Assembly: GCA_016207515.1 (NCBI GenBank)
Contig: JACQPN010000023.1
Span: forward strand, 1 to 64,000
Reading direction: 5' to 3'
Length of the DNA stretch: 64,000 nucleotides
DNA from: Euryarchaeota archaeon
Lineage (GTDB): Archaea > Thermoplasmatota > SW-10-69-26 > JACQPN01
Every line of letters begins with the position of its first letter. Position 1 is the first letter of the stretch. The translations under genes were made by a program, and so were the position numbers. The notes under the pieces were generated by a model. It worked only from the letters and a program-made list of their open reading frames with translations, made no database searches and was not told where the DNA came from. Positions 1 to 64,000 of this stretch are shown in pieces.

Positions 1-197
1 AGACGGGCGGATTGACCGGGCGCAATAGCGCCTCATGCACGATTCGAGTGCGAAGAGATGAATGCCCATACATTCACAAGCGCGTGAGGGGGTTACTTGC
101 CACGGACGCCGCCTCATCATAGAGATGATGCGACTTTTCGCAAAAGTTGCTTCGGGGCCCCCTTCCGTCAGCGGCCTCGACGCCTGATGACCCATGG

Positions 198-458
198 TCA
201 AGCGTCCTTCGGCGTCGCAACGAAAACGGCGGCGACCGCGAGGCTGCTTACGTGCATCAGGAGATGCTCGTTGTGCTCGCCGAGGTCGGCGACGAGGTCG
301 GTCGCAAGATGGATCGCGCCGACCACTAGTAGGACCATGAGGACAAGGTCGCTCGTCCTTGAGCGGCCGCGCAGCTTCCAATAGGCGTACGCCGCGACCG
401 CAAGCGAGATGACGTTCAAGAGGCCAGCGTCCGCGAGAAAGGCGTCTTCGATGCCCAT
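198..458 (-). CDS. Small membrane protein, function unknown
   Basis: An 86-residue protein with three or so hydrophobic stretches: LNVISLAVAAYAYWKL near residue 14, LVLMVLLVVGAIHLATDL near 37 and a third near the C-terminus. Histidines lie in the second and third segments. No family is recognised. An AT-rich TATA-like stretch around 531-543, read on the minus strand, lies about 75 bp upstream of the ATG and could be its promoter. It sits downstream of the homocitrate-synthase-like gene on the same strand, 132 bp away, so it is probably transcribed separately. The protein could be a small DUF-type membrane protein; nothing indicates a reaction. Confidence 0.55.
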   Translation of the reverse strand: MGIEDAFLADAGLLNVISLAVAAYAYWKLRGRSRTSDLVLMVLLVVGAIHLATDLVADLGEHNEHLLMHVSSLAVAAVFVATPKDA

Positions 459-590
459 GCTATCGTGACTGCGAGCCGCGCGGCGCCTGATTAGGGCAAC
501 GGTTTTGACGCACGCGGCCCGATAACACGTATGTATAAGTACGTACCGAGCCCGGTCCCGGCGCGCTTTCCTCCTGGACGCGCTTCCGGA

Positions 591-1862
591 TCACTCGGGC
601 CGGAACCCACGCGGGATCTGGACGCCCGCCTTCGCGCAGATCTCCCAGAACTCCTTCGGCGTGACCCCCTTGTGGTCACGGTCCCACGCGCGGTAACCCT
701 CTATGAAGTCCTTGACCTCGCCCTTGGTCTTTCGTTCCGTATGCGTCTTGATCTCGTTCACGATTGCCCCGATTTGCTCCTTGCTCGCCGTGAGGCCGTG
801 CTCCGCAAGGCGCGCTTCGACGGCCCGCGCCCCCGTGTGTTTTCCGAAGACGAAGCGGCGTTTCCGCTTCAAAGTCTCCGCCTGGATGGGTTCGTACGTC
901 AGCGTGTTCTTGATGACGCCGTCCGTGTGGATCCCCGATTCGTGCGTGAAGGCATTGTATCCGACGACAGGCTTCGTTATCCCCAATGGCACGCCGCTGA
1001 GTTCCTCCACGAGTTCCGCAGTCGCCTGGATGCGGTCGAGCTTCACGCCGGTCCTGAAATCGTAGAGGAGTTCAAGCGCCATCACTACTTCCTCGAAACT
1101 CGTGTTCCCCGCGCGCTCGCCCAGGCCTCCGAACGTCGTGTTGATGCATGGGACGCCCTCCTCGATCGAGGCAAGCGTATTGGCGGTCGCCATCCCGAAG
1201 TCGTTGTGGATGTGCACTCCCTCCTCCGTACAGCCGAGCTTGATCCGCTTTCTCACTTCGCCGATCCACCATCTCATCGCGGGCGGCGTCATGACGCCGA
1301 CCGTGTCGCAGTAGAGGATCCGGTCCGCCCCGGCCTCGATTGCCGCGTTGTAGATGCGGCCCACGAAATCGAGGTCCGCCCGCACCGTGTCTTCCGTCAC
1401 GAAGGTCACTTTGAGGCCGTGCTCCTTCGAGTACTCGACGGAATCGACCGCGTGCTTGATCGCCTCCTCCTCCGTCATCTTGAGTTTGTACTTGAGGTGG
1501 ACCGGCGAGGCCGCGATGAACGGGGAGACCTCCTCCGCGTCGGCTTTGATGCAGGCGTCGATGTCGGAGCGTAGCGTCCGGCACGCGGCGAGCACCGACG
1601 CGTGGGAAAGCCCCTCCTTGGCGATGCGTTTCACGGATTCCAGTTCTTTTTCGGACACCGCGGGGATCCCGCAGTTGATGACATCCACGCCGATCTCGTC
1701 GAAGATCTTCGCGAGCCGTACTTTCTCCTCGACACTGAAATACACCCCCGGCGTCTGCTCGCCGTCCCGGAGCGTTTCGTCCCAGAACACGACCCGTTGC
1801 GGCATCGACCGCTTGAGTCTGCCCTCGACGTTGTAGTTGTGGACCAGGATGTCGTCCGGCAT
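591..1862 (-). CDS. Homocitrate synthase / 2-isopropylmalate synthase family enzyme
   Basis: A 423-residue acyl-CoA/2-oxoacid condensing enzyme of the HMGL-like TIM-barrel family. The N-terminal motif WDETLRDGEQTPGV (near residue 27) carries the catalytic Arg and metal-binding Asp. HIHNDFGMATANTLA (near 217) holds the metal-binding histidines, followed by the glycine-rich GGLGERAGN. After the barrel comes HESGIHTDGVIKN, where isopropylmalate synthases usually have HQDG. The leucine-binding regulatory domain of LeuA is absent, as in homocitrate or citramalate synthases and archaeal AksA. The substrate cannot be fixed from sequence: 2-oxoglutarate, oxaloacetate and 2-oxoisovalerate are all possible. 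No lysine, leucine or coenzyme B genes are adjacent. Confidence 0.85.
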   Translation of the reverse strand: MPDDILVHNYNVEGRLKRSMPQRVVFWDETLRDGEQTPGVYFSVEEKVRLAKIFDEIGVDVINCGIPAVSEKELESVKRIAKEGLSHASVLAACRTLRSDIDACIKADAEEVSPFIAASPVHLKYKLKMTEEEAIKHAVDSVEYSKEHGLKVTFVTEDTVRADLDFVGRIYNAAIEAGADRILYCDTVGVMTPPAMRWWIGEVRKRIKLGCTEEGVHIHNDFGMATANTLASIEEGVPCINTTFGGLGERAGNTSFEEVVMALELLYDFRTGVKLDRIQATAELVEELSGVPLGITKPVVGYNAFTHESGIHTDGVIKNTLTYEPIQAETLKRKRRFVFGKHTGARAVEARLAEHGLTASKEQIGAIVNEIKTHTERKTKGEVKDFIEGYRAWDRDHKGVTPKEFWEICAKAGVQIPRGFRPE

Positions 1863-1940
1863 GGGCCTTCCTTCTTGGCTCCATTAACGGGCGACGAATC
1901 TAATAACGTTTCCCCGGGCGAAGCGCGCCCGACCGTGATA

Positions 1941-2378
1941 TCAGGCGGAAGCAGGGTCCACGTCGACGATCTCGATCTCGAAATTGAGGGGTCTGTTTGC
2001 CATCGGGTGGTTGAAATCGAGCTTCACGGAACCATCGGCCACCTCGACGACTCGCGCCGTGAAGACCCGACCCTCTTCATCGCGGATGCTCACTTGCTGG
2101 CCCGCCGACGGCACGCGGTCCCCGAAGGAATCCCGGGGCACGGTCTGCACCATCCGGGGGTCAGCCTCACCGTAGGCGTCCTTCGGTTCGAGGCGCGCCT
2201 TCACGAGATCGCCCTGGCGTTTTCCGACGACGGCCTTTTCGAAACCGTCGATGACCTCCGACTCGCCCACGACGAACGACAGCGGTTCTCCTCCGACGTT
2301 CGTGTCGAAGACCTCGCCGTCGTCGAACGAGCCGGTGTACATGACGGAAACGGTGTCGCCTTTCTCGATGGCTTTCAT
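1941..2378 (-). CDS. FKBP-type peptidyl-prolyl isomerase, SlyD-like
   Basis: A 145-residue two-domain FKBP. It shows the FKBP core VSVMYTGSFDDGEVFDTN and the proline-isomerase signature FVVGESEVIDGFEKAVVG. An inserted IF chaperone domain is followed by the diagnostic DFNHPMANRPLNFEIEI. Members catalyse cis-trans isomerisation of prolyl bonds and chaperone folding in the cytoplasm. The reading frame stays open to an ATG at 2420, but GGAGGT sits a few bases before the ATG at 2378 (protein begins MKAIEKGDTV), so I choose that start. The SlyD metal-binding His-rich tail is missing, as in most archaeal members. Confidence 0.9.
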   Translation of the reverse strand: MKAIEKGDTVSVMYTGSFDDGEVFDTNVGGEPLSFVVGESEVIDGFEKAVVGKRQGDLVKARLEPKDAYGEADPRMVQTVPRDSFGDRVPSAGQQVSIRDEEGRVFTARVVEVADGSVKLDFNHPMANRPLNFEIEIVDVDPASA

Positions 2379-2582
2379 CTCGACCTCCGGCGAAAATCGC
2401 CTTCCCCTATAACTAGCCATTGTCGTTGCGCTGCGGGCGGAAACACGACGCGGCCCACGCGCCGGTGCTCGTCACGGCGAGGCGGTTTGGCGCCTGGTCC
2501 GAGTGGGAGTTGAACATGACCGACCGTGGCGGCCGGTCTAGACAATCATTTCTCGACCCGCCCCCCGACTACTCTTGACGCA

Positions 2583-4433
2583 TCAAGCCGGCGTCCATGT
2601 CGCGTAGAGCGCTTGTATCTCCTTTGCGAACCGTTCTGCCACGACCCGTCTTTTCACTTTCAGGGTGGGCGTGAGCTCGCCATCCTCCTGGGTGAACTCG
2701 CGCGGCACGAGCGCGAAGCGCTTCACGGCCTCGAACTTCGACAGGTTCGCATTCACGGCGTCGATACGCGTCGCGTATTCGGCGACCACCTGGGGGTTCG
2801 CAACGAGCGCCTCGTTCGTCGCGACCATCCCGCGCTCCTCGGCCCACGCCCTAAGTGCTTCGAAATCCGGGACGATGAGCGCCGTGACGTAGGATCGGCC
2901 ATCACCGAGGGCGACCGCCTCCGAGATGAGGGGGCTCGCCTTCAACCGGTTCTCGATCTCCTGCGGAGCGACCTTCTTGCCGGTGCTCATCACGATCAAT
3001 TCCTTCTTTCGATCCGTCACATGGAGGAACCCGTCCGCGTCGAGCTTTCCGAGGTCGCCCGTCTTGAAGAACCCGTCCTCGGTGAACGCACCTTCCGTCT
3101 CCTTTGGGAGATTGTGGTAACCCGCCATCACGTTCGGGCCGCGCACCAGGATCTCCCCGTCGTCCGCCACCCGCACTTCAACGCCCGGAAGCGGTTTTCC
3201 CACGGAACCGAACCTCGTCGCGGCGAAGGTGTTCACGGAGATGACCGGACTCGTCTCGGTGAGCCCGTAACCCCCGAGGATCGGAAGTCCCGCCGCCCAG
3301 AAGAGCTCCTCGATCTCGCGCTCGATGTGGGCCCCGCCCGAGACAAAGAATCGCAACCGGCCGCCCGTGCGCGAGCGCACCTTCGCGAAGACCAACCTGT
3401 CGGCGACCCACGCCGCCAACCGTTTCGTCCACGGGAGCCGGCGACCCGTCGTCCGCGCTCGCGCAGCCTCGGTGCCGACGCGTACGGCCCACCAGAATAT
3501 CCGTTGCCTCCTTGGCGACTCTCCGTGCACGGTCGCTTCGATACGCGCCTTCATCTTCTCGTAAAGACGCGGGACGGCGATCATGACGGTCGGCCTTACC
3601 TCAAGGAGGTCCTCGGGGACCTGCTCCGTCGATTGGGCGTAGTACGCCGTCGCGCCCGCGGCGAGCACGAGGAAGTGGCCTGCGGTCCGTTCAAGGACAT
3701 GTGAAAGCGGGAGGAACGACAGCATGACGTCGTCGTGGCCCATCTCCGGCACCGCTTCGAGGGCGGCCTTCACGTTCGAGACGAAGTTGCGGTGGGAGAG
3801 GCTTGCGCCTTTCGGTTCCCCGGTCGTTCCCGACGTGTAGACGATCGAAGCGACGTCGTCGGGCTCGACGCCGCGCCGGCGGGCGATCAGGCGCGCGGAG
3901 GTCGTCCGCCGGGCATCGCGCCCGTATTCCAAGGCCTCGTCGAAGCTCATGGCCCAATCTTTGCGCTCGGCGTCGAATGGAAGCGAGAAGCAGATGATGT
4001 TCTTGAGTTGAGGAGAACGCGTCTTCAGGCGGTTGAGCATCGCCATCTGCGAGGGCGTCCCGGCGAAAGCGACCCGTGCCCCGCTGTCTTTGAGGATGAA
4101 TTCGGCCTTCGCCTCGGACAATGTCTCGTAGAGAGGCACCGTGACGGCGCCGACCGAAAGGATCGCGAGGTCGGCGCTAGTCCACTCGATGGAGTTACGC
4201 GCAAGGATTAGGACCCGGTCGCCGCGGCGAACGCCTAGGCCGATAAGGGCACTGGCGAGGTCCTCCACCATGGATGCGAGCTCCCTGTAAGTGACGCTAC
4301 GCCAGCGGCCCCCCTCCTTCTGGGCGAGCGCGGGTTTCGTCCCGTGGCGATCGCACGTCGCCGAGAACAATTCTAGAAGCGTCTCGCCCGTAGGTTGCAG
4401 GTTCGCACCGCAGGCGTAACGCCTTGCCGTCAA
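2583..4433 (-). CDS. Long-chain fatty acid-CoA ligase (AMP-forming)
   Basis: A 616-residue ANL-superfamily adenylate-forming enzyme that activates a fatty acid with ATP and loads it onto CoA. The P-loop-like motif IVYTSGTTGEPKGASLSH is near residue 197, followed by SFLPLSHVLERT. GYGLTETSPV near 390, the ATP-binding TGDLG near 463 and the hinge DRKKELIV are present, as is the C-terminal catalytic Lys region LTPTLKVKRR. The architecture matches FadD15-type long-chain ligases. The start is TTG, with a TATA-like box at 4454-4466 centred about 27 bp upstream, which fits a leaderless mRNA. The same AT-rich box serves the divergent membrane-protein gene. No other beta-oxidation gene lies nearby. Confidence 0.9.
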   Translation of the reverse strand: MTARRYACGANLQPTGETLLELFSATCDRHGTKPALAQKEGGRWRSVTYRELASMVEDLASALIGLGVRRGDRVLILARNSIEWTSADLAILSVGAVTVPLYETLSEAKAEFILKDSGARVAFAGTPSQMAMLNRLKTRSPQLKNIICFSLPFDAERKDWAMSFDEALEYGRDARRTTSARLIARRRGVEPDDVASIVYTSGTTGEPKGASLSHRNFVSNVKAALEAVPEMGHDDVMLSFLPLSHVLERTAGHFLVLAAGATAYYAQSTEQVPEDLLEVRPTVMIAVPRLYEKMKARIEATVHGESPRRQRIFWWAVRVGTEAARARTTGRRLPWTKRLAAWVADRLVFAKVRSRTGGRLRFFVSGGAHIEREIEELFWAAGLPILGGYGLTETSPVISVNTFAATRFGSVGKPLPGVEVRVADDGEILVRGPNVMAGYHNLPKETEGAFTEDGFFKTGDLGKLDADGFLHVTDRKKELIVMSTGKKVAPQEIENRLKASPLISEAVALGDGRSYVTALIVPDFEALRAWAEERGMVATNEALVANPQVVAEYATRIDAVNANLSKFEAVKRFALVPREFTQEDGELTPTLKVKRRVVAERFAKEIQALYATWTPA

Positions 4434-4453
4434 AAAGGCTTGTGAGGGGTGTG

Positions 4454-4466
4454 CCTAAATCTATTA
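4454..4466. promoter_or_regulatory. Shared TATA-like box between divergent genes
   Basis: An AT-rich near-symmetrical block (ctaaatctattag) in GC-rich surroundings. It is centred about 27 bp from the TTG at 4433 (minus) and about 30 bp from the ATG at 4490 (plus), the spacing expected for archaeal TBP sites of leaderless genes. Confidence 0.5.
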
Positions 4467-4489
4467 GGCGGTCGCCTATGCCTTTAGCG

Positions 4490-5506
4490 ATGGAAGTCTG
4501 CAACGTATGCGGCCGCTCCTTCTCCGAAGGGGCGTTCTGTCCCGACCACCCGGGAGAAGCGGCGCGGCTCGACGCGACCGCCGCCATAGGCGACGGGGCC
4601 CGCGTGTTCGCCACCAACCTCGTGCCGTTCCTGGCTTTCTGGGTCGTGCCCACGGTCATCGGGACCGCGATCTCCGTGATGGCGGCCGAGGCGGCGTTAC
4701 GGCCCAGGGACGCGCGGGATTACGTCGCGGATCTACGCTCCGTCTTGTACCTTTTCATCGGTGGCGTCCCGAGTTTCCTCGTCACCATGATGTTCGCGGG
4801 CGGGACCGCTGCCATGGTCAAGGACGGCCTCGACCAGCGCCGCGTGAGCGTGAGGTCGGGGCTCGACGCGATGACGAGGCGGCTGCCCGACCTCTTCTGG
4901 TCGGCGGTCATACTCGGCGTCCTGTTCCTTCTCGCCGTCACCGTCTTCCTGCTCCCGGCGATCGTTTTCAGCGTCATAGGCATCGAGGCCATGGCGGCGG
5001 TCTTCGCGATCCTCGGCGCACTTTTCGCTTTCATGTCGGTCTTCGTGATACTCCATTGGTTCATGTTCACGCCGTTCGTGGCGGCGTTGGAGCGCGTCAA
5101 ACCGCACCGGACGCTGGTTGAAAGCAAGCTCTTCGCGGCGAAGAACCGGACCGGCGGCTTCACGGTCCTTCTCATAATCGTCGGCCTTGTCCTGGCCATC
5201 GCCAACGCGTTGACAACGGATGCCATCTCGCAAGGCTTCCCCCCGGACACGCGTCTTACGGCGCGGGAAGCGCTCTCCGGCGTCTTCCTCTGGGTCGCAA
5301 CGCCACTCTTGACCGTGATGGCGGCGACCCTGTACATCCGGATGCGGACCCCCACGCGCCTCTACGAGCAGTTGCGGCCCCAGGTCGTCACCGCGTGCCC
5401 TTCGTGCCACGCGCCGATGAGTTACGCGCCGTCGGAAGGGCCTCTACGAGTCAAGTGCGGATCCTGCGGGCGGGAAGGGATATTGAGACCGGGGCGCCCT
5501 TCGTAA
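4490..5506 (+). CDS. Polytopic membrane protein with zinc motifs at both ends
   Basis: A 338-residue protein. The first residues, MEVCNVCGRSFSEGAFCPDHPG, give a CxxC...C..H metal-binding knuckle. Five or six hydrophobic helices follow between roughly residues 30 and 285 (for example NLVPFLAFWVVPTVIGTAI and LFWSAVILGVLFLLAVTVFL). The tail has a C4 zinc ribbon, CPSCHAPM followed by CGSCG. The core resembles DUF4013-like or YciC-type membrane proteins of archaea, but I cannot assign it. Upstream in-frame ATGs exist at 4424 and 4478. The TATA-like box at 4454-4466 places transcription near 4485 and favours 4490. The gene is convergent with folB. Confidence 0.75.
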   Translation: MEVCNVCGRSFSEGAFCPDHPGEAARLDATAAIGDGARVFATNLVPFLAFWVVPTVIGTAISVMAAEAALRPRDARDYVADLRSVLYLFIGGVPSFLVTMMFAGGTAAMVKDGLDQRRVSVRSGLDAMTRRLPDLFWSAVILGVLFLLAVTVFLLPAIVFSVIGIEAMAAVFAILGALFAFMSVFVILHWFMFTPFVAALERVKPHRTLVESKLFAAKNRTGGFTVLLIIVGLVLAIANALTTDAISQGFPPDTRLTAREALSGVFLWVATPLLTVMAATLYIRMRTPTRLYEQLRPQVVTACPSCHAPMSYAPSEGPLRVKCGSCGREGILRPGRPS

Positions 5507-5530
5507 CGAAGAGCGGGAAGTCGATGCCGG

Positions 5531-5590
5531 TCGGACCCATCGGTCCGGGGTCGGCCCCATCGGCCCGGGGGTCGGATCCATCAGCCCGGC
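5531..5590. repeat. Three tandem 20-bp repeats, partly palindromic
   Basis: Three imperfect direct repeats of a unit like tcggacccatcggtccgggg (5531-5550, 5551-5570, 5571-5590). The first copy is itself a hairpin (CGGACC-CATC-GGTCCG). The array lies between the stop of the membrane-protein gene and the stop of folB and reaches about 10 bp into the end of folB. A bidirectional terminator-like structure is possible. Confidence 0.7.
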
Positions 5591-5934
5591 CTTGTTATCT
5601 CCACCATCGAGTACTCGACCGGGCCCCCGATGGGAGTCGAGAGTTTTCGCACCCGCACCAGCGTCTCTACTTGGCCCATGCCCTTCACCGCGGCCGCGGC
5701 GCTTTCTGCGAGCGCTTCGAGGAGCCTGAACTCGCGCCCCGTGACGACGGCGGCCACCTTCTCATAGGCCGCCCGGTAATCGAGCGTGTCGTGGATGTCG
5801 TCGGAGCGGCCAGAGCGCGAAAGGTCGAGGCGCAGTTCAAGGTCGATCTCGACTTGTTGGCCCAATCGGCGTTCCTCATCGAAGTGGCCGACGTGCGCGA
5901 AGAACTTCATCGCCTTCAATTCAATCTTGTCCAT
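5581..5934 (-). CDS. folB: Dihydroneopterin aldolase
   Basis: A 117-residue FolB-family protein. It converts 7,8-dihydroneopterin to 6-hydroxymethyl-dihydropterin and glycolaldehyde in folate synthesis, usually as an octamer. Typical features are the N-terminal KAMKFFAHVGHFDEERRLG with the conserved Glu, then LDYRAAYEKV and the catalytic-Lys-region helix RLLEALAESAAAAV, and a final strand with IGGPVEYSMVEI. Length matches bacterial FolB (about 120). It is the last gene of the purN-folC-folP-folB operon and overlaps the end of folP by 14 bp. This is the bacterial-type aldolase rather than the archaeal MptD. Confidence 0.88.
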   Translation of the reverse strand: MDKIELKAMKFFAHVGHFDEERRLGQQVEIDLELRLDLSRSGRSDDIHDTLDYRAAYEKVAAVVTGREFRLLEALAESAAAAVKGMGQVETLVRVRKLSTPIGGPVEYSMVEITRPG

Positions 5935-6808
5935 GTACGCTCCTCGTCAACGCATCGGCGACCTTCGCCGACTCGACCGCTTCCCGCACGTCGTGCACTC
6001 GCAGCATGTCCGCCCGGTTCGAGACGAGCATCGTCCCCACGGCGATGGTGCCCGCGATCCGGCGATCAGCGTCGTTGACGCCGGTAAGGCGTCCGATGAA
6101 CGATTTCCTTGAGTGTCCCACCAACAATGGATACCCAAGGCGGGAAAGCTCGGGAAGGCGTTTGATGAGTTCCAGGTTGTGTTCGAACGTCTTTCCGAAA
6201 CCGAGCCCGGGGTCGATGATCACTTGATGCGGCCCGACGCCCGCCTTGGCCGCGGCGGCAACGCGTTCCTCCATGAATCGCCGCACTTCCGCGACGACAT
6301 CGCCGTACACGGGATCCCGTTGCATGAAGCGTGGTTCGCCTAGCATATGCATGAGGACCACGGGGCGACCGGAATCGGCGACGACGTTCGCCATTTCGGG
6401 ATCTCCGCGTAGGGCCGTCACGTCGTTGATGATGTCGGCCCCAAGGTCGAGCGCCTCGCGGGCGACCTTCGCGTGGTACGTGTCGACGGAGATCGGCACT
6501 TCGACGCGTCGCGCAAGCCCCTCGATCACGGCGCCGACGCGTCGGAGTTCGGCCTCCTCGGGGACGGGAGAGGCGCCGGGCCGCGTGGATTCGCCGCCGA
6601 CGTCGATCACGTCGGCGCCCTCGCGTTCCATCTCGACGCCGCGTTCGATAGCACGGTCGGTGTCGACGAAGCGGCCGCCGTCGGAGAAGGAATCGGGGGT
6701 CACGTTGAGGATGCCCATGATGAGGGTCCGTTCGCCGAACCGAAGCGTGTGTCTTCCCGCCTTCATCTCGACGGTTCGACGGACCTGCCTTTGTTCATGC
6801 GACGACAT
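5921..6808 (-). CDS. folP: Dihydropteroate synthase
   Basis: A 295-residue TIM-barrel enzyme that joins 6-hydroxymethyl-dihydropterin diphosphate to p-aminobenzoate. It contains the signature IMGILNVTPDSFSDGG, then DVGGESTRPGA (pterin and pABA loops), SVDTYHAKVAREAL, GADIINDV, LMHMLGEP, DPGLGFGKT and LLVGHSRKSF, all canonical. The frame is open far upstream. The true start is ATG at 6808, with GGAGGG 4-5 bases before it; an alternative ATG at 6820 overlaps the folC stop as TGATG. Translational coupling to folC is likely. Confidence 0.93.
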   Translation of the reverse strand: MSSHEQRQVRRTVEMKAGRHTLRFGERTLIMGILNVTPDSFSDGGRFVDTDRAIERGVEMEREGADVIDVGGESTRPGASPVPEEAELRRVGAVIEGLARRVEVPISVDTYHAKVAREALDLGADIINDVTALRGDPEMANVVADSGRPVVLMHMLGEPRFMQRDPVYGDVVAEVRRFMEERVAAAAKAGVGPHQVIIDPGLGFGKTFEHNLELIKRLPELSRLGYPLLVGHSRKSFIGRLTGVNDADRRIAGTIAVGTMLVSNRADMLRVHDVREAVESAKVADALTRSVHGQD

Positions 6809-6819
6809 CGGGCCCTCCA

Positions 6820-8088
6820 TCACACCACCGGCCATTCGCGTATCGCCGCCCCCGCCAGGTACAACGAGCCGCATATCACGACCGGCACGTCGCGTCCCGC
6901 GGATACGGCGGCCCGTATCGCGTCGCGAGGCGTCTCGATGGCGGCCACGTCGTAACCCATCTGGGCGGCCATCTCCTTGAGTTCCATCGCCGAATGGGCG
7001 CGGGGCGAAGGCACCTTCGTGACGATTATGCGGGAGGCGAGCGGGAATATCTCCCGCATCATCTCCTTCGCGTTCTTGTCCTTCAAGACGCCGAAGACGA
7101 TGCGGGGCTCCGCGATCTTCAACTCGTCGAGCGTCTCGGCGAGGACGCGGATCGCGTCCACGTTGTGCGCCCCGTCCACGATGACTAGGGGCTCGCGCCC
7201 CAGGACCTCGAAGCGGGCCCTCCACACCGTCTTCTCGAATCCACGGACGATCGTCTGTGGTTTCACCCGCAGTTCGCGCGCGATGACCTCGGCGACCGCC
7301 ACGGCCACGCGAAGGTTCTCCACTTGGTGTGCCCCTGAAAGCGGCAGGGTGAGTTCGGTCTCTATCGACTCGGTCTTCACGTGGAGGGATTGCCCCGCGA
7401 GCGAACGGCTCCGGCGGATCACCTGCACGCCGCCCGCGTGTCTTAGGAAGCAGTGGAGCTCGCTCGACCTGCCCTTTATCACCCTTAGCGCCGAAAGGGT
7501 CGCCGCCGTGACTACGGGCCGGCCGGTCTTTATGATGCCCGCCTTCTCGGTCGCTATCTTGTCGATGGTGTCGCCGAGGACCTCCACGTGGTCGATCCCC
7601 ACGTTCGTGATGACGCTCACGAGCGGTTCCTCGAAGACGTTCGTCGCGTCGTGGCGGCCCCCGAGCCCGACCTCCATGATCGCGACGTCGACGCGGGAAC
7701 GCACGAAATGAAGGATCGCAGCGAGCGTCAAGACTTCGAAGTAGGTGAGGCCGCCGAGTTCCTTCCCCACGTTCTCGGCGACGGGCCGGATCTCCGCGAT
7801 GTACCCGTCAAGCTGGTCGTCGGAGATCTCCTTCCCTTGGACGCAGATCCTTTCCGTGAGGCGGACAAGATGAGGCGACGTGTAGAGTCCCACCCGCACG
7901 TCGGCCGCCTGGAGTCCGGCGGAGAGCATGGCGGCCACCGAGCCCTTGCCGTTCGTCCCGGACACGACGACCGCCCGAAGCCTCTTTTCGGGGCTTCCGA
8001 AAAGCTCCAAGGCCCTTATCATCGGTTCGAGGCGCCACTTGCTTCCCTGACGCTCCAACCTGTCGAGCCAATCGCGCGGTGGCTCCAC
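6820..8088 (-). CDS. folC: Folylpolyglutamate / dihydrofolate synthase
   Basis: A 422-residue Mur-ligase-fold enzyme that adds glutamate to dihydropteroate and/or folates. It has the ATP-binding P-loop VVVSGTNGKGSVAAML near residue 40, TSPHLVRLTERI, the metal-binding stretch MEVGLGGRHDATN, ITNVGIDH and the C-terminal domain entry IVDGAHN. Length matches the bacterial family. The start is GTG, 1 base beyond the purN stop, with a GGAGG element inside the end of purN 7 bases upstream, indicating a coupled operon. In a methanopterin-using archaeon this fold could be a F420 or MPT ligase, but folP and folB as neighbours support folate. Confidence 0.92.
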   Translation of the reverse strand: MEPPRDWLDRLERQGSKWRLEPMIRALELFGSPEKRLRAVVVSGTNGKGSVAAMLSAGLQAADVRVGLYTSPHLVRLTERICVQGKEISDDQLDGYIAEIRPVAENVGKELGGLTYFEVLTLAAILHFVRSRVDVAIMEVGLGGRHDATNVFEEPLVSVITNVGIDHVEVLGDTIDKIATEKAGIIKTGRPVVTAATLSALRVIKGRSSELHCFLRHAGGVQVIRRSRSLAGQSLHVKTESIETELTLPLSGAHQVENLRVAVAVAEVIARELRVKPQTIVRGFEKTVWRARFEVLGREPLVIVDGAHNVDAIRVLAETLDELKIAEPRIVFGVLKDKNAKEMMREIFPLASRIIVTKVPSPRAHSAMELKEMAAQMGYDVAAIETPRDAIRAAVSAGRDVPVVICGSLYLAGAAIREWPVV

Positions 8089-8089
8089 G

Positions 8090-8737
8090 TCATCCTCCCC
8101 CCGAGGAAACGAGGCGGCCGCTAGGATCGGCGGGAAACCCCTTGATGGTCACTTTGCGGCCCGACACTGTGACGCGGCCCTCGGCGATCAAGTGGATGGT
8201 GAGCGGGTAGATGACGTGCTCTTGTTCGAGTATCCGCTTTCGAAGCGTCTCCACCGTGTCGCCGTCGAGGACCGGCACCGCGGCCTGGAGGATTATCGGG
8301 CCGGTGTCGACGTCCTCTTCGACGAAGTGGGTCGTGCATCCCGTGATCTTCACGCCGTATTCGTGCGCCTTTGCCTGCGCGTCGAGGCCTCGAAACGCGG
8401 GAAGCAGGCTCGGGTGGATGTTGATGAGTCTTCCTTTGAGCGGGCGAACGAACGCGGGCGTCAGGATCCTCATGTACCCGGCGAGTGCCACGAGGTCGCA
8501 GTGCGACTCGCGGATGAGGGCGAGCATCTTGGCCTCGTGGTCGGGCCGGGCCAGCCCCTTGGGGTCTACGAAATGCGCCTCTATCCCATGCTTTTTCGCC
8601 CGCACCAGTGCCCCCGAATCCCGGTGGTCCGAGAGGACCAACCCGATTCTCGCCTTCGTTTCGCCACGGTCGCAACTGTCGATCACGGCCTGGAGATTCG
8701 TCCCGGCACCGCTTGCGAGGAATGCCACTTTCAGCAT
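8090..8737 (-). CDS. purN: Phosphoribosylglycinamide formyltransferase
   Basis: A 215-residue GAR transformylase using 10-formyl-tetrahydrofolate, third step of purine synthesis. The N-terminal phosphate loop FLASGAGTNLQAVIDSC, LAGYMRILTPAF, the catalytic INIHPSLLPAFRG with its conserved Asn-His, and HFVEEDVDTGPII with the catalytic Asp are all present. It is the first gene of the folate operon, which makes sense because it consumes a folate cofactor. Length is the usual 200-215. Confidence 0.93.
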   Translation of the reverse strand: MLKVAFLASGAGTNLQAVIDSCDRGETKARIGLVLSDHRDSGALVRAKKHGIEAHFVDPKGLARPDHEAKMLALIRESHCDLVALAGYMRILTPAFVRPLKGRLINIHPSLLPAFRGLDAQAKAHEYGVKITGCTTHFVEEDVDTGPIILQAAVPVLDGDTVETLRKRILEQEHVIYPLTIHLIAEGRVTVSGRKVTIKGFPADPSGRLVSSGGG

Positions 8738-8852
8738 CGACGCCCCGGTTATGATGCGCCCGGTTTAAAGCCTACCGCGGCGCCTGCCGCTTCCCACACA
8801 TGGAGCGCGTGCCAGCACCGGTTCGAGGGTCCCACGTGACCTACGTGGGTCG

Positions 8853-8860
8853 TTTATAAG
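8853..8860 (+). promoter_or_regulatory. TATA-like box for the 8894 gene
   Basis: TTTATAAG is the only AT-rich block in this intergenic region. Its centre is about 38 bp before the TTG at 8894, giving a predicted transcription start near 8882. Confidence 0.5.
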
Positions 8861-8893
8861 GGTCGGCGGTGAGAATATGGCTGGGAAAGAAGA

Positions 8894-9484
8894 TTGGGAA
8901 GCCACGGTCCTCGTTTCGCGAATGCGGCGGCCCTGATAGCGGCGGTGGTCGTCGCCACCGTCTCCATGGGCTTTTTCATCTCCGAGGAGAGCCGCGACGA
9001 GTTCGTCGTGGCGGAAACGCCGAGCGCTGAAAGTGAGAACGGCGCCACCGATGGCTCGCTTATCATCCTCTCCGGCGAGGCGAGGCTTGCCGACCTCTCC
9101 TCGCCGGCCTCGAACCTCGTCGAAGCCCTGGCGTTCACGGTGGGGCCCGCCGGGGACCAGGCGGAGGTGGACCTTCGCCGATCGAGCGCTTCGCTACAGC
9201 ATGAGGGAAAGACTACGAGGTTCGAACTCTTGGGATCAACGACGGAAGGAGGGGGCAAGACGACCCCCCTCTCCGACCCCGACCGCTCTTTCGACACGGG
9301 GACTCTCAACGGGAAGGACGTGGTGAGCGTCGAGATAGACCTGAAAGCCCTCGGGGTCCACGTGGAGCGGGGCGAGGCGTTCACGTTCAGGATCGTCCTC
9401 GAAGATGGTCAGACCGCCGGCGAACGGTACCGGGTGCCCTTCCTTTCGATCCCCGGCGACGAAGTCCCGCTCGACAAGGCCTGA
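8894..9484 (+). CDS. Predicted secreted or membrane-anchored protein
   Basis: A 196-residue protein of unknown family. A single hydrophobic segment (AAALIAAVVVATVSMGFFI, residues about 11-29) precedes an acidic extracellular-type domain, so it is probably anchored at the N-terminus with the rest outside, in the manner of a pilin or archaellin-like subunit. No class III signal-peptide motif is clear. The only start in frame is TTG; an ATG at 8877 is in another frame and ends after 19 codons. Either the TTG is used or there is a small frameshift near the N-terminus. Confidence 0.55.
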   Translation: MGSHGPRFANAAALIAAVVVATVSMGFFISEESRDEFVVAETPSAESENGATDGSLIILSGEARLADLSSPASNLVEALAFTVGPAGDQAEVDLRRSSASLQHEGKTTRFELLGSTTEGGGKTTPLSDPDRSFDTGTLNGKDVVSVEIDLKALGVHVERGEAFTFRIVLEDGQTAGERYRVPFLSIPGDEVPLDKA

Positions 9485-9615
9485 CGGGCCCACGGCGGGA
9501 AGTCCTCGACTATCGCGCGTCGTGCAGATGACCGTTTTCGACGGCCCCCCCGTCGGGTCGTCTCTCGGCCGGTGGGTGGGACAAGTCGCCCGATCTCATC
9601 GCGCGGCTTACGCGA

Positions 9616-10923
9616 TCATGGCAGTTTGGGTAGGAACTCCCAGAACTTGTGCGCGGGAAGCCCCTCCTCGTAGCAGTAGTGGATGTTCTTGAAGCCCTTC
9701 CTGAACTCGGCGACGTCCGCCTTCACCTTCTGCGGCGGCGTCTTCTTCGCGACGACCTCGACGACGAAGTCGGCCACTTGTGACATGTCGTTCTCGCGCA
9801 TGCCAAGACGAGTGAGTTCCTGGGTGCCGAAGCGGATCCCGCTCGGGTTCATCGGCTTCTCGTCGCCGGGGATCATGTTCATGTTCGAGATCACGCCCGC
9901 ATCCTCAAGGTCTTTCGCGCAGGCCTTCCCACCGCCATGGATCTTCACGTCGACGAGGACCTGGTGCGAGGCCGTGAAGCCCCGCTTCTCGCAGAGCACC
10001 TTGATGCCGCGCTCGTGAAGCGCTTGGGCGAACGCTTGGCTGTTCTTGATTATCTGGTTTGCATACTGACTTCCGAACTCGATGTGCTCGGCCAACGCGA
10101 CGGCCTTGGCGGCCATCTGGTGAAGGTGATGGCTTGAGAGCGTCCCTGGGAACGATGCGGCGTCCAGTTTTTTCAGAAGCTGCTTGTTCGCTTCGACGGA
10201 ATCGTCGAGGTCCGAAAGCAGGATGCCGCCCGGGGGGCCCGGGAGGGTCTTGTGCGTCGAGGCCGAGATCCAGTCCGCGCCCTCGCGAAGCGGGTCCTGG
10301 AACTTCCCGCCGGCGATGAGCCCAAGCACGTGCGCGCCGTCGTACATCACCTTGGCACCCACCTCGTGCGCCGTGTCGGCGAGTCCTCCTTTGAGATCGT
10401 AAGGGAAGAGGAACGCGCTCGCCCCGAAGACCGCGACCTTCGGCCGAGTCTCCTTGATCACCTTTTTTGCCGCGTCCACGTCCACCGTCATGTCCTCGGG
10501 GTCGAACGGGTAGGTCGCAATCTTGAGGCCCCGAAGCCCCGCGGCGCCGAACCGGGCGTGGCTGATGTGGCCTCCGGACGCGGTGTCGAGGGCCGTTATC
10601 GTGTCGCCCGGTTCGCACGTCGCGAAGAACGAGGCGATGTTGCTCACGGTGCCGCTGATCGGACGCACGTCGGCGTAGCGGCAGCGGAACAGCTCGCGCG
10701 CGAGTCCGGTCGTCTTCGTCTCGACCTCGTCGACGAACTTCACGCCTTGGTAGTAGCGTCGGCCCGGATGCCCTTCGGCGTAGCGGTCGACGAAATCGGA
10801 GACCAGGAGTTGCCGCGCGAGAGGCGACATGACGTTCTCGCTGGCGATCATCGGCAGGCTCTCCGAAAACCACGCGTGATGCTTCCGGATGGAGGAGTAG
10901 ACTTCGACGACTTCGCGCCTCAA
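9616..10923 (-). CDS. glyA: Serine hydroxymethyltransferase
   Basis: A PLP enzyme that interconverts serine and glycine with a one-carbon pterin carrier. Motifs include ESLPMIASENV, RYAEGHPGRRYYQG, the PLP region VMYDGAHVLGLIAGG, the lysine site SASTHKTLPGPPGG (Schiff-base Lys) and GIRFGTQELTRLGM. It resembles archaeal GlyA more than the bacterial 417-residue form. I place the start at TTG 10923 (435 residues) because a TATA-like box (TATTTAT on the minus strand, 10956-10962) lies about 36 bp upstream and the residues before 10923 do not look conserved. An ATG at 11004 with a weak GAGG would add 27 residues. It serves the same folate pool as purN. Confidence 0.88.
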   Translation of the reverse strand: MRREVVEVYSSIRKHHAWFSESLPMIASENVMSPLARQLLVSDFVDRYAEGHPGRRYYQGVKFVDEVETKTTGLARELFRCRYADVRPISGTVSNIASFFATCEPGDTITALDTASGGHISHARFGAAGLRGLKIATYPFDPEDMTVDVDAAKKVIKETRPKVAVFGASAFLFPYDLKGGLADTAHEVGAKVMYDGAHVLGLIAGGKFQDPLREGADWISASTHKTLPGPPGGILLSDLDDSVEANKQLLKKLDAASFPGTLSSHHLHQMAAKAVALAEHIEFGSQYANQIIKNSQAFAQALHERGIKVLCEKRGFTASHQVLVDVKIHGGGKACAKDLEDAGVISNMNMIPGDEKPMNPSGIRFGTQELTRLGMRENDMSQVADFVVEVVAKKTPPQKVKADVAEFRKGFKNIHYCYEEGLPAHKFWEFLPKLP

Positions 10924-10955
10924 AGAGACACCCGACGCGTGAGCCGCGCCCGGCG

Positions 10956-10962
10956 ATAAATA
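10956..10962 (-). promoter_or_regulatory. TATA-like box for glyA
   Basis: TATTTAT on the minus strand, inside the N-terminal extension that an ATG start at 11004 would give. It argues for the shorter glyA protein starting at 10923. Confidence 0.45.
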
Positions 10963-11091
10963 GGGAACGGCATGCTTTCCGGTGTGGAAATAACCGGGAG
11001 GCATCGGAGTCCTCGTCGCTCGCCTCGGGTCTTCCCCTGGATCCGGGCCCCGTCCCTGCAGCCTCATCGCGTTTCTTGGGGCGCCCGCTTC

Positions 11092-11718
11092 TTACAGCGA
11101 GTGGCCCATCCGGCCCTTTTTCGTCCGGAGGTATCCGCGGTTCTCCTTGTTCGAGCGAGCGCGGATCCCGATGCGCTTCGAGACTTTCACGCCGTGCTTC
11201 TCCAGTTCGCCGACTTTCGCCGGGTTGTTGCTCATCAGGCGCACGGACTTCACGCCTTTCGAGCGCAGAAAGCACGCGGCGCAACTGTAATCGCGTAGAT
11301 CCGCCGCGAATCCGAGGAGCCGGTTCGCTTCGACGGTGTCGGCTCCCATGTCCTGGAGCTCGTAGGCCCGGATCTTGTTCACGATGCCGATGCCCCGTCC
11401 TTCCTGGCTCATGTAGAGGATGAGGCCCCGTCCTTCGCGCCTGATGCGGCGCATCGCGAGGCGTAGCTGGGGGCCGCAATCGCATCTTTTGGAGCCCAAT
11501 GCGTCGCCCGTGAGGCACTCGGAGTGGATGCGGACGAGAAGGTCCTTGGCGTTATTGAGCTGGCCAAGGTACAGCGCGACGTGTTCTTCGCCGATGACGG
11601 GGCAGCCGAAGGCCATGATGCGAAACGCGCCCTCTTCCGTCGGGAGCTCGGCGCTTCCGGTCACGTCGGGGTCGTCGCAACGCTCGTCGGCTATCAACCC
11701 GATGGCCTTGCGGTTCAC
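11092..11718 (-). CDS. ribA: GTP cyclohydrolase II
   Basis: A 208-residue enzyme that opens GTP to 2,5-diamino-6-ribosylamino-pyrimidinone 5'-phosphate, formate and pyrophosphate, the first riboflavin step. It has the zinc site ECLTGDALGSKRCDCGPQL (three Cys), YMSQEGRGIGIVNKIRAY with the catalytic Arg region, MSNNPAKVGELEKHGV and the basic tail. There is no DHBP synthase (RibB) domain. Most archaea use the unrelated ArfA enzyme, so this is the bacterial-type solution. It starts with GTG; a minus-strand TATA-like box at 11738-11749 is centred about 25 bp away, so the mRNA is probably leaderless. Confidence 0.92.
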   Translation of the reverse strand: MNRKAIGLIADERCDDPDVTGSAELPTEEGAFRIMAFGCPVIGEEHVALYLGQLNNAKDLLVRIHSECLTGDALGSKRCDCGPQLRLAMRRIRREGRGLILYMSQEGRGIGIVNKIRAYELQDMGADTVEANRLLGFAADLRDYSCAACFLRSKGVKSVRLMSNNPAKVGELEKHGVKVSKRIGIRARSNKENRGYLRTKKGRMGHSL

Positions 11719-11737
11719 GGTTTCAGATTCAGCGGCC

Positions 11738-11749
11738 TCTATTTTTAGG
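11738..11749 (-). promoter_or_regulatory. TATA-like box for ribA
   Basis: CCTAAAAATAGA on the minus strand, centred about 25 bp upstream of the ribA GTG. Confidence 0.55.
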
Positions 11750-11965
11750 CTTTGCCATTTTTGGGGAGTTACGCCATATTGAGTAGGGCCCGGTTTCCGG
11801 AGTTTCGTGCCAGATTCGCGGCGTCACGCGGCTCGCTGCAAGGCCGCCTTCCGTCAGGTTCTGCTGCCGTCTCCGCTCCTCATACGCTTTAAATACGGGA
11901 AGTGGATTGGTGGGTCGCTTCCGGGCCAAGGCGGCGACTTTTCGCCAAGCGGTTTCCGGTTTGCA

Positions 11966-12039
11966 GGGCTCGTAGCTTAGCTAGGTAGAGTACTCGGCTC
12001 TTAACCGAGGTGTCATGGGTTCAAATCCCATCGAGCCCG
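11966..12039 (+). tRNA. tRNA-Lys (CTT anticodon)
   Basis: A full cloverleaf can be drawn. The acceptor stem is GGGCTCG/CGAGCCC, the D-arm GCTT...GAGT, the anticodon stem CTCGG/CCGAG with loop CTCTTAA (anticodon CTT), and the T-arm ATGGG-TTCAAAT-CCCAT, with discriminator G at 12039. There is no intron and no encoded CCA. A TATA-like block (ctttaaatac, about 11887-11896) lies 70 bp upstream, farther than usual, so a short leader is possible. A small hairpin (GGCGA-CTTT-TCGCC) lies just upstream. The gene is followed directly by a hairpin array. Confidence 0.95.
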
Positions 12040-12290
12040 TCGACCGGTCCCCAACGGTCCCTCGGTCGACGGCATGGTGACGTGGCGCGTGTGCGCCGAT
12101 GTCACCGCAGCCCGTCGACGGGGCCCCAACGGTCTACACCGTCGACGGCGAGATGACGAGGCCCGAAGGCCGAAGTCATCGAAGCCGCCACTTGGGCGCT
12201 GAAGCGCGACGGCAGCGGGTCAAGTGGACGAGGGCGCAGCCCGAATCCACGATGACCCGAGCCTTCGCCGCGCGAAGGCGAGCGTCCTTT
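12040..12290 (+). ncRNA. Tandem hairpin array after tRNA-Lys, candidate structured RNA
   Basis: No credible protein is encoded here. The DNA is a chain of hairpins: GTCGACCG/CGGTCGAC (12039-12070); GGTGAC/GTCACC enclosing GGCGC/GCGCC (12076-12106); CCGTCGACGG with itself (12112-12148); GATGAC/GTCATC enclosing GGCC-CGAA-GGCC (12152-12180); CCACTTG/CAAGTGG (12188-12227); GTGGA/TCCAC enclosing GGGC/GCCC (12224-12250); and GCCTTCGC/GCGAAGGC (12261-12279) with an outer GAC/GTC. The first two and next two hairpins form two 75-bp tandem copies (from 12039 and 12114) that differ by compensating changes, for example GGTGAC/GTCACC versus GATGAC/GTCATC. Three inner loops are tandem GA/GA. Read-through from tRNA-Lys would transcribe it. 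Confidence 0.55.
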
Positions 12291-12329
12291 CCCGTCGTGT
12301 CCGCGCGTACATACAAGTACCTATATTTG

Positions 12330-13031
12330 TCACACCGCTCTCTTCAGCATCGTAAAAGCCGTCAACGCGATGACAATCGCCGCCGCCAGGTTCAGCGCCA
12401 CGAACACGCCGCCGACCTCGACGCCCCCCATGTAGACAGCGACGTAATTGAAAGCGCCGTGGAGGATGACCGCGACTGCGTAGAAGGGAAGGAACCCCGC
12501 CGTGAAGCCAAGGCCCGTCTTATGCCATTTCCAAAGCCCGACCGCGGCGATCGCCGAGGCGGTCGCGTGGATGAGCATGCTCGTGTACGCCCGCACGAGC
12601 ACCGTCGCAAGGTAAGCGATTATGCCGTCCGTGGCGAGCGCCTGCACCTGGTAGAGAAGGTTCTCGGTCGCAGCGAATCCAAGTCCCGCGGCGGCACCGG
12701 CGGCAAGCGCATGCCGCCCCGACCGCATCCAACCGATCGCCAGGGCGGCGGCCATGACTTTTGCGGCTTCCTCCACGACCGGCGCCACCAGTATCGCGCC
12801 CGCGAAATCGGCGTCGACTTGGAAGAGCGCGACGGCGAGCGGGATGAATGCGACGTTGAACGCGATGGCCAGGAACGCGGACCCGAGCGCCGCCGCAAGG
12901 AGGACGGACCCGAGGACCATCCAGTCGAAGACGCCGCCCCGGCGTTCCCTGTGTATCTGGCCGAGGAAGTAGAACGCGGGGGCGAACGCGAGGAGGACTA
13001 TGAGCCATAGCGTGAAGTCCTCCGCGGCCAC
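12330..13031 (-). CDS. PrsW-family membrane metalloprotease-like protein
   Basis: A 233-residue polytopic protein with about eight hydrophobic segments. The family motifs are visible: VAPVVEEAAKVMA (EExxK) near residue 85, LGFAATENLLY near 116, HATASAIAAVGLW near 153 and LHGAFNYVAVYM near 189. PrsW relatives cleave membrane-bound anti-sigma factors in Bacillus. In archaea the substrate is unknown, so only membrane protease activity is inferred. The gene is divergent from coaBC; its 3' side faces the hairpin array. Confidence 0.82.
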   Translation of the reverse strand: MAAEDFTLWLIVLLAFAPAFYFLGQIHRERRGGVFDWMVLGSVLLAAALGSAFLAIAFNVAFIPLAVALFQVDADFAGAILVAPVVEEAAKVMAAALAIGWMRSGRHALAAGAAAGLGFAATENLLYQVQALATDGIIAYLATVLVRAYTSMLIHATASAIAAVGLWKWHKTGLGFTAGFLPFYAVAVILHGAFNYVAVYMGGVEVGGVFVALNLAAAIVIALTAFTMLKRAV

Positions 13032-13114
13032 GCGCTCTCAATCGCGGCGGTCCCCATTAAACCGATTGACGCGGCACACCCTGCCGGCGGGGCGACCGCA
13101 GCGTCCACCGATTT

Positions 13115-13124
13115 CTATTAGTAA
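13115..13124 (+). promoter_or_regulatory. TATA-like box for coaBC
   Basis: CTATTAGTAA, centred about 28 bp before the ATG at 13147. It selects that ATG over the GTG at 13138. Confidence 0.5.
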
Positions 13125-13146
13125 TCGGCAATAGATAGTGAGCCCC

Positions 13147-14334
13147 ATGCACCCGTCGCAGGCGATACTCGCCTCGAAATCGGACCGACTCGTCGGCAAG
13201 ACGGTCGTCCTCGGGGTCACCGGAAGCATCGCGGCCGTCGAGAGCGTGAAATTGGCGCGGGAGCTCATCCGGCACGGGGCGGTCGTGATCCCCGTGATGA
13301 GCCCCGAAGCGTGCCGTATCGTCCACCCGAACGCCCTCGAGTTCGCAAGCGGCCGCACGCCAGTGACGGAACTTACCGGCGCAACAGAGCACGTGACCTT
13401 GATGAGGGCCGGCGCCGGGGCCGATCTGCTCCTCATCGCCCCCGTGACCGCCAACACCATCGGCAAGATCGTGCACGGCGTCGACGACACGCCTGTCACG
13501 ACATTCGCGTCGGTCGCGCTCAAATCAAAACCGGTGATACTCGCGCCCGCGATGCACGAGGCCATGCTCGAGAACCCGTTCGTCAAGGAGAACGTCGAGA
13601 GGCTTCGCTCGGCCGGCGTCGAGGTGCTGGAGTCCCACATGGACGAGGGGAAGGCGAAGCTCCTCGACGTCGAACTCATCGTAGAGGCCGTGCTACGACG
13701 ACTCGGTGATTGGAGCCTCAAGGCAAAACGAGTGCTCGTCGTCGCGGGTGGTACCGAGGAACCGATAGACGCGGTCCGCTCGGTCACGAACAATTCTACG
13801 GGCTCGACGGGGCGGCAGATCGCGCTCGAGGCCTATCGACGCGGCGCCGAGGTGACCCTCTGGATGGGGCGCGGCCTCGACCCGGTGTTGCCAAGCGACG
13901 TTTCCGTCAGCCGTTTCAAGACGACGGCGGAACTCGTCTCTCTTGCGCCCCGGGCGAAGGGCTTCCACCAAGTCATCGTCCCCGCGGCCGTTTCCGATTA
14001 CGCTCCGACGCCTCGCGACGGCAAGATCCAAGCGGGCGAAAGGGAGCTGACACTGATCCTCACCAAGACGCCGAAATTCGTCGACGAACTCCGTCGACAC
14101 TTCTCCGGCCCCCTGGTCGTTTTCAAGGCCGAGGCAGGACTCGACCGACGCTCGCTCGAAAAACGCGCCCGCGAGACGCTCGAACGCACGAATGCCGTCC
14201 TCGCCGTCGCAAACGACGTGGGCGACGTGGAGCGGGATGCGACGAAGGCGCTCCTCGTGGAGAAGGGCGGGGCCGTCGAGTTCACGGGGACGAAAAGTGA
14301 ACTCGCCTGCAAGATACTGGACCGGCTGCGGTGA
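13147..14334 (+). CDS. coaBC: Phosphopantothenoylcysteine decarboxylase / phosphopantothenate-cysteine ligase
   Basis: A 395-residue bifunctional CoA-synthesis enzyme. The N-terminal flavoprotein domain (CoaC) begins KTVVLGVTGSIAAVESVKLA, with the active-site region LLIAPVTANTIGKIVHG and LAPAMHEAMLENP. The C-terminal ligase domain (CoaB) starts at about residue 190 with VLVVAGGTEEPIDAVRSVTN and includes AAVSDYAP and ILTKTPK. It couples cysteine to 4'-phosphopantothenate and decarboxylates the product to 4'-phosphopantetheine. Pantoate kinase follows 4 bp downstream, so the two form a CoA operon. The start is the ATG that fits the upstream TATA-like box. Confidence 0.93.
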   Translation: MHPSQAILASKSDRLVGKTVVLGVTGSIAAVESVKLARELIRHGAVVIPVMSPEACRIVHPNALEFASGRTPVTELTGATEHVTLMRAGAGADLLLIAPVTANTIGKIVHGVDDTPVTTFASVALKSKPVILAPAMHEAMLENPFVKENVERLRSAGVEVLESHMDEGKAKLLDVELIVEAVLRRLGDWSLKAKRVLVVAGGTEEPIDAVRSVTNNSTGSTGRQIALEAYRRGAEVTLWMGRGLDPVLPSDVSVSRFKTTAELVSLAPRAKGFHQVIVPAAVSDYAPTPRDGKIQAGERELTLILTKTPKFVDELRRHFSGPLVVFKAEAGLDRRSLEKRARETLERTNAVLAVANDVGDVERDATKALLVEKGGAVEFTGTKSELACKILDRLR

Positions 14335-14338
14335 CGCG

Positions 14339-15232
14339 ATGATTGAAGGCGCTGCGTTCGCTCCCGGCCACGCGTCGGGCATTTTCCAGATATTCGACTC
14401 CGCTCCCGATCCCGCGCGACGGGGTTCGCGAGGGTGCGGGGCCTGCTTTTCGCTCGGGGCACGGACACACGTCTCCGTCGAGAACGCGACGACGCAGGAG
14501 ATCCGCGTGACCCTCGATGGCGAACCGTCGGAGGCGCCCGTGACCAAGACGGCGGTCCGCAACCTCATCGGCAAGTCGCCTTTGACGGTGGAGGTGACGA
14601 CCGTCCTTGATCTTCCCGTATCGCAGGGTTTCGGAATGTCAGCCGCCGGCGCGCTCTCGACGACGCTCGCCTTGGCCAAGGCCGTCGGGCTCACGAGGAC
14701 GGACGCGGTGCACGCGGCGCACGAGGCGGAGGTGACGCTTCGCACTGGGCTTGGCGACGTGGTCGCCGCAACGCAAGGAGGGCTCGAGATGCGAAAGAAG
14801 CCGGGCCTTCCGCCATACGGAGCCGTGGACATCATCCCGTTCGACGGCGAGTTCGTGCTGGCGGTGGTCGGCGGCGAACTCCAGACGCGCGGCGTCCTTT
14901 CGAACCCCAAGATGCGTCTCGCCGTGAACGCGGCCGCGGAAAAGCACCTCGGGACGCTCTTCGATTCGCCCTCTATCGAGAACTTTTTTCGCCTCTCGAA
15001 GGCATTTGCCAGGGATTCGGGGTTACTCACGCCGATACTAAGGGAGGCGATAACGTCGGTCGAAGAGGCGCACGGGTGGGCGACGATGAGCATGCTCGGC
15101 AACAGCATATTCGCGGTCGGGCCCACCGAACGCGTGAGGGCCGCGCTCGAAAGTTTCGGCACGACCTACGTGACTGACGTCGACACGCGGGGAGCGCGGG
15201 TCGTCACGGAGATCGTGAGACCGCAGCTATGA
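14339..15232 (+). CDS. Pantoate kinase
   Basis: A 297-residue GHMP-superfamily kinase of the archaea-specific type that phosphorylates pantoate before condensation with beta-alanine. The N-terminal AFAPGHASGIFQIFDS is diagnostic, followed by the glycine-rich ATP motif LPVSQGFGMSAAGALSTTLA near residue 96 and the C-terminal MLGNSIFAVG. This replaces bacterial pantothenate synthetase and kinase and is strong evidence for an archaeal host. The ATG lies 4 bp after the coaBC stop, so the two are very likely cotranscribed. The phosphopantothenate synthetase partner is not in the window. Confidence 0.92.
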   Translation: MIEGAAFAPGHASGIFQIFDSAPDPARRGSRGCGACFSLGARTHVSVENATTQEIRVTLDGEPSEAPVTKTAVRNLIGKSPLTVEVTTVLDLPVSQGFGMSAAGALSTTLALAKAVGLTRTDAVHAAHEAEVTLRTGLGDVVAATQGGLEMRKKPGLPPYGAVDIIPFDGEFVLAVVGGELQTRGVLSNPKMRLAVNAAAEKHLGTLFDSPSIENFFRLSKAFARDSGLLTPILREAITSVEEAHGWATMSMLGNSIFAVGPTERVRAALESFGTTYVTDVDTRGARVVTEIVRPQL

Positions 15233-15292
15233 GCCGCCGGTCTCGGCGACGCCGTTCGTGCGCCGGGTCTTGCCGGGATCGGCCGCTCGCCT

Positions 15293-15721
15293 CTACCGTT
15301 TGGGTCGGTTCTCCTTCCGGATCACGAGTTTCAAGCCCGACCAGGCCTCGTCGACGGCGCACACCTTGACGTCGACGAGCCCCAAGGGGAGGGCGACGTC
15401 GCGGACCACGTCCTCGGTCACGTCGGTCTCGACACCCGAGGCTTTCTTGGGCCACGAGACCCAAATGGGCGCCTCCGGCCGGATGACGCGCATGAGGCGC
15501 GGGAGGGCCGCCGCGAGGCGGGCTCGCCTCGAAACGAAAACATGGACGAGGTCGAGATTCTCTGCGGGGCGCGTCAACACTTGGACATCGGGCGGGAGTT
15601 TCCCCAAGGCCCGCCTGAAACCCGCCGGTTCGTCGACGAACATTATCCGGTGCCCGGGCTTCACCCCCAGTTTCTCAGGCAACGATCTCTTCGAGTAACC
15701 TGCCAGGAACATCGGGAGCAT
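15293..15721 (-). CDS. DUF3052-like protein
   Basis: A 142-residue cytoplasmic protein whose start, LAGYSKRSLPEKLGVKPGHR, and the later RVIRPEAPIWVSWPKKAS match the small DUF3052 family, whose fold resembles methyltransferase-like Rossmann domains without clear SAM residues. Function is unknown. Starts at 15721 or at the ATG at 15712 are both possible. It stands alone between the CoA operon (convergent) and a lipoprotein gene on the same strand. Confidence 0.7.
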   Translation of the reverse strand: MLPMFLAGYSKRSLPEKLGVKPGHRIMFVDEPAGFRRALGKLPPDVQVLTRPAENLDLVHVFVSRRARLAAALPRLMRVIRPEAPIWVSWPKKASGVETDVTEDVVRDVALPLGLVDVKVCAVDEAWSGLKLVIRKENRPKR

Positions 15722-15789
15722 GTCTCGAACGCCTTGGATCGTGAAAAGCCCGCTATGATGTAACTTCTGCGCTCGCGGCGTGGAGGTCC

Positions 15790-16812
15790 CTACGGGCCGA
15801 CGAGCTCGACTTTCAGCACCTTGTACGCGATCCCCTCAGCGCCCGCGAAGCCGGGCCCCACGACCACATGTTGAAGCTGCCAGTCCCCAGCCACTTTGTC
15901 ATGTGCCTTCGTCACCACCTTGAACGGGCCAGGTTCCGGGGTGGCCATTGATGCTTCGAAAACGGTCCCGTCCGGTGCCGTGACTTTTTCGCCCATGTAG
16001 CCGATTGCAATGGGCGACGGACCCGCGATCGCAAAAATCAGCACGAAGGAGGCCCGGTCGTACCCGGCTCTCACACTGATCGTGTCGACAGGCGCGGCTG
16101 GGCCGTTCTCACGGTTCAAAGCACCGCCGAGCCGCCCATGCTGGAAAATGAGGTCTTGGGCGTAAGGGACCGCGACTTTACCCTGGAAACCGTGGCCGCG
16201 CGCGATCACCTGGAACTCGGCGTAGGTCTCGTGTTGGAACCTCGTCACCTCGCCTGCCGCCGCGTCGTACGTAAGGACGAAATGGTCACTCGCCCCGGTG
16301 AACTCCACTTCCGCCGTGGTCGCCGAGACCGAGATGACTTCGGCATCCACGGGGCGCGCTTCGAACGCGGTCTTCCACGTGTCGCCTAGGGTGAGCGGGA
16401 ACTTCAACGGGTGGAACGGCGCGTCGTGCATGTCGAACGAAAGATCGGATTGCGACACCTCGCCTAGACCTGGAAGGTGCAAGACGAGGAGCTCGTCCGA
16501 GAACTCCTTCTCGGGCGACCCGACCATGTAATGCGAGTCCATCACGGCCGCGACGACGCGCGTCGTCTCGTAGCGGCCACCGAAGACGTCGGTGACGCGG
16601 ATCCGCCACCAGTCCCCGACCCGAAAGACCGGCGGCGACGCCGTGGACGGGACCTCGTCGGGCACGTCCGGTGCCTCGGGCCGCGATTCGTCCGTCCCTT
16701 GCGTGTCCACGTCAAACGAGGTGGTCGCAACGTCCGACGGCCCCGTAGGAGTCGCACAGCCGGCAAGAAGCATCGCTAGCACGAGACCCAACGTGCCTCG
16801 CCGGTTCCTCAT
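15790..16812 (-). CDS. Predicted lipoprotein, function unknown
   Basis: A 340-residue exported protein. The N-terminus MRNRRG is followed by the hydrophobic LGLVLAMLLAGCATPTG with a lipobox-like LLAGC, so Cys near residue 20 is the likely lipid anchor. A Thr/Asp/Glu/Pro-rich linker to about residue 60 leads to a beta-rich domain beginning FRVGDWWRIRVTDVF. The frame stays open upstream to 16974, but the signal peptide fixes the start at 16812. The family is unknown. It is divergent from the M61 peptidase gene, with 164 bp between the two starts. Confidence 0.75.
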   Translation of the reverse strand: MRNRRGTLGLVLAMLLAGCATPTGPSDVATTSFDVDTQGTDESRPEAPDVPDEVPSTASPPVFRVGDWWRIRVTDVFGGRYETTRVVAAVMDSHYMVGSPEKEFSDELLVLHLPGLGEVSQSDLSFDMHDAPFHPLKFPLTLGDTWKTAFEARPVDAEVISVSATTAEVEFTGASDHFVLTYDAAAGEVTRFQHETYAEFQVIARGHGFQGKVAVPYAQDLIFQHGRLGGALNRENGPAAPVDTISVRAGYDRASFVLIFAIAGPSPIAIGYMGEKVTAPDGTVFEASMATPEPGPFKVVTKAHDKVAGDWQLQHVVVGPGFAGAEGIAYKVLKVELVGP

Positions 16813-16976
16813 CTTTTTCCGACTCGTCGGTGGATACATAATCCTTATGGGTCCCCAGGCATTCGGGCCGCCCCGGGGTGCGTGGGATGGTGCATTCCAG
16901 GTCGCCCGATGGTCGGCCCCGCGCGGTCTCTTTTTCCTCACTGGGCCGTTCGCCACCATTTTGTAGGCGCCCACGT

Positions 16977-18797
16977 ATGCACCGTCTCGTGGCCGCCCCA
17001 GTCAGGTACACCGTCTCGATGCCGAACCCGGACAACCACCTCTTCCACGTGAGGATGGAAGTCGACGAGGCGAGCTTGCCGTTGAGGGTCGCGATGCCGG
17101 TGTGGACCCCGGGCTCGTACACTCTGCGCGAGTACGCGCGTAACGTCCAATCGCTCGTCGCAACGGCCGCCGGGAAGCCGCTCCCGGTCGTCCAATTGGA
17201 CAAGGCCACGTGGGAAGTAGCGGGAAGTGCCGTGCAAAAGGTGGCGCTCGAATACGACGTTTCGGCGCTCAACCTCGGCGTCCAGGGCGCGCACCTCGAC
17301 CGCACCCACGGTTACTTCAACGGCGCCGCCGTCTTCCTGTTCGTCATCGGCGAGACCGGGCGGCCGGCCGAAGTCGAGATCAGGCACCCCGACGGGTGGC
17401 GAGTCTCCACCGGGCTTCCGCCGGGAGCCAAGGAAGGGCATTACCGGGCCGACGACTACGATCATCTCATCGACTGTCCCGTCGAGATCGGGACCCATCG
17501 GGTGCTCGGATTCGAATCCATGGGGGTCCCGCACAGGATCGCGCTCTACGGAAGGGGCAACCATTCCGAGGAGCGCCTTGCACGGGACATCAAGGCGATC
17601 GTCGACGCGGAGCTCGCGATATTCGGCTCGCCACCTTACGACGATTACACCTTCATCATACACCTCACCGACAGGCGCGGCGGCGGGTTGGAACACCGTA
17701 ACTCCACGACGCTCAACGTGAACCGCACGTGTTTCCAACCGCAGAAGGACTACGAGACCTTCCTCTCGCTCGTTGCCCACGAGTTCTTCCACACGTGGAA
17801 CGTGAAACGCATCCGTCCTGTGACCCTGGGCCCTTTCGACTACCTGAAGGAGAATTACACGCGCCTCCTTTGGGCGATGGAAGGGCTGACGAGTTATTAC
17901 GATAGGCACGTGCTCGTTCGCGCAGGATTGTCAAAGCCCGAGAAGTACCTCGAATATCTCGCCGATGAGGTGAAGAAACTCCAGGACACCCCCGGGCGCA
18001 AGATGATGAACCTTGAGGATTCGAGCTTCAACGCGTGGGTGAAGCACTATCGCCCGGACGAGAACAGCGTGAACACCGCGGTGAGTTATTACCACAAGGG
18101 GGAACTCGTGGGCCTTCTTCTCGACCTCGAGATCCGGCGTGCGAGCTCCGGCGTAAGATCCCTCGACGACGTGTTTCGCATCCTGTGGGACCGCTTCGCG
18201 GTCAAGGGAAGAGGCATCGGAGAGCAGGATATCGAAGCCGCCTCAACGGAGGCGCTCGGGCACTCCACGAGGACGTTCTTCGACATGTACGTCCGGGGCA
18301 CCGACGAGCTTGATTACAACGCAGCCTTGTCCGCGGCCGGCCTGGAATTGAAGGCGACCACCGAGAAACCAAAAGACGACGACGCGCGCCCGCGACCGAT
18401 AGGGGCGAAGGACGAAAAGACGCCCCGCGGCTACCTAGGCGTGAAACTCAAGGGCGAAGATGGGAAGGCGCTCATCGAGTCCGTCCTCACTGGAAGCGCC
18501 GCCGAAGGAGCCGGACTGAGTCCCGGCGACGAGATCCTGGCCGTGAACGACTTGCGCGTCACGGACAAGACGCTCGCTGACAGGATCACCGAGTACGCCG
18601 CCGGACATGCGGTGGAGGTCAGGTTCTTCCGTCGCGACGAGCTTCTCGGCGCAAAAGTGGTCCTCGGCGAACGACCTCCGGACAAGTACAAGATCGTGAA
18701 ACGGAAAGACGCGGACGCGACAGCCAAGGCGATCTACGCGCAGTGGCTGCACGAACCGTTCGACAAACCGAAAACGAAGGATGAAGACGAGGCGTGA
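16977..18797 (+). CDS. M61-family aminopeptidase with PDZ domain
   Basis: A 606-residue metallopeptidase of the glycyl-aminopeptidase (M61) group. An N-terminal beta domain (PVWTPGSYTLREYARNV) is followed by the catalytic part with GGGLEHRNSTTLN (an M61 hallmark), then the zinc site VAHEFFHTWNVKRIRP (HExxH) near residue 267 and the downstream Glu in AMEGLTSYYDR. A C-terminal PDZ domain spans about residues 480-570 (RGYLGVKLKG..., GLSPGDEILAVND). No signal peptide is seen, so a cytoplasmic peptidase is likely. The 34 residues encoded before the ATG at 16977 are not part of the family. Confidence 0.9.
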   Translation: MHRLVAAPVRYTVSMPNPDNHLFHVRMEVDEASLPLRVAMPVWTPGSYTLREYARNVQSLVATAAGKPLPVVQLDKATWEVAGSAVQKVALEYDVSALNLGVQGAHLDRTHGYFNGAAVFLFVIGETGRPAEVEIRHPDGWRVSTGLPPGAKEGHYRADDYDHLIDCPVEIGTHRVLGFESMGVPHRIALYGRGNHSEERLARDIKAIVDAELAIFGSPPYDDYTFIIHLTDRRGGGLEHRNSTTLNVNRTCFQPQKDYETFLSLVAHEFFHTWNVKRIRPVTLGPFDYLKENYTRLLWAMEGLTSYYDRHVLVRAGLSKPEKYLEYLADEVKKLQDTPGRKMMNLEDSSFNAWVKHYRPDENSVNTAVSYYHKGELVGLLLDLEIRRASSGVRSLDDVFRILWDRFAVKGRGIGEQDIEAASTEALGHSTRTFFDMYVRGTDELDYNAALSAAGLELKATTEKPKDDDARPRPIGAKDEKTPRGYLGVKLKGEDGKALIESVLTGSAAEGAGLSPGDEILAVNDLRVTDKTLADRITEYAAGHAVEVRFFRRDELLGAKVVLGERPPDKYKIVKRKDADATAKAIYAQWLHEPFDKPKTKDEDEA

Positions 18798-18883
18798 CCG
18801 CGGGCCCCGCCGCCACCGTGCGCCCACGGCAGAGGGCAATACGTGGCGTCGACACTTTCCAAGGGCGACGCGTGCGTGTTGGC

Positions 18884-19234
18884 CTAACTGAAACTCGGGT
18901 CGAACGCCGGTTTGGGCGTCTCGCGCTTGACCGGCCCCTCGAGCTGTATTTCGCTCACCGTCGCGAGGGGGATCATTCGCACCCCTTCCTTGCCTTCGAT
19001 GACGATGTGCTCGCTCGATCCCAATACCTGGATGCCGTTGAAGACGCCCTTGTCGCTGATGCACGTGAGGACCCCATCCACCACGTAGCGGCGCTCGACC
19101 TTGATCTTGTCCCCAAGGTACACGGAGCGCGGCTCCACGGGCCCGGCGTTTTGCGTCTTCTTCCTCGCGTGCTTCAACGATTCACCGGACAGTGGTGGGC
19201 CTTCGAGGGTTATCAGCCCACTCCAAGGAGTCAA
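18884..19234 (-). CDS. Conserved-looking small protein, function unknown
   Basis: Up to 116 residues, with a basic middle (LKHARKKTQN) and a beta-rich stretch VYLGDKIKVERRYVVDG that could fold like a small SH3-type or LSm-like barrel; this is a guess. The first available start is TTG 19234, but a TATA-like block (gcttatt on the minus strand, about 19234-19240) overlaps it, so a TTG at 19177 may be the real start. It is convergent with the M61 gene. Confidence 0.5.
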   Translation of the reverse strand: MTPWSGLITLEGPPLSGESLKHARKKTQNAGPVEPRSVYLGDKIKVERRYVVDGVLTCISDKGVFNGIQVLGSSEHIVIEGKEGVRMIPLATVSEIQLEGPVKRETPKPAFDPSFS

Positions 19235-19448
19235 TAAGCGTTAGGCCTAAGGGGCCCTTGGGGCCCCGAGAGCGCGGCGCGCCACGGGGGTCGCGTCATC
19301 CCGACCCCGCAAGACTCGCACAGGGGCAACGGGGAGGCAAGGCGAAGAATTCCCAAAGGGCCCGCCGGCCGTGGACATGTTCAACGGCGCCTCTTGGCCC
19401 CGCGCGAGGGCCTCGCCTCGCAGATTGGCCGCTACTACGTCGGCCACG

Positions 19449-19455
19449 TTTATAC
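19449..19455 (+). promoter_or_regulatory. TATA-like box for the rhomboid gene
   Basis: TTTATAC centred 25 bp before the GTG at 19477, which points to a leaderless GTG start. The 240 bp between the 18884-19234 gene and this start otherwise hold only a TTAGGCCTAA palindrome and a GGGGCCC-rich inverted repeat at about 19241-19268. Confidence 0.55.
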
Positions 19456-19476
19456 GCCCCAAGTCGTTGGCCCGCC

Positions 19477-20430
19477 GTGGACCTGCTTCCCGTCGGCGTT
19501 CCCGCGATGACCACGCTCCTGTTCATCTTCGCCGCCCTTGTGCTCACGGAGGCTCGCAACTACCCGCGCGCCTACAGCTACGGCACGATAGCGCTCATCG
19601 TCTTCTTCGGCCAATCGTTCTCCGCGTTGTTCTTCGGAGGCGACCCGGTGAGCGCCCAACTCGCCGTCGACGTCGATGACCTACTCGCCTTCAAGGTCTG
19701 GTGGACGCCGCTTTCGTACATGTTCCTCCACTTGGATTTCCTCCACCTCTTCGGAAACATCTTCATCCTGCTCTCCATCGGCCCGCTTCTTGAATCGCGC
19801 ATCGGCGCCCGAAGGTTCGCCGCGATATTCTTCGCGGCGGGCGTCATCGTGCCCGCGGTGACGGCCGTCCTCGCTGTCGTGACGGCGGAGTCCATCTTCT
19901 CGGCCCCCGCGGTCGGGGCGTCAGGCGCCGTCTTCGGGGTACTAGCGACGTTTGCGACCCTCTATCCGAACGAGCGTGTGCCCGTCATCCTCCTTTTCTT
20001 CGTGGTGTGGCTTCCCGCGCAGATCGTCTTCAGCATGTACATCGCCTTCAACCTCATCTATGCCCTCGGGTCGACGAGCATCGGGTGGTGGGGCCACTTC
20101 GCCGGCGCTGCGGTCGGGATAGCGGCCGTGCCGCTTCTCAACCGTTATCGGAAAGCGGGAAGCGCCCCGGCGGTAGAGATCAACCCATCAGACCTCGAAC
20201 CGCTCGCGACGACGCCGACCCTGAAAAGCATACTCGGGCACCTGCGGGATGTCTCGAAGAACGAGACGCGCGATGACGCCGTGTTCCGTGCCGCTTGGCT
20301 GGAGCGTTTCATCGAACGCGCGAAGTGCCCGAAATGTGGGAAGACGTTGGAACTCGGGGCGGGCGGGATCACGTCCGACTGTGGGTACTCGCTTCCGGAC
20401 AAGGGAAAGGCCGCCCCGGACTCGGTTTGA
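19477..20430 (+). CDS. Rhomboid-family intramembrane protease with C-terminal zinc ribbon
   Basis: A 317-residue protein with about seven membrane helices. The catalytic serine motif GASGAVFG is near residue 148 and the catalytic histidine is in WWGHFAGAAVG near 207. The loop after helix 1 has FLHLDFLHLFGNIFIL, the usual HxxxHxxxN-type segment. After a cytoplasmic linker the protein ends in CPKCGKTLELGAGG followed by SDCGYS, with three Cys like a degenerate zinc ribbon. The leaderless GTG at 19477 is preferred to the ATG at 19507 because of the TATA spacing. Substrates are unknown. Confidence 0.88.
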   Translation: MDLLPVGVPAMTTLLFIFAALVLTEARNYPRAYSYGTIALIVFFGQSFSALFFGGDPVSAQLAVDVDDLLAFKVWWTPLSYMFLHLDFLHLFGNIFILLSIGPLLESRIGARRFAAIFFAAGVIVPAVTAVLAVVTAESIFSAPAVGASGAVFGVLATFATLYPNERVPVILLFFVVWLPAQIVFSMYIAFNLIYALGSTSIGWWGHFAGAAVGIAAVPLLNRYRKAGSAPAVEINPSDLEPLATTPTLKSILGHLRDVSKNETRDDAVFRAAWLERFIERAKCPKCGKTLELGAGGITSDCGYSLPDKGKAAPDSV

Positions 20431-20548
20431 TCGAGTACACGGTTACGCGCCCGTTTGACACGTCGCGTGTGACGTCGGTCTCACCTAACGTCCTCCGGCA
20501 TCATGGCGTCCGACCGGTCTCTTCGCCGTCATGCCGATTTTCTAAACC

Positions 20549-21376
20549 TCACAACGCCCGCGACGGTGGCGCCCTCCAATCGAGGCCCACGGTGCGGTGG
20601 CCGATCTTCGGGATGATGAAGCCGGCCCGCTTGTGCTGGCTCCGGTTCAACAACGCCGCGACACGGGAGACCGTCTCGACGTCCTCGCCCGTCTTCTTCG
20701 AGATATCCTCGAAGGACATCTGGAGTTCCAGTCCATAGAGCACCTTGTCGAGCCTCGTGTAGCTCATGCCAAGGTCCTTCTCATCGGTCTGGCCGGGGAA
20801 GAGCCCGGCCGACGGGCGCTTCGAGACTAGCCGGGCCGGCAGGCGGTAGAAGGTTGCAAGGTCCACCACCTGGGTCTTGTAGAGGTCGCCGATCGGGTGG
20901 ATGTCGGCGGCGCCGTCACCGAACTTCGTGAAATACCCCGTGAGCAGTTCCGATTTGTTGCTCGTCCCCGCGACGAGCCCTTTGGCGCTCGCCGCCCTCG
21001 CGTAGAGGACGGCCATCCGGACGCGCGGCGCGATGTTGAGGCCGGCCCCTTCACTAAGAGATTTTCCAAGGAGGTGCGCGGCCGCTGAGACCGGTGCCGA
21101 GATGTCGAGCGTCTCTAGTTTGATCCCGGCCGCTTTCGCCGACAGTACCGCGTCCTTGGCGTCCGTAGAACCGGGCCCGTTCGGCAGGAACACGCCCAAG
21201 ACCTTCGAGGGCCCGAGGCACTCCGCCGCGATCTTCGCCACCAGCGCCGAATCGATCCCCCCCGAAAGGCCGACGACGACGCGCCGTGCCGCGCTTTTCG
21301 AGAAGTAGTCGCCCAGGAAGGCTTCGATGACCATCGCCGTCTCGCCGGCGTCTATCTTCGGGGCAAGTGTGACCAT
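20549..21376 (-). CDS. nadE: NAD+ synthase, ammonia-dependent type
   Basis: A 275-residue N-type ATP pyrophosphatase that amidates deamido-NAD. It has the PP-loop VVVGLSGGIDSALVAKIA, the dinucleotide-binding AGTSNKSELLTGYFTKFGDG with the acidic switch and ADIHPIGDLYKTQV, plus the C-terminal pocket KRPSAGLFPGQTDE. The glutaminase domain of long NadE is absent, so ammonia must be supplied separately. ATG at 21376 is chosen; a minus-strand TATA-like box at 21405-21412 lies about 32 bp upstream. It is divergent from a nitrilase gene, 47 bp apart. Confidence 0.93.
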   Translation of the reverse strand: MVTLAPKIDAGETAMVIEAFLGDYFSKSAARRVVVGLSGGIDSALVAKIAAECLGPSKVLGVFLPNGPGSTDAKDAVLSAKAAGIKLETLDISAPVSAAAHLLGKSLSEGAGLNIAPRVRMAVLYARAASAKGLVAGTSNKSELLTGYFTKFGDGAADIHPIGDLYKTQVVDLATFYRLPARLVSKRPSAGLFPGQTDEKDLGMSYTRLDKVLYGLELQMSFEDISKKTGEDVETVSRVAALLNRSQHKRAGFIIPKIGHRTVGLDWRAPPSRAL

Positions 21377-21388
21377 GTCCGGGAAGCG

Positions 21389-21412
21389 CTTATATCGAGT
21401 GCCCAATATGTA
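21389..21412. promoter_or_regulatory. Back-to-back TATA-like boxes for nadE and nitrilase
   Basis: CTTATATC (21389-21396), centred about 32 bp before the nitrilase ATG, and ACATATT on the minus strand (21405-21411), about 32 bp before the nadE ATG. The two divergent leaderless genes share a 47-bp promoter. Confidence 0.5.
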
Positions 21413-21423
21413 GTTTGTTTAGG

Positions 21424-22242
21424 ATGAATAGCGAAGTGCGCGCGGCATTGAACCAGGTGACGCCCCTACTTGCCGAGAAGGAACACAACCTCGCGTTGAT
21501 GGAGAAGAAAGTGTCGGCGACGAACGCCGACCTCCACGTCTTCCCAGAGCTCTTCCTCACCGGTTATTACAACCGGGACCTGTTCAAGACACTCGCCGAG
21601 CCGCTCGACGGGCCATCGGTCACCCGGGTCCTAAGACTCGCCAAGCGCACCCGTTCCCACATCGTCTTTGGCATGCCGCGCCTCTCGCGAACGGGCGACA
21701 TCCACAACGCGGCCGTCATCGCTGGTCCCGACGGGCTCGTCGGCCATTACGACAAGCTCTACTTGCCGACTTTCAACATGTTCGAGGAGTCCATCCATTT
21801 CGCGCCGGGAAAGTCCCTCCCGGTCTTCGAAACGCCCCTCGGCCGTATCGGTCTTTGCATCTGCTACGACCTTTTCTTCCCCGAAGTGACGAAGACGCTG
21901 GCACTCAATGGCGCCGAGATCATCGCATGCATATCGGCTAGCCCCAACACGTCGCGACGCTTCTTCGAAGCCGTGTTCCCGGCGCGTTCGCTCGAGACCA
22001 CGACCTTCCTTCTCTACACCAACCTCGTGGGACCGCAGGACACGATCCCCTTCTGGGGCGGAGCGACCGCGTATGGGCCCCGTGGAAACGAGCTTCTCAA
22101 GCCCGTGAATTTCAAGGAGCGCACCGCCGTCGTGGACCTCGACGCGGCGGATCTCGACATCGCAAGGGGAAGACGACCGCTGTTACGGGACACGCGGCAG
22201 GCTTTCTTCTATCCTCTGGCGGACCCCGATAAGAGCCGTTGA
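21424..22242 (+). CDS. Nitrilase-superfamily amidohydrolase
   Basis: A 272-residue carbon-nitrogen hydrolase. The Glu-Lys-Cys triad is visible in HVFPELFLTGYY (Glu), YDKLYLPTFNMFEE (Lys) and GLCICYDLFFPE (Cys). The protein lacks any attached ligase domain. It is divergent from nadE through a shared promoter and has the same type of fold as the glutaminase half of long NadE proteins, so a role as separate glutaminase partner is a plausible inference. Other omega-amidase or amidase roles are equally compatible. ATG at 21424 is used. Confidence 0.88.
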   Translation: MNSEVRAALNQVTPLLAEKEHNLALMEKKVSATNADLHVFPELFLTGYYNRDLFKTLAEPLDGPSVTRVLRLAKRTRSHIVFGMPRLSRTGDIHNAAVIAGPDGLVGHYDKLYLPTFNMFEESIHFAPGKSLPVFETPLGRIGLCICYDLFFPEVTKTLALNGAEIIACISASPNTSRRFFEAVFPARSLETTTFLLYTNLVGPQDTIPFWGGATAYGPRGNELLKPVNFKERTAVVDLDAADLDIARGRRPLLRDTRQAFFYPLADPDKSR

Positions 22243-22392
22243 GTATTTCGCGAGGCGGCGCCACCACTTTGCGGGTCGTGCCAAAGGAGCGGCGGGTCAT
22301 GAGTTCGCCGTCGATCGTCGGTCGGATGGTCGCGGCGCCTAGAGCGGATCGGCCACCCAAAAGGCATTGAAGAAGTTGGCCGATGCCACCCT

Positions 22393-23229
22393 ATGCGACT
22401 TCGCCTCGGCCATAGCCCGGACGCCGACGACGCCTTCCTGTTCTACGGCATGGTGCACGGGAAGGTGGACACGCGTGGCCTCGAGTTCGAGCACGTGTTG
22501 GCCGACATCGAGACCCTCAACAAGCGGGCGGCCTCTGGCGAATTGGAGATCACCGCCATGTCGCTGCATGCTTACGGCCACTTCTTCGACAAGTACGCGA
22601 TCCTCCCACATGGAGCGAGCATCGGCGACGGCTACGGCCCCCTGGTCGTTTCGCTGTCGTCCATGGGCCTCGATGAACTTCCGCACCGCAAGATCGCGAT
22701 CCCCGGTGAACTCACCACGGCGCACCTTGCACTGCAACTTGCGATCGGCAAGTACGCGTACGAGGTCGTGGAGTTCGACCGGATATTCGCGGGGCTACGC
22801 GCCGGGGCTTACGACGCCGGTCTCATCATCCACGAGGGCCAGCTCACCTACGACGAATTGGGGTTCAAGAAGGTCGTTGACCTTGGCGAGTGGTGGAAGC
22901 GCGAGACGGGCCTGCCACTGCCGCTTGGACTGAATTGCGTCCGGCGCGACCTTGGACGGGAGACGATGGAGAAAGTCGCTCTTGTCCTCAAGGACAGCAT
23001 CGATTACGGCCTCGCGAACCGGAAGGAGGCGCTCGGCTACGCCGCCCGCTTCGGCCGCGGCACCGGGCCCGAAACGCTCGACCGGTTCGTCTCCATGTAC
23101 GTGTCGCCTCGAAGCCTCTATGCGACCCACAGGGAACGTAGCGCCGTCCGCATGCTCTTGGAACGTGCGCACAAAGCAGGACTCCTGCCACGCATCCCCC
23201 ACGCTACGTATGTGAATCTTTCCCCTTAG
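22393..23229 (+). CDS. mqnD: 1,4-dihydroxy-6-naphthoate synthase
   Basis: A 278-residue periplasmic-binding-protein-fold enzyme acting on cyclic dehypoxanthine futalosine in the futalosine route to menaquinone. It begins LRLGHSPDADDAFLFYGMVHG, as MqnD proteins do, and has the conserved ITAMSLHAYGHFFDKY, IPGELTTAHLALQL, YDAGLIIHEGQLTY and LPLGLNCVRRDL. The other mqn genes follow 241 bp downstream on the same strand. The 150 bp before it contain no obvious TATA box. Confidence 0.92.
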   Translation: MRLRLGHSPDADDAFLFYGMVHGKVDTRGLEFEHVLADIETLNKRAASGELEITAMSLHAYGHFFDKYAILPHGASIGDGYGPLVVSLSSMGLDELPHRKIAIPGELTTAHLALQLAIGKYAYEVVEFDRIFAGLRAGAYDAGLIIHEGQLTYDELGFKKVVDLGEWWKRETGLPLPLGLNCVRRDLGRETMEKVALVLKDSIDYGLANRKEALGYAARFGRGTGPETLDRFVSMYVSPRSLYATHRERSAVRMLLERAHKAGLLPRIPHATYVNLSP

Positions 23230-23435
23230 CGTCCACAAGCGGCGGCCTCCGCGCAGTCAACGAGGGTAGGCCGGTCCGGCCCGGGCTTCGCCTTGGTCCG
23301 TGCGATCCGTGAGGTGCGCGTCGAAACGTCTCGTCCAATCGCGTTTCCCATAGGTCTCTTCCCGTCGCGTTTCCTATTGTCCACCTAAGCGGTGCCGCGG
23401 CCATCTTGCGGCGTACGGTCTGTCCCTGCGAAGAC

Positions 23436-23443
23436 GTTTTAAG
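23436..23443 (+). promoter_or_regulatory. TATA-like box for mqnE-mqnA-mqnC
   Basis: GTTTTAAG centred about 31 bp before the mqnE ATG. The remaining 200 bp after mqnD hold no gene that I can support. Confidence 0.5.
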
Positions 23444-23470
23444 GGCCCCCCCCGTACCATCAAAGCATCC

Positions 23471-24589
23471 ATGCAAAAGGCAACGCTCGGCGTCCAAACG
23501 AACATTTCCGACGTCGTGGCAAAGGCGGTCCGAGGTGAGCGGCTGTCCTTGGACGAGTGCGCGACGCTCATGGAGGGTAACGACCTCATGGAGCTTGCCG
23601 CCGGGGCCGACACGGTGCGAAGGAAGCGGCATGGGAACGTCGTCCACTACAGGAACGACCTGAACATCAACCACACGAACGTCTGCGTCGCCTCATGCGG
23701 CTTCTGCGCGTTCTACCGATCGCCGGGCGAGGCGGGCGGGTACACGTTCTCGGTGCCCGAGATCCTCGAGAAGGCGAGGGCGGCGACGGCAATGGGGGTG
23801 CACGAGTGGCACATCGTGGGTGGGCTTCACCCCGACCTCGGCATCGAGTACTTCGAAGAGATGTTCCGCGGCCTCAAGGCGGTGAACCCCCGTGGCTTCA
23901 TCGAGGCCCTCACCGCCGTCGAGATCGATTACATCGCGAAGAAGGAGAAGAGCTCGGTGCGGGAGACGCTCGAAAGACTCAAGGCCGCCGGGCTCGACAT
24001 GCTGCCCGGTGGCGGCGCCGAGGTGTTCGACGCGGAGGCGCGCGTGCGGATGCAGGCGACGAAGATCGGCGCCGATCGATGGCTTGCCGTCCACGAGGAG
24101 GCCCACCGACTCGGCATACCCACCAACGCGACGATGCTCTACGGGCACGTCGAAGATCCGCGCGAGAGGGCCCACCACATGGGGCGCGTTCGCGCTCTCC
24201 AGGACAAGACCGGCGGGTTCCTCGCGTTCGTCCCACTGGCTTTCAATCCTGACAACACCGCCCTCGCAGCCGAGCACCACCTCCATGGGGCGACGGGGGT
24301 GCTCGACATGAAGGTCGTCGCGGCGTCGCGCCTGTTCTTTGACAACGTCGCCCACGTGAAACTCCCGTGGGTTACGGTCGGGAAAAGGGTCGCGCAGATT
24401 AGCCTCACTTTCGGCGTGGACGACATCGGGGGAAGTGCTTTCGAGGAGCGCATCCTTGAAGCGGCCGGCGGGAAGACGTGGCAGTATGTGACGACCAGCG
24501 ACCTCCCGTCGTTGATTTGCGACGCCGGCTTCGAGCCGGCCCTCACGAACAGCGATTACTCCAGAGGGGAACCGGTTGCGGCACGCTGA
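23471..24589 (+). CDS. mqnE: Aminofutalosine synthase (radical SAM)
   Basis: A 372-residue radical SAM enzyme joining an adenosyl radical to the MqnA product. The cluster motif CVASCGFCAFY (CX3CX2C) is near residue 76, preceded by LNINHTNVC. HIVGGLHPDLGIEYFEEM distinguishes MqnE from MqnC, which reads LQGGLNP at the same place. Further motifs are LPGGGAEVF and the C-terminal DDIGGSAFEERI. It is first in a three-gene run; mqnA overlaps its last 14 bp. Confidence 0.92.
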   Translation: MQKATLGVQTNISDVVAKAVRGERLSLDECATLMEGNDLMELAAGADTVRRKRHGNVVHYRNDLNINHTNVCVASCGFCAFYRSPGEAGGYTFSVPEILEKARAATAMGVHEWHIVGGLHPDLGIEYFEEMFRGLKAVNPRGFIEALTAVEIDYIAKKEKSSVRETLERLKAAGLDMLPGGGAEVFDAEARVRMQATKIGADRWLAVHEEAHRLGIPTNATMLYGHVEDPRERAHHMGRVRALQDKTGGFLAFVPLAFNPDNTALAAEHHLHGATGVLDMKVVAASRLFFDNVAHVKLPWVTVGKRVAQISLTFGVDDIGGSAFEERILEAAGGKTWQYVTTSDLPSLICDAGFEPALTNSDYSRGEPVAAR

Positions 24590-25484
24590 ACCACCGCGGG
24601 CGGCAGGGGCCGCTGGAAACGAGCGGGGGCGTGAAGGGGCGCCGCCGCTACGCCTCGGCGCCATCGAGTTCTACAATTCGCTCCCCGTGTACCAGGGGAT
24701 CTATTCGGGAGCCGTGACGCTCCCGCGCGGGACCGAGATCGTGAAAGGGATCCCATCGGAGATGAACCGTGGCGTCCTCGCGGGGACGCTCGACATCGCC
24801 CCCGTCTCGTCGATCGAGTACGCACGCCACGCCTCCGAACTCGTGGCCTTGCCGGGCCTCTCCATCAACTCCCACGGCTTCGCAAACAGCGTGAACCTCG
24901 TCTCGGCGCTGCCCCTTGCCGCGTTGGACGGCAAGCGCATAAGGATCACGTCCGCCTCCGCCTCGTCCGACCTGCTCCTTCGGATACTGCTCGAGGAGCG
25001 CTTCGGGGTCAAGGCGGAGTTGACCAAAGGCATCGCCCGCCTCGATGCGATCGGACGCGATTACGAGGCGTGCCTTCTCATCGGTGACGAGAGCATGCAC
25101 GCGTTGAGGACGCACCCGAGGCTCCTCCGCTTCGACCTTGGCGCCCAGTGGCGGGACCACACCGGCCACCCGATGGTGTTCGCAATCTGGGTGGCGCACC
25201 GCGAGATCGCCGAGACCCGGGGAAGCGACGTCGAGGCCGTGCGGGCCGCACTCCTTGAGTCGCGCGCCTGGGGCCTAAAGAACAAGGACGCGGTCGTTTT
25301 CGAGGCTCAACGGGCAAGCGGGTTCTCCGCAGTCGAGCTCGAAGCTTATTTCAGGGACCTGAACTACGATCTCGACGGCGACAAGATCCAAGGGCTCCGA
25401 GCATTCTACGAGGCGGCCCTGCTTCGCGGCGAGATCCCCGAGATGCCCCGACTTCCCAAACCGGAGGCGCCCCGTTGGAAGTGA
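24576..25484 (+). CDS. mqnA: Chorismate dehydratase
   Basis: A 302-residue enzyme that removes water from chorismate to give 3-(1-carboxyvinyl)oxybenzoate, the entry to the futalosine pathway. After a Pro/Ala/Gly-rich N-terminal extension of about 25 residues, the protein reads LRLGAIEFYNSLPVYQGIYS, then VLAGTLDIAPVSSIEYARH and ITSASASSDLLLRILL, typical of MqnA. The start is TTG with GAGGGG about 6 bases upstream, inside the end of mqnE; the 14-bp overlap suggests translational coupling. Start codons further in could remove the atypical extension. Confidence 0.9.
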   Translation: MRHAEPPRAAGAAGNERGREGAPPLRLGAIEFYNSLPVYQGIYSGAVTLPRGTEIVKGIPSEMNRGVLAGTLDIAPVSSIEYARHASELVALPGLSINSHGFANSVNLVSALPLAALDGKRIRITSASASSDLLLRILLEERFGVKAELTKGIARLDAIGRDYEACLLIGDESMHALRTHPRLLRFDLGAQWRDHTGHPMVFAIWVAHREIAETRGSDVEAVRAALLESRAWGLKNKDAVVFEAQRASGFSAVELEAYFRDLNYDLDGDKIQGLRAFYEAALLRGEIPEMPRLPKPEAPRWK

Positions 25485-26623
25485 ACACCATCCTGAAGCG
25501 CGCCGCCGACGGCTCGCGTATCGAAGACGACGAGGCGCTCCTCGTCTACGAGAAAGCGACGCTCTCGGAACTTGGAAAGGCAGCCAACAGAGCGAGGATG
25601 CGGAAAGTCCCCGGGCCCCGCGTCACCTTCGTGATCGACCGCAACATCAACTACACGAACGCGTGCAACGCCTACTGCACGTTCTGCGCCTTCTACCGGC
25701 GGCCCGGCGAGAAGGACGTGTATGTGCTCCCGGACGAGGAGATACTCACGAAAGTCGGGGAACTCGTCGCAATAGGCGGCACGCAGGTGCTCCTTCAAGG
25801 CGGGCTCAACCCCGAGCTCGGCCTCGATCATGCCGTCCACCTGATGCGGACCGTCCACCAAGCGTTTCCCCAAGTGGACCTTCACAGTTTCACGGCCACG
25901 GAGATCGAGCACTACGCGAAGATGTCCGGCCTCTCCACGCTGGAGGTCCTACGGGCCCTGAAGGACGCGGGACTCAAGAGCCTCCCCGGCGGGGGTGCGG
26001 AGATATTAGTGAAGCGTGTGCGCGACCGCGTCAGTCCCCTGAAGACGACGGCCGACGCGTGGGCGCGCATCATGCGGGAGGCGCAAAGCCTTGGGATGCC
26101 GACGACCGCCACCATGATGTACGGGATGGTCGAGACGCGTCGCGAACGCATCGAACACCTTCGGCTCCTACGCGAGATCCAGGACGAGCGCCACGGCTTC
26201 ACGGCTTTCATACCATGGTCCTTCCAAAACGACGGCGCCGCACCACTCAAGGCCGATCAAGCGACGTCCGATCAATACCTTCGCCTCATCGCCCTTTCCC
26301 GCCTGTACCTCGACAACTTCGACCACGTCCAAAGCGGTTGGGTCACCGAAGGCGAGAAGACCGCCCAGATAGCGCTTCACATGGGGGCCGACGACTGGGG
26401 AGGGATACTCATGGAGGAGAACGTGATAAGCGCGGCCGGCACGCGCTTCACGATGACGCCCGAATGGTCACGCTACCTCATCAACGACGCCGGGTTCGAA
26501 GCCGCCCAGCGGAACACCTACTACCGGACCTTGAAGGCCTTCGAGCGGCTCCATCGCGCCCCGAAGCGGACGCCGGCGCCAGACCTGCTCATCCCTGGCG
26601 CTCCTCTCGGAGCCTCGCCCTGA
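25475..26623 (+). CDS. mqnC: Cyclic dehypoxanthine futalosine synthase (radical SAM)
   Basis: A 382-residue radical SAM enzyme that cyclises dehypoxanthinyl futalosine. The cluster motif CNAYCTFCAFYRRPGEKD is near residue 64. LLQGGLNPELGLDH and LHSFTATEIEHYAKM are MqnC hallmarks, as are MMYGMVETRRERIEH and the C-terminal INDAGFEAAQRNTYY. The start is TTG at 25475 with GGAGG 8 bases upstream, overlapping mqnA by 10 bp; a GTG two codons later is an alternative. Its 3' end overlaps the convergent six-repeat membrane gene by 35 bp. MqnB (futalosine hydrolase) is not in the window. Confidence 0.92.
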   Translation: MEVNTILKRAADGSRIEDDEALLVYEKATLSELGKAANRARMRKVPGPRVTFVIDRNINYTNACNAYCTFCAFYRRPGEKDVYVLPDEEILTKVGELVAIGGTQVLLQGGLNPELGLDHAVHLMRTVHQAFPQVDLHSFTATEIEHYAKMSGLSTLEVLRALKDAGLKSLPGGGAEILVKRVRDRVSPLKTTADAWARIMREAQSLGMPTTATMMYGMVETRRERIEHLRLLREIQDERHGFTAFIPWSFQNDGAAPLKADQATSDQYLRLIALSRLYLDNFDHVQSGWVTEGEKTAQIALHMGADDWGGILMEENVISAAGTRFTMTPEWSRYLINDAGFEAAQRNTYYRTLKAFERLHRAPKRTPAPDLLIPGAPLGASP

Positions 26624-27968
26624 CCTGGTCGCGCATGGTTTTTTCGTGGGCCTTCCTTTCGCGGCCCGTCCGCATCGCCCCGCCGATGACGTTCCCCTCG
26701 AAGACGAGTAGCGTCAAGAGGAAGGCAAGCGGGTACGCGGCAAGGATCGTGAGGGAGGCCTCGCGCACCGCGTAGCCGGCGAGGAAATAGAATATCGTCC
26801 CGAGGACAAGCCACGCGGGAAGGAAGAGGAACGCCCGGCGCGTCTCGCTCAAGCCTTTCACCGTGTCACCGGGTGAGCGGGCGAACCTCTTGACGCGCCC
26901 CGTGATGACGACGGCCAGTATGAAGCCGACGCCGAGGCTGCCGAGGATAACGGGGTACAGCTCGATCTTCAAGAGCGTCTCGACCGCGATGGTCATCCCG
27001 GCCGAGATCCCGAACCAAAAGGGGAAGAAGAGGTACGGGCGGGCCCCGCGCGGGATGCGCGGCACGTACTCGAGCACGCCGGCCGAGAGCGCCGGGGGCC
27101 CGAACAATCGCCAAGCGACGACGACCGCGATGAGGAAACCCGCGAGCACCCCAGCGTAAAGCTGCAGATCGGGAGCGACTTGGGGGAGGCCGGCGATGAG
27201 ACCTCCGGCGACCACCGCGAGGATCGGCCCGAGGATCAGAATCGTCGCGATGGAGGCGTAAGAGCGCAGTTGCGGCGCGACACGGGGGATCCGTTCGACC
27301 GGGATCCGCCCAGTCTTCGGGAGGCCGAAAACCTTGTAAGCGACGCCGAAACCTATCAGAATCGATAGGAAGAACGCCGCGAGCGCGCCGTAATCGCCGG
27401 CGGTCACGACCTGGGTGATGGCGATCCCCAGGACGAAGAAAAGTACGAGCGCGATGAGAAGCCCGGCCGGAAGAAAAAGCGCCGGTTTTCTTTCGGGCGG
27501 GATGTTAGGGAGGAGTGCCTTGACAGCCCGCGTGTCGGGGAGGCCGAAAAGCAACGTGGCTATGACGCCCGCCACAACGAGTGCGACTGCAATCGCGCCG
27601 ATCGCAACGTAGTCGGGGTGCACGGGGCCGCCGGTAAGGAGGATCCCGGCGATGACGTAGGCGATGGCCGTGAGGACCAAGAAGCCGGGGATGAAAAGGG
27701 CGCGTCGACGATCCGGCGTGATCTTCGGGAGGTTCTTTCGCAGGAGATCGCGGGGATCCGTGGCGAACCTTGGCAACCCCACGAGGACGTAACCGATTCC
27801 CACCGCCGGCGGCAACGAGACGACGAACGCGATGATGAGGTCCTGCGTGAGGACGCCGACGATCGGGAGCAACACGAGGTATGCGGCGGCGATGAGCGGG
27901 AGGAAGAGGAGGTTACGCCGGGCTTGGGGGATCTTCTTGAGAACGGGGACCGGGGAAGCGGAAGCCAT
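26589..27968 (-). CDS. Membrane protein made of six two-helix repeats
   Basis: A 459-residue integral membrane protein, about twelve helices, with six internal copies of a 70-80 residue unit. Each unit starts with an amphipathic leader such as LPKITPDRRRALFIPGFLV, LPNIPPERKPALFLPAGLL or VPRIPRGARPYLFFPFWFG, then two hydrophobic helices, and most end in a short loop like FGLP. Copies begin at about residues 12, 84, 159, 235, 306 and 383; the first and last are the most diverged. The tail is highly charged (ERKAHEKTMRDQVRARLREER). No transporter family is recognised. ATG at 27968; the 3' end overlaps mqnC on the other strand. Confidence 0.8.
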   Translation of the reverse strand: MASASPVPVLKKIPQARRNLLFLPLIAAAYLVLLPIVGVLTQDLIIAFVVSLPPAVGIGYVLVGLPRFATDPRDLLRKNLPKITPDRRRALFIPGFLVLTAIAYVIAGILLTGGPVHPDYVAIGAIAVALVVAGVIATLLFGLPDTRAVKALLPNIPPERKPALFLPAGLLIALVLFFVLGIAITQVVTAGDYGALAAFFLSILIGFGVAYKVFGLPKTGRIPVERIPRVAPQLRSYASIATILILGPILAVVAGGLIAGLPQVAPDLQLYAGVLAGFLIAVVVAWRLFGPPALSAGVLEYVPRIPRGARPYLFFPFWFGISAGMTIAVETLLKIELYPVILGSLGVGFILAVVITGRVKRFARSPGDTVKGLSETRRAFLFLPAWLVLGTIFYFLAGYAVREASLTILAAYPLAFLLTLLVFEGNVIGGAMRTGRERKAHEKTMRDQVRARLREERQG

Positions 27969-27982
27969 GCGGGTCTGCCCCG

Positions 27983-28657
27983 CTACTCGCGCGCCTTGGC
28001 CAGGTACTGCGCGGGGACATCCTCGGTGATGTACACGGTCTTGCCGGCCTGCTTGATGACCACGCCGCTCTTCACCGCCTCCTGCGCGTTTATCTCAAGG
28101 ATGATGGGGGCCTCGACCCGGCGTTGGCCCGCCTCCATCGCGAGCTCGAACGTCCCCGAAAGGTGCACCATCTTCCTGTCCGTCGGTTGGAGGCCGCGCT
28201 CGAGCACCATGTCAAGCTCCTCCTCCGTCACGGGGTAGAAGAGCTTCTCGGGGATGTCGTCGGTCGGAAGGTCGAGGTCGACATCGACGCTGTGCCCGTA
28301 AGTCGCCCGGATGCGGTCGTCCTCGTACTGGTATCGCCCTTTCGTGTCCGTCTCCACGATCGCCTCCACATGGTGGGGTTTCAACCAATGGAGCCTGTCC
28401 TTCTGGCGACGGATCTGTGCCACGAAGTCATGCACGTCTACCCAACCGTGCTCGTCCATGGAGACGCCGAACCTGTCGGGGAAATGCCGGAGCACGCCGG
28501 CCATGATGCGGCCGATGCGGTTCAGTTCGTGCTCGTTCATCAGGAACTTGCCCTCGGCGCCGCAGGCGGGGCACTTCTCTCCCCTGTAGTAGCCGTCCGT
28601 GGCGCACTCTCGTAGCATCAGAACCAAGGCGGATAATGGGTGTTCCTTAATAACCAT
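27983..28657 (-). CDS. kptA: RNA 2'-phosphotransferase (Tpt1/KptA)
   Basis: A 224-residue enzyme that removes an internal 2'-phosphate from RNA using NAD. An N-terminal Cys motif (ECATDGYYRGEKCPACG) precedes the domain GRIMAGVLRHFPDRFGVSMDEHGWV, typical of archaeal KptA. YGHSVDVDLDLP carries the active-site His/Arg region, and FYPVTEEELDMVLERGLQP and MVHLSGTFELAMEAGQRR are conserved. The frame extends to 28717, but MVIKEHPLSALV at 28657 is the sensible start. It is divergent from rpiA. Confidence 0.9.
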   Translation of the reverse strand: MVIKEHPLSALVLMLRECATDGYYRGEKCPACGAEGKFLMNEHELNRIGRIMAGVLRHFPDRFGVSMDEHGWVDVHDFVAQIRRQKDRLHWLKPHHVEAIVETDTKGRYQYEDDRIRATYGHSVDVDLDLPTDDIPEKLFYPVTEEELDMVLERGLQPTDRKMVHLSGTFELAMEAGQRRVEAPIILEINAQEAVKSGVVIKQAGKTVYITEDVPAQYLAKARE

Positions 28658-28722
28658 TTTCCAACGCTCGTTGCGGTCCCGCAGGCGTGAAAGGGGCGTG
28701 GGCCTCTCTTGGCGCAACGGTC

Positions 28723-29445
28723 ATGAGCGAAGGATGCGTATGCGCGAGTGTGGAAGCCCAGAGGACGCGTGAAGCCGCCAAACGCAACGCCGCACAGCGG
28801 GCGTGCGAGCTTCTTCGCGACGGGATGACCGTCGGTCTCGGTACGGGGTCGACCGCCGAGCACGCGGTGAAACGCATCGGCGAACTCGTCGCCAAGGGGA
28901 TGCGGTTGCGATGCGTCCCGACCTCGGAGGCCACGATGACACTTGCGCGTCACCTCGAGATCCCGCTCGTCGCCCTCGACGATGTGGAAAGGATCGACGT
29001 GACGATCGACGGTGCCGACGAAGTGGACCCACGCTTCGACCTCATCAAGGGGCTTGGAGGCGCGTTGCTACGCGAGAAGATCGTGGCGGCGGTGAGTCGG
29101 GAAGAGGTGATAATCGTCGACGAGGACAAATTGGTCTCACGCCTCTGTGAGAAAGCACCCGTGCCCGTCGAGGTACTGCGTTTCGGTCGGAAGACCGCGG
29201 AGGCCGGCTTGAGAAAAATGGGCGCCGAACCGAGACTCCGGTCGAAGGGCGGCGAGACCTTCGTTTCGGACAATGGCAACCACATCCTCGATTGCCGCTT
29301 CGAACGGATATCCGACCCGGCCCTCCTCGAAAAAGAGATCAACGCAATCCCGGGAGTCGTCGAGAACGGTTTGTTCATCGGCCTTGCGACCAAGGTGGTC
29401 GTGGGCAATGAAACCGGCGCACGCCTCCTGGAAAGGAAGGTCTGA
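28723..29445 (+). CDS. rpiA: Ribose-5-phosphate isomerase A
   Basis: A 240-residue RpiA enzyme interconverting ribose-5-P and ribulose-5-P. The motifs MTVGLGTGSTAEHAVKRIG, VDVTIDGADEVDPRFDLIKG-type sequence (IDVTIDGADEV with the catalytic Asp), GGGALLREK-type GLGGALLREKIVA, and VEVLRFGRKTAE are all present. Length matches the family (about 220-240). ATG at 28723 is chosen over 28687 because it directly precedes the conserved helix. Confidence 0.93.
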   Translation: MSEGCVCASVEAQRTREAAKRNAAQRACELLRDGMTVGLGTGSTAEHAVKRIGELVAKGMRLRCVPTSEATMTLARHLEIPLVALDDVERIDVTIDGADEVDPRFDLIKGLGGALLREKIVAAVSREEVIIVDEDKLVSRLCEKAPVPVEVLRFGRKTAEAGLRKMGAEPRLRSKGGETFVSDNGNHILDCRFERISDPALLEKEINAIPGVVENGLFIGLATKVVVGNETGARLLERKV

Positions 29446-29547
29446 TGCGGCGAGGCCGCGGGCGGCGACCCGAAAACGAGGGGCCGGACATCGAGACACG
29501 CTTGGGTGGGCCAAGTTCTATAACGGGGTACAAGTTTTCCGGGCGCG

Positions 29548-29574
29548 CTTTTTCGCGCCCCCGGCGCGAAAAAG
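29548..29574. repeat. Perfect 12-bp hairpin upstream of tRNA-Gly
   Basis: CTTTTTCGCGCC (29548-29559), loop CCC, GGCGCGAAAAAG (29563-29574). It lies between rpiA and tRNA-Gly, downstream of a TATA-like tctataac at about 29516-29523. It could be a terminator for rpiA, using the T5 run, or a structured leader of the tRNA transcript. Confidence 0.75.
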
Positions 29575-29579
29575 GGTGC

Positions 29580-29650
29580 GCGCACGTAGTCTAGCGGTAG
29601 GACTGAGGCTTCCCAAGCCTTTAGCCCGGGTTCGAATCCCGGCGTGCGCA
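29580..29650 (+). tRNA. tRNA-Gly (CCC anticodon)
   Basis: The cloverleaf is complete. The acceptor stem is GCGCACG/CGTGCGC, the D-arm GTCT...GGAC, the anticodon stem GAGGC/GCCTT with loop TTCCCAA (anticodon CCC), and the T-arm CCGGG-TTCGAAT-CCCGG, with discriminator A. There is no intron and no encoded CCA. uppS begins 9 bp downstream. Confidence 0.95.
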
Positions 29651-29658
29651 CTAGGCCG

Positions 29659-30438
29659 ATGCTCAAAGTACTTGACCCCATCCTCGGCGCTGCAAGGCGG
29701 GCGCTTGAAGAATCGATGATGCGCGAGATCAAGCGGTTCGGTGTGCCGCGCCACGTCGCCATCATCATGGACGGGAACCGTCGGTGGGCAAAGCAGATGG
29801 GGCTCACGCCTAACGACGGGCACAAGTACGGCGTCGATACGCTGGAGAACGTCCTCGAATGGTGCCTCGATGTGGACGTGAAGTACCTGACCGTGTACGC
29901 TTTCAGTACGGAGAATTTCAGCCGCGATTCGGTGGAGGTCCAGCACCTCATGCGTCTTTTCGAGGACAATTTCCGGCGCATGGCGGATGACGCGCGCGTG
30001 CACAAGAACAGGGTGAGGATACGTGCAATCGGGCAGACGGAGCTCCTCCCCCCTTCGGTCCAGGACGCGATCAAGTGCGCCGAGTCGCGGACCGGTCAAT
30101 ACGATTCGTACTTCTACAATGTGGCGGTCGCCTACGGCGGTCGGCAGGAGATCATCCGGGCCATCCAATCGATCGCCGGCGAGGTGAAATCGGGGCGTCT
30201 TGCGGTCGGAGACATAGACGAGTCGGCGGTCGCGAAGCGCCTTTACACGTCGGAGCTTCCGGATCCCGATTTGATCCTGAGGACGAGCGGCGAGGAGCGC
30301 ATCAGCAATTTCCTCTTGTGGCAGATAGCGTACGCCGAACTCTATTTCGCGGATATCCTCTGGCCGGGTTTCCGGAAGTTGGATTTCCTTCGCGCGATCC
30401 GCTCGTATCAGCGCCGCAAGCGCCGTTTCGGCTCGTGA
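29659..30438 (+). CDS. uppS: Isoprenyl diphosphate synthase, cis-type (UppS family)
   Basis: A 259-residue cis-prenyltransferase that extends a short prenyl diphosphate to the long lipid carrier (dolichyl-type in archaea) used for glycosylation. It has HVAIIMDGNRRWAKQMGL (catalytic Asp), GHKYGVDTLENVLEWC, LTVYAFSTENFSR, VAVAYGGRQEIIRA and PDPDLILRTSGEERISNFLLWQ with AELYFADILWPGF. The annotated ATG at 29659 follows the tRNA; the frame also continues back into the tRNA but that part is not protein. A surface-glycan role fits the many NxT/S sites in the secreted proteins downstream. Confidence 0.92.
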   Translation: MLKVLDPILGAARRALEESMMREIKRFGVPRHVAIIMDGNRRWAKQMGLTPNDGHKYGVDTLENVLEWCLDVDVKYLTVYAFSTENFSRDSVEVQHLMRLFEDNFRRMADDARVHKNRVRIRAIGQTELLPPSVQDAIKCAESRTGQYDSYFYNVAVAYGGRQEIIRAIQSIAGEVKSGRLAVGDIDESAVAKRLYTSELPDPDLILRTSGEERISNFLLWQIAYAELYFADILWPGFRKLDFLRAIRSYQRRKRRFGS

Positions 30439-30525
30439 GGCCGCGCGGGACATCCTCATGGAATCCCCGGCGGCGGGGCCCGGATCCCAAAACCGCTTAA
30501 TGGCCGAGCGGGATTGTGCCCGTGG

Positions 30526-31263
30526 ATGTCCAAGGTAGCTCTTGTGACGGGTGCGTCGCGAGGAATCGGCCAGGCGACGGCCGCGCGGCTCGCAGTCGAC
30601 GGCTTCGACGTCTGCGCCGGGTTCTTGCAGGATGGGGTTGGGGCGTTGCGGACGGCGGAACTTGTTCGTTCCGCCGGTCGTCGCGCGCACACGGTGCAGG
30701 GGGACGTTTCCCACCCGGAGACCGCCCGTTCCATCATCGACTCTTGCGTTTCCACGCTTGGCCGGCTTGACGTCTTGGTGAACAACGCCGGCGTATACCC
30801 GCGCTCGAGGCTTTCCGAGGCGCGCGACGCGCTTTGGCGCTCGACAATAGACTCCAACCTCTCATCCATGTATTACTGCGCGAGCCGCGCGGCGCCTTTG
30901 ATGGCCAAGGCGGGCGGCGGACGGATCGTGAATCTCTCATCGATCCTTGGGTCCATGGGGACGACACAGGGCGCCCATTATGCTGCATCGAAGGCGGGCG
31001 TCCAGGGACTGACGAAGGCGCTCGCCAAGGAACTCGCGCCGTCGAACATCCTTGTCAACGCGATAGCGCCCGGCGCCATCGAGACCGATATCCTGAAAGC
31101 GGACACGCCGAAGGTGCGTGAATGGCGTAAGCGCGTGATCCCGCTACAACGCGTCGGGCGGCCCGAGGAGGTGGCTTCGGTCGTGTCGTTCTTGGCATCA
31201 CCGAAATCGTCGTACATAACGGGCCAGATAATACACGTGAACGGCGGCCATTTCGTGGGATGA
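30526..31263 (+). CDS. Short-chain dehydrogenase/reductase (FabG-like)
   Basis: A 245-residue classical SDR. The dinucleotide motif [16 protein letters not shown] is at the N-terminus, followed by LVNNAG near residue 84, the catalytic Ser in [19 protein letters not shown] (Tyr-x-x-x-Lys) near 152 and the C-terminal [14 protein letters not shown]. The closest known grouping is 3-oxoacyl-ACP reductase-like, but substrate cannot be assigned and archaea lack standard fatty acid synthesis. A CTTAATG box at 30496-30502, centred about 27 bp before ATG 30526, suggests a leaderless transcript. Confidence 0.88.
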
Positions 31264-31382
31264 GGGCCCGTGGTGGCGCAGGTGCGACGTGCGACGGGGC
31301 CCTTTTGCCGAGGTGGGCCTGGCGCCGCTCAGCGAGGCGTCCTTTCGACAAGCCTTAATCCCAAAGTTGCTGTAGCCCTTGT

Positions 31383-32774
31383 GTGAGCGGCGGTCTGAGG
31401 CGCGACCTTTCCAGAATCGACGCCGTCGCCGTCATCGTCGGGACGATGATCGGGTCGGGTATCTTCCTAGGCCCCGAGATAATCGCCCAGGCGGTCCCGG
31501 GCTCGGCGACGATCATCCTCGTCTGGCTTGTGGCGGGCGTCCTCATCTTCTTCGGGGCGTTGACGCATGCCGAACTCGGTGCGGCGCAACCGGAATCCGG
31601 GGGTGGCTACGTGTTCCTTCGCGAAGCGTACGGCCCGTTCTGGGGTTTTCTAGTCGGGTGGTCGCAGCTCACGGTGACGAAGACTGGGTCCATCGCGGCG
31701 CTCGCGGTCGCGTTCGCCACGTTCCTTCGCGAACTCGTCGGTCTGAGCGATGTCCTGTTCCTGACGCTTCCCGTGGGGCTCATCGTCGTCCTGTCCGTCC
31801 TCAACTACGTCGGCGTGAAGTACGGCGGGATGTTCCAGACCCTCACGACATCGCTCAAGGTGATCGCGATAATCGCGCTCATCGTGTTCGGGCTCGCCGT
31901 CGCCGCGGGCGGTCGTTCGTTCGACCCGGTGTTTCCGACCGTCACCGGACTCCCCCTGGTCATCGCGTTCGGGGCAAGCCTCATACCGGCGCTCTGGGCG
32001 TATGACGGGTGGGTGAACGTGACGCAGGTCGCTGAAGAAGTGCGCGATCCCCAGAAGAACGTGCCTTTCGCTCTTGTCGCCGGCACGGCGCTCGTCGTCG
32101 GTCTCTACGTCCTCACGAACCTCGCGTACATCGGCACCGTAGGGATAGCGGGTTTCTCGGCGACCGATGCGACCCAATCCGCGGGTAGGAGCATCGCCGC
32201 CGCGGCGGGGCTTGCGGCGTTCGGTCCCCAAGGTGCCCAACTCATCATCCTCGCAGTACTCGTGTCCGTCCTTGGGACGACGAACGCCGTCATCCTCTCA
32301 GGCCCCCGCATATATTACGCGATGAGCAGGGACGGCCTCTTCTTCAAGAACGTCGGGGCGACGCATGAAAAGTTCGGCACCCCGGGAGCCGCCATCATCC
32401 TGCAGATGGTGCTCGCGTCGATCCTTGCCCTCTCCGGGACTTTCACCCAGCTCATCACGTACGTGATCTTCACCTCGTGGGTGTTCTACGCGATGACCGG
32501 GTACGCCGTCATAGTGATGCGCCGGAAACGGCCCGACATGGTCAGGCCTTTCCGCGTTCCGGGTTACCCTTGGGTGCCGCTCGCCTTCGTCCTGCTCTCG
32601 GTATTCTTCGTCATCGCGTCCGTCATCGCCCAGCCCCGCGAGTCGGCCATCGGCGCCGTGATCGTCCTTACGGGTGTTCCTGCATACCTCTACTGGAGGC
32701 GCAAGGCTGACAAGGGCGAACGGGTCGTCGAAGTCGTCCTGAAAGAGACCGATCCCGGCTCACCGAACGCCTGA
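31383..32774 (+). CDS. APC-family amino acid permease
   Basis: A 463-residue transporter with about twelve helices. The helix 1 motif IVGTMIGSGIFLGPEII is typical of the LAT/SteT group, followed by FGALTHAELGAAQPESGGGYVFLREAYG and FWGFLVGWSQL. ALWAYDGWVNVTQVAEEVRDPQKNVP in helix 6 is also characteristic. It probably exchanges or imports amino acids across the cytoplasmic membrane. The start is GTG, with CTTAATC at 31354-31360 centred about 26 bp upstream. The last 15 bp overlap the convergent lipoprotein gene. Confidence 0.9.
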   Translation: MSGGLRRDLSRIDAVAVIVGTMIGSGIFLGPEIIAQAVPGSATIILVWLVAGVLIFFGALTHAELGAAQPESGGGYVFLREAYGPFWGFLVGWSQLTVTKTGSIAALAVAFATFLRELVGLSDVLFLTLPVGLIVVLSVLNYVGVKYGGMFQTLTTSLKVIAIIALIVFGLAVAAGGRSFDPVFPTVTGLPLVIAFGASLIPALWAYDGWVNVTQVAEEVRDPQKNVPFALVAGTALVVGLYVLTNLAYIGTVGIAGFSATDATQSAGRSIAAAAGLAAFGPQGAQLIILAVLVSVLGTTNAVILSGPRIYYAMSRDGLFFKNVGATHEKFGTPGAAIILQMVLASILALSGTFTQLITYVIFTSWVFYAMTGYAVIVMRRKRPDMVRPFRVPGYPWVPLAFVLLSVFFVIASVIAQPRESAIGAVIVLTGVPAYLYWRRKADKGERVVEVVLKETDPGSPNA

Positions 32775-33317
32775 ACGGTCGAGGTCCTCGACGAGGACGT
32801 ACGTCAACGTCCCGTCCGGCGTCTGCCCCTTGTCCAAGGTCATAGTGACGAGGATGGATGTCGTCTTGTCCTTCTGGAGCGGGTACGTGAACTCGTAGAT
32901 GAGCGCATTGTTAATAGCGACGACCGGGTAGGTGGTCCCGTTGGCCAACTTCCCTTGCGGCGGTTCCATGAGGATGTCGAGGCGCGAATAATCGCCAACG
33001 GGGAGCTTGACACCCTTCGCGATGAGGAACGGTTCCTGTCCGACCTTCCCGAGAAGATCCACGGTGTCTAGCACGGGGTCGAGGGTACGGGGGTTCTCGC
33101 CCTGCGGTTTGCCCCGGACAGTGCGGAGGGTTATCTTCAGTTCCTCGAAATCGGCGAACGCGTCCGCCTCACTGACGGCCGCAAAAACGTCGAGGCTCGC
33201 GAAGGCCTCGAGGCAGCCGGCCGAGGAGACGGCGACCAACGCCACCACCGGCATGACCATTATCTGTCGCGAAAAGGCGATCCGGCGAAACCTCAAGCCT
33301 CTGGTCCGATCCGTCAT
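32760..33317 (-). CDS. DUF4382-like exported lipoprotein
   Basis: A 185-residue exported protein. A basic start is followed by the hydrophobic MVMPVVALVAVSSAGC, with a lipobox-like SSAGC near residue 34. The domain has DFEELKITLRTVRG and LPVGDYSRLDILMEPPQG, the pattern of DUF4382 proteins (beta-sandwich, unknown role). An AATATGG block on the minus strand (about 33350-33356) fits a start at 33317; an ATG at 33356 is an alternative. Confidence 0.65.
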   Translation of the reverse strand: MTDRTRGLRFRRIAFSRQIMVMPVVALVAVSSAGCLEAFASLDVFAAVSEADAFADFEELKITLRTVRGKPQGENPRTLDPVLDTVDLLGKVGQEPFLIAKGVKLPVGDYSRLDILMEPPQGKLANGTTYPVVAINNALIYEFTYPLQKDKTTSILVTMTLDKGQTPDGTLTYVLVEDLDRSGVR

Positions 33318-33493
33318 CGCACCCGCAACAAACACAACCCTTGAAGCCTTTTCCATATTCGACGCGACTCCTTGGAGGGACCGCAAACGCTCAAATAGGG
33401 GAAGGGCATTCTCGCAATCCCCTTTTCAAGTGACCCATGGGGCTTAGGCGCCCCGAGGCCACTGCGAGAAGAGCACGTCGAAGGAGTCAGAGC

Positions 33494-33853
33494 ATGAAGA
33501 ACAAGAAAACCAACGAAGTGCTCCTTCAGACCCTCGAGGAACTCAAAAAGACCTCCCGGGAGAAGGACGCCCCCATCTGGCGAGACGTTGCTGACAGGCT
33601 GGAGGCCCCCGCATCGCGCTGGGCCTACGTGAACGTCAGCAAGATCGAAAGGAACGCAAACCAAGGCGAGACCGCCCTGGTCCCCGGAAAGCTTCTGGCG
33701 TCCGGTGAACTCAAGAAACGGATAGACGTCGCCGCTTGGGCCTTCAGCGAAGAGGCGCGGCGCAAAGTCTCCGCGGCGGGCGGGAAATGCTATTCCATAA
33801 GCGACATCCTCAGGCACAACCCTGACGGGAAGAACGTAAGGATCGTGGTCTGA
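33494..33853 (+). CDS. rpl18e: Ribosomal protein eL18
   Basis: A 119-residue archaeal/eukaryotic-type large-subunit protein. It shows LLQTLEELKKTSREKDAPIW, VNVSKIERNANQGETALVPG, KLLASGELKKRIDVAAW and AGGKCYSISDIL. It is first in the eL18-uL13-uS9-RpoN operon, a standard archaeal order. A TCAAATAGG block near 33391 could be the promoter, leaving a leader of about 70 nt. Its stop overlaps the next start (TGATG). Confidence 0.96.
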   Translation: MKNKKTNEVLLQTLEELKKTSREKDAPIWRDVADRLEAPASRWAYVNVSKIERNANQGETALVPGKLLASGELKKRIDVAAWAFSEEARRKVSAAGGKCYSISDILRHNPDGKNVRIVV

Positions 33854-34272
33854 TGGCCGATGTGACGGTCATCGACGCCGCGGGTTGTGTAGCGGGACGG
33901 CTCGCCACCAACCTCGCGAAGCGATTGAGGAAAGGCGAGGAGATAGTGGTCTTGAACGCCGAGAAGGCGATCATGTCCGGAAGCACGGATTACCTCATCG
34001 GCGAATTCGAGCACCGCCGCGACCAAGGGACGCAGCGCAAAGGGCCCTTCTACCCGAGGATGCCCGACCAGATCCTGAAGCGGGTGGTGCGCGGCATGGT
34101 CAACTACCAGAAGCCGCAAGGCCGAGCCGCGTTGAAGCGGTTGAAAGTCTACATCGGCGTGCCGGACGAATTCGCCAAGGCGACGCCGGAGATCGTGACG
34201 AACGCGAAGCGGACGCCCGAGAAGTTCCTGACGCTTGGAGCGATCTCGCAAGAACTCGGCGGGAGATTCTGA
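33853..34272 (+). CDS. rpl13: Ribosomal protein uL13
   Basis: A 139-residue protein of the archaeal uL13 type. VIDAAGCVAGRLATNLAKRL at the N-terminus, VVLNAEKAIMSGS, GPFYPRMPDQILKRVVRGM and a short tail LGAISQELGGRF are visible. It starts at the ATG overlapping the eL18 stop and ends 4 bp before uS9. Confidence 0.96.
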   Translation: MADVTVIDAAGCVAGRLATNLAKRLRKGEEIVVLNAEKAIMSGSTDYLIGEFEHRRDQGTQRKGPFYPRMPDQILKRVVRGMVNYQKPQGRAALKRLKVYIGVPDEFAKATPEIVTNAKRTPEKFLTLGAISQELGGRF

Positions 34273-34276
34273 TCCC

Positions 34277-34675
34277 ATGAAGGTCGTCAACACCAGCGGA
34301 AAAAGGAAGAAGGCGGTCGCAAGGGCCACCGTGAAGGCGGGCGCAGGCCGTGTCCGGGTCAACAACCAACCCGTAGAGATCTACCAACCGAGCCTTGCCC
34401 GCGAGAAGATCATGGAGCCGCTGGCGCTCGCCCCGAACAGGGCCGAGAAGGTGGACATCGACGTCGCGGTCAACGGTGGCGGCATCTTCGGCCAAGCCGA
34501 GGCCGTGAGGACAGCCATCGCGCGCGGCATCGTGGAGTTCTTCAACGACGACAAGTTGAAGGAACTCTACCTCGGCCACGACCGGTCGCTCCTCGTGAAC
34601 GATCCACGACGCAAGGAAGCGAAGCACCCGTTGGGCCGCGGCGCAAGAAAGCACTGGCAGAAGTCGTACAGGTGA
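34277..34675 (+). CDS. rps9: Ribosomal protein uS9
   Basis: A 132-residue small-subunit protein. The start TSGKRKKAVARATVKAGAGR, the middle VAVNGGGIFGQAEAVRTAIARG and the basic C-terminal tail RRKEAKHPLGRGARKHWQKS with final Tyr-Arg are canonical; the tail reaches the P-site tRNA. It is the third gene of the operon. Confidence 0.96.
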   Translation: MKVVNTSGKRKKAVARATVKAGAGRVRVNNQPVEIYQPSLAREKIMEPLALAPNRAEKVDIDVAVNGGGIFGQAEAVRTAIARGIVEFFNDDKLKELYLGHDRSLLVNDPRRKEAKHPLGRGARKHWQKSYR

Positions 34676-34682
34676 AAAAGCG

Positions 34683-34874
34683 ATGATGATACCGATCCGT
34701 TGCTTCTCGTGCGGACGCGTCGTAGCGTCCGACTTCGAGAAGTACAGGGAGCGAACGGGCGCCGGGGAAGACCCAAAGAAGGTCTTGGACGAACTCGGCG
34801 TCGACCGGTACTGCTGCCGACGCATGATAGTGACGCAGCCGGACATCATCGACGACGTGATACCGTACAGCTAG
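34683..34874 (+). CDS. rpoN: DNA-directed RNA polymerase subunit N
   Basis: A 63-residue Rpb10 homologue. MIPIRCFSCGRVVASDF with the CFSCG pair and RYCCRRMIV with the CC pair form the zinc site. An ATG at 34686 gives the usual start, one codon after the annotated ATG. Archaeal and eukaryotic RNA polymerases share this subunit; bacteria lack it. Seven bp separate it from uS9. Confidence 0.96.
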   Translation: MMIPIRCFSCGRVVASDFEKYRERTGAGEDPKKVLDELGVDRYCCRRMIVTQPDIIDDVIPYS

Positions 34875-34990
34875 GACCATCGGACGGGCGGGAGATCGCC
34901 CGGTTCTATCCTTTCCGAACGATGAGCCCGGGCTCCGCCCGCCTGTACCCGTACGTCGTGCCCCGTCGCGACCGCTAAGGCTTATTACTC

Positions 34991-35307
34991 GCGTTCGCTT
35001 TCCGCGAACGCTTGGGCGCCTTGTGGACTCGCCGCCGGCTCGTCCACCGCGCGGGCGGAAACAGCGGTTTCCGCCGCGCAGCGGACACCCCGTGTCCGCT
35101 TGCGCCTCGCGTCAAGGTAATGGGTTCGGATTGGCTTCAGGCCAATCCTCAGGCGCTCGCGCACTTCGGGTGCGCGGCGCCGACGACTCGCGCAGGCCGT
35201 CGCGGCCAAGGGTCAAATACTCGGATTCGGCTACGCCGAATCCTCGGGGCCTAGGTGACTCGCCTTCGGGTTCGCCACCTGGCCCTCGGCTCCACCGCCG
35301 TGGAGCC
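34991..35307. ncRNA. Tandem hairpin array before tRNA-Pro, candidate structured RNA
   Basis: The 435 bp between rpoN and tRNA-Pro hold no credible protein gene but at least nine hairpins: GCGTTCGC/GCGAACGC (34991-35011); GTGGAC/GTCCAC (35023-35047); GGCGGAAAC/GTTTCCGCC (35054-35075); AGCGGACAC/GTGTCCGCT (35080-35100); GGATTGGC/GCCAATCC (35128-35148); CGCGCAC/GTGCGCG (35158-35176); GGATTCGGC/GCCGAATCC (35223-35243); AGGTG/CACCT (35253-35280); GGCTCCAC/GTGGAGCC (35288-35307). On the minus strand the second and eighth read stem-GA-inner stem-GA-stem, and the eighth has a CGAA loop, the same design as in the array after tRNA-Lys. A TATA-like gcttattac lies at 34979-34987. Confidence 0.55.
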
Positions 35308-35309
35308 TC

Positions 35310-35383
35310 GGGTCTGTGGGGTAGCCTGGTTATCCTAGGTGGTTCGGGACCACTTGACTCCGATTCAAATTCGGACAGACCCA
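35310..35383 (+). tRNA. tRNA-Pro (CGG anticodon)
   Basis: The acceptor stem is GGGTCTG/CAGACCC, the D-arm GGGT...TCCT, the anticodon stem GGTGG/CCACT with loop TTCGGGA (anticodon CGG), and the T-arm TCCGA-TTCAAAT-TCGGA, with discriminator A. There is no intron and no encoded CCA. The 3' part overlaps the end of a minus-strand integrase remnant, the arrangement expected at a tRNA attachment site. Confidence 0.95.
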
Positions 35384-35762
35384 TCGTCGATAATAGGAGC
35401 GATATGCTCCACTCCCCCCGAAAAACGTGGGGGGAGTGCCACATTTCGTCCCTTCTGGCGATCGATTCGCCGTGCTTCGGCAAAGTCTCGAACAGTCACC
35501 GCTTTTGGCTTCTGGTGGCCCTGGCTTGCCTTCTGCGGGGTCACGAACGCGCGGGTCAACCAATCGGTCCCGTGGACCGTTCGTTGAACGTCAACGAATT
35601 GGTCGTAATACCGCCGCATCGCGCCCAGGTTCGTGTGCCCGACCCAATTGGCTACCGAGACCCAGTCATACTCGTACCGCCCGTTCTCCCGCTGGATCCC
35701 GGTTTCGATGGGGCCGCCGCGTGGTTGGCCTTCAGGGGGGATTACCGGTGGTATCTTCTTCT
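35365..35762 (-). pseudogene. C-terminal remnant of a tyrosine recombinase (integrase)
   Basis: The frame is open from a stop at 35761-35763 to a stop at 35365, which lies inside the T-arm of tRNA-Pro. It encodes about 130 residues. WVSVANWVGHTNLGAMRRYY matches the C-terminal box of tyrosine recombinases, in which the GH is followed after about 10 residues by the nucleophilic Tyr. The catalytic Arg and Lys of the N-terminal half are missing, so this is not active. The first 20 bp overlap the end of the giant surface-protein gene. An archaeal integrative element probably once entered at this tRNA gene; I did not find the second attachment copy in the window. Confidence 0.65.
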
Positions 35763-38700
35763 ACGCTGGAAAAGGGCAAGCGCCAACGCGGCCAGCGGAA
35801 ACGTCAACATGTCGCCAAGGCCGAGTGGCGTTACGTTCAAAGCGGATAGCGCGGAGGCGCTACCAGGCCCGGCGGACCCGTCGGCGACCACGATGGGACC
35901 GATAAGCGTCGTGCCTTGCGGGAACGGGACTCGGAACGGTCCCGATGCGGCCTCGAATGAGTATCGGTGGGGCCCGCTCTTGAGGGTTTGAGGTCCGACT
36001 TGGACCTGGGCACGATACTTGCATCCCGCCGTGCAGTTTTCGCCATCGGGTTTCATGCGAACGGCTACTTCGTCGACGTAGACGAAAAGTGTCGGTACCT
36101 GGCCACTCGAGTCTTGGACCGTGACGCTGAATTCGTAGGTGCCGGGAGCCCCGAGCGGCGGGTCCACCGTGGGATTGGCTAGACGGGGAAGGCCATGGGC
36201 GTAGGCCTCCACGCGGGCGGTGGGCCCGAAGTTTCCGCCCAGATCTTCAGCGGCTACTTCGTAAGTTGCCGCGGTTCCCGATGGTATGCGGTCGATGGCC
36301 CATGTCTCCGTGGCCAACGGAAGATTTGACGACGTTGTCGAAGAAACGATGCGAGTTATCCGGTAACCCCGGATCCCCACGTCGTCGCGCGCGGCATCCC
36401 ATCGAACCCTGAGAACCCCGTCGCCGACGTCTTCCACGAACAAGCCCTCGATTGGTGAAGGTGGCACTACGTCTGGAACAGTGTGGAGCGTCACGGGGGC
36501 AGTGATGTCGTTACCCGCCTCGTCGGAAACTGTTACGATGCCCTTTACGGCAAACCCGGGCGAAAGGCCCTCGACACGAAGCGTGTGCTGTATTCCCCGG
36601 GCCTTCGACTCCACCGTTTGGGGCCCAACGGGCCCCGCCGCTCGCAGGATCGCCGTCGTGGGTTCGTTCGTGACCAGCCCCAATGAAACCCAAGTGTAGC
36701 CGGCCGCTATCGTCTCGACGTTGGACATGTGTGGCGGCGTCCCATCCACGTGGCCGATGGCCCTCGCTTCGCTGATCCGGTTCGATGCGTCCACGGCGGA
36801 GACGGTTATCTCGATCATTCCGTCTTCCTGGTGTGTTGGGACCTTGAATGTGACTTCGTATCTTTGGCCGCCAAGGTGACGCAGGGAGGTGTTTTCGTCC
36901 CCACCGAGCGACGACAGGTTTGTCCAAACCCGTTCCGTGGTGAAGTCATTAACCTCCAATTCCAGCCTTGCGTCGGCGCCGGGGAGCAGCTTCGTCCGGC
37001 CTTCGGCGCCGACGATGGAGACGCGCCCGAAGGTCGGAGCAGCGCCGTCCAACAACACTTTTGCGCGCAGCGTATTCACGTTGCCCGCCCTGTCCGCGAC
37101 CTTCACTTCCATCTTGACGGCCCCGTCGCGGTCTAGTGACGGGACGAGGCAGCCCATCCTGTCTGGCTCCACGAAGGGGGCGCAAGGCTGTCCTTCGATT
37201 GTCCAAGTCGAGTTTTCAAGGTCAAAGCCGCTGCCTCGCTCTTCTACCACGACGAACGTCGGTTTACCACTTAGGAGCACGGTGTCGCCGGTCAACCGCA
37301 AAAGCGGTGCCGTCCGATCCAGGACGAGCCCGATGGGTGCGCTCTCGCCATGACCGTCGGAGGCTTGGCCCTTTGCCATCAAGGTATAGTTTCCGTCCCG
37401 CAAGGAGGCGAAATCGAGGCGCACGAGGTCATCGCCTGAACCGTTGGTCGAGGCAATGATGCGGGCCGGGCCCCGAGGCCCCTGCACGTACAAGTCGGCC
37501 GTTGCTGGCGTTTCCCGGCCATCGTAGCGCCGGATGGTGACGTCGACGACGGTCGTACCGTTCGTGAACGGAACACCGCTGATTGGATGTACGGTGACCG
37601 TCAGGGCGTCCGTGGTGCTCGCGGTAACGATGCCCGAAACCGTTTCGATTCCTGAGCTGGTAACCGTCACAGCGCGCAGGAAATACTCCGTCTCAGGCTC
37701 GAGCGCCGACAATCGGATGCTGTGCTTGAGGCCAGGTCCTTCCAAGCCCGACTTAGATTTGAGTTGCGGTCCGATCCCGTAGTCGATCCGTCCGTATCCG
37801 ACTTCTTGCGTCGTCCAGTTGATGAGAATCCAATCAGGGCCGACTCCCGCGATAACAGGGGCCGACATCGGCACAGGGCGGTCACTTACGATGACGGTGG
37901 CGACCTTGGTCGCGACGTTTCCGGCCTTGTCGACCGCGCTGACTGCGACTTCTGATCCGACGGTGCCGGAAAGTCGATCCACGACGATGTCTCTGGCAAC
38001 GTAGGAGCCGCCGTCCCACGCCAATCCGACGGTTTCGAGAGTAGAGAATCCGGATACGTCGGCCTGCGCGTCCAATGAACCAAGTGCGCTCAAGCCGTCG
38101 GTAATGACGGCGCGAATCGTTAGTTTCTCGCCCGCGCGACCCGCCGTTCGAGCGTCGGGGAAACTGACAACAAGGCTCTCGAAGACCGGGGGGTCGGGGT
38201 CGACCGTCACTATGCCTGCCCTGACGACGCCGACGTTGTCTGCGTGGTCGGTCATCTCGATGTTGACCGAAAACTCGCCGGTTCCTTTCGCAACCCAAAG
38301 TCCGACGAACTGATCGTTCTCCCACGGGTAAAGCGGGACGCGTTCAGCCCCGATCACGCCTTCGACCCTCGCAAGCCCTGCGCCGCTCTCCGAAACGAGC
38401 GTCCAGAGATCGACGGAGGTTCCGGGCGTGACAACGGTCTCAAGGTCCTGCGATACTCCGGTTGGAGCCGTGAGGTCAAGGATGTGCTGCGTCCAATTCC
38501 CAACCTCCATCATGTCCAGGAACCCATCCTCCATGGAGTTCGACGAGATCGGCCACGGTTTTTCGTCTCGCATTCCTTCGACGTTTCCCACTCGGTCGCG
38601 GCTCACGATCGACAACTCGAACTCCGCGCCGTCCGAGATCCCGACCAGCGGAATCGAGGCGTTGCCGCGGGTAACGGCCCCTTGATTTGGTGGATCTGTC

Positions 38701-41700
38701 CACGAAGTGGTCGCGTACCGGGTCCACTCGGTGCCGTTTCGTTTCAAGAAGGCGGTCGTTTCGGCCAACCCGACGCCGTCGTCGACGACCGAAAACGGCA
38801 AAGTGAGGGCACCCGTGCCGTTAAGGAAACGGCTGCCCACAAATCGGGGGAAGCCTCTCTGCGTGTTTGGTGGCGTTCCGTCGAGGGTAACGTTGGTTAT
38901 GGCCGGGAAAGAGACGCGTGCCTTCCCGTCAACCGTGGTCGTTACGATGTAGTACGCCCCATCAGTCAGTGTTTCTTGGTCGAGGCTTAAGTCAAAGGTG
39001 TGGCGCTGCGCTCCCCCGAAGCTGGCATTGTCGAAGAGAACCAGGTCCTCTCTGTCGCCCTCTTCCTCGGCGCTTCTCAGGAGTAGGGTCACGTTGTGTC
39101 CCGGCGAGGCCCGCGCGACCGCGGTGGGCGCAGGTATCGTTGTGCTCGCGCCGGTAGCGGAATAGGCGAGGACAGAATAGGTGTAGTTCTCGTCCGGCGC
39201 AGCGGACGAGTCGACGAATGTGGTCACGTTGACCGCTTGGAACGACGCATTGGCCCCGTCGGAGTTACGGGTGCGGTTCACCACGTATTGGCTGGCGCCC
39301 GGAGCCTCCCGCCAGACCAGGCGAACGGCGCTTTCCGCTCCTAGAGCCTGTAGTCCCGTCGCGGGGCCGGGCCGCTCGTGGTCGAGCGTCACGGGGAATT
39401 GCGTTCCGATTGCGATGACGTACGTGTCGTTGGCTCGCCTAACGGTATCTACACGGTAGGTCGCCGGGCTCGCGGGTGGCTCGTCCACGTACCGAAGTTT
39501 TCCGAGAGCGTCTCGATGCGCCCGCGCGTCGAGGAAACCGATGGGCGCAACGGTTCCAGCTCCCGATGCTCGATTGATCAAGTATCCGCTCACCGCATCC
39601 GCCGAGGACGTCGGCGGGTTCCAATAGAGGTAGACGCGGTCGGCGCCGCTCGCTCGCGCGACGGTGGGTATTTCGCCGGCGGCGGGCGTGAAGTTCGTCG
39701 TGACGTTCCACGGTCCAATGCCGGAAAGGTCCGCGATCCATTCGTCCTGGCCCGCAGACAGGTAAAGGAAATCGTCGCATGCCGGGCACGTTCCCGACTC
39801 AAGGTCACGGTCAACGGTGAGGTTCACTCTGACAGGACCGCGTGTCGAGAACTCAATCGGAAGGTCGGGCGCACGGGCGACCGGGGGATTGTCCAGATCA
39901 AAAGAGGCGGAGGCGGGGAAAGGCTCACCGTCGGCGGCAGCTCTCTCCCCTGTGGCGTCCAACGCGGTGGGCGTTCCGACGCGCGGGTAGAGCATTGCAT
40001 CAACCGTGTGTCGACCGTCTGGATACGAGGGGTAGCCATTTTCGTCCCGAGTTTCGGTCGGCCACGCGAGGATGAATTCGCTGCCCGAAGGCGAACCGGT
40101 GCCGAGGAACACGTCATCGAAGTAGTACTCGGCTCGATCTATGAGGCTTGGTGATAGGCCCGCCGAGCCGGCCTCAAGACGCGAGTGCAAGAGAATCGTC
40201 CTCTCGAGCGCCCCCGTAGGCGGCGTCCCGGAGGGTAGGCGCGCTTCTAGCCTGGTTCCGGCCGCGGGAGACGCCGCTTCTAGGAGTAGCTTTGCGGCAC
40301 CCGAGGGCCGGTTTTCGTCAATGCCCGTTCCCCTAAGGGTGGAGCCGGCGCCGAGTTGCCAGCCCCAATCGTTTCCCGACCGTGGCGCATTCGAGGGATA
40401 CCCGGGCAGGCCTAGCCGCCCCGGTGGATTTCCCACGTAGGAATCGATGCCCCCGAGATCTCCAAAAACGGCCGATCCGACGGAGGACGATGCTCCCGAG
40501 GCATGGCCCCATCCGCGGCCGCCTACGGAGTATTCATCGTTTCCGCTTTTGTCAAGGAAGAAGGCGAAACCGGGTTCGGTGCTCGTCAGATTGGCGACCG
40601 CACTCTGTCCGAGGTCTAGAGCTTTGTAGCTGTCGACACCCGACAGATCGACCAACAGCGCGGTCCCGCCCGACGAGAATGCCTGCACTCTACTACCGTT
40701 GGCGACATATCGATCATTGCCGCGATGGTCGAAGAGCAACGCGAGGCCGCCGTCTGCGGCCGCTGCCTGACCGTGTCCGGCTACTCCCGTGGGCGGCAGG
40801 AGCGTTCGGTAATCGTCTCCCTCCAGGTCGAGAAGAAGCGCTAGGCCCCTCCCACCGGCATATGCTTGTGATTGCCTAGTGGCTTGGAGACGGTCGTCGC
40901 CGATTCCAGGCAGTAGAAGCACGCCTGCGCTTCCTGCTCCCGCGCCCAAGGCGGTCAGGAAAACCGAGGGTGGGGCCCTTTCGAACGGGCCGGCTCCGGC
41001 ATCAGCGTCCACCGTTGCCTGGGCGAGTCGGTCGGCAGTGAAAGCGTTGTCTCCGCCATTGTCGAGAAGCATGCCTACGCCAGCCAATCCATAGCCTTGA
41101 CCGCTTGTCGCCATGTCTTGGCCAAGACCACCTGTGGCCGAGCTTCTCAATTCGTACGAGTCGTCCAACAGCGGTCGCTCTGAGGCTAGTATTCCTACGC
41201 CCATTATGCCTGCACCTTGTGCGTGGGTTCTGGCGAATCCGGAGGCGTTTTCATTAGGGGCCAATGAGACGTTTGCCATGGCCTCGAACGTGCTTCCCGC
41301 GCCGCCACCGAAAACCGATAGTACGCCGATGCCTAGAAGCCCCGCGCCTTGGCCCGCGCCGAAGGCCGCGACCTCGCCCGTGCAGTTGACGCATCCTTCA
41401 AAGGTCACGTTGAGAATGAAGCGGTTCACGCCGCCCCTGTCACTCAGCACGCCGATCCCGAGGATGCCGGCCCCTTGGGCACCGCCGAAAAGGGCTGATT
41501 CCTTCAGGTCAAGGGTCCCTTGGATTCCCGTGAGGCGCGAGACGGCCTCCTTATGGAGCGTTGAATTTCGTGTGTAGTGGTAGGTGTCGTCGCCCACGAG
41601 GTCCAAGGCGAGGGCGGTCGGAAACACAGGGGTGCTCGAACCCGCGCGATTGCCGTAGTGATCGTCTCCGCCCAGGTCAACTGCAAGGGCATACTCTGGG

Positions 41701-44700
41701 CCTTCGCTCCACGACGTCGGTTCCATGTCTCCTACGGCCATGCCCAACCGTGGCACGTTGAGCAGGAAACCGCGTCCATTGACGGGTGCCTCGTCGGGGT
41801 CGTGGGCATCGGTTGCGGCGAAAGTCTCGGTCGCGTCGAGGCTCCCGTCCTTATCGGCGTCATTTTGGGCCAATTCGGTGTCCAAACGAACGGCGATCGC
41901 TCCCCCCGTGTATGAATCGAGGGGACGGATGCGGAGTTGGTCGTTCTTTTCGTTCGACACGTCAAGTGTGAGGTTAGTGTCATGGCGGCGGACCAAGTAC
42001 TTGTCCTTTCCGCCGAGGTCCAGGAATGCCGCAATGGCCGTTTCCACGTGTCCGGTGGGGACTGTCAGATTCCATTCTACGTTTCCCTGGTACCGGTCAA
42101 TCTCACCGTATTGTGTACTTACATTGCGATGGTAGACATCGTTTCCTTTCGCGTCGAGGAAGATCGCCGTCGCGGGTATTGAAGGGCCTCCAACAAATCC
42201 TTGCGAAGGCGAGTAGTAACGGTCGTCGCCGTCGAGATCCAAGAAAGCGGCCATTCCGCCCTGACTGGCGTAACCAGTGGAATTCCCACGCGGCGAGTCG
42301 TAGCGGTCGTCGCCCGCGACGTCAAGGAGAATGGCGAGAGCCAATGGTCCATTGGCGTGGGCGAGACTTGAGGAATTGGCCATGTAGAAGTCGTCGCCCC
42401 CCAGGTCGAGGAGCACGGACGCCGACTTCGTCGAGGATGCTATCCCGCGTGACGGATCGAGCGGTGCATACGTATCGTTTCCGCCCAGGTCCACCGCGTA
42501 GCCGTCCACGGCCGTGGCGTTTCTGTAGGTGTCCTTGTCGGCGAGGCCTAGGTCGATGCTAAGGGCGTACGAGTGACGGTAGGTGGTCGGGCCGGGCAGG
42601 CCGATTGCGACGAGCGACGGCAGGTTCAGCAGGAAACCGCCCTCCGGCAACTGCCCCGGAGTGGAGAAGAGAGACCCGACCGGTACGGCGTAGTCCTGGG
42701 AGTCGCCGGGGTCCGTGCGGGCCAGCGCTTCAATCCCGTCGAACGTTCCGTCACCGTCACTGTCTTTTGCGAGTCCATCGCGGCGGTCCGGACCGCCATC
42801 GAGATCGTCTGGAATCCGGTCACCATCGGAGTCCATGGGTGTACCGTCGGGTGGCCCGTCCTGGACGACGTAGAAACGCTTGCCGTCGTACGCTTCCGGG
42901 GGCGGATCAGGTCCGGTTCTACGTTGTGGGTAGGAGTTGTTCCCATCCGCGTCCCAGAACACGAGCACACCCGTCTCGGGGGATTCCCCACGTGGGGTGG
43001 CGAAGCAAGGGATTGAGACGTCGCTGTTGCACGGGCCCAGATAGGCGTCCCGTCCCGCCAAGTCCGTGAATGCTGCGAGCGTTAGTTGGCTTCCCGCTTT
43101 TCCTCCGAAGAGGTGCGCGAAACCTTTTGGAGCGCGGTACTTGTCGTCGCCGCTGGCGTCCAGGAAAATGCCCGCCGCCAAGGCGTGCGATTCGGTCGTC
43201 CCTGCGCCGCCGAGGCCGCCGATCGTCACCGCGTAATCGTCGTCTCCGGAGGCGTCAATCGCGATGCCCACACCGTCGCTTCCCCATCCGAGGGCGGCTT
43301 CGTTGGCAAAGTATGCGTCCTTCCCTTCCGCATCGAGGAAGATGGCGAGAGCAGGAGCACCGGGTCCGCCTTGGGCGGCGCCGAGAGTGAACGGTCTCGG
43401 CGAACGATAAGTGTCGTTGCCGCCTAGGTCAATGGCGACCGATGTCCGCGTCGCATTAGTTCCCACGGGCGTCCGGACATCCGGCTCCGGTTGGGAGACG
43501 CCTGCCAGGGAAATCTCGTAGGTGTCGTTGCCGCCGAGATCTATGAGAAGGATGGGCGTTGAAGGGAATTGATTCTCCGTCAACGTGTTGTCGCCGGAGC
43601 CTAGGATGAGGACGCCCGCCTGATTGAAGATGATTTCCCCCGCGGATGAGGACGTCGTCGTCGAGCCCGGGTAGGTCTCGCTGCCGCTTGCTGCCTCCCT
43701 GACCGCCATGGCGGCTTCGAGGACGGCACCGGTATTTTTTGCAAGCGCTTCCTGCCAGGCGGATTCGGCTTCCGCGCTCTCGTGCAGAACTCGGAGGTCC
43801 TCCATCGTTAGCGGCCCGCTACCTTCGATGATCGGGTCCGTTTGTCGTCGGAGTTCGACCACGAGGGAAGGCAAAGCCGCGCCGGGTCCGAGCGTTTCTT
43901 GATATCTTGCCTGCGCGGCCATGAGCCTCCCGAGGGAGGCAGACAGCGTGGGCCCGAGTTGTGTTGAAACCTGGTCGGCTTTCTTCACGTCCTGTGAGGA
44001 AAGGGGAATCTCGAGCGCGGTGTGAAGGCGCGACAACCCCTCGATAAACGAGGCCTCTGGCGCCTTTCCGGTTGGCCCAACAAGGTCTTCAAGAAGCATG
44101 GCTGGCTGACTCAGTCCAGTAGCGGCGAGGTTTTCGCTGGGGCGCTTCTCGCCGCCAAGCTGCACGAGGAGTCCATGGGGGGCCACGCTCAGGTTGTAGC
44201 CGGCCCGGGTCAACTGGGGCAAGTTCTGGGCGATGGCGTTGATGAAGGCACGGTCGGCCTCGGGAGAGCCATCGATCACCGGTCCTAGATCGACGAGAAG
44301 GATTGACAGGGGTCGGGCCAGATCCGCTGGCAAGCCGGGGCGCGCCAGGAAATCAGTGGTGCTTCGTTCAATAACGCCCCGCGCCGCGGTCGACGATGGA
44401 AGGGCCATTGGTTTCGCCTGCGAATCCAGAGTCGTGGCCAGCTTGCGAAGAATGGACGCTGCGTCGATGTCCTCCGTTCCTCCATGGGTGAGCAGCGCGT
44501 TTCGTGCGAGGAGGTCGTCTAAGGCCGCGGCCGTCGGGAGCGTTTTCTCGGCGCGTTCCGCGGCCAACACTATGCGGGAAGCGCCTTCTATCATCGCGTC
44601 CCAATTGATCTTTTCGAGCGCGCGCTGATCGTTTGCGCCTATCTCGCTCGCTCGATTCGAAGCCAAGATTACGGCAATGACAGGTAGACGCGCCTTCTCC

Positions 44701-45176
44701 GCGGACGAAAGCTCCCCAAATGCACTCTGTCGGAGCATCTCGGCGGTTCCAACTTCGGCGGCGAGAAGTTCGACTTCTGCCGCGACATGGGGATGTTCTG
44801 CCTGGAAGCGGCTCAATGCCGCTCGTTCCCTTGGACTTGGGACGAGCCCGAAGCTTTCGAAGAACCGGGCCCACCCTCCGCCGGACGGGATGGGAGAGGC
44901 GAAAGGTTCCGTGGAGCGCATCGACGCGAGAAGTTCTGAAGCGCTGGCGGGGATGTGGCCGATGGAAGGTTCTCCTGATAGCCAACCCCCGACGAGACGG
45001 TGAACCGCATCGGAACGCGCGTCAGGCGCAAAGGCGCCAGAGGTGCCGGGGAATTCAGGCGAGTTCAAAGGTGAGTTCGGGCCAAGAATGCTGAGCGTGT
45101 CCGCGGCCGTTGACGGAACGATGAGAAGCAACGCGAGCACAAGTGCCCGGAAGCCTGGTTTTTGGCTTGGCCTCAC
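35742..45176 (-). CDS. Giant secreted protein with D-x-x-G-x-D-x-Y repeats
   Basis: A 3,144-residue exported protein. A signal peptide (FRALVLALLLIVPSTAAD) is followed by a mostly helical region (about 30-530). About 26 repeats, near 545-1580, each hold a core like IDLGGNDTYRS, FLDASGDDKYRA or LLDLGGDDFYMA, spaced roughly 30-45 residues. Two acidic DxDxDG-type segments interrupt them (about 782-825 and 1100-1128). Fibronectin-III-like domains follow (about 1840-2060, 2440-2530 and 2810-3000). A final hydrophobic helix, MLTFPLAALALALFQ, ends in RRRRYHR, a membrane anchor. N-glycosylation sequons are frequent. The start is GTG with GAGGGG about 7 bases upstream. It is the last gene of the MoxR operon, 68 bp after the 906-residue protein. 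Confidence 0.85.
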   Translation of the reverse strand: MRPSQKPGFRALVLALLLIVPSTAADTLSILGPNSPLNSPEFPGTSGAFAPDARSDAVHRLVGGWLSGEPSIGHIPASASELLASMRSTEPFASPIPSGGGWARFFESFGLVPSPRERAALSRFQAEHPHVAAEVELLAAEVGTAEMLRQSAFGELSSAEKARLPVIAVILASNRASEIGANDQRALEKINWDAMIEGASRIVLAAERAEKTLPTAAALDDLLARNALLTHGGTEDIDAASILRKLATTLDSQAKPMALPSSTAARGVIERSTTDFLARPGLPADLARPLSILLVDLGPVIDGSPEADRAFINAIAQNLPQLTRAGYNLSVAPHGLLVQLGGEKRPSENLAATGLSQPAMLLEDLVGPTGKAPEASFIEGLSRLHTALEIPLSSQDVKKADQVSTQLGPTLSASLGRLMAAQARYQETLGPGAALPSLVVELRRQTDPIIEGSGPLTMEDLRVLHESAEAESAWQEALAKNTGAVLEAAMAVREAASGSETYPGSTTTSSSAGEIIFNQAGVLILGSGDNTLTENQFPSTPILLIDLGGNDTYEISLAGVSQPEPDVRTPVGTNATRTSVAIDLGGNDTYRSPRPFTLGAAQGGPGAPALAIFLDAEGKDAYFANEAALGWGSDGVGIAIDASGDDDYAVTIGGLGGAGTTESHALAAGIFLDASGDDKYRAPKGFAHLFGGKAGSQLTLAAFTDLAGRDAYLGPCNSDVSIPCFATPRGESPETGVLVFWDADGNNSYPQRRTGPDPPPEAYDGKRFYVVQDGPPDGTPMDSDGDRIPDDLDGGPDRRDGLAKDSDGDGTFDGIEALARTDPGDSQDYAVPVGSLFSTPGQLPEGGFLLNLPSLVAIGLPGPTTYRHSYALSIDLGLADKDTYRNATAVDGYAVDLGGNDTYAPLDPSRGIASSTKSASVLLDLGGDDFYMANSSSLAHANGPLALAILLDVAGDDRYDSPRGNSTGYASQGGMAAFLDLDGDDRYYSPSQGFVGGPSIPATAIFLDAKGNDVYHRNVSTQYGEIDRYQGNVEWNLTVPTGHVETAIAAFLDLGGKDKYLVRRHDTNLTLDVSNEKNDQLRIRPLDSYTGGAIAVRLDTELAQNDADKDGSLDATETFAATDAHDPDEAPVNGRGFLLNVPRLGMAVGDMEPTSWSEGPEYALAVDLGGDDHYGNRAGSSTPVFPTALALDLVGDDTYHYTRNSTLHKEAVSRLTGIQGTLDLKESALFGGAQGAGILGIGVLSDRGGVNRFILNVTFEGCVNCTGEVAAFGAGQGAGLLGIGVLSVFGGGAGSTFEAMANVSLAPNENASGFARTHAQGAGIMGVGILASERPLLDDSYELRSSATGGLGQDMATSGQGYGLAGVGMLLDNGGDNAFTADRLAQATVDADAGAGPFERAPPSVFLTALGAGAGSAGVLLLPGIGDDRLQATRQSQAYAGGRGLALLLDLEGDDYRTLLPPTGVAGHGQAAAADGGLALLFDHRGNDRYVANGSRVQAFSSGGTALLVDLSGVDSYKALDLGQSAVANLTSTEPGFAFFLDKSGNDEYSVGGRGWGHASGASSSVGSAVFGDLGGIDSYVGNPPGRLGLPGYPSNAPRSGNDWGWQLGAGSTLRGTGIDENRPSGAAKLLLEAASPAAGTRLEARLPSGTPPTGALERTILLHSRLEAGSAGLSPSLIDRAEYYFDDVFLGTGSPSGSEFILAWPTETRDENGYPSYPDGRHTVDAMLYPRVGTPTALDATGERAAADGEPFPASASFDLDNPPVARAPDLPIEFSTRGPVRVNLTVDRDLESGTCPACDDFLYLSAGQDEWIADLSGIGPWNVTTNFTPAAGEIPTVARASGADRVYLYWNPPTSSADAVSGYLINRASGAGTVAPIGFLDARAHRDALGKLRYVDEPPASPATYRVDTVRRANDTYVIAIGTQFPVTLDHERPGPATGLQALGAESAVRLVWREAPGASQYVVNRTRNSDGANASFQAVNVTTFVDSSAAPDENYTYSVLAYSATGASTTIPAPTAVARASPGHNVTLLLRSAEEEGDREDLVLFDNASFGGAQRHTFDLSLDQETLTDGAYYIVTTTVDGKARVSFPAITNVTLDGTPPNTQRGFPRFVGSRFLNGTGALTLPFSVVDDGVGLAETTAFLKRNGTEWTRYATTSWTDPPNQGAVTRGNASIPLVGISDGAEFELSIVSRDRVGNVEGMRDEKPWPISSNSMEDGFLDMMEVGNWTQHILDLTAPTGVSQDLETVVTPGTSVDLWTLVSESGAGLARVEGVIGAERVPLYPWENDQFVGLWVAKGTGEFSVNIEMTDHADNVGVVRAGIVTVDPDPPVFESLVVSFPDARTAGRAGEKLTIRAVITDGLSALGSLDAQADVSGFSTLETVGLAWDGGSYVARDIVVDRLSGTVGSEVAVSAVDKAGNVATKVATVIVSDRPVPMSAPVIAGVGPDWILINWTTQEVGYGRIDYGIGPQLKSKSGLEGPGLKHSIRLSALEPETEYFLRAVTVTSSGIETVSGIVTASTTDALTVTVHPISGVPFTNGTTVVDVTIRRYDGRETPATADLYVQGPRGPARIIASTNGSGDDLVRLDFASLRDGNYTLMAKGQASDGHGESAPIGLVLDRTAPLLRLTGDTVLLSGKPTFVVVEERGSGFDLENSTWTIEGQPCAPFVEPDRMGCLVPSLDRDGAVKMEVKVADRAGNVNTLRAKVLLDGAAPTFGRVSIVGAEGRTKLLPGADARLELEVNDFTTERVWTNLSSLGGDENTSLRHLGGQRYEVTFKVPTHQEDGMIEITVSAVDASNRISEARAIGHVDGTPPHMSNVETIAAGYTWVSLGLVTNEPTTAILRAAGPVGPQTVESKARGIQHTLRVEGLSPGFAVKGIVTVSDEAGNDITAPVTLHTVPDVVPPSPIEGLFVEDVGDGVLRVRWDAARDDVGIRGYRITRIVSSTTSSNLPLATETWAIDRIPSGTAATYEVAAEDLGGNFGPTARVEAYAHGLPRLANPTVDPPLGAPGTYEFSVTVQDSSGQVPTLFVYVDEVAVRMKPDGENCTAGCKYRAQVQVGPQTLKSGPHRYSFEAASGPFRVPFPQGTTLIGPIVVADGSAGPGSASALSALNVTPLGLGDMLTFPLAALALALFQRRRRYHR

Positions 45177-45244
45177 CTGGTTTCCCCTCTACCGGACCGT
45201 TTCACGTTGCCATCCGGCCTCATAATCCTACTGGAGGAAAAGTG

Positions 45245-47965
45245 TTAATTCTTGAGTCGTCGCGGTATGAAGGCCGCAAGTATGGCGGTTATGAAGAAAA
45301 CCCCTGCCGGGGGGAACGGGGTTGAATTATTTTTGGGGGCGTCGAGGGACGTGGTGGCGACGTTCCCGACCTCGTCGTGGGCTAGTAGCACTATGACTCG
45401 CCACGATGGCGGCGGAGCAAACGTGGCCGCAAAGACCCCCGACCCTTGACTTTTTAGGGCGATCTCGACCGGGCCATCGTCCGTTTCGAATCGGGCTGTC
45501 ACACTTGACGCTCCCAAGACGCGGGCTTTCAATCCGAGGCGCCCATCCGGTTCTGGTATGATGTCGACCGACTCGAACGTCGGCGGCCGACTGTCGAAAC
45601 GAAGGCTCCAACTCGACTCCCAGGTCTGCCCATCGAGGCTTGTTGCGCGAAGGCGGAGCAGGTGCGCCCCGTCGCTCCATCCCACTGTAGAGATCTCGTA
45701 TGGGAATGGCAGAGCCTGGAAACCCCCGCCGGCATCGAACTCGGCGCGTCGCGTCGTACCCTCCACCACTTCTGCCATTCTCAGCACGACCGGCCCTACG
45801 GCACCGTTGTCGACGAAGTTCACAGGTCGGAAACCGTCGTAGACGTTGCTCGAAACCACCCACGTAACGTTTGTGGATCTGATGTTGGCGTGGCGGCTAG
45901 AATCCACCGCGATGAAGGTAAGGAAGTAATCCCCGGCCGTGGTCGGCCTGTAGCTCACCGTATACGTTCCTGGAGAGTCCGGTCGTTCGCCCAAGATCCG
46001 AACGACCCGCGACCCGTCTGGAGCTTGTATGACGAGACTCGCGTTCGCCACTCCAGTCGCGTCCTCGATTTTCACCTCGAAAAGGACGTCAATGGCCACT
46101 CGCGAGGCGGTCTTGGGCGAGAGGACCTGAATCGTCGGTGCTTCGGTGTCGTTTATGCGCACGAAAAAAGACGCATTTGCATTGAACCGGGCTCGGTTTG
46201 CAACCTCGGCCACGAGCGAGGCGTTGACGGCCTGTTTTCCCGGGAACTTGGGGATATCGATGTCGATTGGAAGTGCGTACGTCCCTCCTGCCGGCACCGT
46301 GGCAAACCAATCGGCCGAAAGCCACGATTCCGTCGAGCGTAGATGCAGGATCATCTCCTCGGCGCGGTCGCCTCCGTTCTCTACGGCGATGCCTCCGTCG
46401 GTTCCCTGAAGCACCAGGTGGCCGCCGGGCACGACCTCGATCGTTTCGGGCGTGTGGAGTTTGATCGAAGGTAACCGCACGTGCACTGCGGTGCTATTGG
46501 CCTCGTTGCCAAGCACGCGGTCTCCCACGGGCGGTGGGATGCGGCCGCTCACCACGTATTGGCCCGAAAGGTTCAACGCTTGGATCCGCCAAACGACCTC
46601 GGTGCGGTTTCCTTCCGACAACGGAGGGACCTCAAGCTCCACGAATTCCACGGAACGCAGGTTGTCGCGTATCTCCGCGAGTAAACGCGTTGTCGGCGTC
46701 GTCATGCGGCCGTGGTTCGAGGCGACGAAACCGATTGCCACCTCATCGCCGTGGTAGATCAAGTCAGGAACGCGGATCTCTGACAATGCGATGTCGGGGC
46801 CGGCGTCGACGAACTCTACGGTCGCGTTTGACACGTAGGTCTCGTCGTAGCTTGCAAGGAGAGGGGCGTTCCAGGACGCGGCCTTGACCTCCACCTTGAG
46901 GCCTGATTCGCTGGACGTTTTGCTTCGACCTATGTCGAGATTCAATGCTCGCTTTTCCCCGGGGTTCAGTTCGACGACCATACTGCCAGCGGGTGGGGTC
47001 TCGGTCGGATAGGACTTGTTTTCCAGCGCTTCGGTCCGGTTGAGGGTCAGGGTCCAACCGGTGGCGGCGGTCCGGTTACTGGCATTCAAGAGAAAAATTT
47101 CGGGTACGTGCCCCACGTTCGCTACCGTAAGGCCGACCTGGAGCCGGTCTCCGGGAAACGCCTGGACCGGCTCGGCCGGACCCGTGACACTGACGGCTCT
47201 GAGGCGGCTTATCGACGTTTCGTTGACGCGTAGGAGCGGTGCGGTTACAGACGCGTTAACTTTCGACTCGATGCTCGAGTTCGCTTGTAAAGTCAGGTGA
47301 AGTGGAGATTCGGACGAGACGTTCTCCGGACGCACGAACAGCACCCCAACGTGGCTTTTGGCGGGCGGTATCGGCGGCAGCGCGGTATTCCGTCCGCTTA
47401 TTCGCCATCCCGTGTTGTTCTCGAAACGCATTGAAGGTGAATCGGGCGCGTTGCCGTTGTTCGTGACCGTATAGCGGAGGAAGTTGACGCTTCCCGGGAG
47501 TACGTCGAGTGAGGTCGGTTTCTCGAAAGTCAACGCTAGGCCGGGATTGTAAATGAAGTCGTCGCGCACGAACGTGTTGTTGGTCGGGTCCGGGTCGCCG
47601 TTTGCCGTTGCTAGCGCGACGAGCCGGACGGGTCCTCGCCGCTCGTATGGGGGCACGAAGCCGATAGTGAAGGTCCGGTTCGAGTCCGGCGGCACCCACA
47701 ACTGGTATCCGACAGCATCGTCCGGCGCGACCGGGCGCCCGTCGCCGAACGTGAAATTCAACGTGACCAAGGCATCGAGGTCGGATGGGTTTCGCACTGT
47801 TGCGGTGAGCTGCGCCGAAACGTTGACGATCAAGCGGCCTCCCACCGTGAGGTCGACGATGCTCACGTCCACGTCGGTGGGAGCCGCCTCTGAGACCGGC
47901 AGAAATGTCACATGAAGCAACATCACAAGAAGGACCGTGGCAGCCGCGTTTGATTTGAATGTCAC
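45245..47965 (-). CDS. Large secreted protein with CARDB-type domains
   Basis: A 906-residue exported protein. The signal peptide is AAATVLLVMLLHVTFLPVSEA. The first domain (about 30-150) looks like CARDB: INVSAQLTATVRNPSDLD-type strands and TANGDPDPTNNTFVRDDF. Further Ig-like or CARDB-like modules continue to about residue 870, including VGLTVANVGHVPEIFLLN. The protein ends in a hydrophobic helix (FFITAILAAFIP) and RRLKN, a membrane anchor. It starts with GTG overlapping the stop of the upstream membrane gene (GTGA). The topology puts nearly the whole protein outside the cell. Confidence 0.82.
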   Translation of the reverse strand: MTFKSNAAATVLLVMLLHVTFLPVSEAAPTDVDVSIVDLTVGGRLIVNVSAQLTATVRNPSDLDALVTLNFTFGDGRPVAPDDAVGYQLWVPPDSNRTFTIGFVPPYERRGPVRLVALATANGDPDPTNNTFVRDDFIYNPGLALTFEKPTSLDVLPGSVNFLRYTVTNNGNAPDSPSMRFENNTGWRISGRNTALPPIPPAKSHVGVLFVRPENVSSESPLHLTLQANSSIESKVNASVTAPLLRVNETSISRLRAVSVTGPAEPVQAFPGDRLQVGLTVANVGHVPEIFLLNASNRTAATGWTLTLNRTEALENKSYPTETPPAGSMVVELNPGEKRALNLDIGRSKTSSESGLKVEVKAASWNAPLLASYDETYVSNATVEFVDAGPDIALSEIRVPDLIYHGDEVAIGFVASNHGRMTTPTTRLLAEIRDNLRSVEFVELEVPPLSEGNRTEVVWRIQALNLSGQYVVSGRIPPPVGDRVLGNEANSTAVHVRLPSIKLHTPETIEVVPGGHLVLQGTDGGIAVENGGDRAEEMILHLRSTESWLSADWFATVPAGGTYALPIDIDIPKFPGKQAVNASLVAEVANRARFNANASFFVRINDTEAPTIQVLSPKTASRVAIDVLFEVKIEDATGVANASLVIQAPDGSRVVRILGERPDSPGTYTVSYRPTTAGDYFLTFIAVDSSRHANIRSTNVTWVVSSNVYDGFRPVNFVDNGAVGPVVLRMAEVVEGTTRRAEFDAGGGFQALPFPYEISTVGWSDGAHLLRLRATSLDGQTWESSWSLRFDSRPPTFESVDIIPEPDGRLGLKARVLGASSVTARFETDDGPVEIALKSQGSGVFAATFAPPPSWRVIVLLAHDEVGNVATTSLDAPKNNSTPFPPAGVFFITAILAAFIPRRLKN

Positions 47966-48468
47966 GCGGTCTCCTCCACTTCAGCCGGCTTCTCCAGGAG
48001 CCCGGAGAGCGCAATGACTAAGCCGAGGAGGAGGGTTGCAACCGTCACCGCGAACACTGGCGATCGAGCGTCGACTAGGCGCGGCCAGGCGGTTGCCGCC
48101 CCGATCACGACCAACGCGACGAGACCGAGCATGGGGACCATCCGCGCCAGCGGCGATTCCCGGAGGCTTCGTGTGCTCCATTCGAGCGCGACGAGGGTCG
48201 CCAAGACCCACGTGAATGTGCCGAGTAGCGAAGACGAAGTCGGGGCGAACACGATGGCGACGGCCACGGCGGCGAGGGCCACATGCTTTGCTCGCGCGGA
48301 GTCATTGAGAATCCCGTATGCGAGGCCTGCACCAAGGACGAGAGAGCCGAGTAGGGCATGGAGTGAGAAGGGCTCCGGGGGCGACGCGGCTGAGAGGATG
48401 ACCGCCACCAGTGCGACGATGCTGGCCGCCACGCGATTAGGTTGCAACGAGGGATTCCTCCAATCCAC
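47962..48468 (-). CDS. Polytopic membrane protein of the MoxR operon
   Basis: A 168-residue protein with about six hydrophobic helices, among them AASIVALVAVILSAAS, LLGSLVLGAGLAYGIL and TVATLLLGLVIALSGLL, and a short acidic tail (KPAEVEETA). Family not recognised. Its GTG start overlaps the DUF58 gene by 32 bp and its stop overlaps the next start, so it is embedded in the operon. It may be a membrane partner of the DUF58 and MoxR proteins. Confidence 0.75.
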   Translation of the reverse strand: MDWRNPSLQPNRVAASIVALVAVILSAASPPEPFSLHALLGSLVLGAGLAYGILNDSARAKHVALAAVAVAIVFAPTSSSLLGTFTWVLATLVALEWSTRSLRESPLARMVPMLGLVALVVIGAATAWPRLVDARSPVFAVTVATLLLGLVIALSGLLEKPAEVEETA

Positions 48469-49660
48469 TTTTGGACGACCATTCCGCCACCGGGCATCCG
48501 AGGGCCCTGACTTCGGAAAGGACTAGAGTCCGTGAGCCTCCAAGGATGCGCTTCATCTCATCTTCCACATTCTTCCCTTCAGGTGCGGCCGGACTGATGA
48601 CGAGTGGCCGGGCGCCTATCGCGTGGACCAGGTCCAGTGCGGGAAGTAGCGACGGGTCGAGCGTCCCACTCGTCATGAAGTACACCGGGGAGCGGGGTTT
48701 GACGGACGCTACGTGCGCGCGGATCGCCTCGTCAAGGGGCATGTCGCCGCCCGGTTCGACTCGCGCTAACGCGTCCAGCAGTTCGTCCATTCGCGGGTTT
48801 GTGCGTCCGGAGAGGTTACGCGCTTCAGAGGTGACGGCCACTAGCGTCAAATGGTCTTTCATGCGATCGTGATGGGCAACGAGAGAGGCGGCCGCCCGAC
48901 CGTTTCGGACGATCGGGGCGTCGTCGCCGATGCCTATCGTCTCCTTTGCGCGTAGGTCAAGGATCATCAAGACCTTCGAGAAGCTGTCCCGCGAGGGTTG
49001 ATTCACGACCGTGGTACTCGATCGTGCGCTCGCCTTCCAATTGATTCTTCGGATGCTGTCGCCGGGCTGGTATCCGCGTAACGAGAAGAATTCGAAACCG
49101 TCCCCGGGTTTGGAGACGCTGTGAGCCCCCAACGAGATCTCGGGATTGTTCGCCCTCGGTTTGTATTTTCCAAGCGATTGTGCGGCGGGTCGCACGAATA
49201 TCGTCTCATGGCCGGGGACTCCGATCTCCGTCTGGATCAAGTCGAATTGGTCGCGAAGGATCATGTGAAGTGGGCCGACTCGCTTCTTGCCCCACGTGGT
49301 CGCCGTCCACGTAAGCGATTGGACGATCTCTTTTGCCCCTAGGTAGACGTCGAGAGCGCCCCCCGTTGGCGAGGCAAGACCGTCCGAGGTGGTCTCGATG
49401 AGGGTTGCCCTCTTGGCGGCGCTGGACCGGACCCTTAACCTGATCACTTCTTCAAACGATTCGCCTTCGATGAGGTAGGTGCTCTCTATCCGTCGATTCG
49501 CTTTGAGACGGGGTTTTTGCAGCTGTACGAAACCGTAGGCGAAGACCGTCGTGATGGCAAGCGCCCCCATGGCCGCCGCCTCGTTTGCCGTGACGAGAGC
49601 GGCCGCCCAAAATAGCGAAGCTAGGCCTGCTGCGGCGCGTCCACGGTCGGTAAGCCTCAT
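48437..49660 (-). CDS. DUF58 / von Willebrand-like domain membrane protein
   Basis: A 407-residue protein. Two N-terminal hydrophobic helices (AAAGLASLFWAAALVTAN, AAMGALAITTVFAYGF) precede a beta-rich part. The DUF58 signature SLRGYQPGDSIRRINWKASA is near residue 205 and is followed by a von Willebrand A-like domain in which KVLMILDLRAKETIG replaces a canonical DxSxS site. DUF58 proteins are almost always encoded beside MoxR ATPases. The ATG at 49660 overlaps the MoxR stop (ATGA). Confidence 0.88.
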   Translation of the reverse strand: MRLTDRGRAAAGLASLFWAAALVTANEAAAMGALAITTVFAYGFVQLQKPRLKANRRIESTYLIEGESFEEVIRLRVRSSAAKRATLIETTSDGLASPTGGALDVYLGAKEIVQSLTWTATTWGKKRVGPLHMILRDQFDLIQTEIGVPGHETIFVRPAAQSLGKYKPRANNPEISLGAHSVSKPGDGFEFFSLRGYQPGDSIRRINWKASARSSTTVVNQPSRDSFSKVLMILDLRAKETIGIGDDAPIVRNGRAAASLVAHHDRMKDHLTLVAVTSEARNLSGRTNPRMDELLDALARVEPGGDMPLDEAIRAHVASVKPRSPVYFMTSGTLDPSLLPALDLVHAIGARPLVISPAAPEGKNVEDEMKRILGGSRTLVLSEVRALGCPVAEWSSKSGLEESLVAT

Positions 49661-50652
49661 GCCGGCACCGTGAACTTCGGGACCGGTGTGGCCGCGAGAA
49701 TCTCCTTCAAGACGTCTTCCCCCTTGCGACGCGCTAGGCGGGCCTGGGGTGTCAGTATGAGGCGATGGGCCAAGACCGGGGTGACGAGTTCGCGCACGTC
49801 GTCGGCGGTCACATATGGCCGACCCTGGACCGCGGCCCATGAGCGGGCGAGCTTGAACAGGGCGAGGCTACCGCGCGGCGAGGAGCCGGCTTGAAGGTCC
49901 GCGTGTTTTCGTGTCCTGTCCACTATCTCTGCGATGTACGCATAGATCGGTTTTTCCACTCTAACGTGCTCCACGATCTTCGCCATGGACTGCAGCAGTT
50001 CCGGCGAGGCCACGGGTTTCACGTCGAAGGCGTCCTTTCCACGCTGCGCTCTGCGAAGGAGGATCTCCATCTCCTCCTCCTTGTTCGGATACCCCATGCT
50101 CAGTTTGAGCATGAACCGGTCGAGCTGCGCTTCGGGGAGAGGGTAGGTGCCTTCCTGCTCGACGGGATTCTGGGTGGCCATCACCATGAACGGCACGGCA
50201 AGACTATGCGTTGCGCCTTCGATGCTGACTTGTTTCTCGCCCATGGCCTCAAGTAAGGCTGATTGGGTCTTCGGTGAGGCGCGGTTTATCTCGTCGGCGA
50301 GGAGGAAATTGCAGAATATCGGCCCCTTTCTGAGGACGAAAGTCCCCTCGGTCTGATTGTAGATAAAGGTCCCCGTGATGTCTCCTGGAAGCAGGTCCGG
50401 CGTGAATTGGATGCGCCGGAACTCGCAGCCCGAGGCACGGCTCACGGTACTTGCCAGTACTGACTTCGCGAGCCCCGGCATGTCCTCGAACAGGATGTGG
50501 CAACCCTCCGTTATCATGCCCGCCGCCACGAATCGCAAAACCGTCTCCTTGCCGACCATTACTTGTCTCACTTGGGTGAGGATCGATTCTACGCGTTTCT
50601 GCACTAGGGGCGCCATCGTCCGGATGTCCATGCTTTCGCTTTGCTGCGACAT
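49657..50652 (-). CDS. MoxR-family AAA+ ATPase
   Basis: A 331-residue ATPase. The Walker A region reads DMPGLAKSVLAST, in the usual MoxR form; Walker B is NFLLADEINRASPKTQSALLEAM. Sensor 1 falls in MVMATQNPVEQEGTYPLPEAQLDRFM, and the C-terminal lid has SSPRGSLALFKLARSWAA with the sensor 2 Arg. MoxR proteins act as chaperone-like machines that activate or insert metal or membrane-bound complexes, usually with vWA or DUF58 partners. Here the operon partners are very large surface proteins. Confidence 0.95.
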   Translation of the reverse strand: MSQQSESMDIRTMAPLVQKRVESILTQVRQVMVGKETVLRFVAAGMITEGCHILFEDMPGLAKSVLASTVSRASGCEFRRIQFTPDLLPGDITGTFIYNQTEGTFVLRKGPIFCNFLLADEINRASPKTQSALLEAMGEKQVSIEGATHSLAVPFMVMATQNPVEQEGTYPLPEAQLDRFMLKLSMGYPNKEEEMEILLRRAQRGKDAFDVKPVASPELLQSMAKIVEHVRVEKPIYAYIAEIVDRTRKHADLQAGSSPRGSLALFKLARSWAAVQGRPYVTADDVRELVTPVLAHRLILTPQARLARRKGEDVLKEILAATPVPKFTVPA

Positions 50653-50703
50653 TTCTATTTTTCTCCCGCTTCGCGCTGTTGGGACATTTCTATTTGTCTC
50701 CCG
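50648..50703. repeat. Direct repeat at the MoxR gene start
   Basis: Two 21-bp copies (50648-50668 and 50683-50703, one mismatch), offset by 35 bp. They duplicate the sequence around the MoxR start codon. As a result the upstream protein carries IEMSQQ near its C-terminus and MoxR begins MSQQ. Confidence 0.8.
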
Positions 50704-51656
50704 TTTTTTTGCCCTTCAATGATGGTGAGAATACGCGCCGCCGCCGAGGACGCGTCGGTCTTAAGTCGCTCGCGGGCCGCTTGGATGGTGGCCGCGGCTT
50801 CGGTGGCGGCTGCTCTCGCCGAGTGAGGCGGTGGCGTCCAGATGAGGGAGGTCGCGAGTCCGACCACGCCGACCGTGACCGCGATTGCCACTAGCATGTC
50901 AAAGGGGGGAAGTGAAGCGACCGTGACGAGCGATCTTGCGGGGAGTGACCAAGCGGAGAGCATTCTTCCATCCACGATGACCACGACGCCGGCTGCCCTG
51001 CTTCCACTTGCCAAGTCTGAGACGATCTCATCCGGGAGTGCCTCGGGCGACTCCGTCGCGACGACGATGACATTGCCGTCGCCTTCCTTCGCGGCGGCGA
51101 CGAACACGAACGGCCCGCTTGGTTCCCCCGAGTCGAGTCGAGCGTTCCCGTTGGTATCTCTGAAAGAATCCTTGGTCGTTGCCAATAGTGGGACGAACTG
51201 CGTGCTACCATTGAGATTGAGGGCCCGAAGCCCCGAGACCGGGAGGGGCGTGAGCGCCTCGGGCCCGTGTACGAGCGCGGCCGACCCATCGGCGGCGTAA
51301 ATGGCTCCCGGAAACGTTCCGAGGCCCGTCTTCGGCATTTGCCAAATGTCAGACTCCGGGTGAGGAGAGATGAACCAGAGATTGCCTCCTCCTTGGACAT
51401 AGTGCCGTAGAGCGGACTGTTCCGAGGATGATAGCCAACCCGGCAAGACCAATACAACGAGGCTGGGCGCCGTGGAGGTGTGTGAAACTGAGTAAGCGGC
51501 CGTCGAGGACGCTCTCGTGATTTCGTACCCGTTTTTTGCCAGTACCGTTTCCAGCGGCGTTTCCGGTTGAAGCGCAGGTGAAACTTGGACCGTTATCAAA
51601 TACGCACTGATGACGACCGCTGCCAAGGGCAGTCCGATGTGTAGTAACTTGTTCAT
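50655..51656 (-). CDS. DUF4350-like membrane protein
   Basis: A 333-residue protein. An N-terminal helix (LPLAAVVISAYLITVQV) is followed by a soluble domain with SLVVLVLPGWLSSSEQSALRHYVQGGGN, the GATase-like Rossmann pattern of DUF4350, and GDGNVIVVATESPEALPDEI. A second helix (MLVAIAVTVGVVGLATSLIW) lies near residue 255, and a C-terminal cytosolic helix includes AAATIQAARERLKTDASSA. DUF4350 proteins commonly occur with MoxR, DUF58 and DUF4129 genes. The ATG overlaps the stop of the upstream gene (ATGA). Confidence 0.82.
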   Translation of the reverse strand: MNKLLHIGLPLAAVVISAYLITVQVSPALQPETPLETVLAKNGYEITRASSTAAYSVSHTSTAPSLVVLVLPGWLSSSEQSALRHYVQGGGNLWFISPHPESDIWQMPKTGLGTFPGAIYAADGSAALVHGPEALTPLPVSGLRALNLNGSTQFVPLLATTKDSFRDTNGNARLDSGEPSGPFVFVAAAKEGDGNVIVVATESPEALPDEIVSDLASGSRAAGVVVIVDGRMLSAWSLPARSLVTVASLPPFDMLVAIAVTVGVVGLATSLIWTPPPHSARAAATEAAATIQAARERLKTDASSAAARILTIIEGQKNGRQIEMSQQREAGEK

Positions 51657-54600
51657 GCGGCTCGCGCCTCCGACGCTTCAGGCTTTCCTTGCTGGCTACG
51701 ATCCTTTTGTATTGCTCTAGAGAGTCGTTGGAGGGAGAGCGCCGTGGCATCGTTCGACCCCGTCTCCAGCCATTGAGGCGCGTAAACGGCCCTGTTGAAG
51801 AGTTCCGTCACCTTGGCCAGGTCCTCGCGCGTCTCCGGCGTCTCCTTGACGAACCTTGACACCAGGTCTCCGAACGTGAGTGTCTCGGCTTTGTCCTCCG
51901 TGAGACCTGACAGCAGAAGCAATTGGAGGTAGGCGTCGTAGAGCGCTCGCACGTCGGGATTTCGGCTGGAGAGACGCCTGGCGGCCGCCTTGAGAATCTC
52001 AGCCGCGTCGTGTTTTCTTCGTCGCAAGAAGAACCAGGCGGTGATGGACGCTGCCAAGATAATGACTGCGCCGGCGGCCATCCATACGATTGAAGTTCCG
52101 CTCGCAGCCGGCGCCGGCAAGACCGGAACGATGACGGTCATGAAGCTGGGGCCGCGAGTGCCGTTTCCGGCGAAGGCGATCTGGTAAGAGGCCGAACCCG
52201 GTGCCGGAGGCGGGAGAGCGATCACCGCTTCGCCTTTCGCGTTCGTCGTTACCTTCAGCGGTTGTGGTCCGACGCCGAGGATCATCAACGTTTCGTTGGC
52301 AAGAAGCCGGCCGCCGAGGTCGAGCGCCACCCGGAGTTCCACGGGTTGGCCGGCATCTGCCGTCGGCCTGGAAGTCAAGCGCAAGGTGGTCGGCTCCTGG
52401 ACTTCAAAGCTTCTGAATAGCGGTTCGGCCAACAGCGTCTCCGAAATGGCCTCTATGCGAAGCGAATGCGGGCCCCCCGGCACAGAAGCGGGGACGGTGA
52501 AGGAGAACTCGTCGCCGCTTCCCGTGGCTTGTAGTCGGATGTCCTCCATCGCGACGGCGAACAAGACGTCGCGAACGCTGCGCCCCGTGGAGTCCAACAG
52601 TTGGCACGTGCCGCTAGCCGTTTTCCCGGCGAGGCCTGCCGTTGGAAGTCCGTCGCACTTCAGTTGGCCCCTGTCTTTGAGGAACATGGCGTGGCTTGTG
52701 TCCGAACCCATGAGAAGTTCGTTACCCCGCACTATCATGCGGAGGTCCATCTTGCCAAGCGGTTGAGATGGTGATAGTGAGAGAGGTCCCCGGAAGTATC
52801 CCTTCGAGTCGGTGGCCACGGAGACGGCGCCGCCCGGCCCTATTAGGAGGACCTCCCTTTGAGGAAGAGCGTTTCCAGTCCCGGTCCTTAGCCAACCCTC
52901 GATGAACGGGTCTGATCGGAGAATGGTATTTCCCGTAAGCGTCAGAATGGATCGATCCCTTACGGCGACGAGTGATTCGTTGGAGCTTGGTTTCATGATG
53001 TTGTCCGCGGAACCGTCGTAGCGAGCGGCAATCGCGATCCGGCCTAATGGCAGCTCATCGGCCCAAGTTTCACCGAACAAGTACTGGCCGGTGGCGTTGG
53101 TGACCGCGGAACGTTCCAACGACCCAAGGGTGATGCTCACCCTCTGGCCGGCAAGGGGTCTACCCACCACGTCAGTGAGATTCCCCCAGATTTTAGCTGC
53201 CTCCCCGCGGATGATCGCGTCCGTTGCGATTGACAGTTTGGTCGGCGTGAAGACGCTCACGGCGACCGACTTCTCCGCCGTTCCATCGACTGCGTCCGAG
53301 AACCGCAAAACGAGCAGGCGTTCACCCGGCTGCGCCGTCCGGTAATCGAGCGGGAACGTGGCGAAGCCCCGTGAATCCGTCGCGTTCGACGCAAGTTGGA
53401 AACCTTTCGCGTCTTCTGTCACGACGTTGCGACCGGGAAGGGGGGCTCCGTGCAGGTCCACGAGGCGGGCGCGTAGCATCGTGACGGCTCCCACGCTCGC
53501 ATCGATGTTTTCGATGATCCACTTTGGGAGGCCGGTCACCGTCAAGGTCGTGACCGTGCGAGTGGAGTTGAGTCCTTCCGTGCCTTGGTACACGCCCTCC
53601 AACGTGACTACGCCGGGAGGCATGGTAATTGGGAACGCGAGTTCCGCTGTGAACCGTCCTTCCAAACTGGTGTTGGTCTTCGTGGCGATACCCGGGCCGG
53701 TCACGGTGATGTCCGCTCCGGCGACGGGCAACGATCGGCTCGTCACCAGTGAACCGGCAACGGTGGCCGTGTCTCCGATCCTTATTGGAACGGCCTGACG
53801 GTCGAACCGGAGCACCGATTCCTCCACGACGAGGATCGACACGGTTTTCCGGGTCGCGAGGAGATCTGGCTCACGACCCGCGAACGAGAACTCCACTTCA
53901 TAGGTGCCTGGAATCCCCGGCAACGTAAGCGGCACGTTGACCTTTCCCGCCGGGTCGGTCTTGAACGAGACCTTCATCGGCATGGTGTTCGGCATTGCAA
54001 TTGCCATTTCGGTCGGCATTACCAGTACCGTGGCGTTCGGCACGGCGCGGCCCAGCGCATCGGTCAACGTCACCTTCACATCGGTCGTCTCGTGGATGCG
54101 CGCGGACGCGGGCGATTCCGTGACCAAGACCGACGCAAGAGTGAATGTGACGTTCTGGGCGTCGCTTTCGGAGCTAGTCCATCCGCGGCTGAGGCTGCCA
54201 TTTGGGAGCCGCAGCGGCGCATCCTGCCTAGGCTGGGCGAATACGGAGGCGTTGTAGTTCCATGCAAACACGCGAAGGGGTCGAGAGGTGTTCAAGGCGC
54301 CAAGAATGGTGCCATCGTTCGAGTGGACGCCGTCTCCGTCGAGCGACCCGAAGACGGTCACGCCCGCGCTCGCCGGAGGTGCCGGAAGCTGGGATTGGAC
54401 TACGATGCTGCCACGATAGTGGCCGGTCTGGTTTGTGATCGCGGAACCGATGACGAGCTGGCGTTTCTCGAGAGAAAGCAACACGGTGGCGTTGGGAACG
54501 GGCTCATCCATAGCGGACAAGAGTCGCCCCGAGAACTCCGACGTCCCATTGGCCACGACCCGCTCCTCAATCGGATCAAGGAGGACGTTCGTCGCCACCC

Positions 54601-57600
54601 GGCCCGCCAAAGTAACGACCCGCCCCAGCGGGTCGTCGCCATACGCTTGTCCGCGAAAGAGAGCCTCCATTGCGCCGAGACCGACATCCCGGGGATCACC
54701 GCGCGGCAATACGTTTCGCTGGTTGGCGAAGGGGATCGGGTCCTCCCCATTGAGATCCTTCAACCCGTCGTTATCGGAATCGTCAGGGGCCTTGGCGTCA
54801 GGCGCGAGTCCCCACCACCAGACGCCGTTACGCGTCTCGTTCCACCAGGTTGGTCGGCCATACGCATAGCTCGTGAACTTCCCACTTGACCGGGCGGGGG
54901 ACAGTCCATTGGCTACGGCCCAGCCGTCGGGAACGCCATCGACTGGCGTCGAGACCTGCGTCGGGTCCGACCCGACCGCAGCCTCCCCATACACGTCGGC
55001 CGTCCCATCCTCGAACACGCGGACCAAAAGGCCGCGGGCTTTCAGATTGGCTAAGAGTGTTGCGTCTTCCGGGTTCCTCGTGCTTACGGATCGGTCCAGT
55101 ACTTGCGAGAGCGATTGTCCATCGAGTAGACCATCGTGGTCGGTGTCCGGGTCATTGGGGTTGGTCGAGACCCGGAGGCCGGACGCCATTACCCGACCGA
55201 GCTTCTCTTGGTTATCGTAGACCCCGTCGCCGTCGGAATCTATCTTGGAATTGAGGGCATAGATGTCATCGGAGGGGTCGAGCGGATCGAGACCGAGGCG
55301 CACCTCGATGTCGTCGGTCGCTTGGCCGAAATCGGAATCCGCGAGGTACGGGTTCGTTCCCGCCGCCCACTCGCCCGCATTGGCGAGTCCATCGGAATCG
55401 GGGTCTTTCTCGGCGTCGGGTTTTACCGCGCTCACCTTTTCTTGGCCTGTCCCCAGCCGGGCCCATGTCGTCTCCCAACTGTCGGGCATTCCGTCGCCAT
55501 CCGTGTCGTCCAAGTACGGGTTTGTCTGGTTCTCGGAGACGGCCCGGTAGTCCGTATTGAATTGGCCGCGTATTCGGAGGGTGTCCGTTCCCCCGGTCCC
55601 CGTGGAGCCTGTGCCCGCGTACGCCTCCCATGGGAGGAGATTCTTTTCGTCGCTTTTGACCCATCGCAAGTATTCGTAGTTTGCGAGGATGACGTCGGAG
55701 TCGTCGTGGCCAATGCGCGGAATCGTTCTCTCCTGGGGAATCGTTAGAAGACCGGGCGCGCCCGGGTAGACATCCCCAATCTGGTCCGGGAGAAGTCCTA
55801 AGTACTCCGTGCCCCAGAAAAGCTTCCAACCGTCTGGGATGCCATCGGGACTCGAAGACTTCCGGTTCGGGTCCGAGCCGCCTCTGAATTCGACGAGGTT
55901 CGACGCCTTGTACTCGTGGGCCTCGACTCGCGCGGCCCCGTCCGCCTCGTGGAAACTGTACCAAAGGGCACTGTCGCCGTCGAGATCGCGGTCGGCATCA
56001 CTCACGTCGTCTCTAAAGGAGCTCCAGAGCGACGGGTCCAGATTCCATCCTCCGAAGACGTAGTCGAAGAGACCGTAACGGACCTCCCACGCGTCCGGCA
56101 GCACGTCGCGGTCCGTGTCATTGTTCGCGGGGTCGGTGGCCGAGCGGCTGCGTTCGGAGACGTAGGGACTCTCGCGGTAGAGCTCCGGCTTGACCTCCCA
56201 CCCGTCGAGGAGTCCGTCGTTGTCGGAGTCGGGGTCCGCAACATTCGGGAGTTTGTCGCCATCCATGTCGCCACCAGGGAGGAGCCGTCCCAAGGCGTCC
56301 GAGGGCGCCTTGCCTTCGAGGGCGAAGACGGCCGAGGCGAGCGGATGCGGGTCCGGACCCCACGCGTACGCGGAGCCGGCGACCGCCTCGTCGAATCGGT
56401 CCATCCAATAGGCAGCCTCGTCCCCATCCGGGACACCATCATCATCCGTATCCGGATTGGTCGGATCGAGCCGTGGTAAAAGTATGCCTCGCCAATGCTG
56501 GACGCCGAGTTCCTGCCCGTCCGTGAGGCCGTCGAAATCGGTATCCGGAGCGGATGGATCCGTTGGCGGAAACGTCACGTTTCCTTGCACGCCTCGACGT
56601 TCCTCCATATCGATGAGGCCATCAACGTCGGAATCGAGACGCGTAGGGTCCGATCTGACGCGCTTAGACTTACCGTCAAGGCTCACGTTCCAACCGACGA
56701 TCTCTTCGATGTCTGCGAGCCCGTCGGAGTCCGTGTCGTTCAACCGGGGATCCGTACCACCCCACCATGGGCCGTTGCGACTCTCGTTCCAGAGGGGCAG
56801 GCGATTGACCTTGTATTCGTCGTGGACGGTGAGAACGGCGTGGACGGTCCCGTTCGCTATCGTCAAGTCCCGCTCTTCCGTCGTGTTCTCGTGCGCACGT
56901 GGGTCTAGGGGGTCCAAATCGTAACGCACCAGCCAGCCATCCGGGATCGGGCCACCGATCGTGCTCTGATGCTTAGGATCGAGGCCACCACCAAGAAGCG
57001 TCTCGTTAGGGTAGAGGCGCACCGAAGCGAGGAACTCGTCGATGTTCGTGAGACCATCGTTGTCAGTGTCCTGGAAGGGGATGGCGGCGTCGAGCGCGTC
57101 GAAACCGTGTCCAACCAACCAACCATCGGCTATTCCCGATCCCGCGGTTGAAAAGAGGCGAGGGCTCGTGCCGAGGCGCAACTCGTCGACGTCCGGCAGC
57201 CCATCGCGGTCGCCATCGGGCGAGAGGGCGTGTAGTCCCCGCTGGTACGCTTCGCGAGGAGTCCACGTGACGCCCGCAACGTCTGGAACGCGGTCGTGCC
57301 GGGAAGCGTCGAAGGGGTCCACTCCCTCGCGGATTAGCCACGAATATGGAACGTTACTGTCATTCATGTACGCACGAGTCGGGTCGAGCCGACCGGGCCA
57401 CACGCCGTCATCCGTCTCGTTCCATGTCGATGGTTTCCCGTACTCGTAGGCTTCGAAAAGCGTCATCCGGTACTCGGCCGGAAGTCCTGCCGGTCCATAG
57501 ATCTCCGGGCTTTCCGGAGGGCGAGGGTACGGCGCAGTCCGATTTCCCAGATCGGGATCGGAAACTTCCAGGCCGTGCGCCTTGATCCACTCCTCTGGAA

Positions 57601-57877
57601 GCTCGTGAAGGGGCGCTCGCGCCAGGGGGTCTGTCCCGAGTATCGCGTTCTCGTACGCGTCTGGGACACCATCATTGTCGGAGTCAATCGCATCGACGGA
57701 GCCCGAGGACGCCCGGAAGTCCGCTCTCTCCGCGGACGTTGCGAGGATTCCCTCGACGACCCAAACCCCGAGGATGATCTGGGACGCTAGAGCGAGAACG
57801 AGGATCGTCGTCGCTCGCCTCTCTGATCCGCGCAGCCGCCGCCGTGCGCTTTGGAGCGTCGTACGTAGGATGGACAC
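51653..57877 (-). CDS. Giant membrane-anchored surface protein with DUF4129-like tail
   Basis: A 2,074-residue protein. A basic start (RRRLRGSERRATT) leads to a membrane helix (ILVLALASQIILGVWVVEGI). Residues about 60-1060 hold about fifteen calcium-binding, thrombospondin-3-like units (IDSDNDGVPDAYENAI, DTDNDGLTNIDEF, DTDGDGMPDSWETTW). Ig-like or carboxypeptidase-regulatory-like beta modules fill about 1090-1920. A second helix, SIVWMAAGAVIILAASITAWFFL (about 1930-1952), is followed by RRRKHD and a cytosolic domain of about 115 residues resembling DUF4129 (EILKAAARRLSSRNPDVRALYDAYLQL, TFGDLVSRFV). It begins with GTG and is first in the operon. Confidence 0.83.
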   Translation of the reverse strand: MSILRTTLQSARRRLRGSERRATTILVLALASQIILGVWVVEGILATSAERADFRASSGSVDAIDSDNDGVPDAYENAILGTDPLARAPLHELPEEWIKAHGLEVSDPDLGNRTAPYPRPPESPEIYGPAGLPAEYRMTLFEAYEYGKPSTWNETDDGVWPGRLDPTRAYMNDSNVPYSWLIREGVDPFDASRHDRVPDVAGVTWTPREAYQRGLHALSPDGDRDGLPDVDELRLGTSPRLFSTAGSGIADGWLVGHGFDALDAAIPFQDTDNDGLTNIDEFLASVRLYPNETLLGGGLDPKHQSTIGGPIPDGWLVRYDLDPLDPRAHENTTEERDLTIANGTVHAVLTVHDEYKVNRLPLWNESRNGPWWGGTDPRLNDTDSDGLADIEEIVGWNVSLDGKSKRVRSDPTRLDSDVDGLIDMEERRGVQGNVTFPPTDPSAPDTDFDGLTDGQELGVQHWRGILLPRLDPTNPDTDDDGVPDGDEAAYWMDRFDEAVAGSAYAWGPDPHPLASAVFALEGKAPSDALGRLLPGGDMDGDKLPNVADPDSDNDGLLDGWEVKPELYRESPYVSERSRSATDPANNDTDRDVLPDAWEVRYGLFDYVFGGWNLDPSLWSSFRDDVSDADRDLDGDSALWYSFHEADGAARVEAHEYKASNLVEFRGGSDPNRKSSSPDGIPDGWKLFWGTEYLGLLPDQIGDVYPGAPGLLTIPQERTIPRIGHDDSDVILANYEYLRWVKSDEKNLLPWEAYAGTGSTGTGGTDTLRIRGQFNTDYRAVSENQTNPYLDDTDGDGMPDSWETTWARLGTGQEKVSAVKPDAEKDPDSDGLANAGEWAAGTNPYLADSDFGQATDDIEVRLGLDPLDPSDDIYALNSKIDSDGDGVYDNQEKLGRVMASGLRVSTNPNDPDTDHDGLLDGQSLSQVLDRSVSTRNPEDATLLANLKARGLLVRVFEDGTADVYGEAAVGSDPTQVSTPVDGVPDGWAVANGLSPARSSGKFTSYAYGRPTWWNETRNGVWWWGLAPDAKAPDDSDNDGLKDLNGEDPIPFANQRNVLPRGDPRDVGLGAMEALFRGQAYGDDPLGRVVTLAGRVATNVLLDPIEERVVANGTSEFSGRLLSAMDEPVPNATVLLSLEKRQLVIGSAITNQTGHYRGSIVVQSQLPAPPASAGVTVFGSLDGDGVHSNDGTILGALNTSRPLRVFAWNYNASVFAQPRQDAPLRLPNGSLSRGWTSSESDAQNVTFTLASVLVTESPASARIHETTDVKVTLTDALGRAVPNATVLVMPTEMAIAMPNTMPMKVSFKTDPAGKVNVPLTLPGIPGTYEVEFSFAGREPDLLATRKTVSILVVEESVLRFDRQAVPIRIGDTATVAGSLVTSRSLPVAGADITVTGPGIATKTNTSLEGRFTAELAFPITMPPGVVTLEGVYQGTEGLNSTRTVTTLTVTGLPKWIIENIDASVGAVTMLRARLVDLHGAPLPGRNVVTEDAKGFQLASNATDSRGFATFPLDYRTAQPGERLLVLRFSDAVDGTAEKSVAVSVFTPTKLSIATDAIIRGEAAKIWGNLTDVVGRPLAGQRVSITLGSLERSAVTNATGQYLFGETWADELPLGRIAIAARYDGSADNIMKPSSNESLVAVRDRSILTLTGNTILRSDPFIEGWLRTGTGNALPQREVLLIGPGGAVSVATDSKGYFRGPLSLSPSQPLGKMDLRMIVRGNELLMGSDTSHAMFLKDRGQLKCDGLPTAGLAGKTASGTCQLLDSTGRSVRDVLFAVAMEDIRLQATGSGDEFSFTVPASVPGGPHSLRIEAISETLLAEPLFRSFEVQEPTTLRLTSRPTADAGQPVELRVALDLGGRLLANETLMILGVGPQPLKVTTNAKGEAVIALPPPAPGSASYQIAFAGNGTRGPSFMTVIVPVLPAPAASGTSIVWMAAGAVIILAASITAWFFLRRRKHDAAEILKAAARRLSSRNPDVRALYDAYLQLLLLSGLTEDKAETLTFGDLVSRFVKETPETREDLAKVTELFNRAVYAPQWLETGSNDATALSLQRLSRAIQKDRSQQGKPEASEARAA

Positions 57878-57888
57878 GTTGAAAGTGA

Positions 57889-57920
57889 CCCTCTCCTAAG
57901 TGCGGCTTATGTGTTAAATA
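57889..57920 (-). promoter_or_regulatory. Promoter and RBS of the MoxR/surface-protein operon
   Basis: On the minus strand TATTTAA (57914-57920) lies about 40 bp before the GTG at 57877. AGGAGAGGG (57889-57897) is a candidate ribosome-binding site 11 bases before the start. Confidence 0.5.
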
Positions 57921-57947
57921 CCATACGAGGACCGTGCGCGGGGTTTC

Positions 57948-57955
57948 AAAAAAAA
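57948..57955 (-). terminator. Candidate oligo-T terminator, minus strand
   Basis: Eight consecutive A on the plus strand (T8 on the minus strand), preceded on the minus strand by a weak hairpin. Archaeal RNA polymerase terminates on such T runs, so minus-strand transcripts from the degenerate zone would end here, before the operon promoter. Confidence 0.4.
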
Positions 57956-58215
57956 GCTCCAAAAGGTTCTTGTTTATGGAGGGGGCGGCACGCGATGGCC
58001 TTTCGGACTCAGGGTACCCTATGGGCACTCGATGGCGGAACCCATTCCAATCTTGATGCAAGGCGTTTTCCAAGCAAGAAATCCGGTTGCCCCAGAAGTA
58101 TACGAATCGCAAGCCACGGACAGCCCGTAGGCCCCACGCACCGGCCTGGAATTCGTCATACTCGGTACGCAGTGGTCAGATGGCCGCGCCGCCGTTCTGC
58201 CTGGCAAAATAGACC

Positions 58216-58545
58216 GTCGGCGGCCCGACGTTCAAAGGGGACTTCAACACGGGAGTTGGCGGCGGCTTCCCGTTCGTGACGGGTTGGGGAGACCACACGG
58301 GCTCCACTACTTCCGTTCGGGTCAATCCACAAATGGTTCCGAGTGAGATCCACGACGTCGCCTGCGTGGACGTTGACGGCAATTGTTCAGGAAGTTCAGG
58401 TGATGACGTGGATCTCTGCGGTTGCCTCGATGTCTCTTTGATCACGGGTGGCGCTTGTCAGGTCTACGCGGACCCCGCAGCTGCCGACCCAACTCTACAC
58501 GTCTTCATCCTCGCCAAAACAATCGTGAAGGACGAGGGCATGTAA
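58216..58545 (+). pseudogene. Probable fragment of a secreted Cys-rich protein
   Basis: The frame is open from a TAG near 58213 to 58545, with residues such as GDFNTGVGGGFPFVTGWGDH and VACVDVDGNCSGSSGDD followed by several Cys. It looks like the C-terminal part of a secreted protein without start, signal peptide or anchor. The 300 bp upstream (57,956-58,215) contain only short conflicting frames on both strands, so I treat the whole as decayed. Confidence 0.35.
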
Positions 58546-58606
58546 AACCCGGGTACCGCATAGACCGGTTGGACTTCGGTCGTATGACGAAAAACCGCGA
58601 CATGTA

Positions 58607-59260
58607 CTACGCGCAGCCGGCAACCGTATATGGCGAAGAGGGATCCGAACAAATGTGGCCGGTAGTGATGCCTGCACCTTCGTTTTCGGCATGCACACCC
58701 TCCCGGGTTTCGAGCCACAACGTGTCAAGGCCAACCTCCTCACTGTCGTCCCAGTAAGTGCGGCAATCCGAGTCAGCAGGGAAATCGTACATGGGATCAA
58801 AGTCGTTGTCCAGACCGTCGTCGCATTCCGCGAAGCGCGCCGGATCGCCCTCCCATTCTATTTCTACACCTGCTCCTATGAAGACCCATACGCCGAGTTG
58901 AACGCCCCAGTGGCTGCCTTTGCGTATCGGGATGCCGCTGTAGCCCGCGTCTGTCCCGGCGCTCCCGTCGTAGCAATTGGATCCAAAGGGGCCGCCCGGG
59001 GTGTTGGTCCATATCACGTCGACGAGCCAGTCCGGATATTGGTCGAAGATGAGGCCATCAGCGTTTCCATCTGCTCCCACTAGGAACGGCACTGGACTCC
59101 CGGCGATATCAGGTGCGACGCAGGCGTTGGCCGTGTGGTGTCCGTAGTTGACGACCTCGCAGTAGACGGGCAGTTGTTGACTGCACCAAGCGGTTGGCAC
59201 GACCCCCTGTGTGGCAGTGTGGCTGCCGCCTTCATCGGTATCGTTCAACATGTCGAGCAC
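58607..59260 (-). pseudogene. Truncated or frameshifted secreted protein, paralogue of the 59475 gene
   Basis: Up to 217 residues from a GTG. The C-terminal half FAECDDGLDNDFDPMYDFP followed by DCRTYWDDSE parallels QCDDGVDNEGTPDGLIDF followed by DCTSYWDNDE in the neighbouring secreted protein. There is no signal peptide, and a stop lies 12 codons upstream in frame. A different frame just upstream reads DDSHDVLPGFDEACSTC before a stop, so a frameshift near 59255 probably broke a longer gene. An alternative is a short intact gene with an unusual start. Confidence 0.5.
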
Positions 59261-59474
59261 GCTTCGTCGAAGCCCGGCAAGACGTCGTGGCTGTCATCGG
59301 GCGGGAGAGCGCGTAGTCCTCTTCCGTCCGCCTCGTGAACCGTCCACGGGACGCTTGGATCGTCGGCCATGTGGCCGTGAAATTCGGAAAACAAGATACA
59401 ATCTCAAACATGAACAAGAACGTAGAACAGCCGGGCGCGTCAACCGCGCCCGGCTGTGAAGATGGGGTCCTACC

Positions 59475-60539
59475 TTACGCTGAGATGTGACCGACGACCG
59501 ATACGTAGGCGTCGGTAAGGCTCGCCGGCGTGTGGTTCGCGAGCCAGGTCGCATCCGCGGGAACAGGACTTCCGTTTCCGTTTCCGGATTCATCGTTGTC
59601 CCAGTACGACGTGCAGTCGGGGACGTCAGCTTCGGCGCCTAGTGCAATCCACGGGCTGAAGTCTATCAAGCCATCCGGGGTGCCCTCGTTGTCTACGCCA
59701 TCATCGCACTGCGGCTTCCCGGCTGGACCCGCCCAGACGACTCCCGCGGAGTTGGAGACGAAGACGAAATAACCCTTTTCCTCGTATCGCGCCGGCAGTA
59801 GGTCGGTTTGGGCCGTATGGGACCTTCGGTCCGTGATTCCACTGTAGCCCGTTGCGGTCGCCGTAGCAGTGCAGGTGCCGCCGCATATCATGACGCCGCT
59901 CGACGTGTCAGCCGGATTGAGTGCCGTCACGGAGCCATCATTGTCGCCATCGACACCCCACGTCCACGCAAGGTCCGGAGTACCCACGGCACGGGTCACG
60001 GTCACTGTCATTCCGTGGTGGCCACCGGTCGCCGCGCTACACTGGCTCCAGATGTTGCTGTCGTTGGTCGGCAGCGGTCGGCCCGTGCACACTTCGGATG
60101 AAACCCAAAGGAATGCTCCGCCGCTGGCGTAATCGAACTCTTCGTCGTAGCTGGCAGGGTCAGGCTGGGGGCCGGGAGCAACGCAAGCAGCCGAGAGCGG
60201 ATCCTGGAGACAGAACGCGCTCCCGCTGAACGATGTCCCATCGACGGCGGGATCGCAAACGGCCGCGTTCGATTCCTGGAGATTTGCAAAGCTGATCCCA
60301 TGATCGGTCTCTACGGCTGTGTACCTCTGTTTGGCAAACAATCCGAGAGCCGGTCCAAAGTCGTGGAGAAAACCATCCTGGTGGTCATTTGGAGTCGACC
60401 CGTCCGGGGTTTGGCAGGCCCCAAAGGGACCAAACGTGGCCGGCGCCGTCTTGGGGTGGGCGGTGGCTCCTGGCAAGAACGCCATGGCAATCATCAAACC
60501 TGCAAGTCCCATTCCAATCGCTTTTCTTTTCGTTAACAC
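59475..60539 (-). CDS. Secreted protein with Asp-rich C-terminal motif
   Basis: A 354-residue exported protein beginning MLTKRKAIGMGLAGLMIAMA, then LPGATAHPKT, a clear signal peptide. Several Cys pairs suggest disulfides (MICGGTC, FCLQDPLSAAC). The C-terminal DDGVDNEGTPDGLIDF and SYWDNDESGNGNG resemble acidic metal-binding loops. The start is taken as GTG 60539, with a GAGGAA element 10 bases upstream; GTG 60548 is also possible. Residues encoded before that are not protein-like. Function unknown. A degraded paralogue lies directly downstream. Confidence 0.75.
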   Translation of the reverse strand: MLTKRKAIGMGLAGLMIAMAFLPGATAHPKTAPATFGPFGACQTPDGSTPNDHQDGFLHDFGPALGLFAKQRYTAVETDHGISFANLQESNAAVCDPAVDGTSFSGSAFCLQDPLSAACVAPGPQPDPASYDEEFDYASGGAFLWVSSEVCTGRPLPTNDSNIWSQCSAATGGHHGMTVTVTRAVGTPDLAWTWGVDGDNDGSVTALNPADTSSGVMICGGTCTATATATGYSGITDRRSHTAQTDLLPARYEEKGYFVFVSNSAGVVWAGPAGKPQCDDGVDNEGTPDGLIDFSPWIALGAEADVPDCTSYWDNDESGNGNGSPVPADATWLANHTPASLTDAYVSVVGHISA

Positions 60540-60695
60540 ACTAATCACTTCCTCAAGTCCAAGAGTTCCGTGACTCTTGGCTATTCGTGCAATGCGCGGT
60601 CCGGTTATCTGCCATTTGGCGGAATTTTCTGAAAGATGATGTGGCCGATCGAAGAGCACGAGGACACGCTCGCATGAAGGAAATCCTCCAAATAC

Positions 60696-60702
60696 TTTAT
60701 AT
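60696..60702 (+). promoter_or_regulatory. TATA-like box for the beta-helix protein
   Basis: TTTATAT centred about 39 bp before ATG 60738, giving a short leader. Confidence 0.5.
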
Positions 60703-60737
60703 GCCGCTCGCGAACTTGATTTCAAGGTTTTCCAACA

Positions 60738-62279
60738 ATGCGCCTTTACCAAGGAACCGTTGGGCTTCTATTCGTCATCCTCCTCGCAAGCGTTCCGGCA
60801 GATTCCGAGGAAATTCAGAATCCCCCCGCCGATCATGCAGGCGGGCCTCTATCCCTGAAAGGAAATGAAACGTGGGAAGGTGAATCGCGCTTCTTCGACC
60901 GAGACCTCGTGATCGAGAACGGAAGCACGTTGATCGTGCGAGGCACCACGGTGGCTTTTTCGAATGCTAGTCTCATTGTCGAGGCGGGCGGGCGGCTTGT
61001 CTTGGAATCCACCGCCGAGGTGCGCGCAGGCCTCACGAACGCGGACAACGCCACGTGGAATGGTACCGTGCGCGGGGAAATCATTCTCCAGGGCCATCTT
61101 CGCGGCAAGCCCGCCTTCCTGGAGGGGCTCGGCGGACACGCTCAACGGACCGCACTGGGGGGAAGCGGAGTCATCTCATTCGATGGCGGCCTGTACGTTC
61201 CCGGGACGATCCGAGCGGACCGCGCGCTTGTAAAGCTCTACACGTCAGGCATTTTCGCCTCCGGGGTAGTGGAGTTCACGAACTCGGATTTCTACTCCCC
61301 CCGCGGAATGGGCCTAGTGGCAAGCGGTGCCAAGACGCGCATCGAGAGCACCAATTTTGCCGGGCCCGGTGGGTCCATTTTCATCACCGCCAGCAGCGCA
61401 GCGCCGAAACGCGTCTCGGCTGAACTTTCGAATCTCACTTTCCAAACGGTAGGCACCGCTATGCAGTTCCGGGACGTTGACATCGAAGCCATGAATATCA
61501 CTGTAAGAGATGCCGATTCTTGCGCCTGGTTGACTGGTGCGGCCCGCGTCAACATCACCAACCTTTCGTGTTCCGGATTCAGGTCGAACGCCGTTTCCAC
61601 GACGCCTCTCGGTGCGAGGACCCCGAGCCTGCGCTTGAACAATTTTTCCACCGAGGGCCACGATAAGGCGAACGTCGTCCTGGACGCCACGAAGACCGAC
61701 CTCGTCGTTACCAAGGCCCATCTAGGTTACGTCAACGGCTCGGCGTTGTGGCTGAAGGGCTCCAATTACACTTTGTACGACGTGGAATTCGGAGGCGCCC
61801 TAGACTACGCCGTGAGACTGAACTCACCGTTAGGCGCGCCGGAACGCGCCGTACCCGGCACGGGCCTCGCGGGCACCCAAGGGTGGGTTCTGGCCCAATA
61901 CACTGCCGGTGTGGTCGTCCGTACGGCCACCGGCGTCGGGGCGCCCAACGCCTCCGTCGATGTGTACCTTCCCAATGGCTCGCTCGAGACTACCCTGTCC
62001 ACCGACGTTTTGGGCGCGACCACCACGTTCACGGTGGACGGCTGGCGAGTCGGCCCGGCCGGAGAGTATGAAGAGTTTGCCTATGATGTCCATGTGGCCC
62101 ATGCGAGCGCAGGGGTTGTAACGGGAGAATTACGCCCCGTTCAGCATCCCACGCTAGTTATCACTTTGCCCGAACCGGTTGAGGGCGCTCGTTCTCCAAT
62201 ACCTGAAGTTACACCCCTTGCCCTAGCGATCGCCCTAGTCGGGATTGCATTGTTCGCCCGTGGACGGCGCCGGGCATAG
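60738..62279 (+). CDS. Secreted beta-helix-type surface protein with C-terminal anchor
   Basis: A 513-residue exported protein. The signal peptide is TVGLLFVILLASVPADS. The body has the short regular strands of a right-handed parallel beta-helix (LVIENGSTLIVRGTTVAFSN, LIVEAGGRLVLE) and many N-x-S/T sequons (NATWNGT, NITNLS). A CarboxypepD-like strand set, GAPNASVDVYLPNGS, is near residue 400. The protein ends IPEVTPLALAIALVGIALFA followed by RGRRRA, a tripartite tail (short Pro-Glu motif, helix, basic end) like the PGF/PEF-CTERM signals handled by archaeosortases; the match is only general. The IS3 remnant begins just after the stop. Confidence 0.78.
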   Translation: MRLYQGTVGLLFVILLASVPADSEEIQNPPADHAGGPLSLKGNETWEGESRFFDRDLVIENGSTLIVRGTTVAFSNASLIVEAGGRLVLESTAEVRAGLTNADNATWNGTVRGEIILQGHLRGKPAFLEGLGGHAQRTALGGSGVISFDGGLYVPGTIRADRALVKLYTSGIFASGVVEFTNSDFYSPRGMGLVASGAKTRIESTNFAGPGGSIFITASSAAPKRVSAELSNLTFQTVGTAMQFRDVDIEAMNITVRDADSCAWLTGAARVNITNLSCSGFRSNAVSTTPLGARTPSLRLNNFSTEGHDKANVVLDATKTDLVVTKAHLGYVNGSALWLKGSNYTLYDVEFGGALDYAVRLNSPLGAPERAVPGTGLAGTQGWVLAQYTAGVVVRTATGVGAPNASVDVYLPNGSLETTLSTDVLGATTTFTVDGWRVGPAGEYEEFAYDVHVAHASAGVVTGELRPVQHPTLVITLPEPVEGARSPIPEVTPLALAIALVGIALFARGRRRA

Positions 62280-62305
62280 TTCTGACGGGCACAGATAGCT
62301 GCGAT

Positions 62306-63150
62306 CGATTGGATGGTTCCAAAAGATGCGATGGCAAGGCGAAGTCCACACGGCCGCCTGCAAGGTGCTTCTGGGACGTATGGATCTCACGGCCACGAAC
62401 TGGCGAACGCCTCGCAACAATCCGCGGCCACAACACGACCAGGATATGGTGGAGAAGGATGTCGAGCCTCGTGCCCCGGTTGCAAGCCGACTCTTCAGTT
62501 CGTGAGAACTTGTTGGAACTCCCGTGGTCCATGAGCGACCCTTCGAGGTTCGCGCAACAACGCAGTCCACGCCATGGAACGGTGTCGCGGTGTACTGGGT
62601 CCCGTTGTCGAGACGGAGGTGTGTCCCCGGTGCGAGGCCCATCTTCGGGAACCGATTCATCACGACTCTGTCGAGTGCCTCGCATGCTTCCTTTGAACCG
62701 GGTCGTTTGCTGAAGACGTAGCCCAACCACTCGCCCGTACAAGTGTCCACGACCTTCTGCAGATATCCGTAAATGTCTAGGCCGCAGATGATGTATTTCA
62801 TGTCAATCTGGTACGCCATGTCGGGAGCAATCGAAAGTTGCAAACCCCGCTGCTTCGGGATCCTTCCCCTCGTTTGAACGCACGGGTCGAGGGTGAGGCG
62901 TTCGAGCTGCATCACCCCGGACGGCTTTCTCGTTCACGGGCCGTCCAAGCGCCCCTTTGACCATCGCGGTCATTCGCCTGTACCCGAAACTCGGCCTGCC
63001 TTCTGAGGTCTCCAAAACGACCCGGCGGACCTCAGGGTCCACCGGGCGAGGCATCCGGAGAATGGGTTCGTAGTAGAGCGAGCTCTGCGCGAGACCGACG
63101 AGCGCGCATGCCCTGCGCGCGGGAATTCCCCGATCAATGAGGTACTTCAC
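62306..63150 (-). pseudogene. IS3-type transposase OrfB, frameshifted
   Basis: The N-terminal part runs from 63150 (MKYLIDRGIPARRACALVGL, SLYYEP, FGYRRMTAMVKGALGRPVNEKAV) and then leaves frame near 62920. It continues in another frame with VMQLERLTLDP and the rve integrase core MAYQIDMKYI (first catalytic Asp) and LRLDNGTQYT (second Asp). The region that should hold the catalytic Glu is scrambled after about 62585. The gene is therefore inactive. The OrfA/OrfB overlap of 17 bp is the normal place for programmed -1 frameshifting. Confidence 0.72.
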
Positions 63151-63457
63151 ACGCGCCCCCCTCTGCTTCGAGTGGAGAGACTTGCCCTCTTTTTAACACG
63201 TAATTCGCCATCGAGATATTTCCGAGGAGTTCCTTCAATTTCGTGTTCTCACGCTCGAGGGCTTCTTCCCTCTCCGACGGCCCGTTACCCTGCAAGCCGC
63301 GAAGCTCACCCTCGAGGAACTTGTCCCGCCACACGTAGATCGTCTGCGAGCTCACCCCGTGCTCGCGACACAATTCAGCCATCGAGCCCTTCCCGCCAAG
63401 GAAGGCCACGACCACCTCGAGCCTCTGCTCCGGCGACAACTTCGACGCCCTCACCAT
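63134..63457 (-). CDS. IS3-type transposase OrfA
   Basis: A 107-residue protein with a helix-turn-helix (LSPEQRLEVVVAFLGGKGSM, LCREHGVSSQTIYVWRDKF) and a leucine-zipper-like coiled coil (REEALERENTKLKELLGNIS). This is the DNA-binding half of the IS3/IS911 transposase. It overlaps OrfB by 17 bp. Upstream to 63620 there is no gene. Confidence 0.82.
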   Translation of the reverse strand: MVRASKLSPEQRLEVVVAFLGGKGSMAELCREHGVSSQTIYVWRDKFLEGELRGLQGNGPSEREEALERENTKLKELLGNISMANYVLKRGQVSPLEAEGGACEVPH

Positions 63458-63620
63458 GCCAACCCGCCCCGGGAAAGCGCTACGCGTTCATCAACCTGCC
63501 AGTGGTCCAATCGAAGAGGGGCGCGCACCAGCGCACCACAAGGGGTCTCGCTCAATAACGCACTCACCACTCTTGGATGACGGCCGACGGCCATTGAAGA
63601 CGGCGATGCGTCAATTGGGC

Positions 63621-64000
63621 CTACGGACAGCAGCTATAGTCGATTCTGTAGGCCTTTGTGGTAGTGGCCGCGTCCTCGAGAATCCAGTAGGGGGCGCCAG
63701 CGCCCAACACGGTAGCGGGAAGCCGAGCTGTAAATGTTTCAATTGTCAGGTTCCTAATGCGATACCCCGTCTTGAAAGACTCATTGGGTTCAGCCGTCGG
63801 ATACAGAGCAAGCTCCAGGATTACGAGGTTTGCAGATTGGTCAAACACCGTTTTCGTATAGATCAAGCCTGGCGAACTAACGAAGGATGACGTGCCAACG
63901 CCTCCATACAGAAGCGCACCGCCCTCGCCTTCTGGTTGCCCGAGCGGTAATCCCTCCCTGCCGAGGTGGCCATGGCTCTCGAGCCCCAAGACGTTTACAC
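63621..64000 (-). CDS. 3' part of a gene cut by the window edge
   Basis: The frame is open from the window end to a stop at 63621, giving at least 126 residues. The sequence is beta-rich with many Thr/Ser (LIYTKTVFDQSANLVILELA, LTIETFTARLPATVL) and ends in YSCCP. It looks like an extracellular domain, but no family is recognised and the start is outside. Confidence 0.5.
   Translation of the reverse strand, partial: VNVLGLESHGHLGREGLPLGQPEGEGGALLYGGVGTSSFVSSPGLIYTKTVFDQSANLVILELALYPTAEPNESFKTGYRIRNLTIETFTARLPATVLGAGAPYWILEDAATTTKAYRIDYSCCP

Follow-up and report, generated by a model that had tools for sequence, protein, structure and literature searches.

Several known repeat classes resemble parts of the locus described here. 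The rtT repeats of Escherichia coli tyrT are tandem units downstream of a tRNA gene, each with that tRNA's 3′ end. REP sequences, Rickettsia palindromic elements and the small dispersed repeats of bacteria are short, non-coding, palindromic and dispersed; to our knowledge, the copying of a host tRNA's end has been described for none of them. tRNA genes are classic landing sites of mobile DNA. Their 3′ ends serve as attachment sites, where an integrating element leaves behind a copy of the tRNA end. Casposons are integrated at tRNA 3′ ends by the Cas1 enzyme (PMC6614799), and the haloarchaeal PATEs/SMRs cause no target duplications (PMC3119063).

The window, the whole 64,000-nt stretch of DNA analysed here, carries an array of hairpins directly after a tRNA-Lys(CTT) gene. 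The same genome contains archaeal 16S and 23S rRNA. The following large reading frame, which runs on the minus strand, has its end at 12330, so the hairpins lie within a short intergenic stretch. On balance, we think it somewhat probable that the array belongs to a genome-wide family of foldback (palindromic) DNA repeats at gene ends, above all at tRNA genes, and that its units arise and spread as DNA. The features are as follows.

11966-12039, plus strand: host gene, tRNA-Lys(CTT); the repeat unit begins with its final 6 nt, AGCCCG
12037-12072, plus strand: unit 1, hairpin A; the stem begins with the terminal CCG of the tRNA, and the loop box TCCCCAACGGTCC is at 12048-12060
12076-12106, plus strand: unit 1, hairpin B; GGTGAC/GTCACC with inner GGCGC/GCGCC, this copy having no GA/GA loop
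12109-12114, plus strand: start of unit 2; the final 6 nt of the tRNA, AGCCCG, recur here as a direct copy
12112-12148, plus strand: unit 2, hairpin A; loop box GCCCCAACGGTCT at 12123-12135
12152-12180, plus strand: unit 2, hairpin B, the genome-wide core; GATGAC-GA-GGCC-CGAA-GGCC-GAA-GTCATC
12217-12258, plus strand: third hairpin; GGGTC/GACCC and GTGGA/TCCAC with a GA-flanked inner stem GGGC/GCCC; z about -2
12259-12281, plus strand: last hairpin, GCCTTCGC/GCGAAGGC; GA on both sides and no real outer stem

The sequence-only reading had proposed two tandem 75-bp units starting at 12039. Alignment confirmed the two units and moved their start into the tRNA gene, to 12034: the final AGCCCG of the tRNA (12034-12039) recurs at 12109-12114 and opens both units. 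Positions 12034-12059 and 12109-12134 are 92% identical at a spacing of 75 nt, and 12065-12089 and 12141-12165 are 80% identical, 76 nt apart. The compensated stems were seen as that reading had given them, with GGTGAC/GTCACC (12076-12106) becoming GATGAC/GTCATC (12152-12180) and the inner GGCGC/GCGCC becoming GGCC/GGCC. Its three GA-flanked inner stems (12158-12174, 12230-12244 and 12259-12281) were correctly placed, although the third has hardly any outer stem. The stretch 12036-12330 folded at -153.3 kcal/mol, compared with -123.0 ± 5.2 for shuffled sequences (z = -5.85; none of 200 shuffles was as good). Taken alone, the two 75-bp units had z values of -4.2 and -4.5, and the later hairpins about -2.

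Among 4227 Rfam family models, gathering-level matches in the window were to tRNA only, and around the array nothing was significant at E values up to 5. A kink-turn was rejected: it has a three-nt bulge 5′ of tandem G-A pairs on one strand, whereas the inner loops of the array are GA/GA or GA/GAA, with a single extra A 3′ of the GA pair. A guide RNA was also rejected because the geometry does not fit. The loop box CCCCAACNGTC, tried as a motif common to the arrays with one mismatch, was just moderately enriched (19 and 16 occurrences, versus 7 and 4 in the reversed control) and was not relied on.

With the array as a query against its own genome, its hairpin was matched next to tRNA-Ala and within the 23S-5S rRNA spacer; the trailer of tRNA-Lys(TTT) resembles the tRNA-Lys(CTT) array. 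The stem GATGAC..GTCATC with 5-35 bases between its arms occurs 38 times in the genome, many times just past a tRNA, and not once in the reversed control. Two elements were seen in the rRNA operon, one in the 23S-5S spacer (L102, ~5009-5034) and one in the leader of the spacer tRNA-Ala (upstream of 8385-8456).

We surveyed both strands of the flanks of 53 tRNA genes, 260 nt on each side, for GA hairpins, defined as an outer stem of at least 5 bp, GA, an inner stem of at least 2 bp, a loop of 3-6 nt, GA, GAA or GGA, and the outer stem again. The genome counts rest on these flanks and on sampled stretches, with one genome plus samples as comparison sets. On the strand leaving the tRNA there were 37 hairpins (22 downstream and 15 upstream); the opposite, inward strand had three (two downstream and one upstream). 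The difference is significant (two-sided binomial test, P = 1.9e-8), also for the 5′ flanks alone (P = 5.2e-4). The densities were 1.60 per kb on the 3′ side and 1.09 per kb on the 5′ side, more than 100 times the 0.010 per kb per strand of control DNA (six hairpins in 300 kb sampled over the genome). In the window, no hairpin of this kind was found outside the tRNA flanks. When the dinucleotide in the rule was varied, the tRNA flanks gave 33 hairpins with GA/GA, two with TC/TC and 0-1 with each of the others.

The loops of the genome's hairpin set were GNA in 15 of 19 triloops and GNNA in 8 of 17 tetraloops. Loops of these two types closed by at least two G-C pairs form extra-stable DNA mini-hairpins (PMC4686876). 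Most loops of the set belong to this class; hairpin B of unit 2 in the window has the loop CGAA. Whether RNA or DNA parameters were used, the calculated folding energies favoured the GA strand. Therefore, the energies do not separate the DNA and RNA hypotheses, and the argument from the loops rests on the published DNA measurements.

Many tRNA genes also have their own ends repeated nearby. Queries made from the terminal 30 nt of each tRNA found a direct copy of its 3′ end within 260 nt downstream for 24 of the 53 tRNAs (4.4% when the ends of other tRNAs were used as the null). Upstream, nine of the 53 had a direct copy of their own 5′ end (null, 0 of 159). The exact copies in this genome were 11-29 nt long. 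Among the 22 longest exact 3′-end repeats, 12 stopped at the discriminator base or at +1 and two more were one base short; the 5′-end copies stopped at tRNA nucleotide 1 or 2. Gene tRNA-Ser(TGA) had copies of 24, 18 and 13 nt at +90, +202 and +315. A partial inverted copy of the tRNA end was frequent between the direct copies. In that of tRNA-Ser(TGA), GA stands where perfect complementarity would need TC, as read from the sequence, and tandem GA mismatches therefore result there.

On the strand leaving the tRNA, the full unit thus consists of the tRNA end, hairpin A, a partial inverted copy of the tRNA end, the mini-hairpin core (stem, GA, inner stem, GNA or GNNA loop, inner stem, GA, stem) and a direct copy of the tRNA end, which goes no further than the mature tRNA boundary; units may be tandem. 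As in rtT repeats, the repeat unit includes the 3′ end of the preceding tRNA, at 24 of the 53 tRNAs and over 6 nt in the window array, and we claim no homology with rtT. The tRNA-Lys(CTT) array is a reduced two-unit member that recopies just 6 nt of the tRNA and falls below the threshold of the own-end survey. It is included because it has the hairpin core, units of two hairpins and a start within the tRNA.

The same foldback layout was found at the 3′ ends of protein genes of this genome, where the terminal codons and the stop are repeated (L103, ~1000-1240; L104, ~1000-1130; L106, ~880-1130; L097, ~560-790; L310, ~1920-2050). One GA hairpin core lies in frame inside a reading frame of 281 amino acids that looks FKBP-like (L105, 1020-1044, minus strand), and it encodes GRDEMTKQSEVIE. 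Multi-copy dispersed repeats with the same GA/GNA core were also seen in unrelated lineages, namely Ruminococcus RUG12221 (L156, L161, L196), Aenigmatarchaeota (L170, L179) and Patescibacteria AH-259 (L163, L187), with no adjoining tRNA within the stretches seen.

Similar sites that keep the pairing, whose absence from relatives would have counted against the sequence-only reading, were found elsewhere in this genome as well as in relatives and haloarchaea. Relatives from the same order, class and phylum also have own-end copies with hairpins between them. Matches to the core KGACGAGCGNAGCGAGTCM were found in at least 118 stretches of GTDB genomes, many of them haloarchaeal and several adjoining tRNAs. 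A tRNA-Lys(CTT) of a same-order relative, 99% identical to the one in the window, has no array. In genome G021, a tandem array of about 2.5 long units lies downstream of tRNA-Lys (L022, 1490-1564, minus strand). It contains exact inverted tRNA-end copies of 17 nt, and its stems are wholly replaced between units with the pairing kept.

Haloarchaea have the same plan downstream of their tRNAs, with a mostly constant copy of 22 nt. At loci chosen only as high-scoring tRNAs, 15 of 32 had an exact 3′-end copy of at least 12 nt, and none had a 5′-end copy. Among 64 haloarchaeal tRNAs (pre-selected loci included), 46 had a copy, with 30 of the 46 beginning at position -22 or -21 relative to the tRNA 3′ end. 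A 66-nt trailer piece matched 81 of the 98 genomes of one haloarchaeal family, a match that may partly be due to the tRNA end. When 30 loci of this piece were fetched, 28 were downstream and sense of a tRNA, and two had no tRNA nearby. An inner motif is common to Lys, Glu, Leu, Arg, Thr, Pro and Trp loci, and the copied end follows the host tRNA. In the inner hairpin, 89.8% of cells were paired and 24 were double-change cells; none of 500 shuffles was as high, a figure that is not a probability as the sequences are related. The GA hairpins showed no strand bias there (6 versus 4). Copies at orthologous tRNA-Lys genes stay exact, and several tRNA-end copies have decayed. In the trailers L370-L399, the inner motif CAGGGA..GACCGTGG was seen across many tRNA species, with one position pair changed from T/T to G/A. 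In L154, L157, L159, L162 and L164, the palindrome recurs in very similar contexts, GAGGACGAGCGNAGCGAGTCCTCG, which look like coding sequence.

The results above demonstrate the layout, the outward orientation of the GA strand, the duplication of the host gene's end and the loop classes. A DNA foldback process might produce them as follows. An outward-pointing 3′ end, free at the boundary of the gene, would be extended through stable single-strand hairpins by self-primed or template-switched synthesis. Rejoining of the extended strand would then duplicate the gene end and leave the tRNA intact. The compensated stems could be products of hairpin-templated copying, which would not require an RNA function. 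Stem-loop synthesis from two terminal base pairs has been documented for human Pol theta (PMC11292364), and a DNA foldback is therefore physically reasonable, although this is no proof for archaea.

The sequence-only reading had taken selection on RNA structure as the simplest account. The conserved pairing with compensatory change stands, but in this genome the account is not the simplest one. If the hairpins acted within the tRNA transcript as a trailer element of the pre-tRNA (in processing, stability, termination or as an sRNA), RNA selection would keep the pairing. The strong fold of the array agrees with this, and so do the double changes in the haloarchaeal trailer stems. A role in RNA is possible and strongest in haloarchaea, where the element is found downstream only, in the sense direction, and is conserved across a family. 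For the whole family we nevertheless consider it unlikely. The GA strand points outward on both sides of the tRNA, and upstream it is therefore the template strand, so that the tRNA transcript there would have TC/TC and not GA/GA loops. The GNA and GNNA loops belong to extra-stable DNA classes, the same layout occurs at protein-gene 3′ ends with one core inside a reading frame, and the nearly identical tRNA-Lys(CTT) of the relative lacks the array; each of these favours DNA over RNA. The lack of an Rfam match and the decayed haloarchaeal copies also speak against an RNA element. Compensatory changes in such repeats need not imply a functional RNA.

A non-autonomous mobile element seems a rather doubtful explanation. 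A putative tRNA-targeting enzyme would make a fixed target duplication, with the hairpins as its recognition sites. The constant starting distance of the haloarchaeal copies in all tRNAs is in its favour, as is the inner motif shared by seven tRNA species while the copied end follows the host, and a constant copy of 22 nt would fit an enzyme that reads the T-arm. However, the copies in the genome of the window are anywhere from 11 to 29 nt long, and simple insertion does not account for the inverted copy, whose sequence likewise follows that of the host tRNA. With positive controls, this genome had no match to the Y1 transposase (PF01797), on which a REP/RAYT or IS200/IS605 assignment would turn, or to Cas1 (PF01867), on which a casposon or CRISPR array would. 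A search for plasmid, phage and viral carriers also found no match. It is very improbable that the copies are attL/attR scars left where tyrosine integrases had inserted plasmids or viruses. Such integration at tRNA 3′ ends would leave a tRNA-end copy, but the copies here are just ~50-180 nt away with hairpins between them, and they occur at 5′ ends too, at many tRNAs, and with inverted copies. The DNA foldback reading has its own difficulties. No enzyme was found for it, the window array recopies 6 nt only, and the energies favour the GA strand with RNA parameters too. In haloarchaea, the conserved inner motif (81 of 98 genomes), the restriction to downstream sense positions, the lack of strand bias and the exact tRNA-Lys copies could mean function.

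We tentatively suggest that one DNA process, common to at least two archaeal groups, may make direct-inverted-direct copies of gene ends at mature tRNA boundaries via single-strand mini-hairpins and leave the tRNA intact. In the genome of the window, nearly half of the tRNA 3′ ends and about one-sixth of the 5′ ends have own-end copies with stereotyped hairpins, and haloarchaea have the same plan. This would be a rich natural archive of a DNA process acting where genes end. Such a process can be tested in tractable haloarchaea.

Our search of the open-access literature found no description of archaeal tRNA-end foldback repeats, and a foldback repeat family at tRNA ends in two archaeal groups is apparently undescribed. 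Like the rtT repeats of E. coli tyrT, the arrays are tandem units after a tRNA that contain its 3′ end. The rtT repeats are long and confined to one locus, whereas here dozens of tRNAs have short units with tandem-GA mini-hairpins and inverted copies, and 5′ ends are involved too. The tRNA-end foldbacks share with bacterial palindromic repeats and haloarchaeal PATEs/SMRs that they are short, non-coding, palindromic and dispersed. Unlike those repeats, which are not described as copying a tRNA end, they copy the end of their host tRNA, in a genome without a Y1 transposase. Casposons also target the end of a tRNA gene and are flanked by a direct duplication; they differ in their 14-15 bp duplication, large coding element and terminal inverted repeats, and in needing the Cas1 that was not found here. 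Snap-back synthesis and templated insertions by Pol theta (PMC11292364) similarly give inverted copies of adjacent sequence. Its hairpins have just two terminal base pairs, and as this is a human polymerase in break repair, we liken the archaeal foldback to it purely by analogy. Precedents thus exist for each ingredient, namely palindromic repeats, tRNA-end repeats like rtT and tRNA-targeting integration; the open-access literature searched gave no account of archaeal foldback arrays with a copied host-tRNA end.
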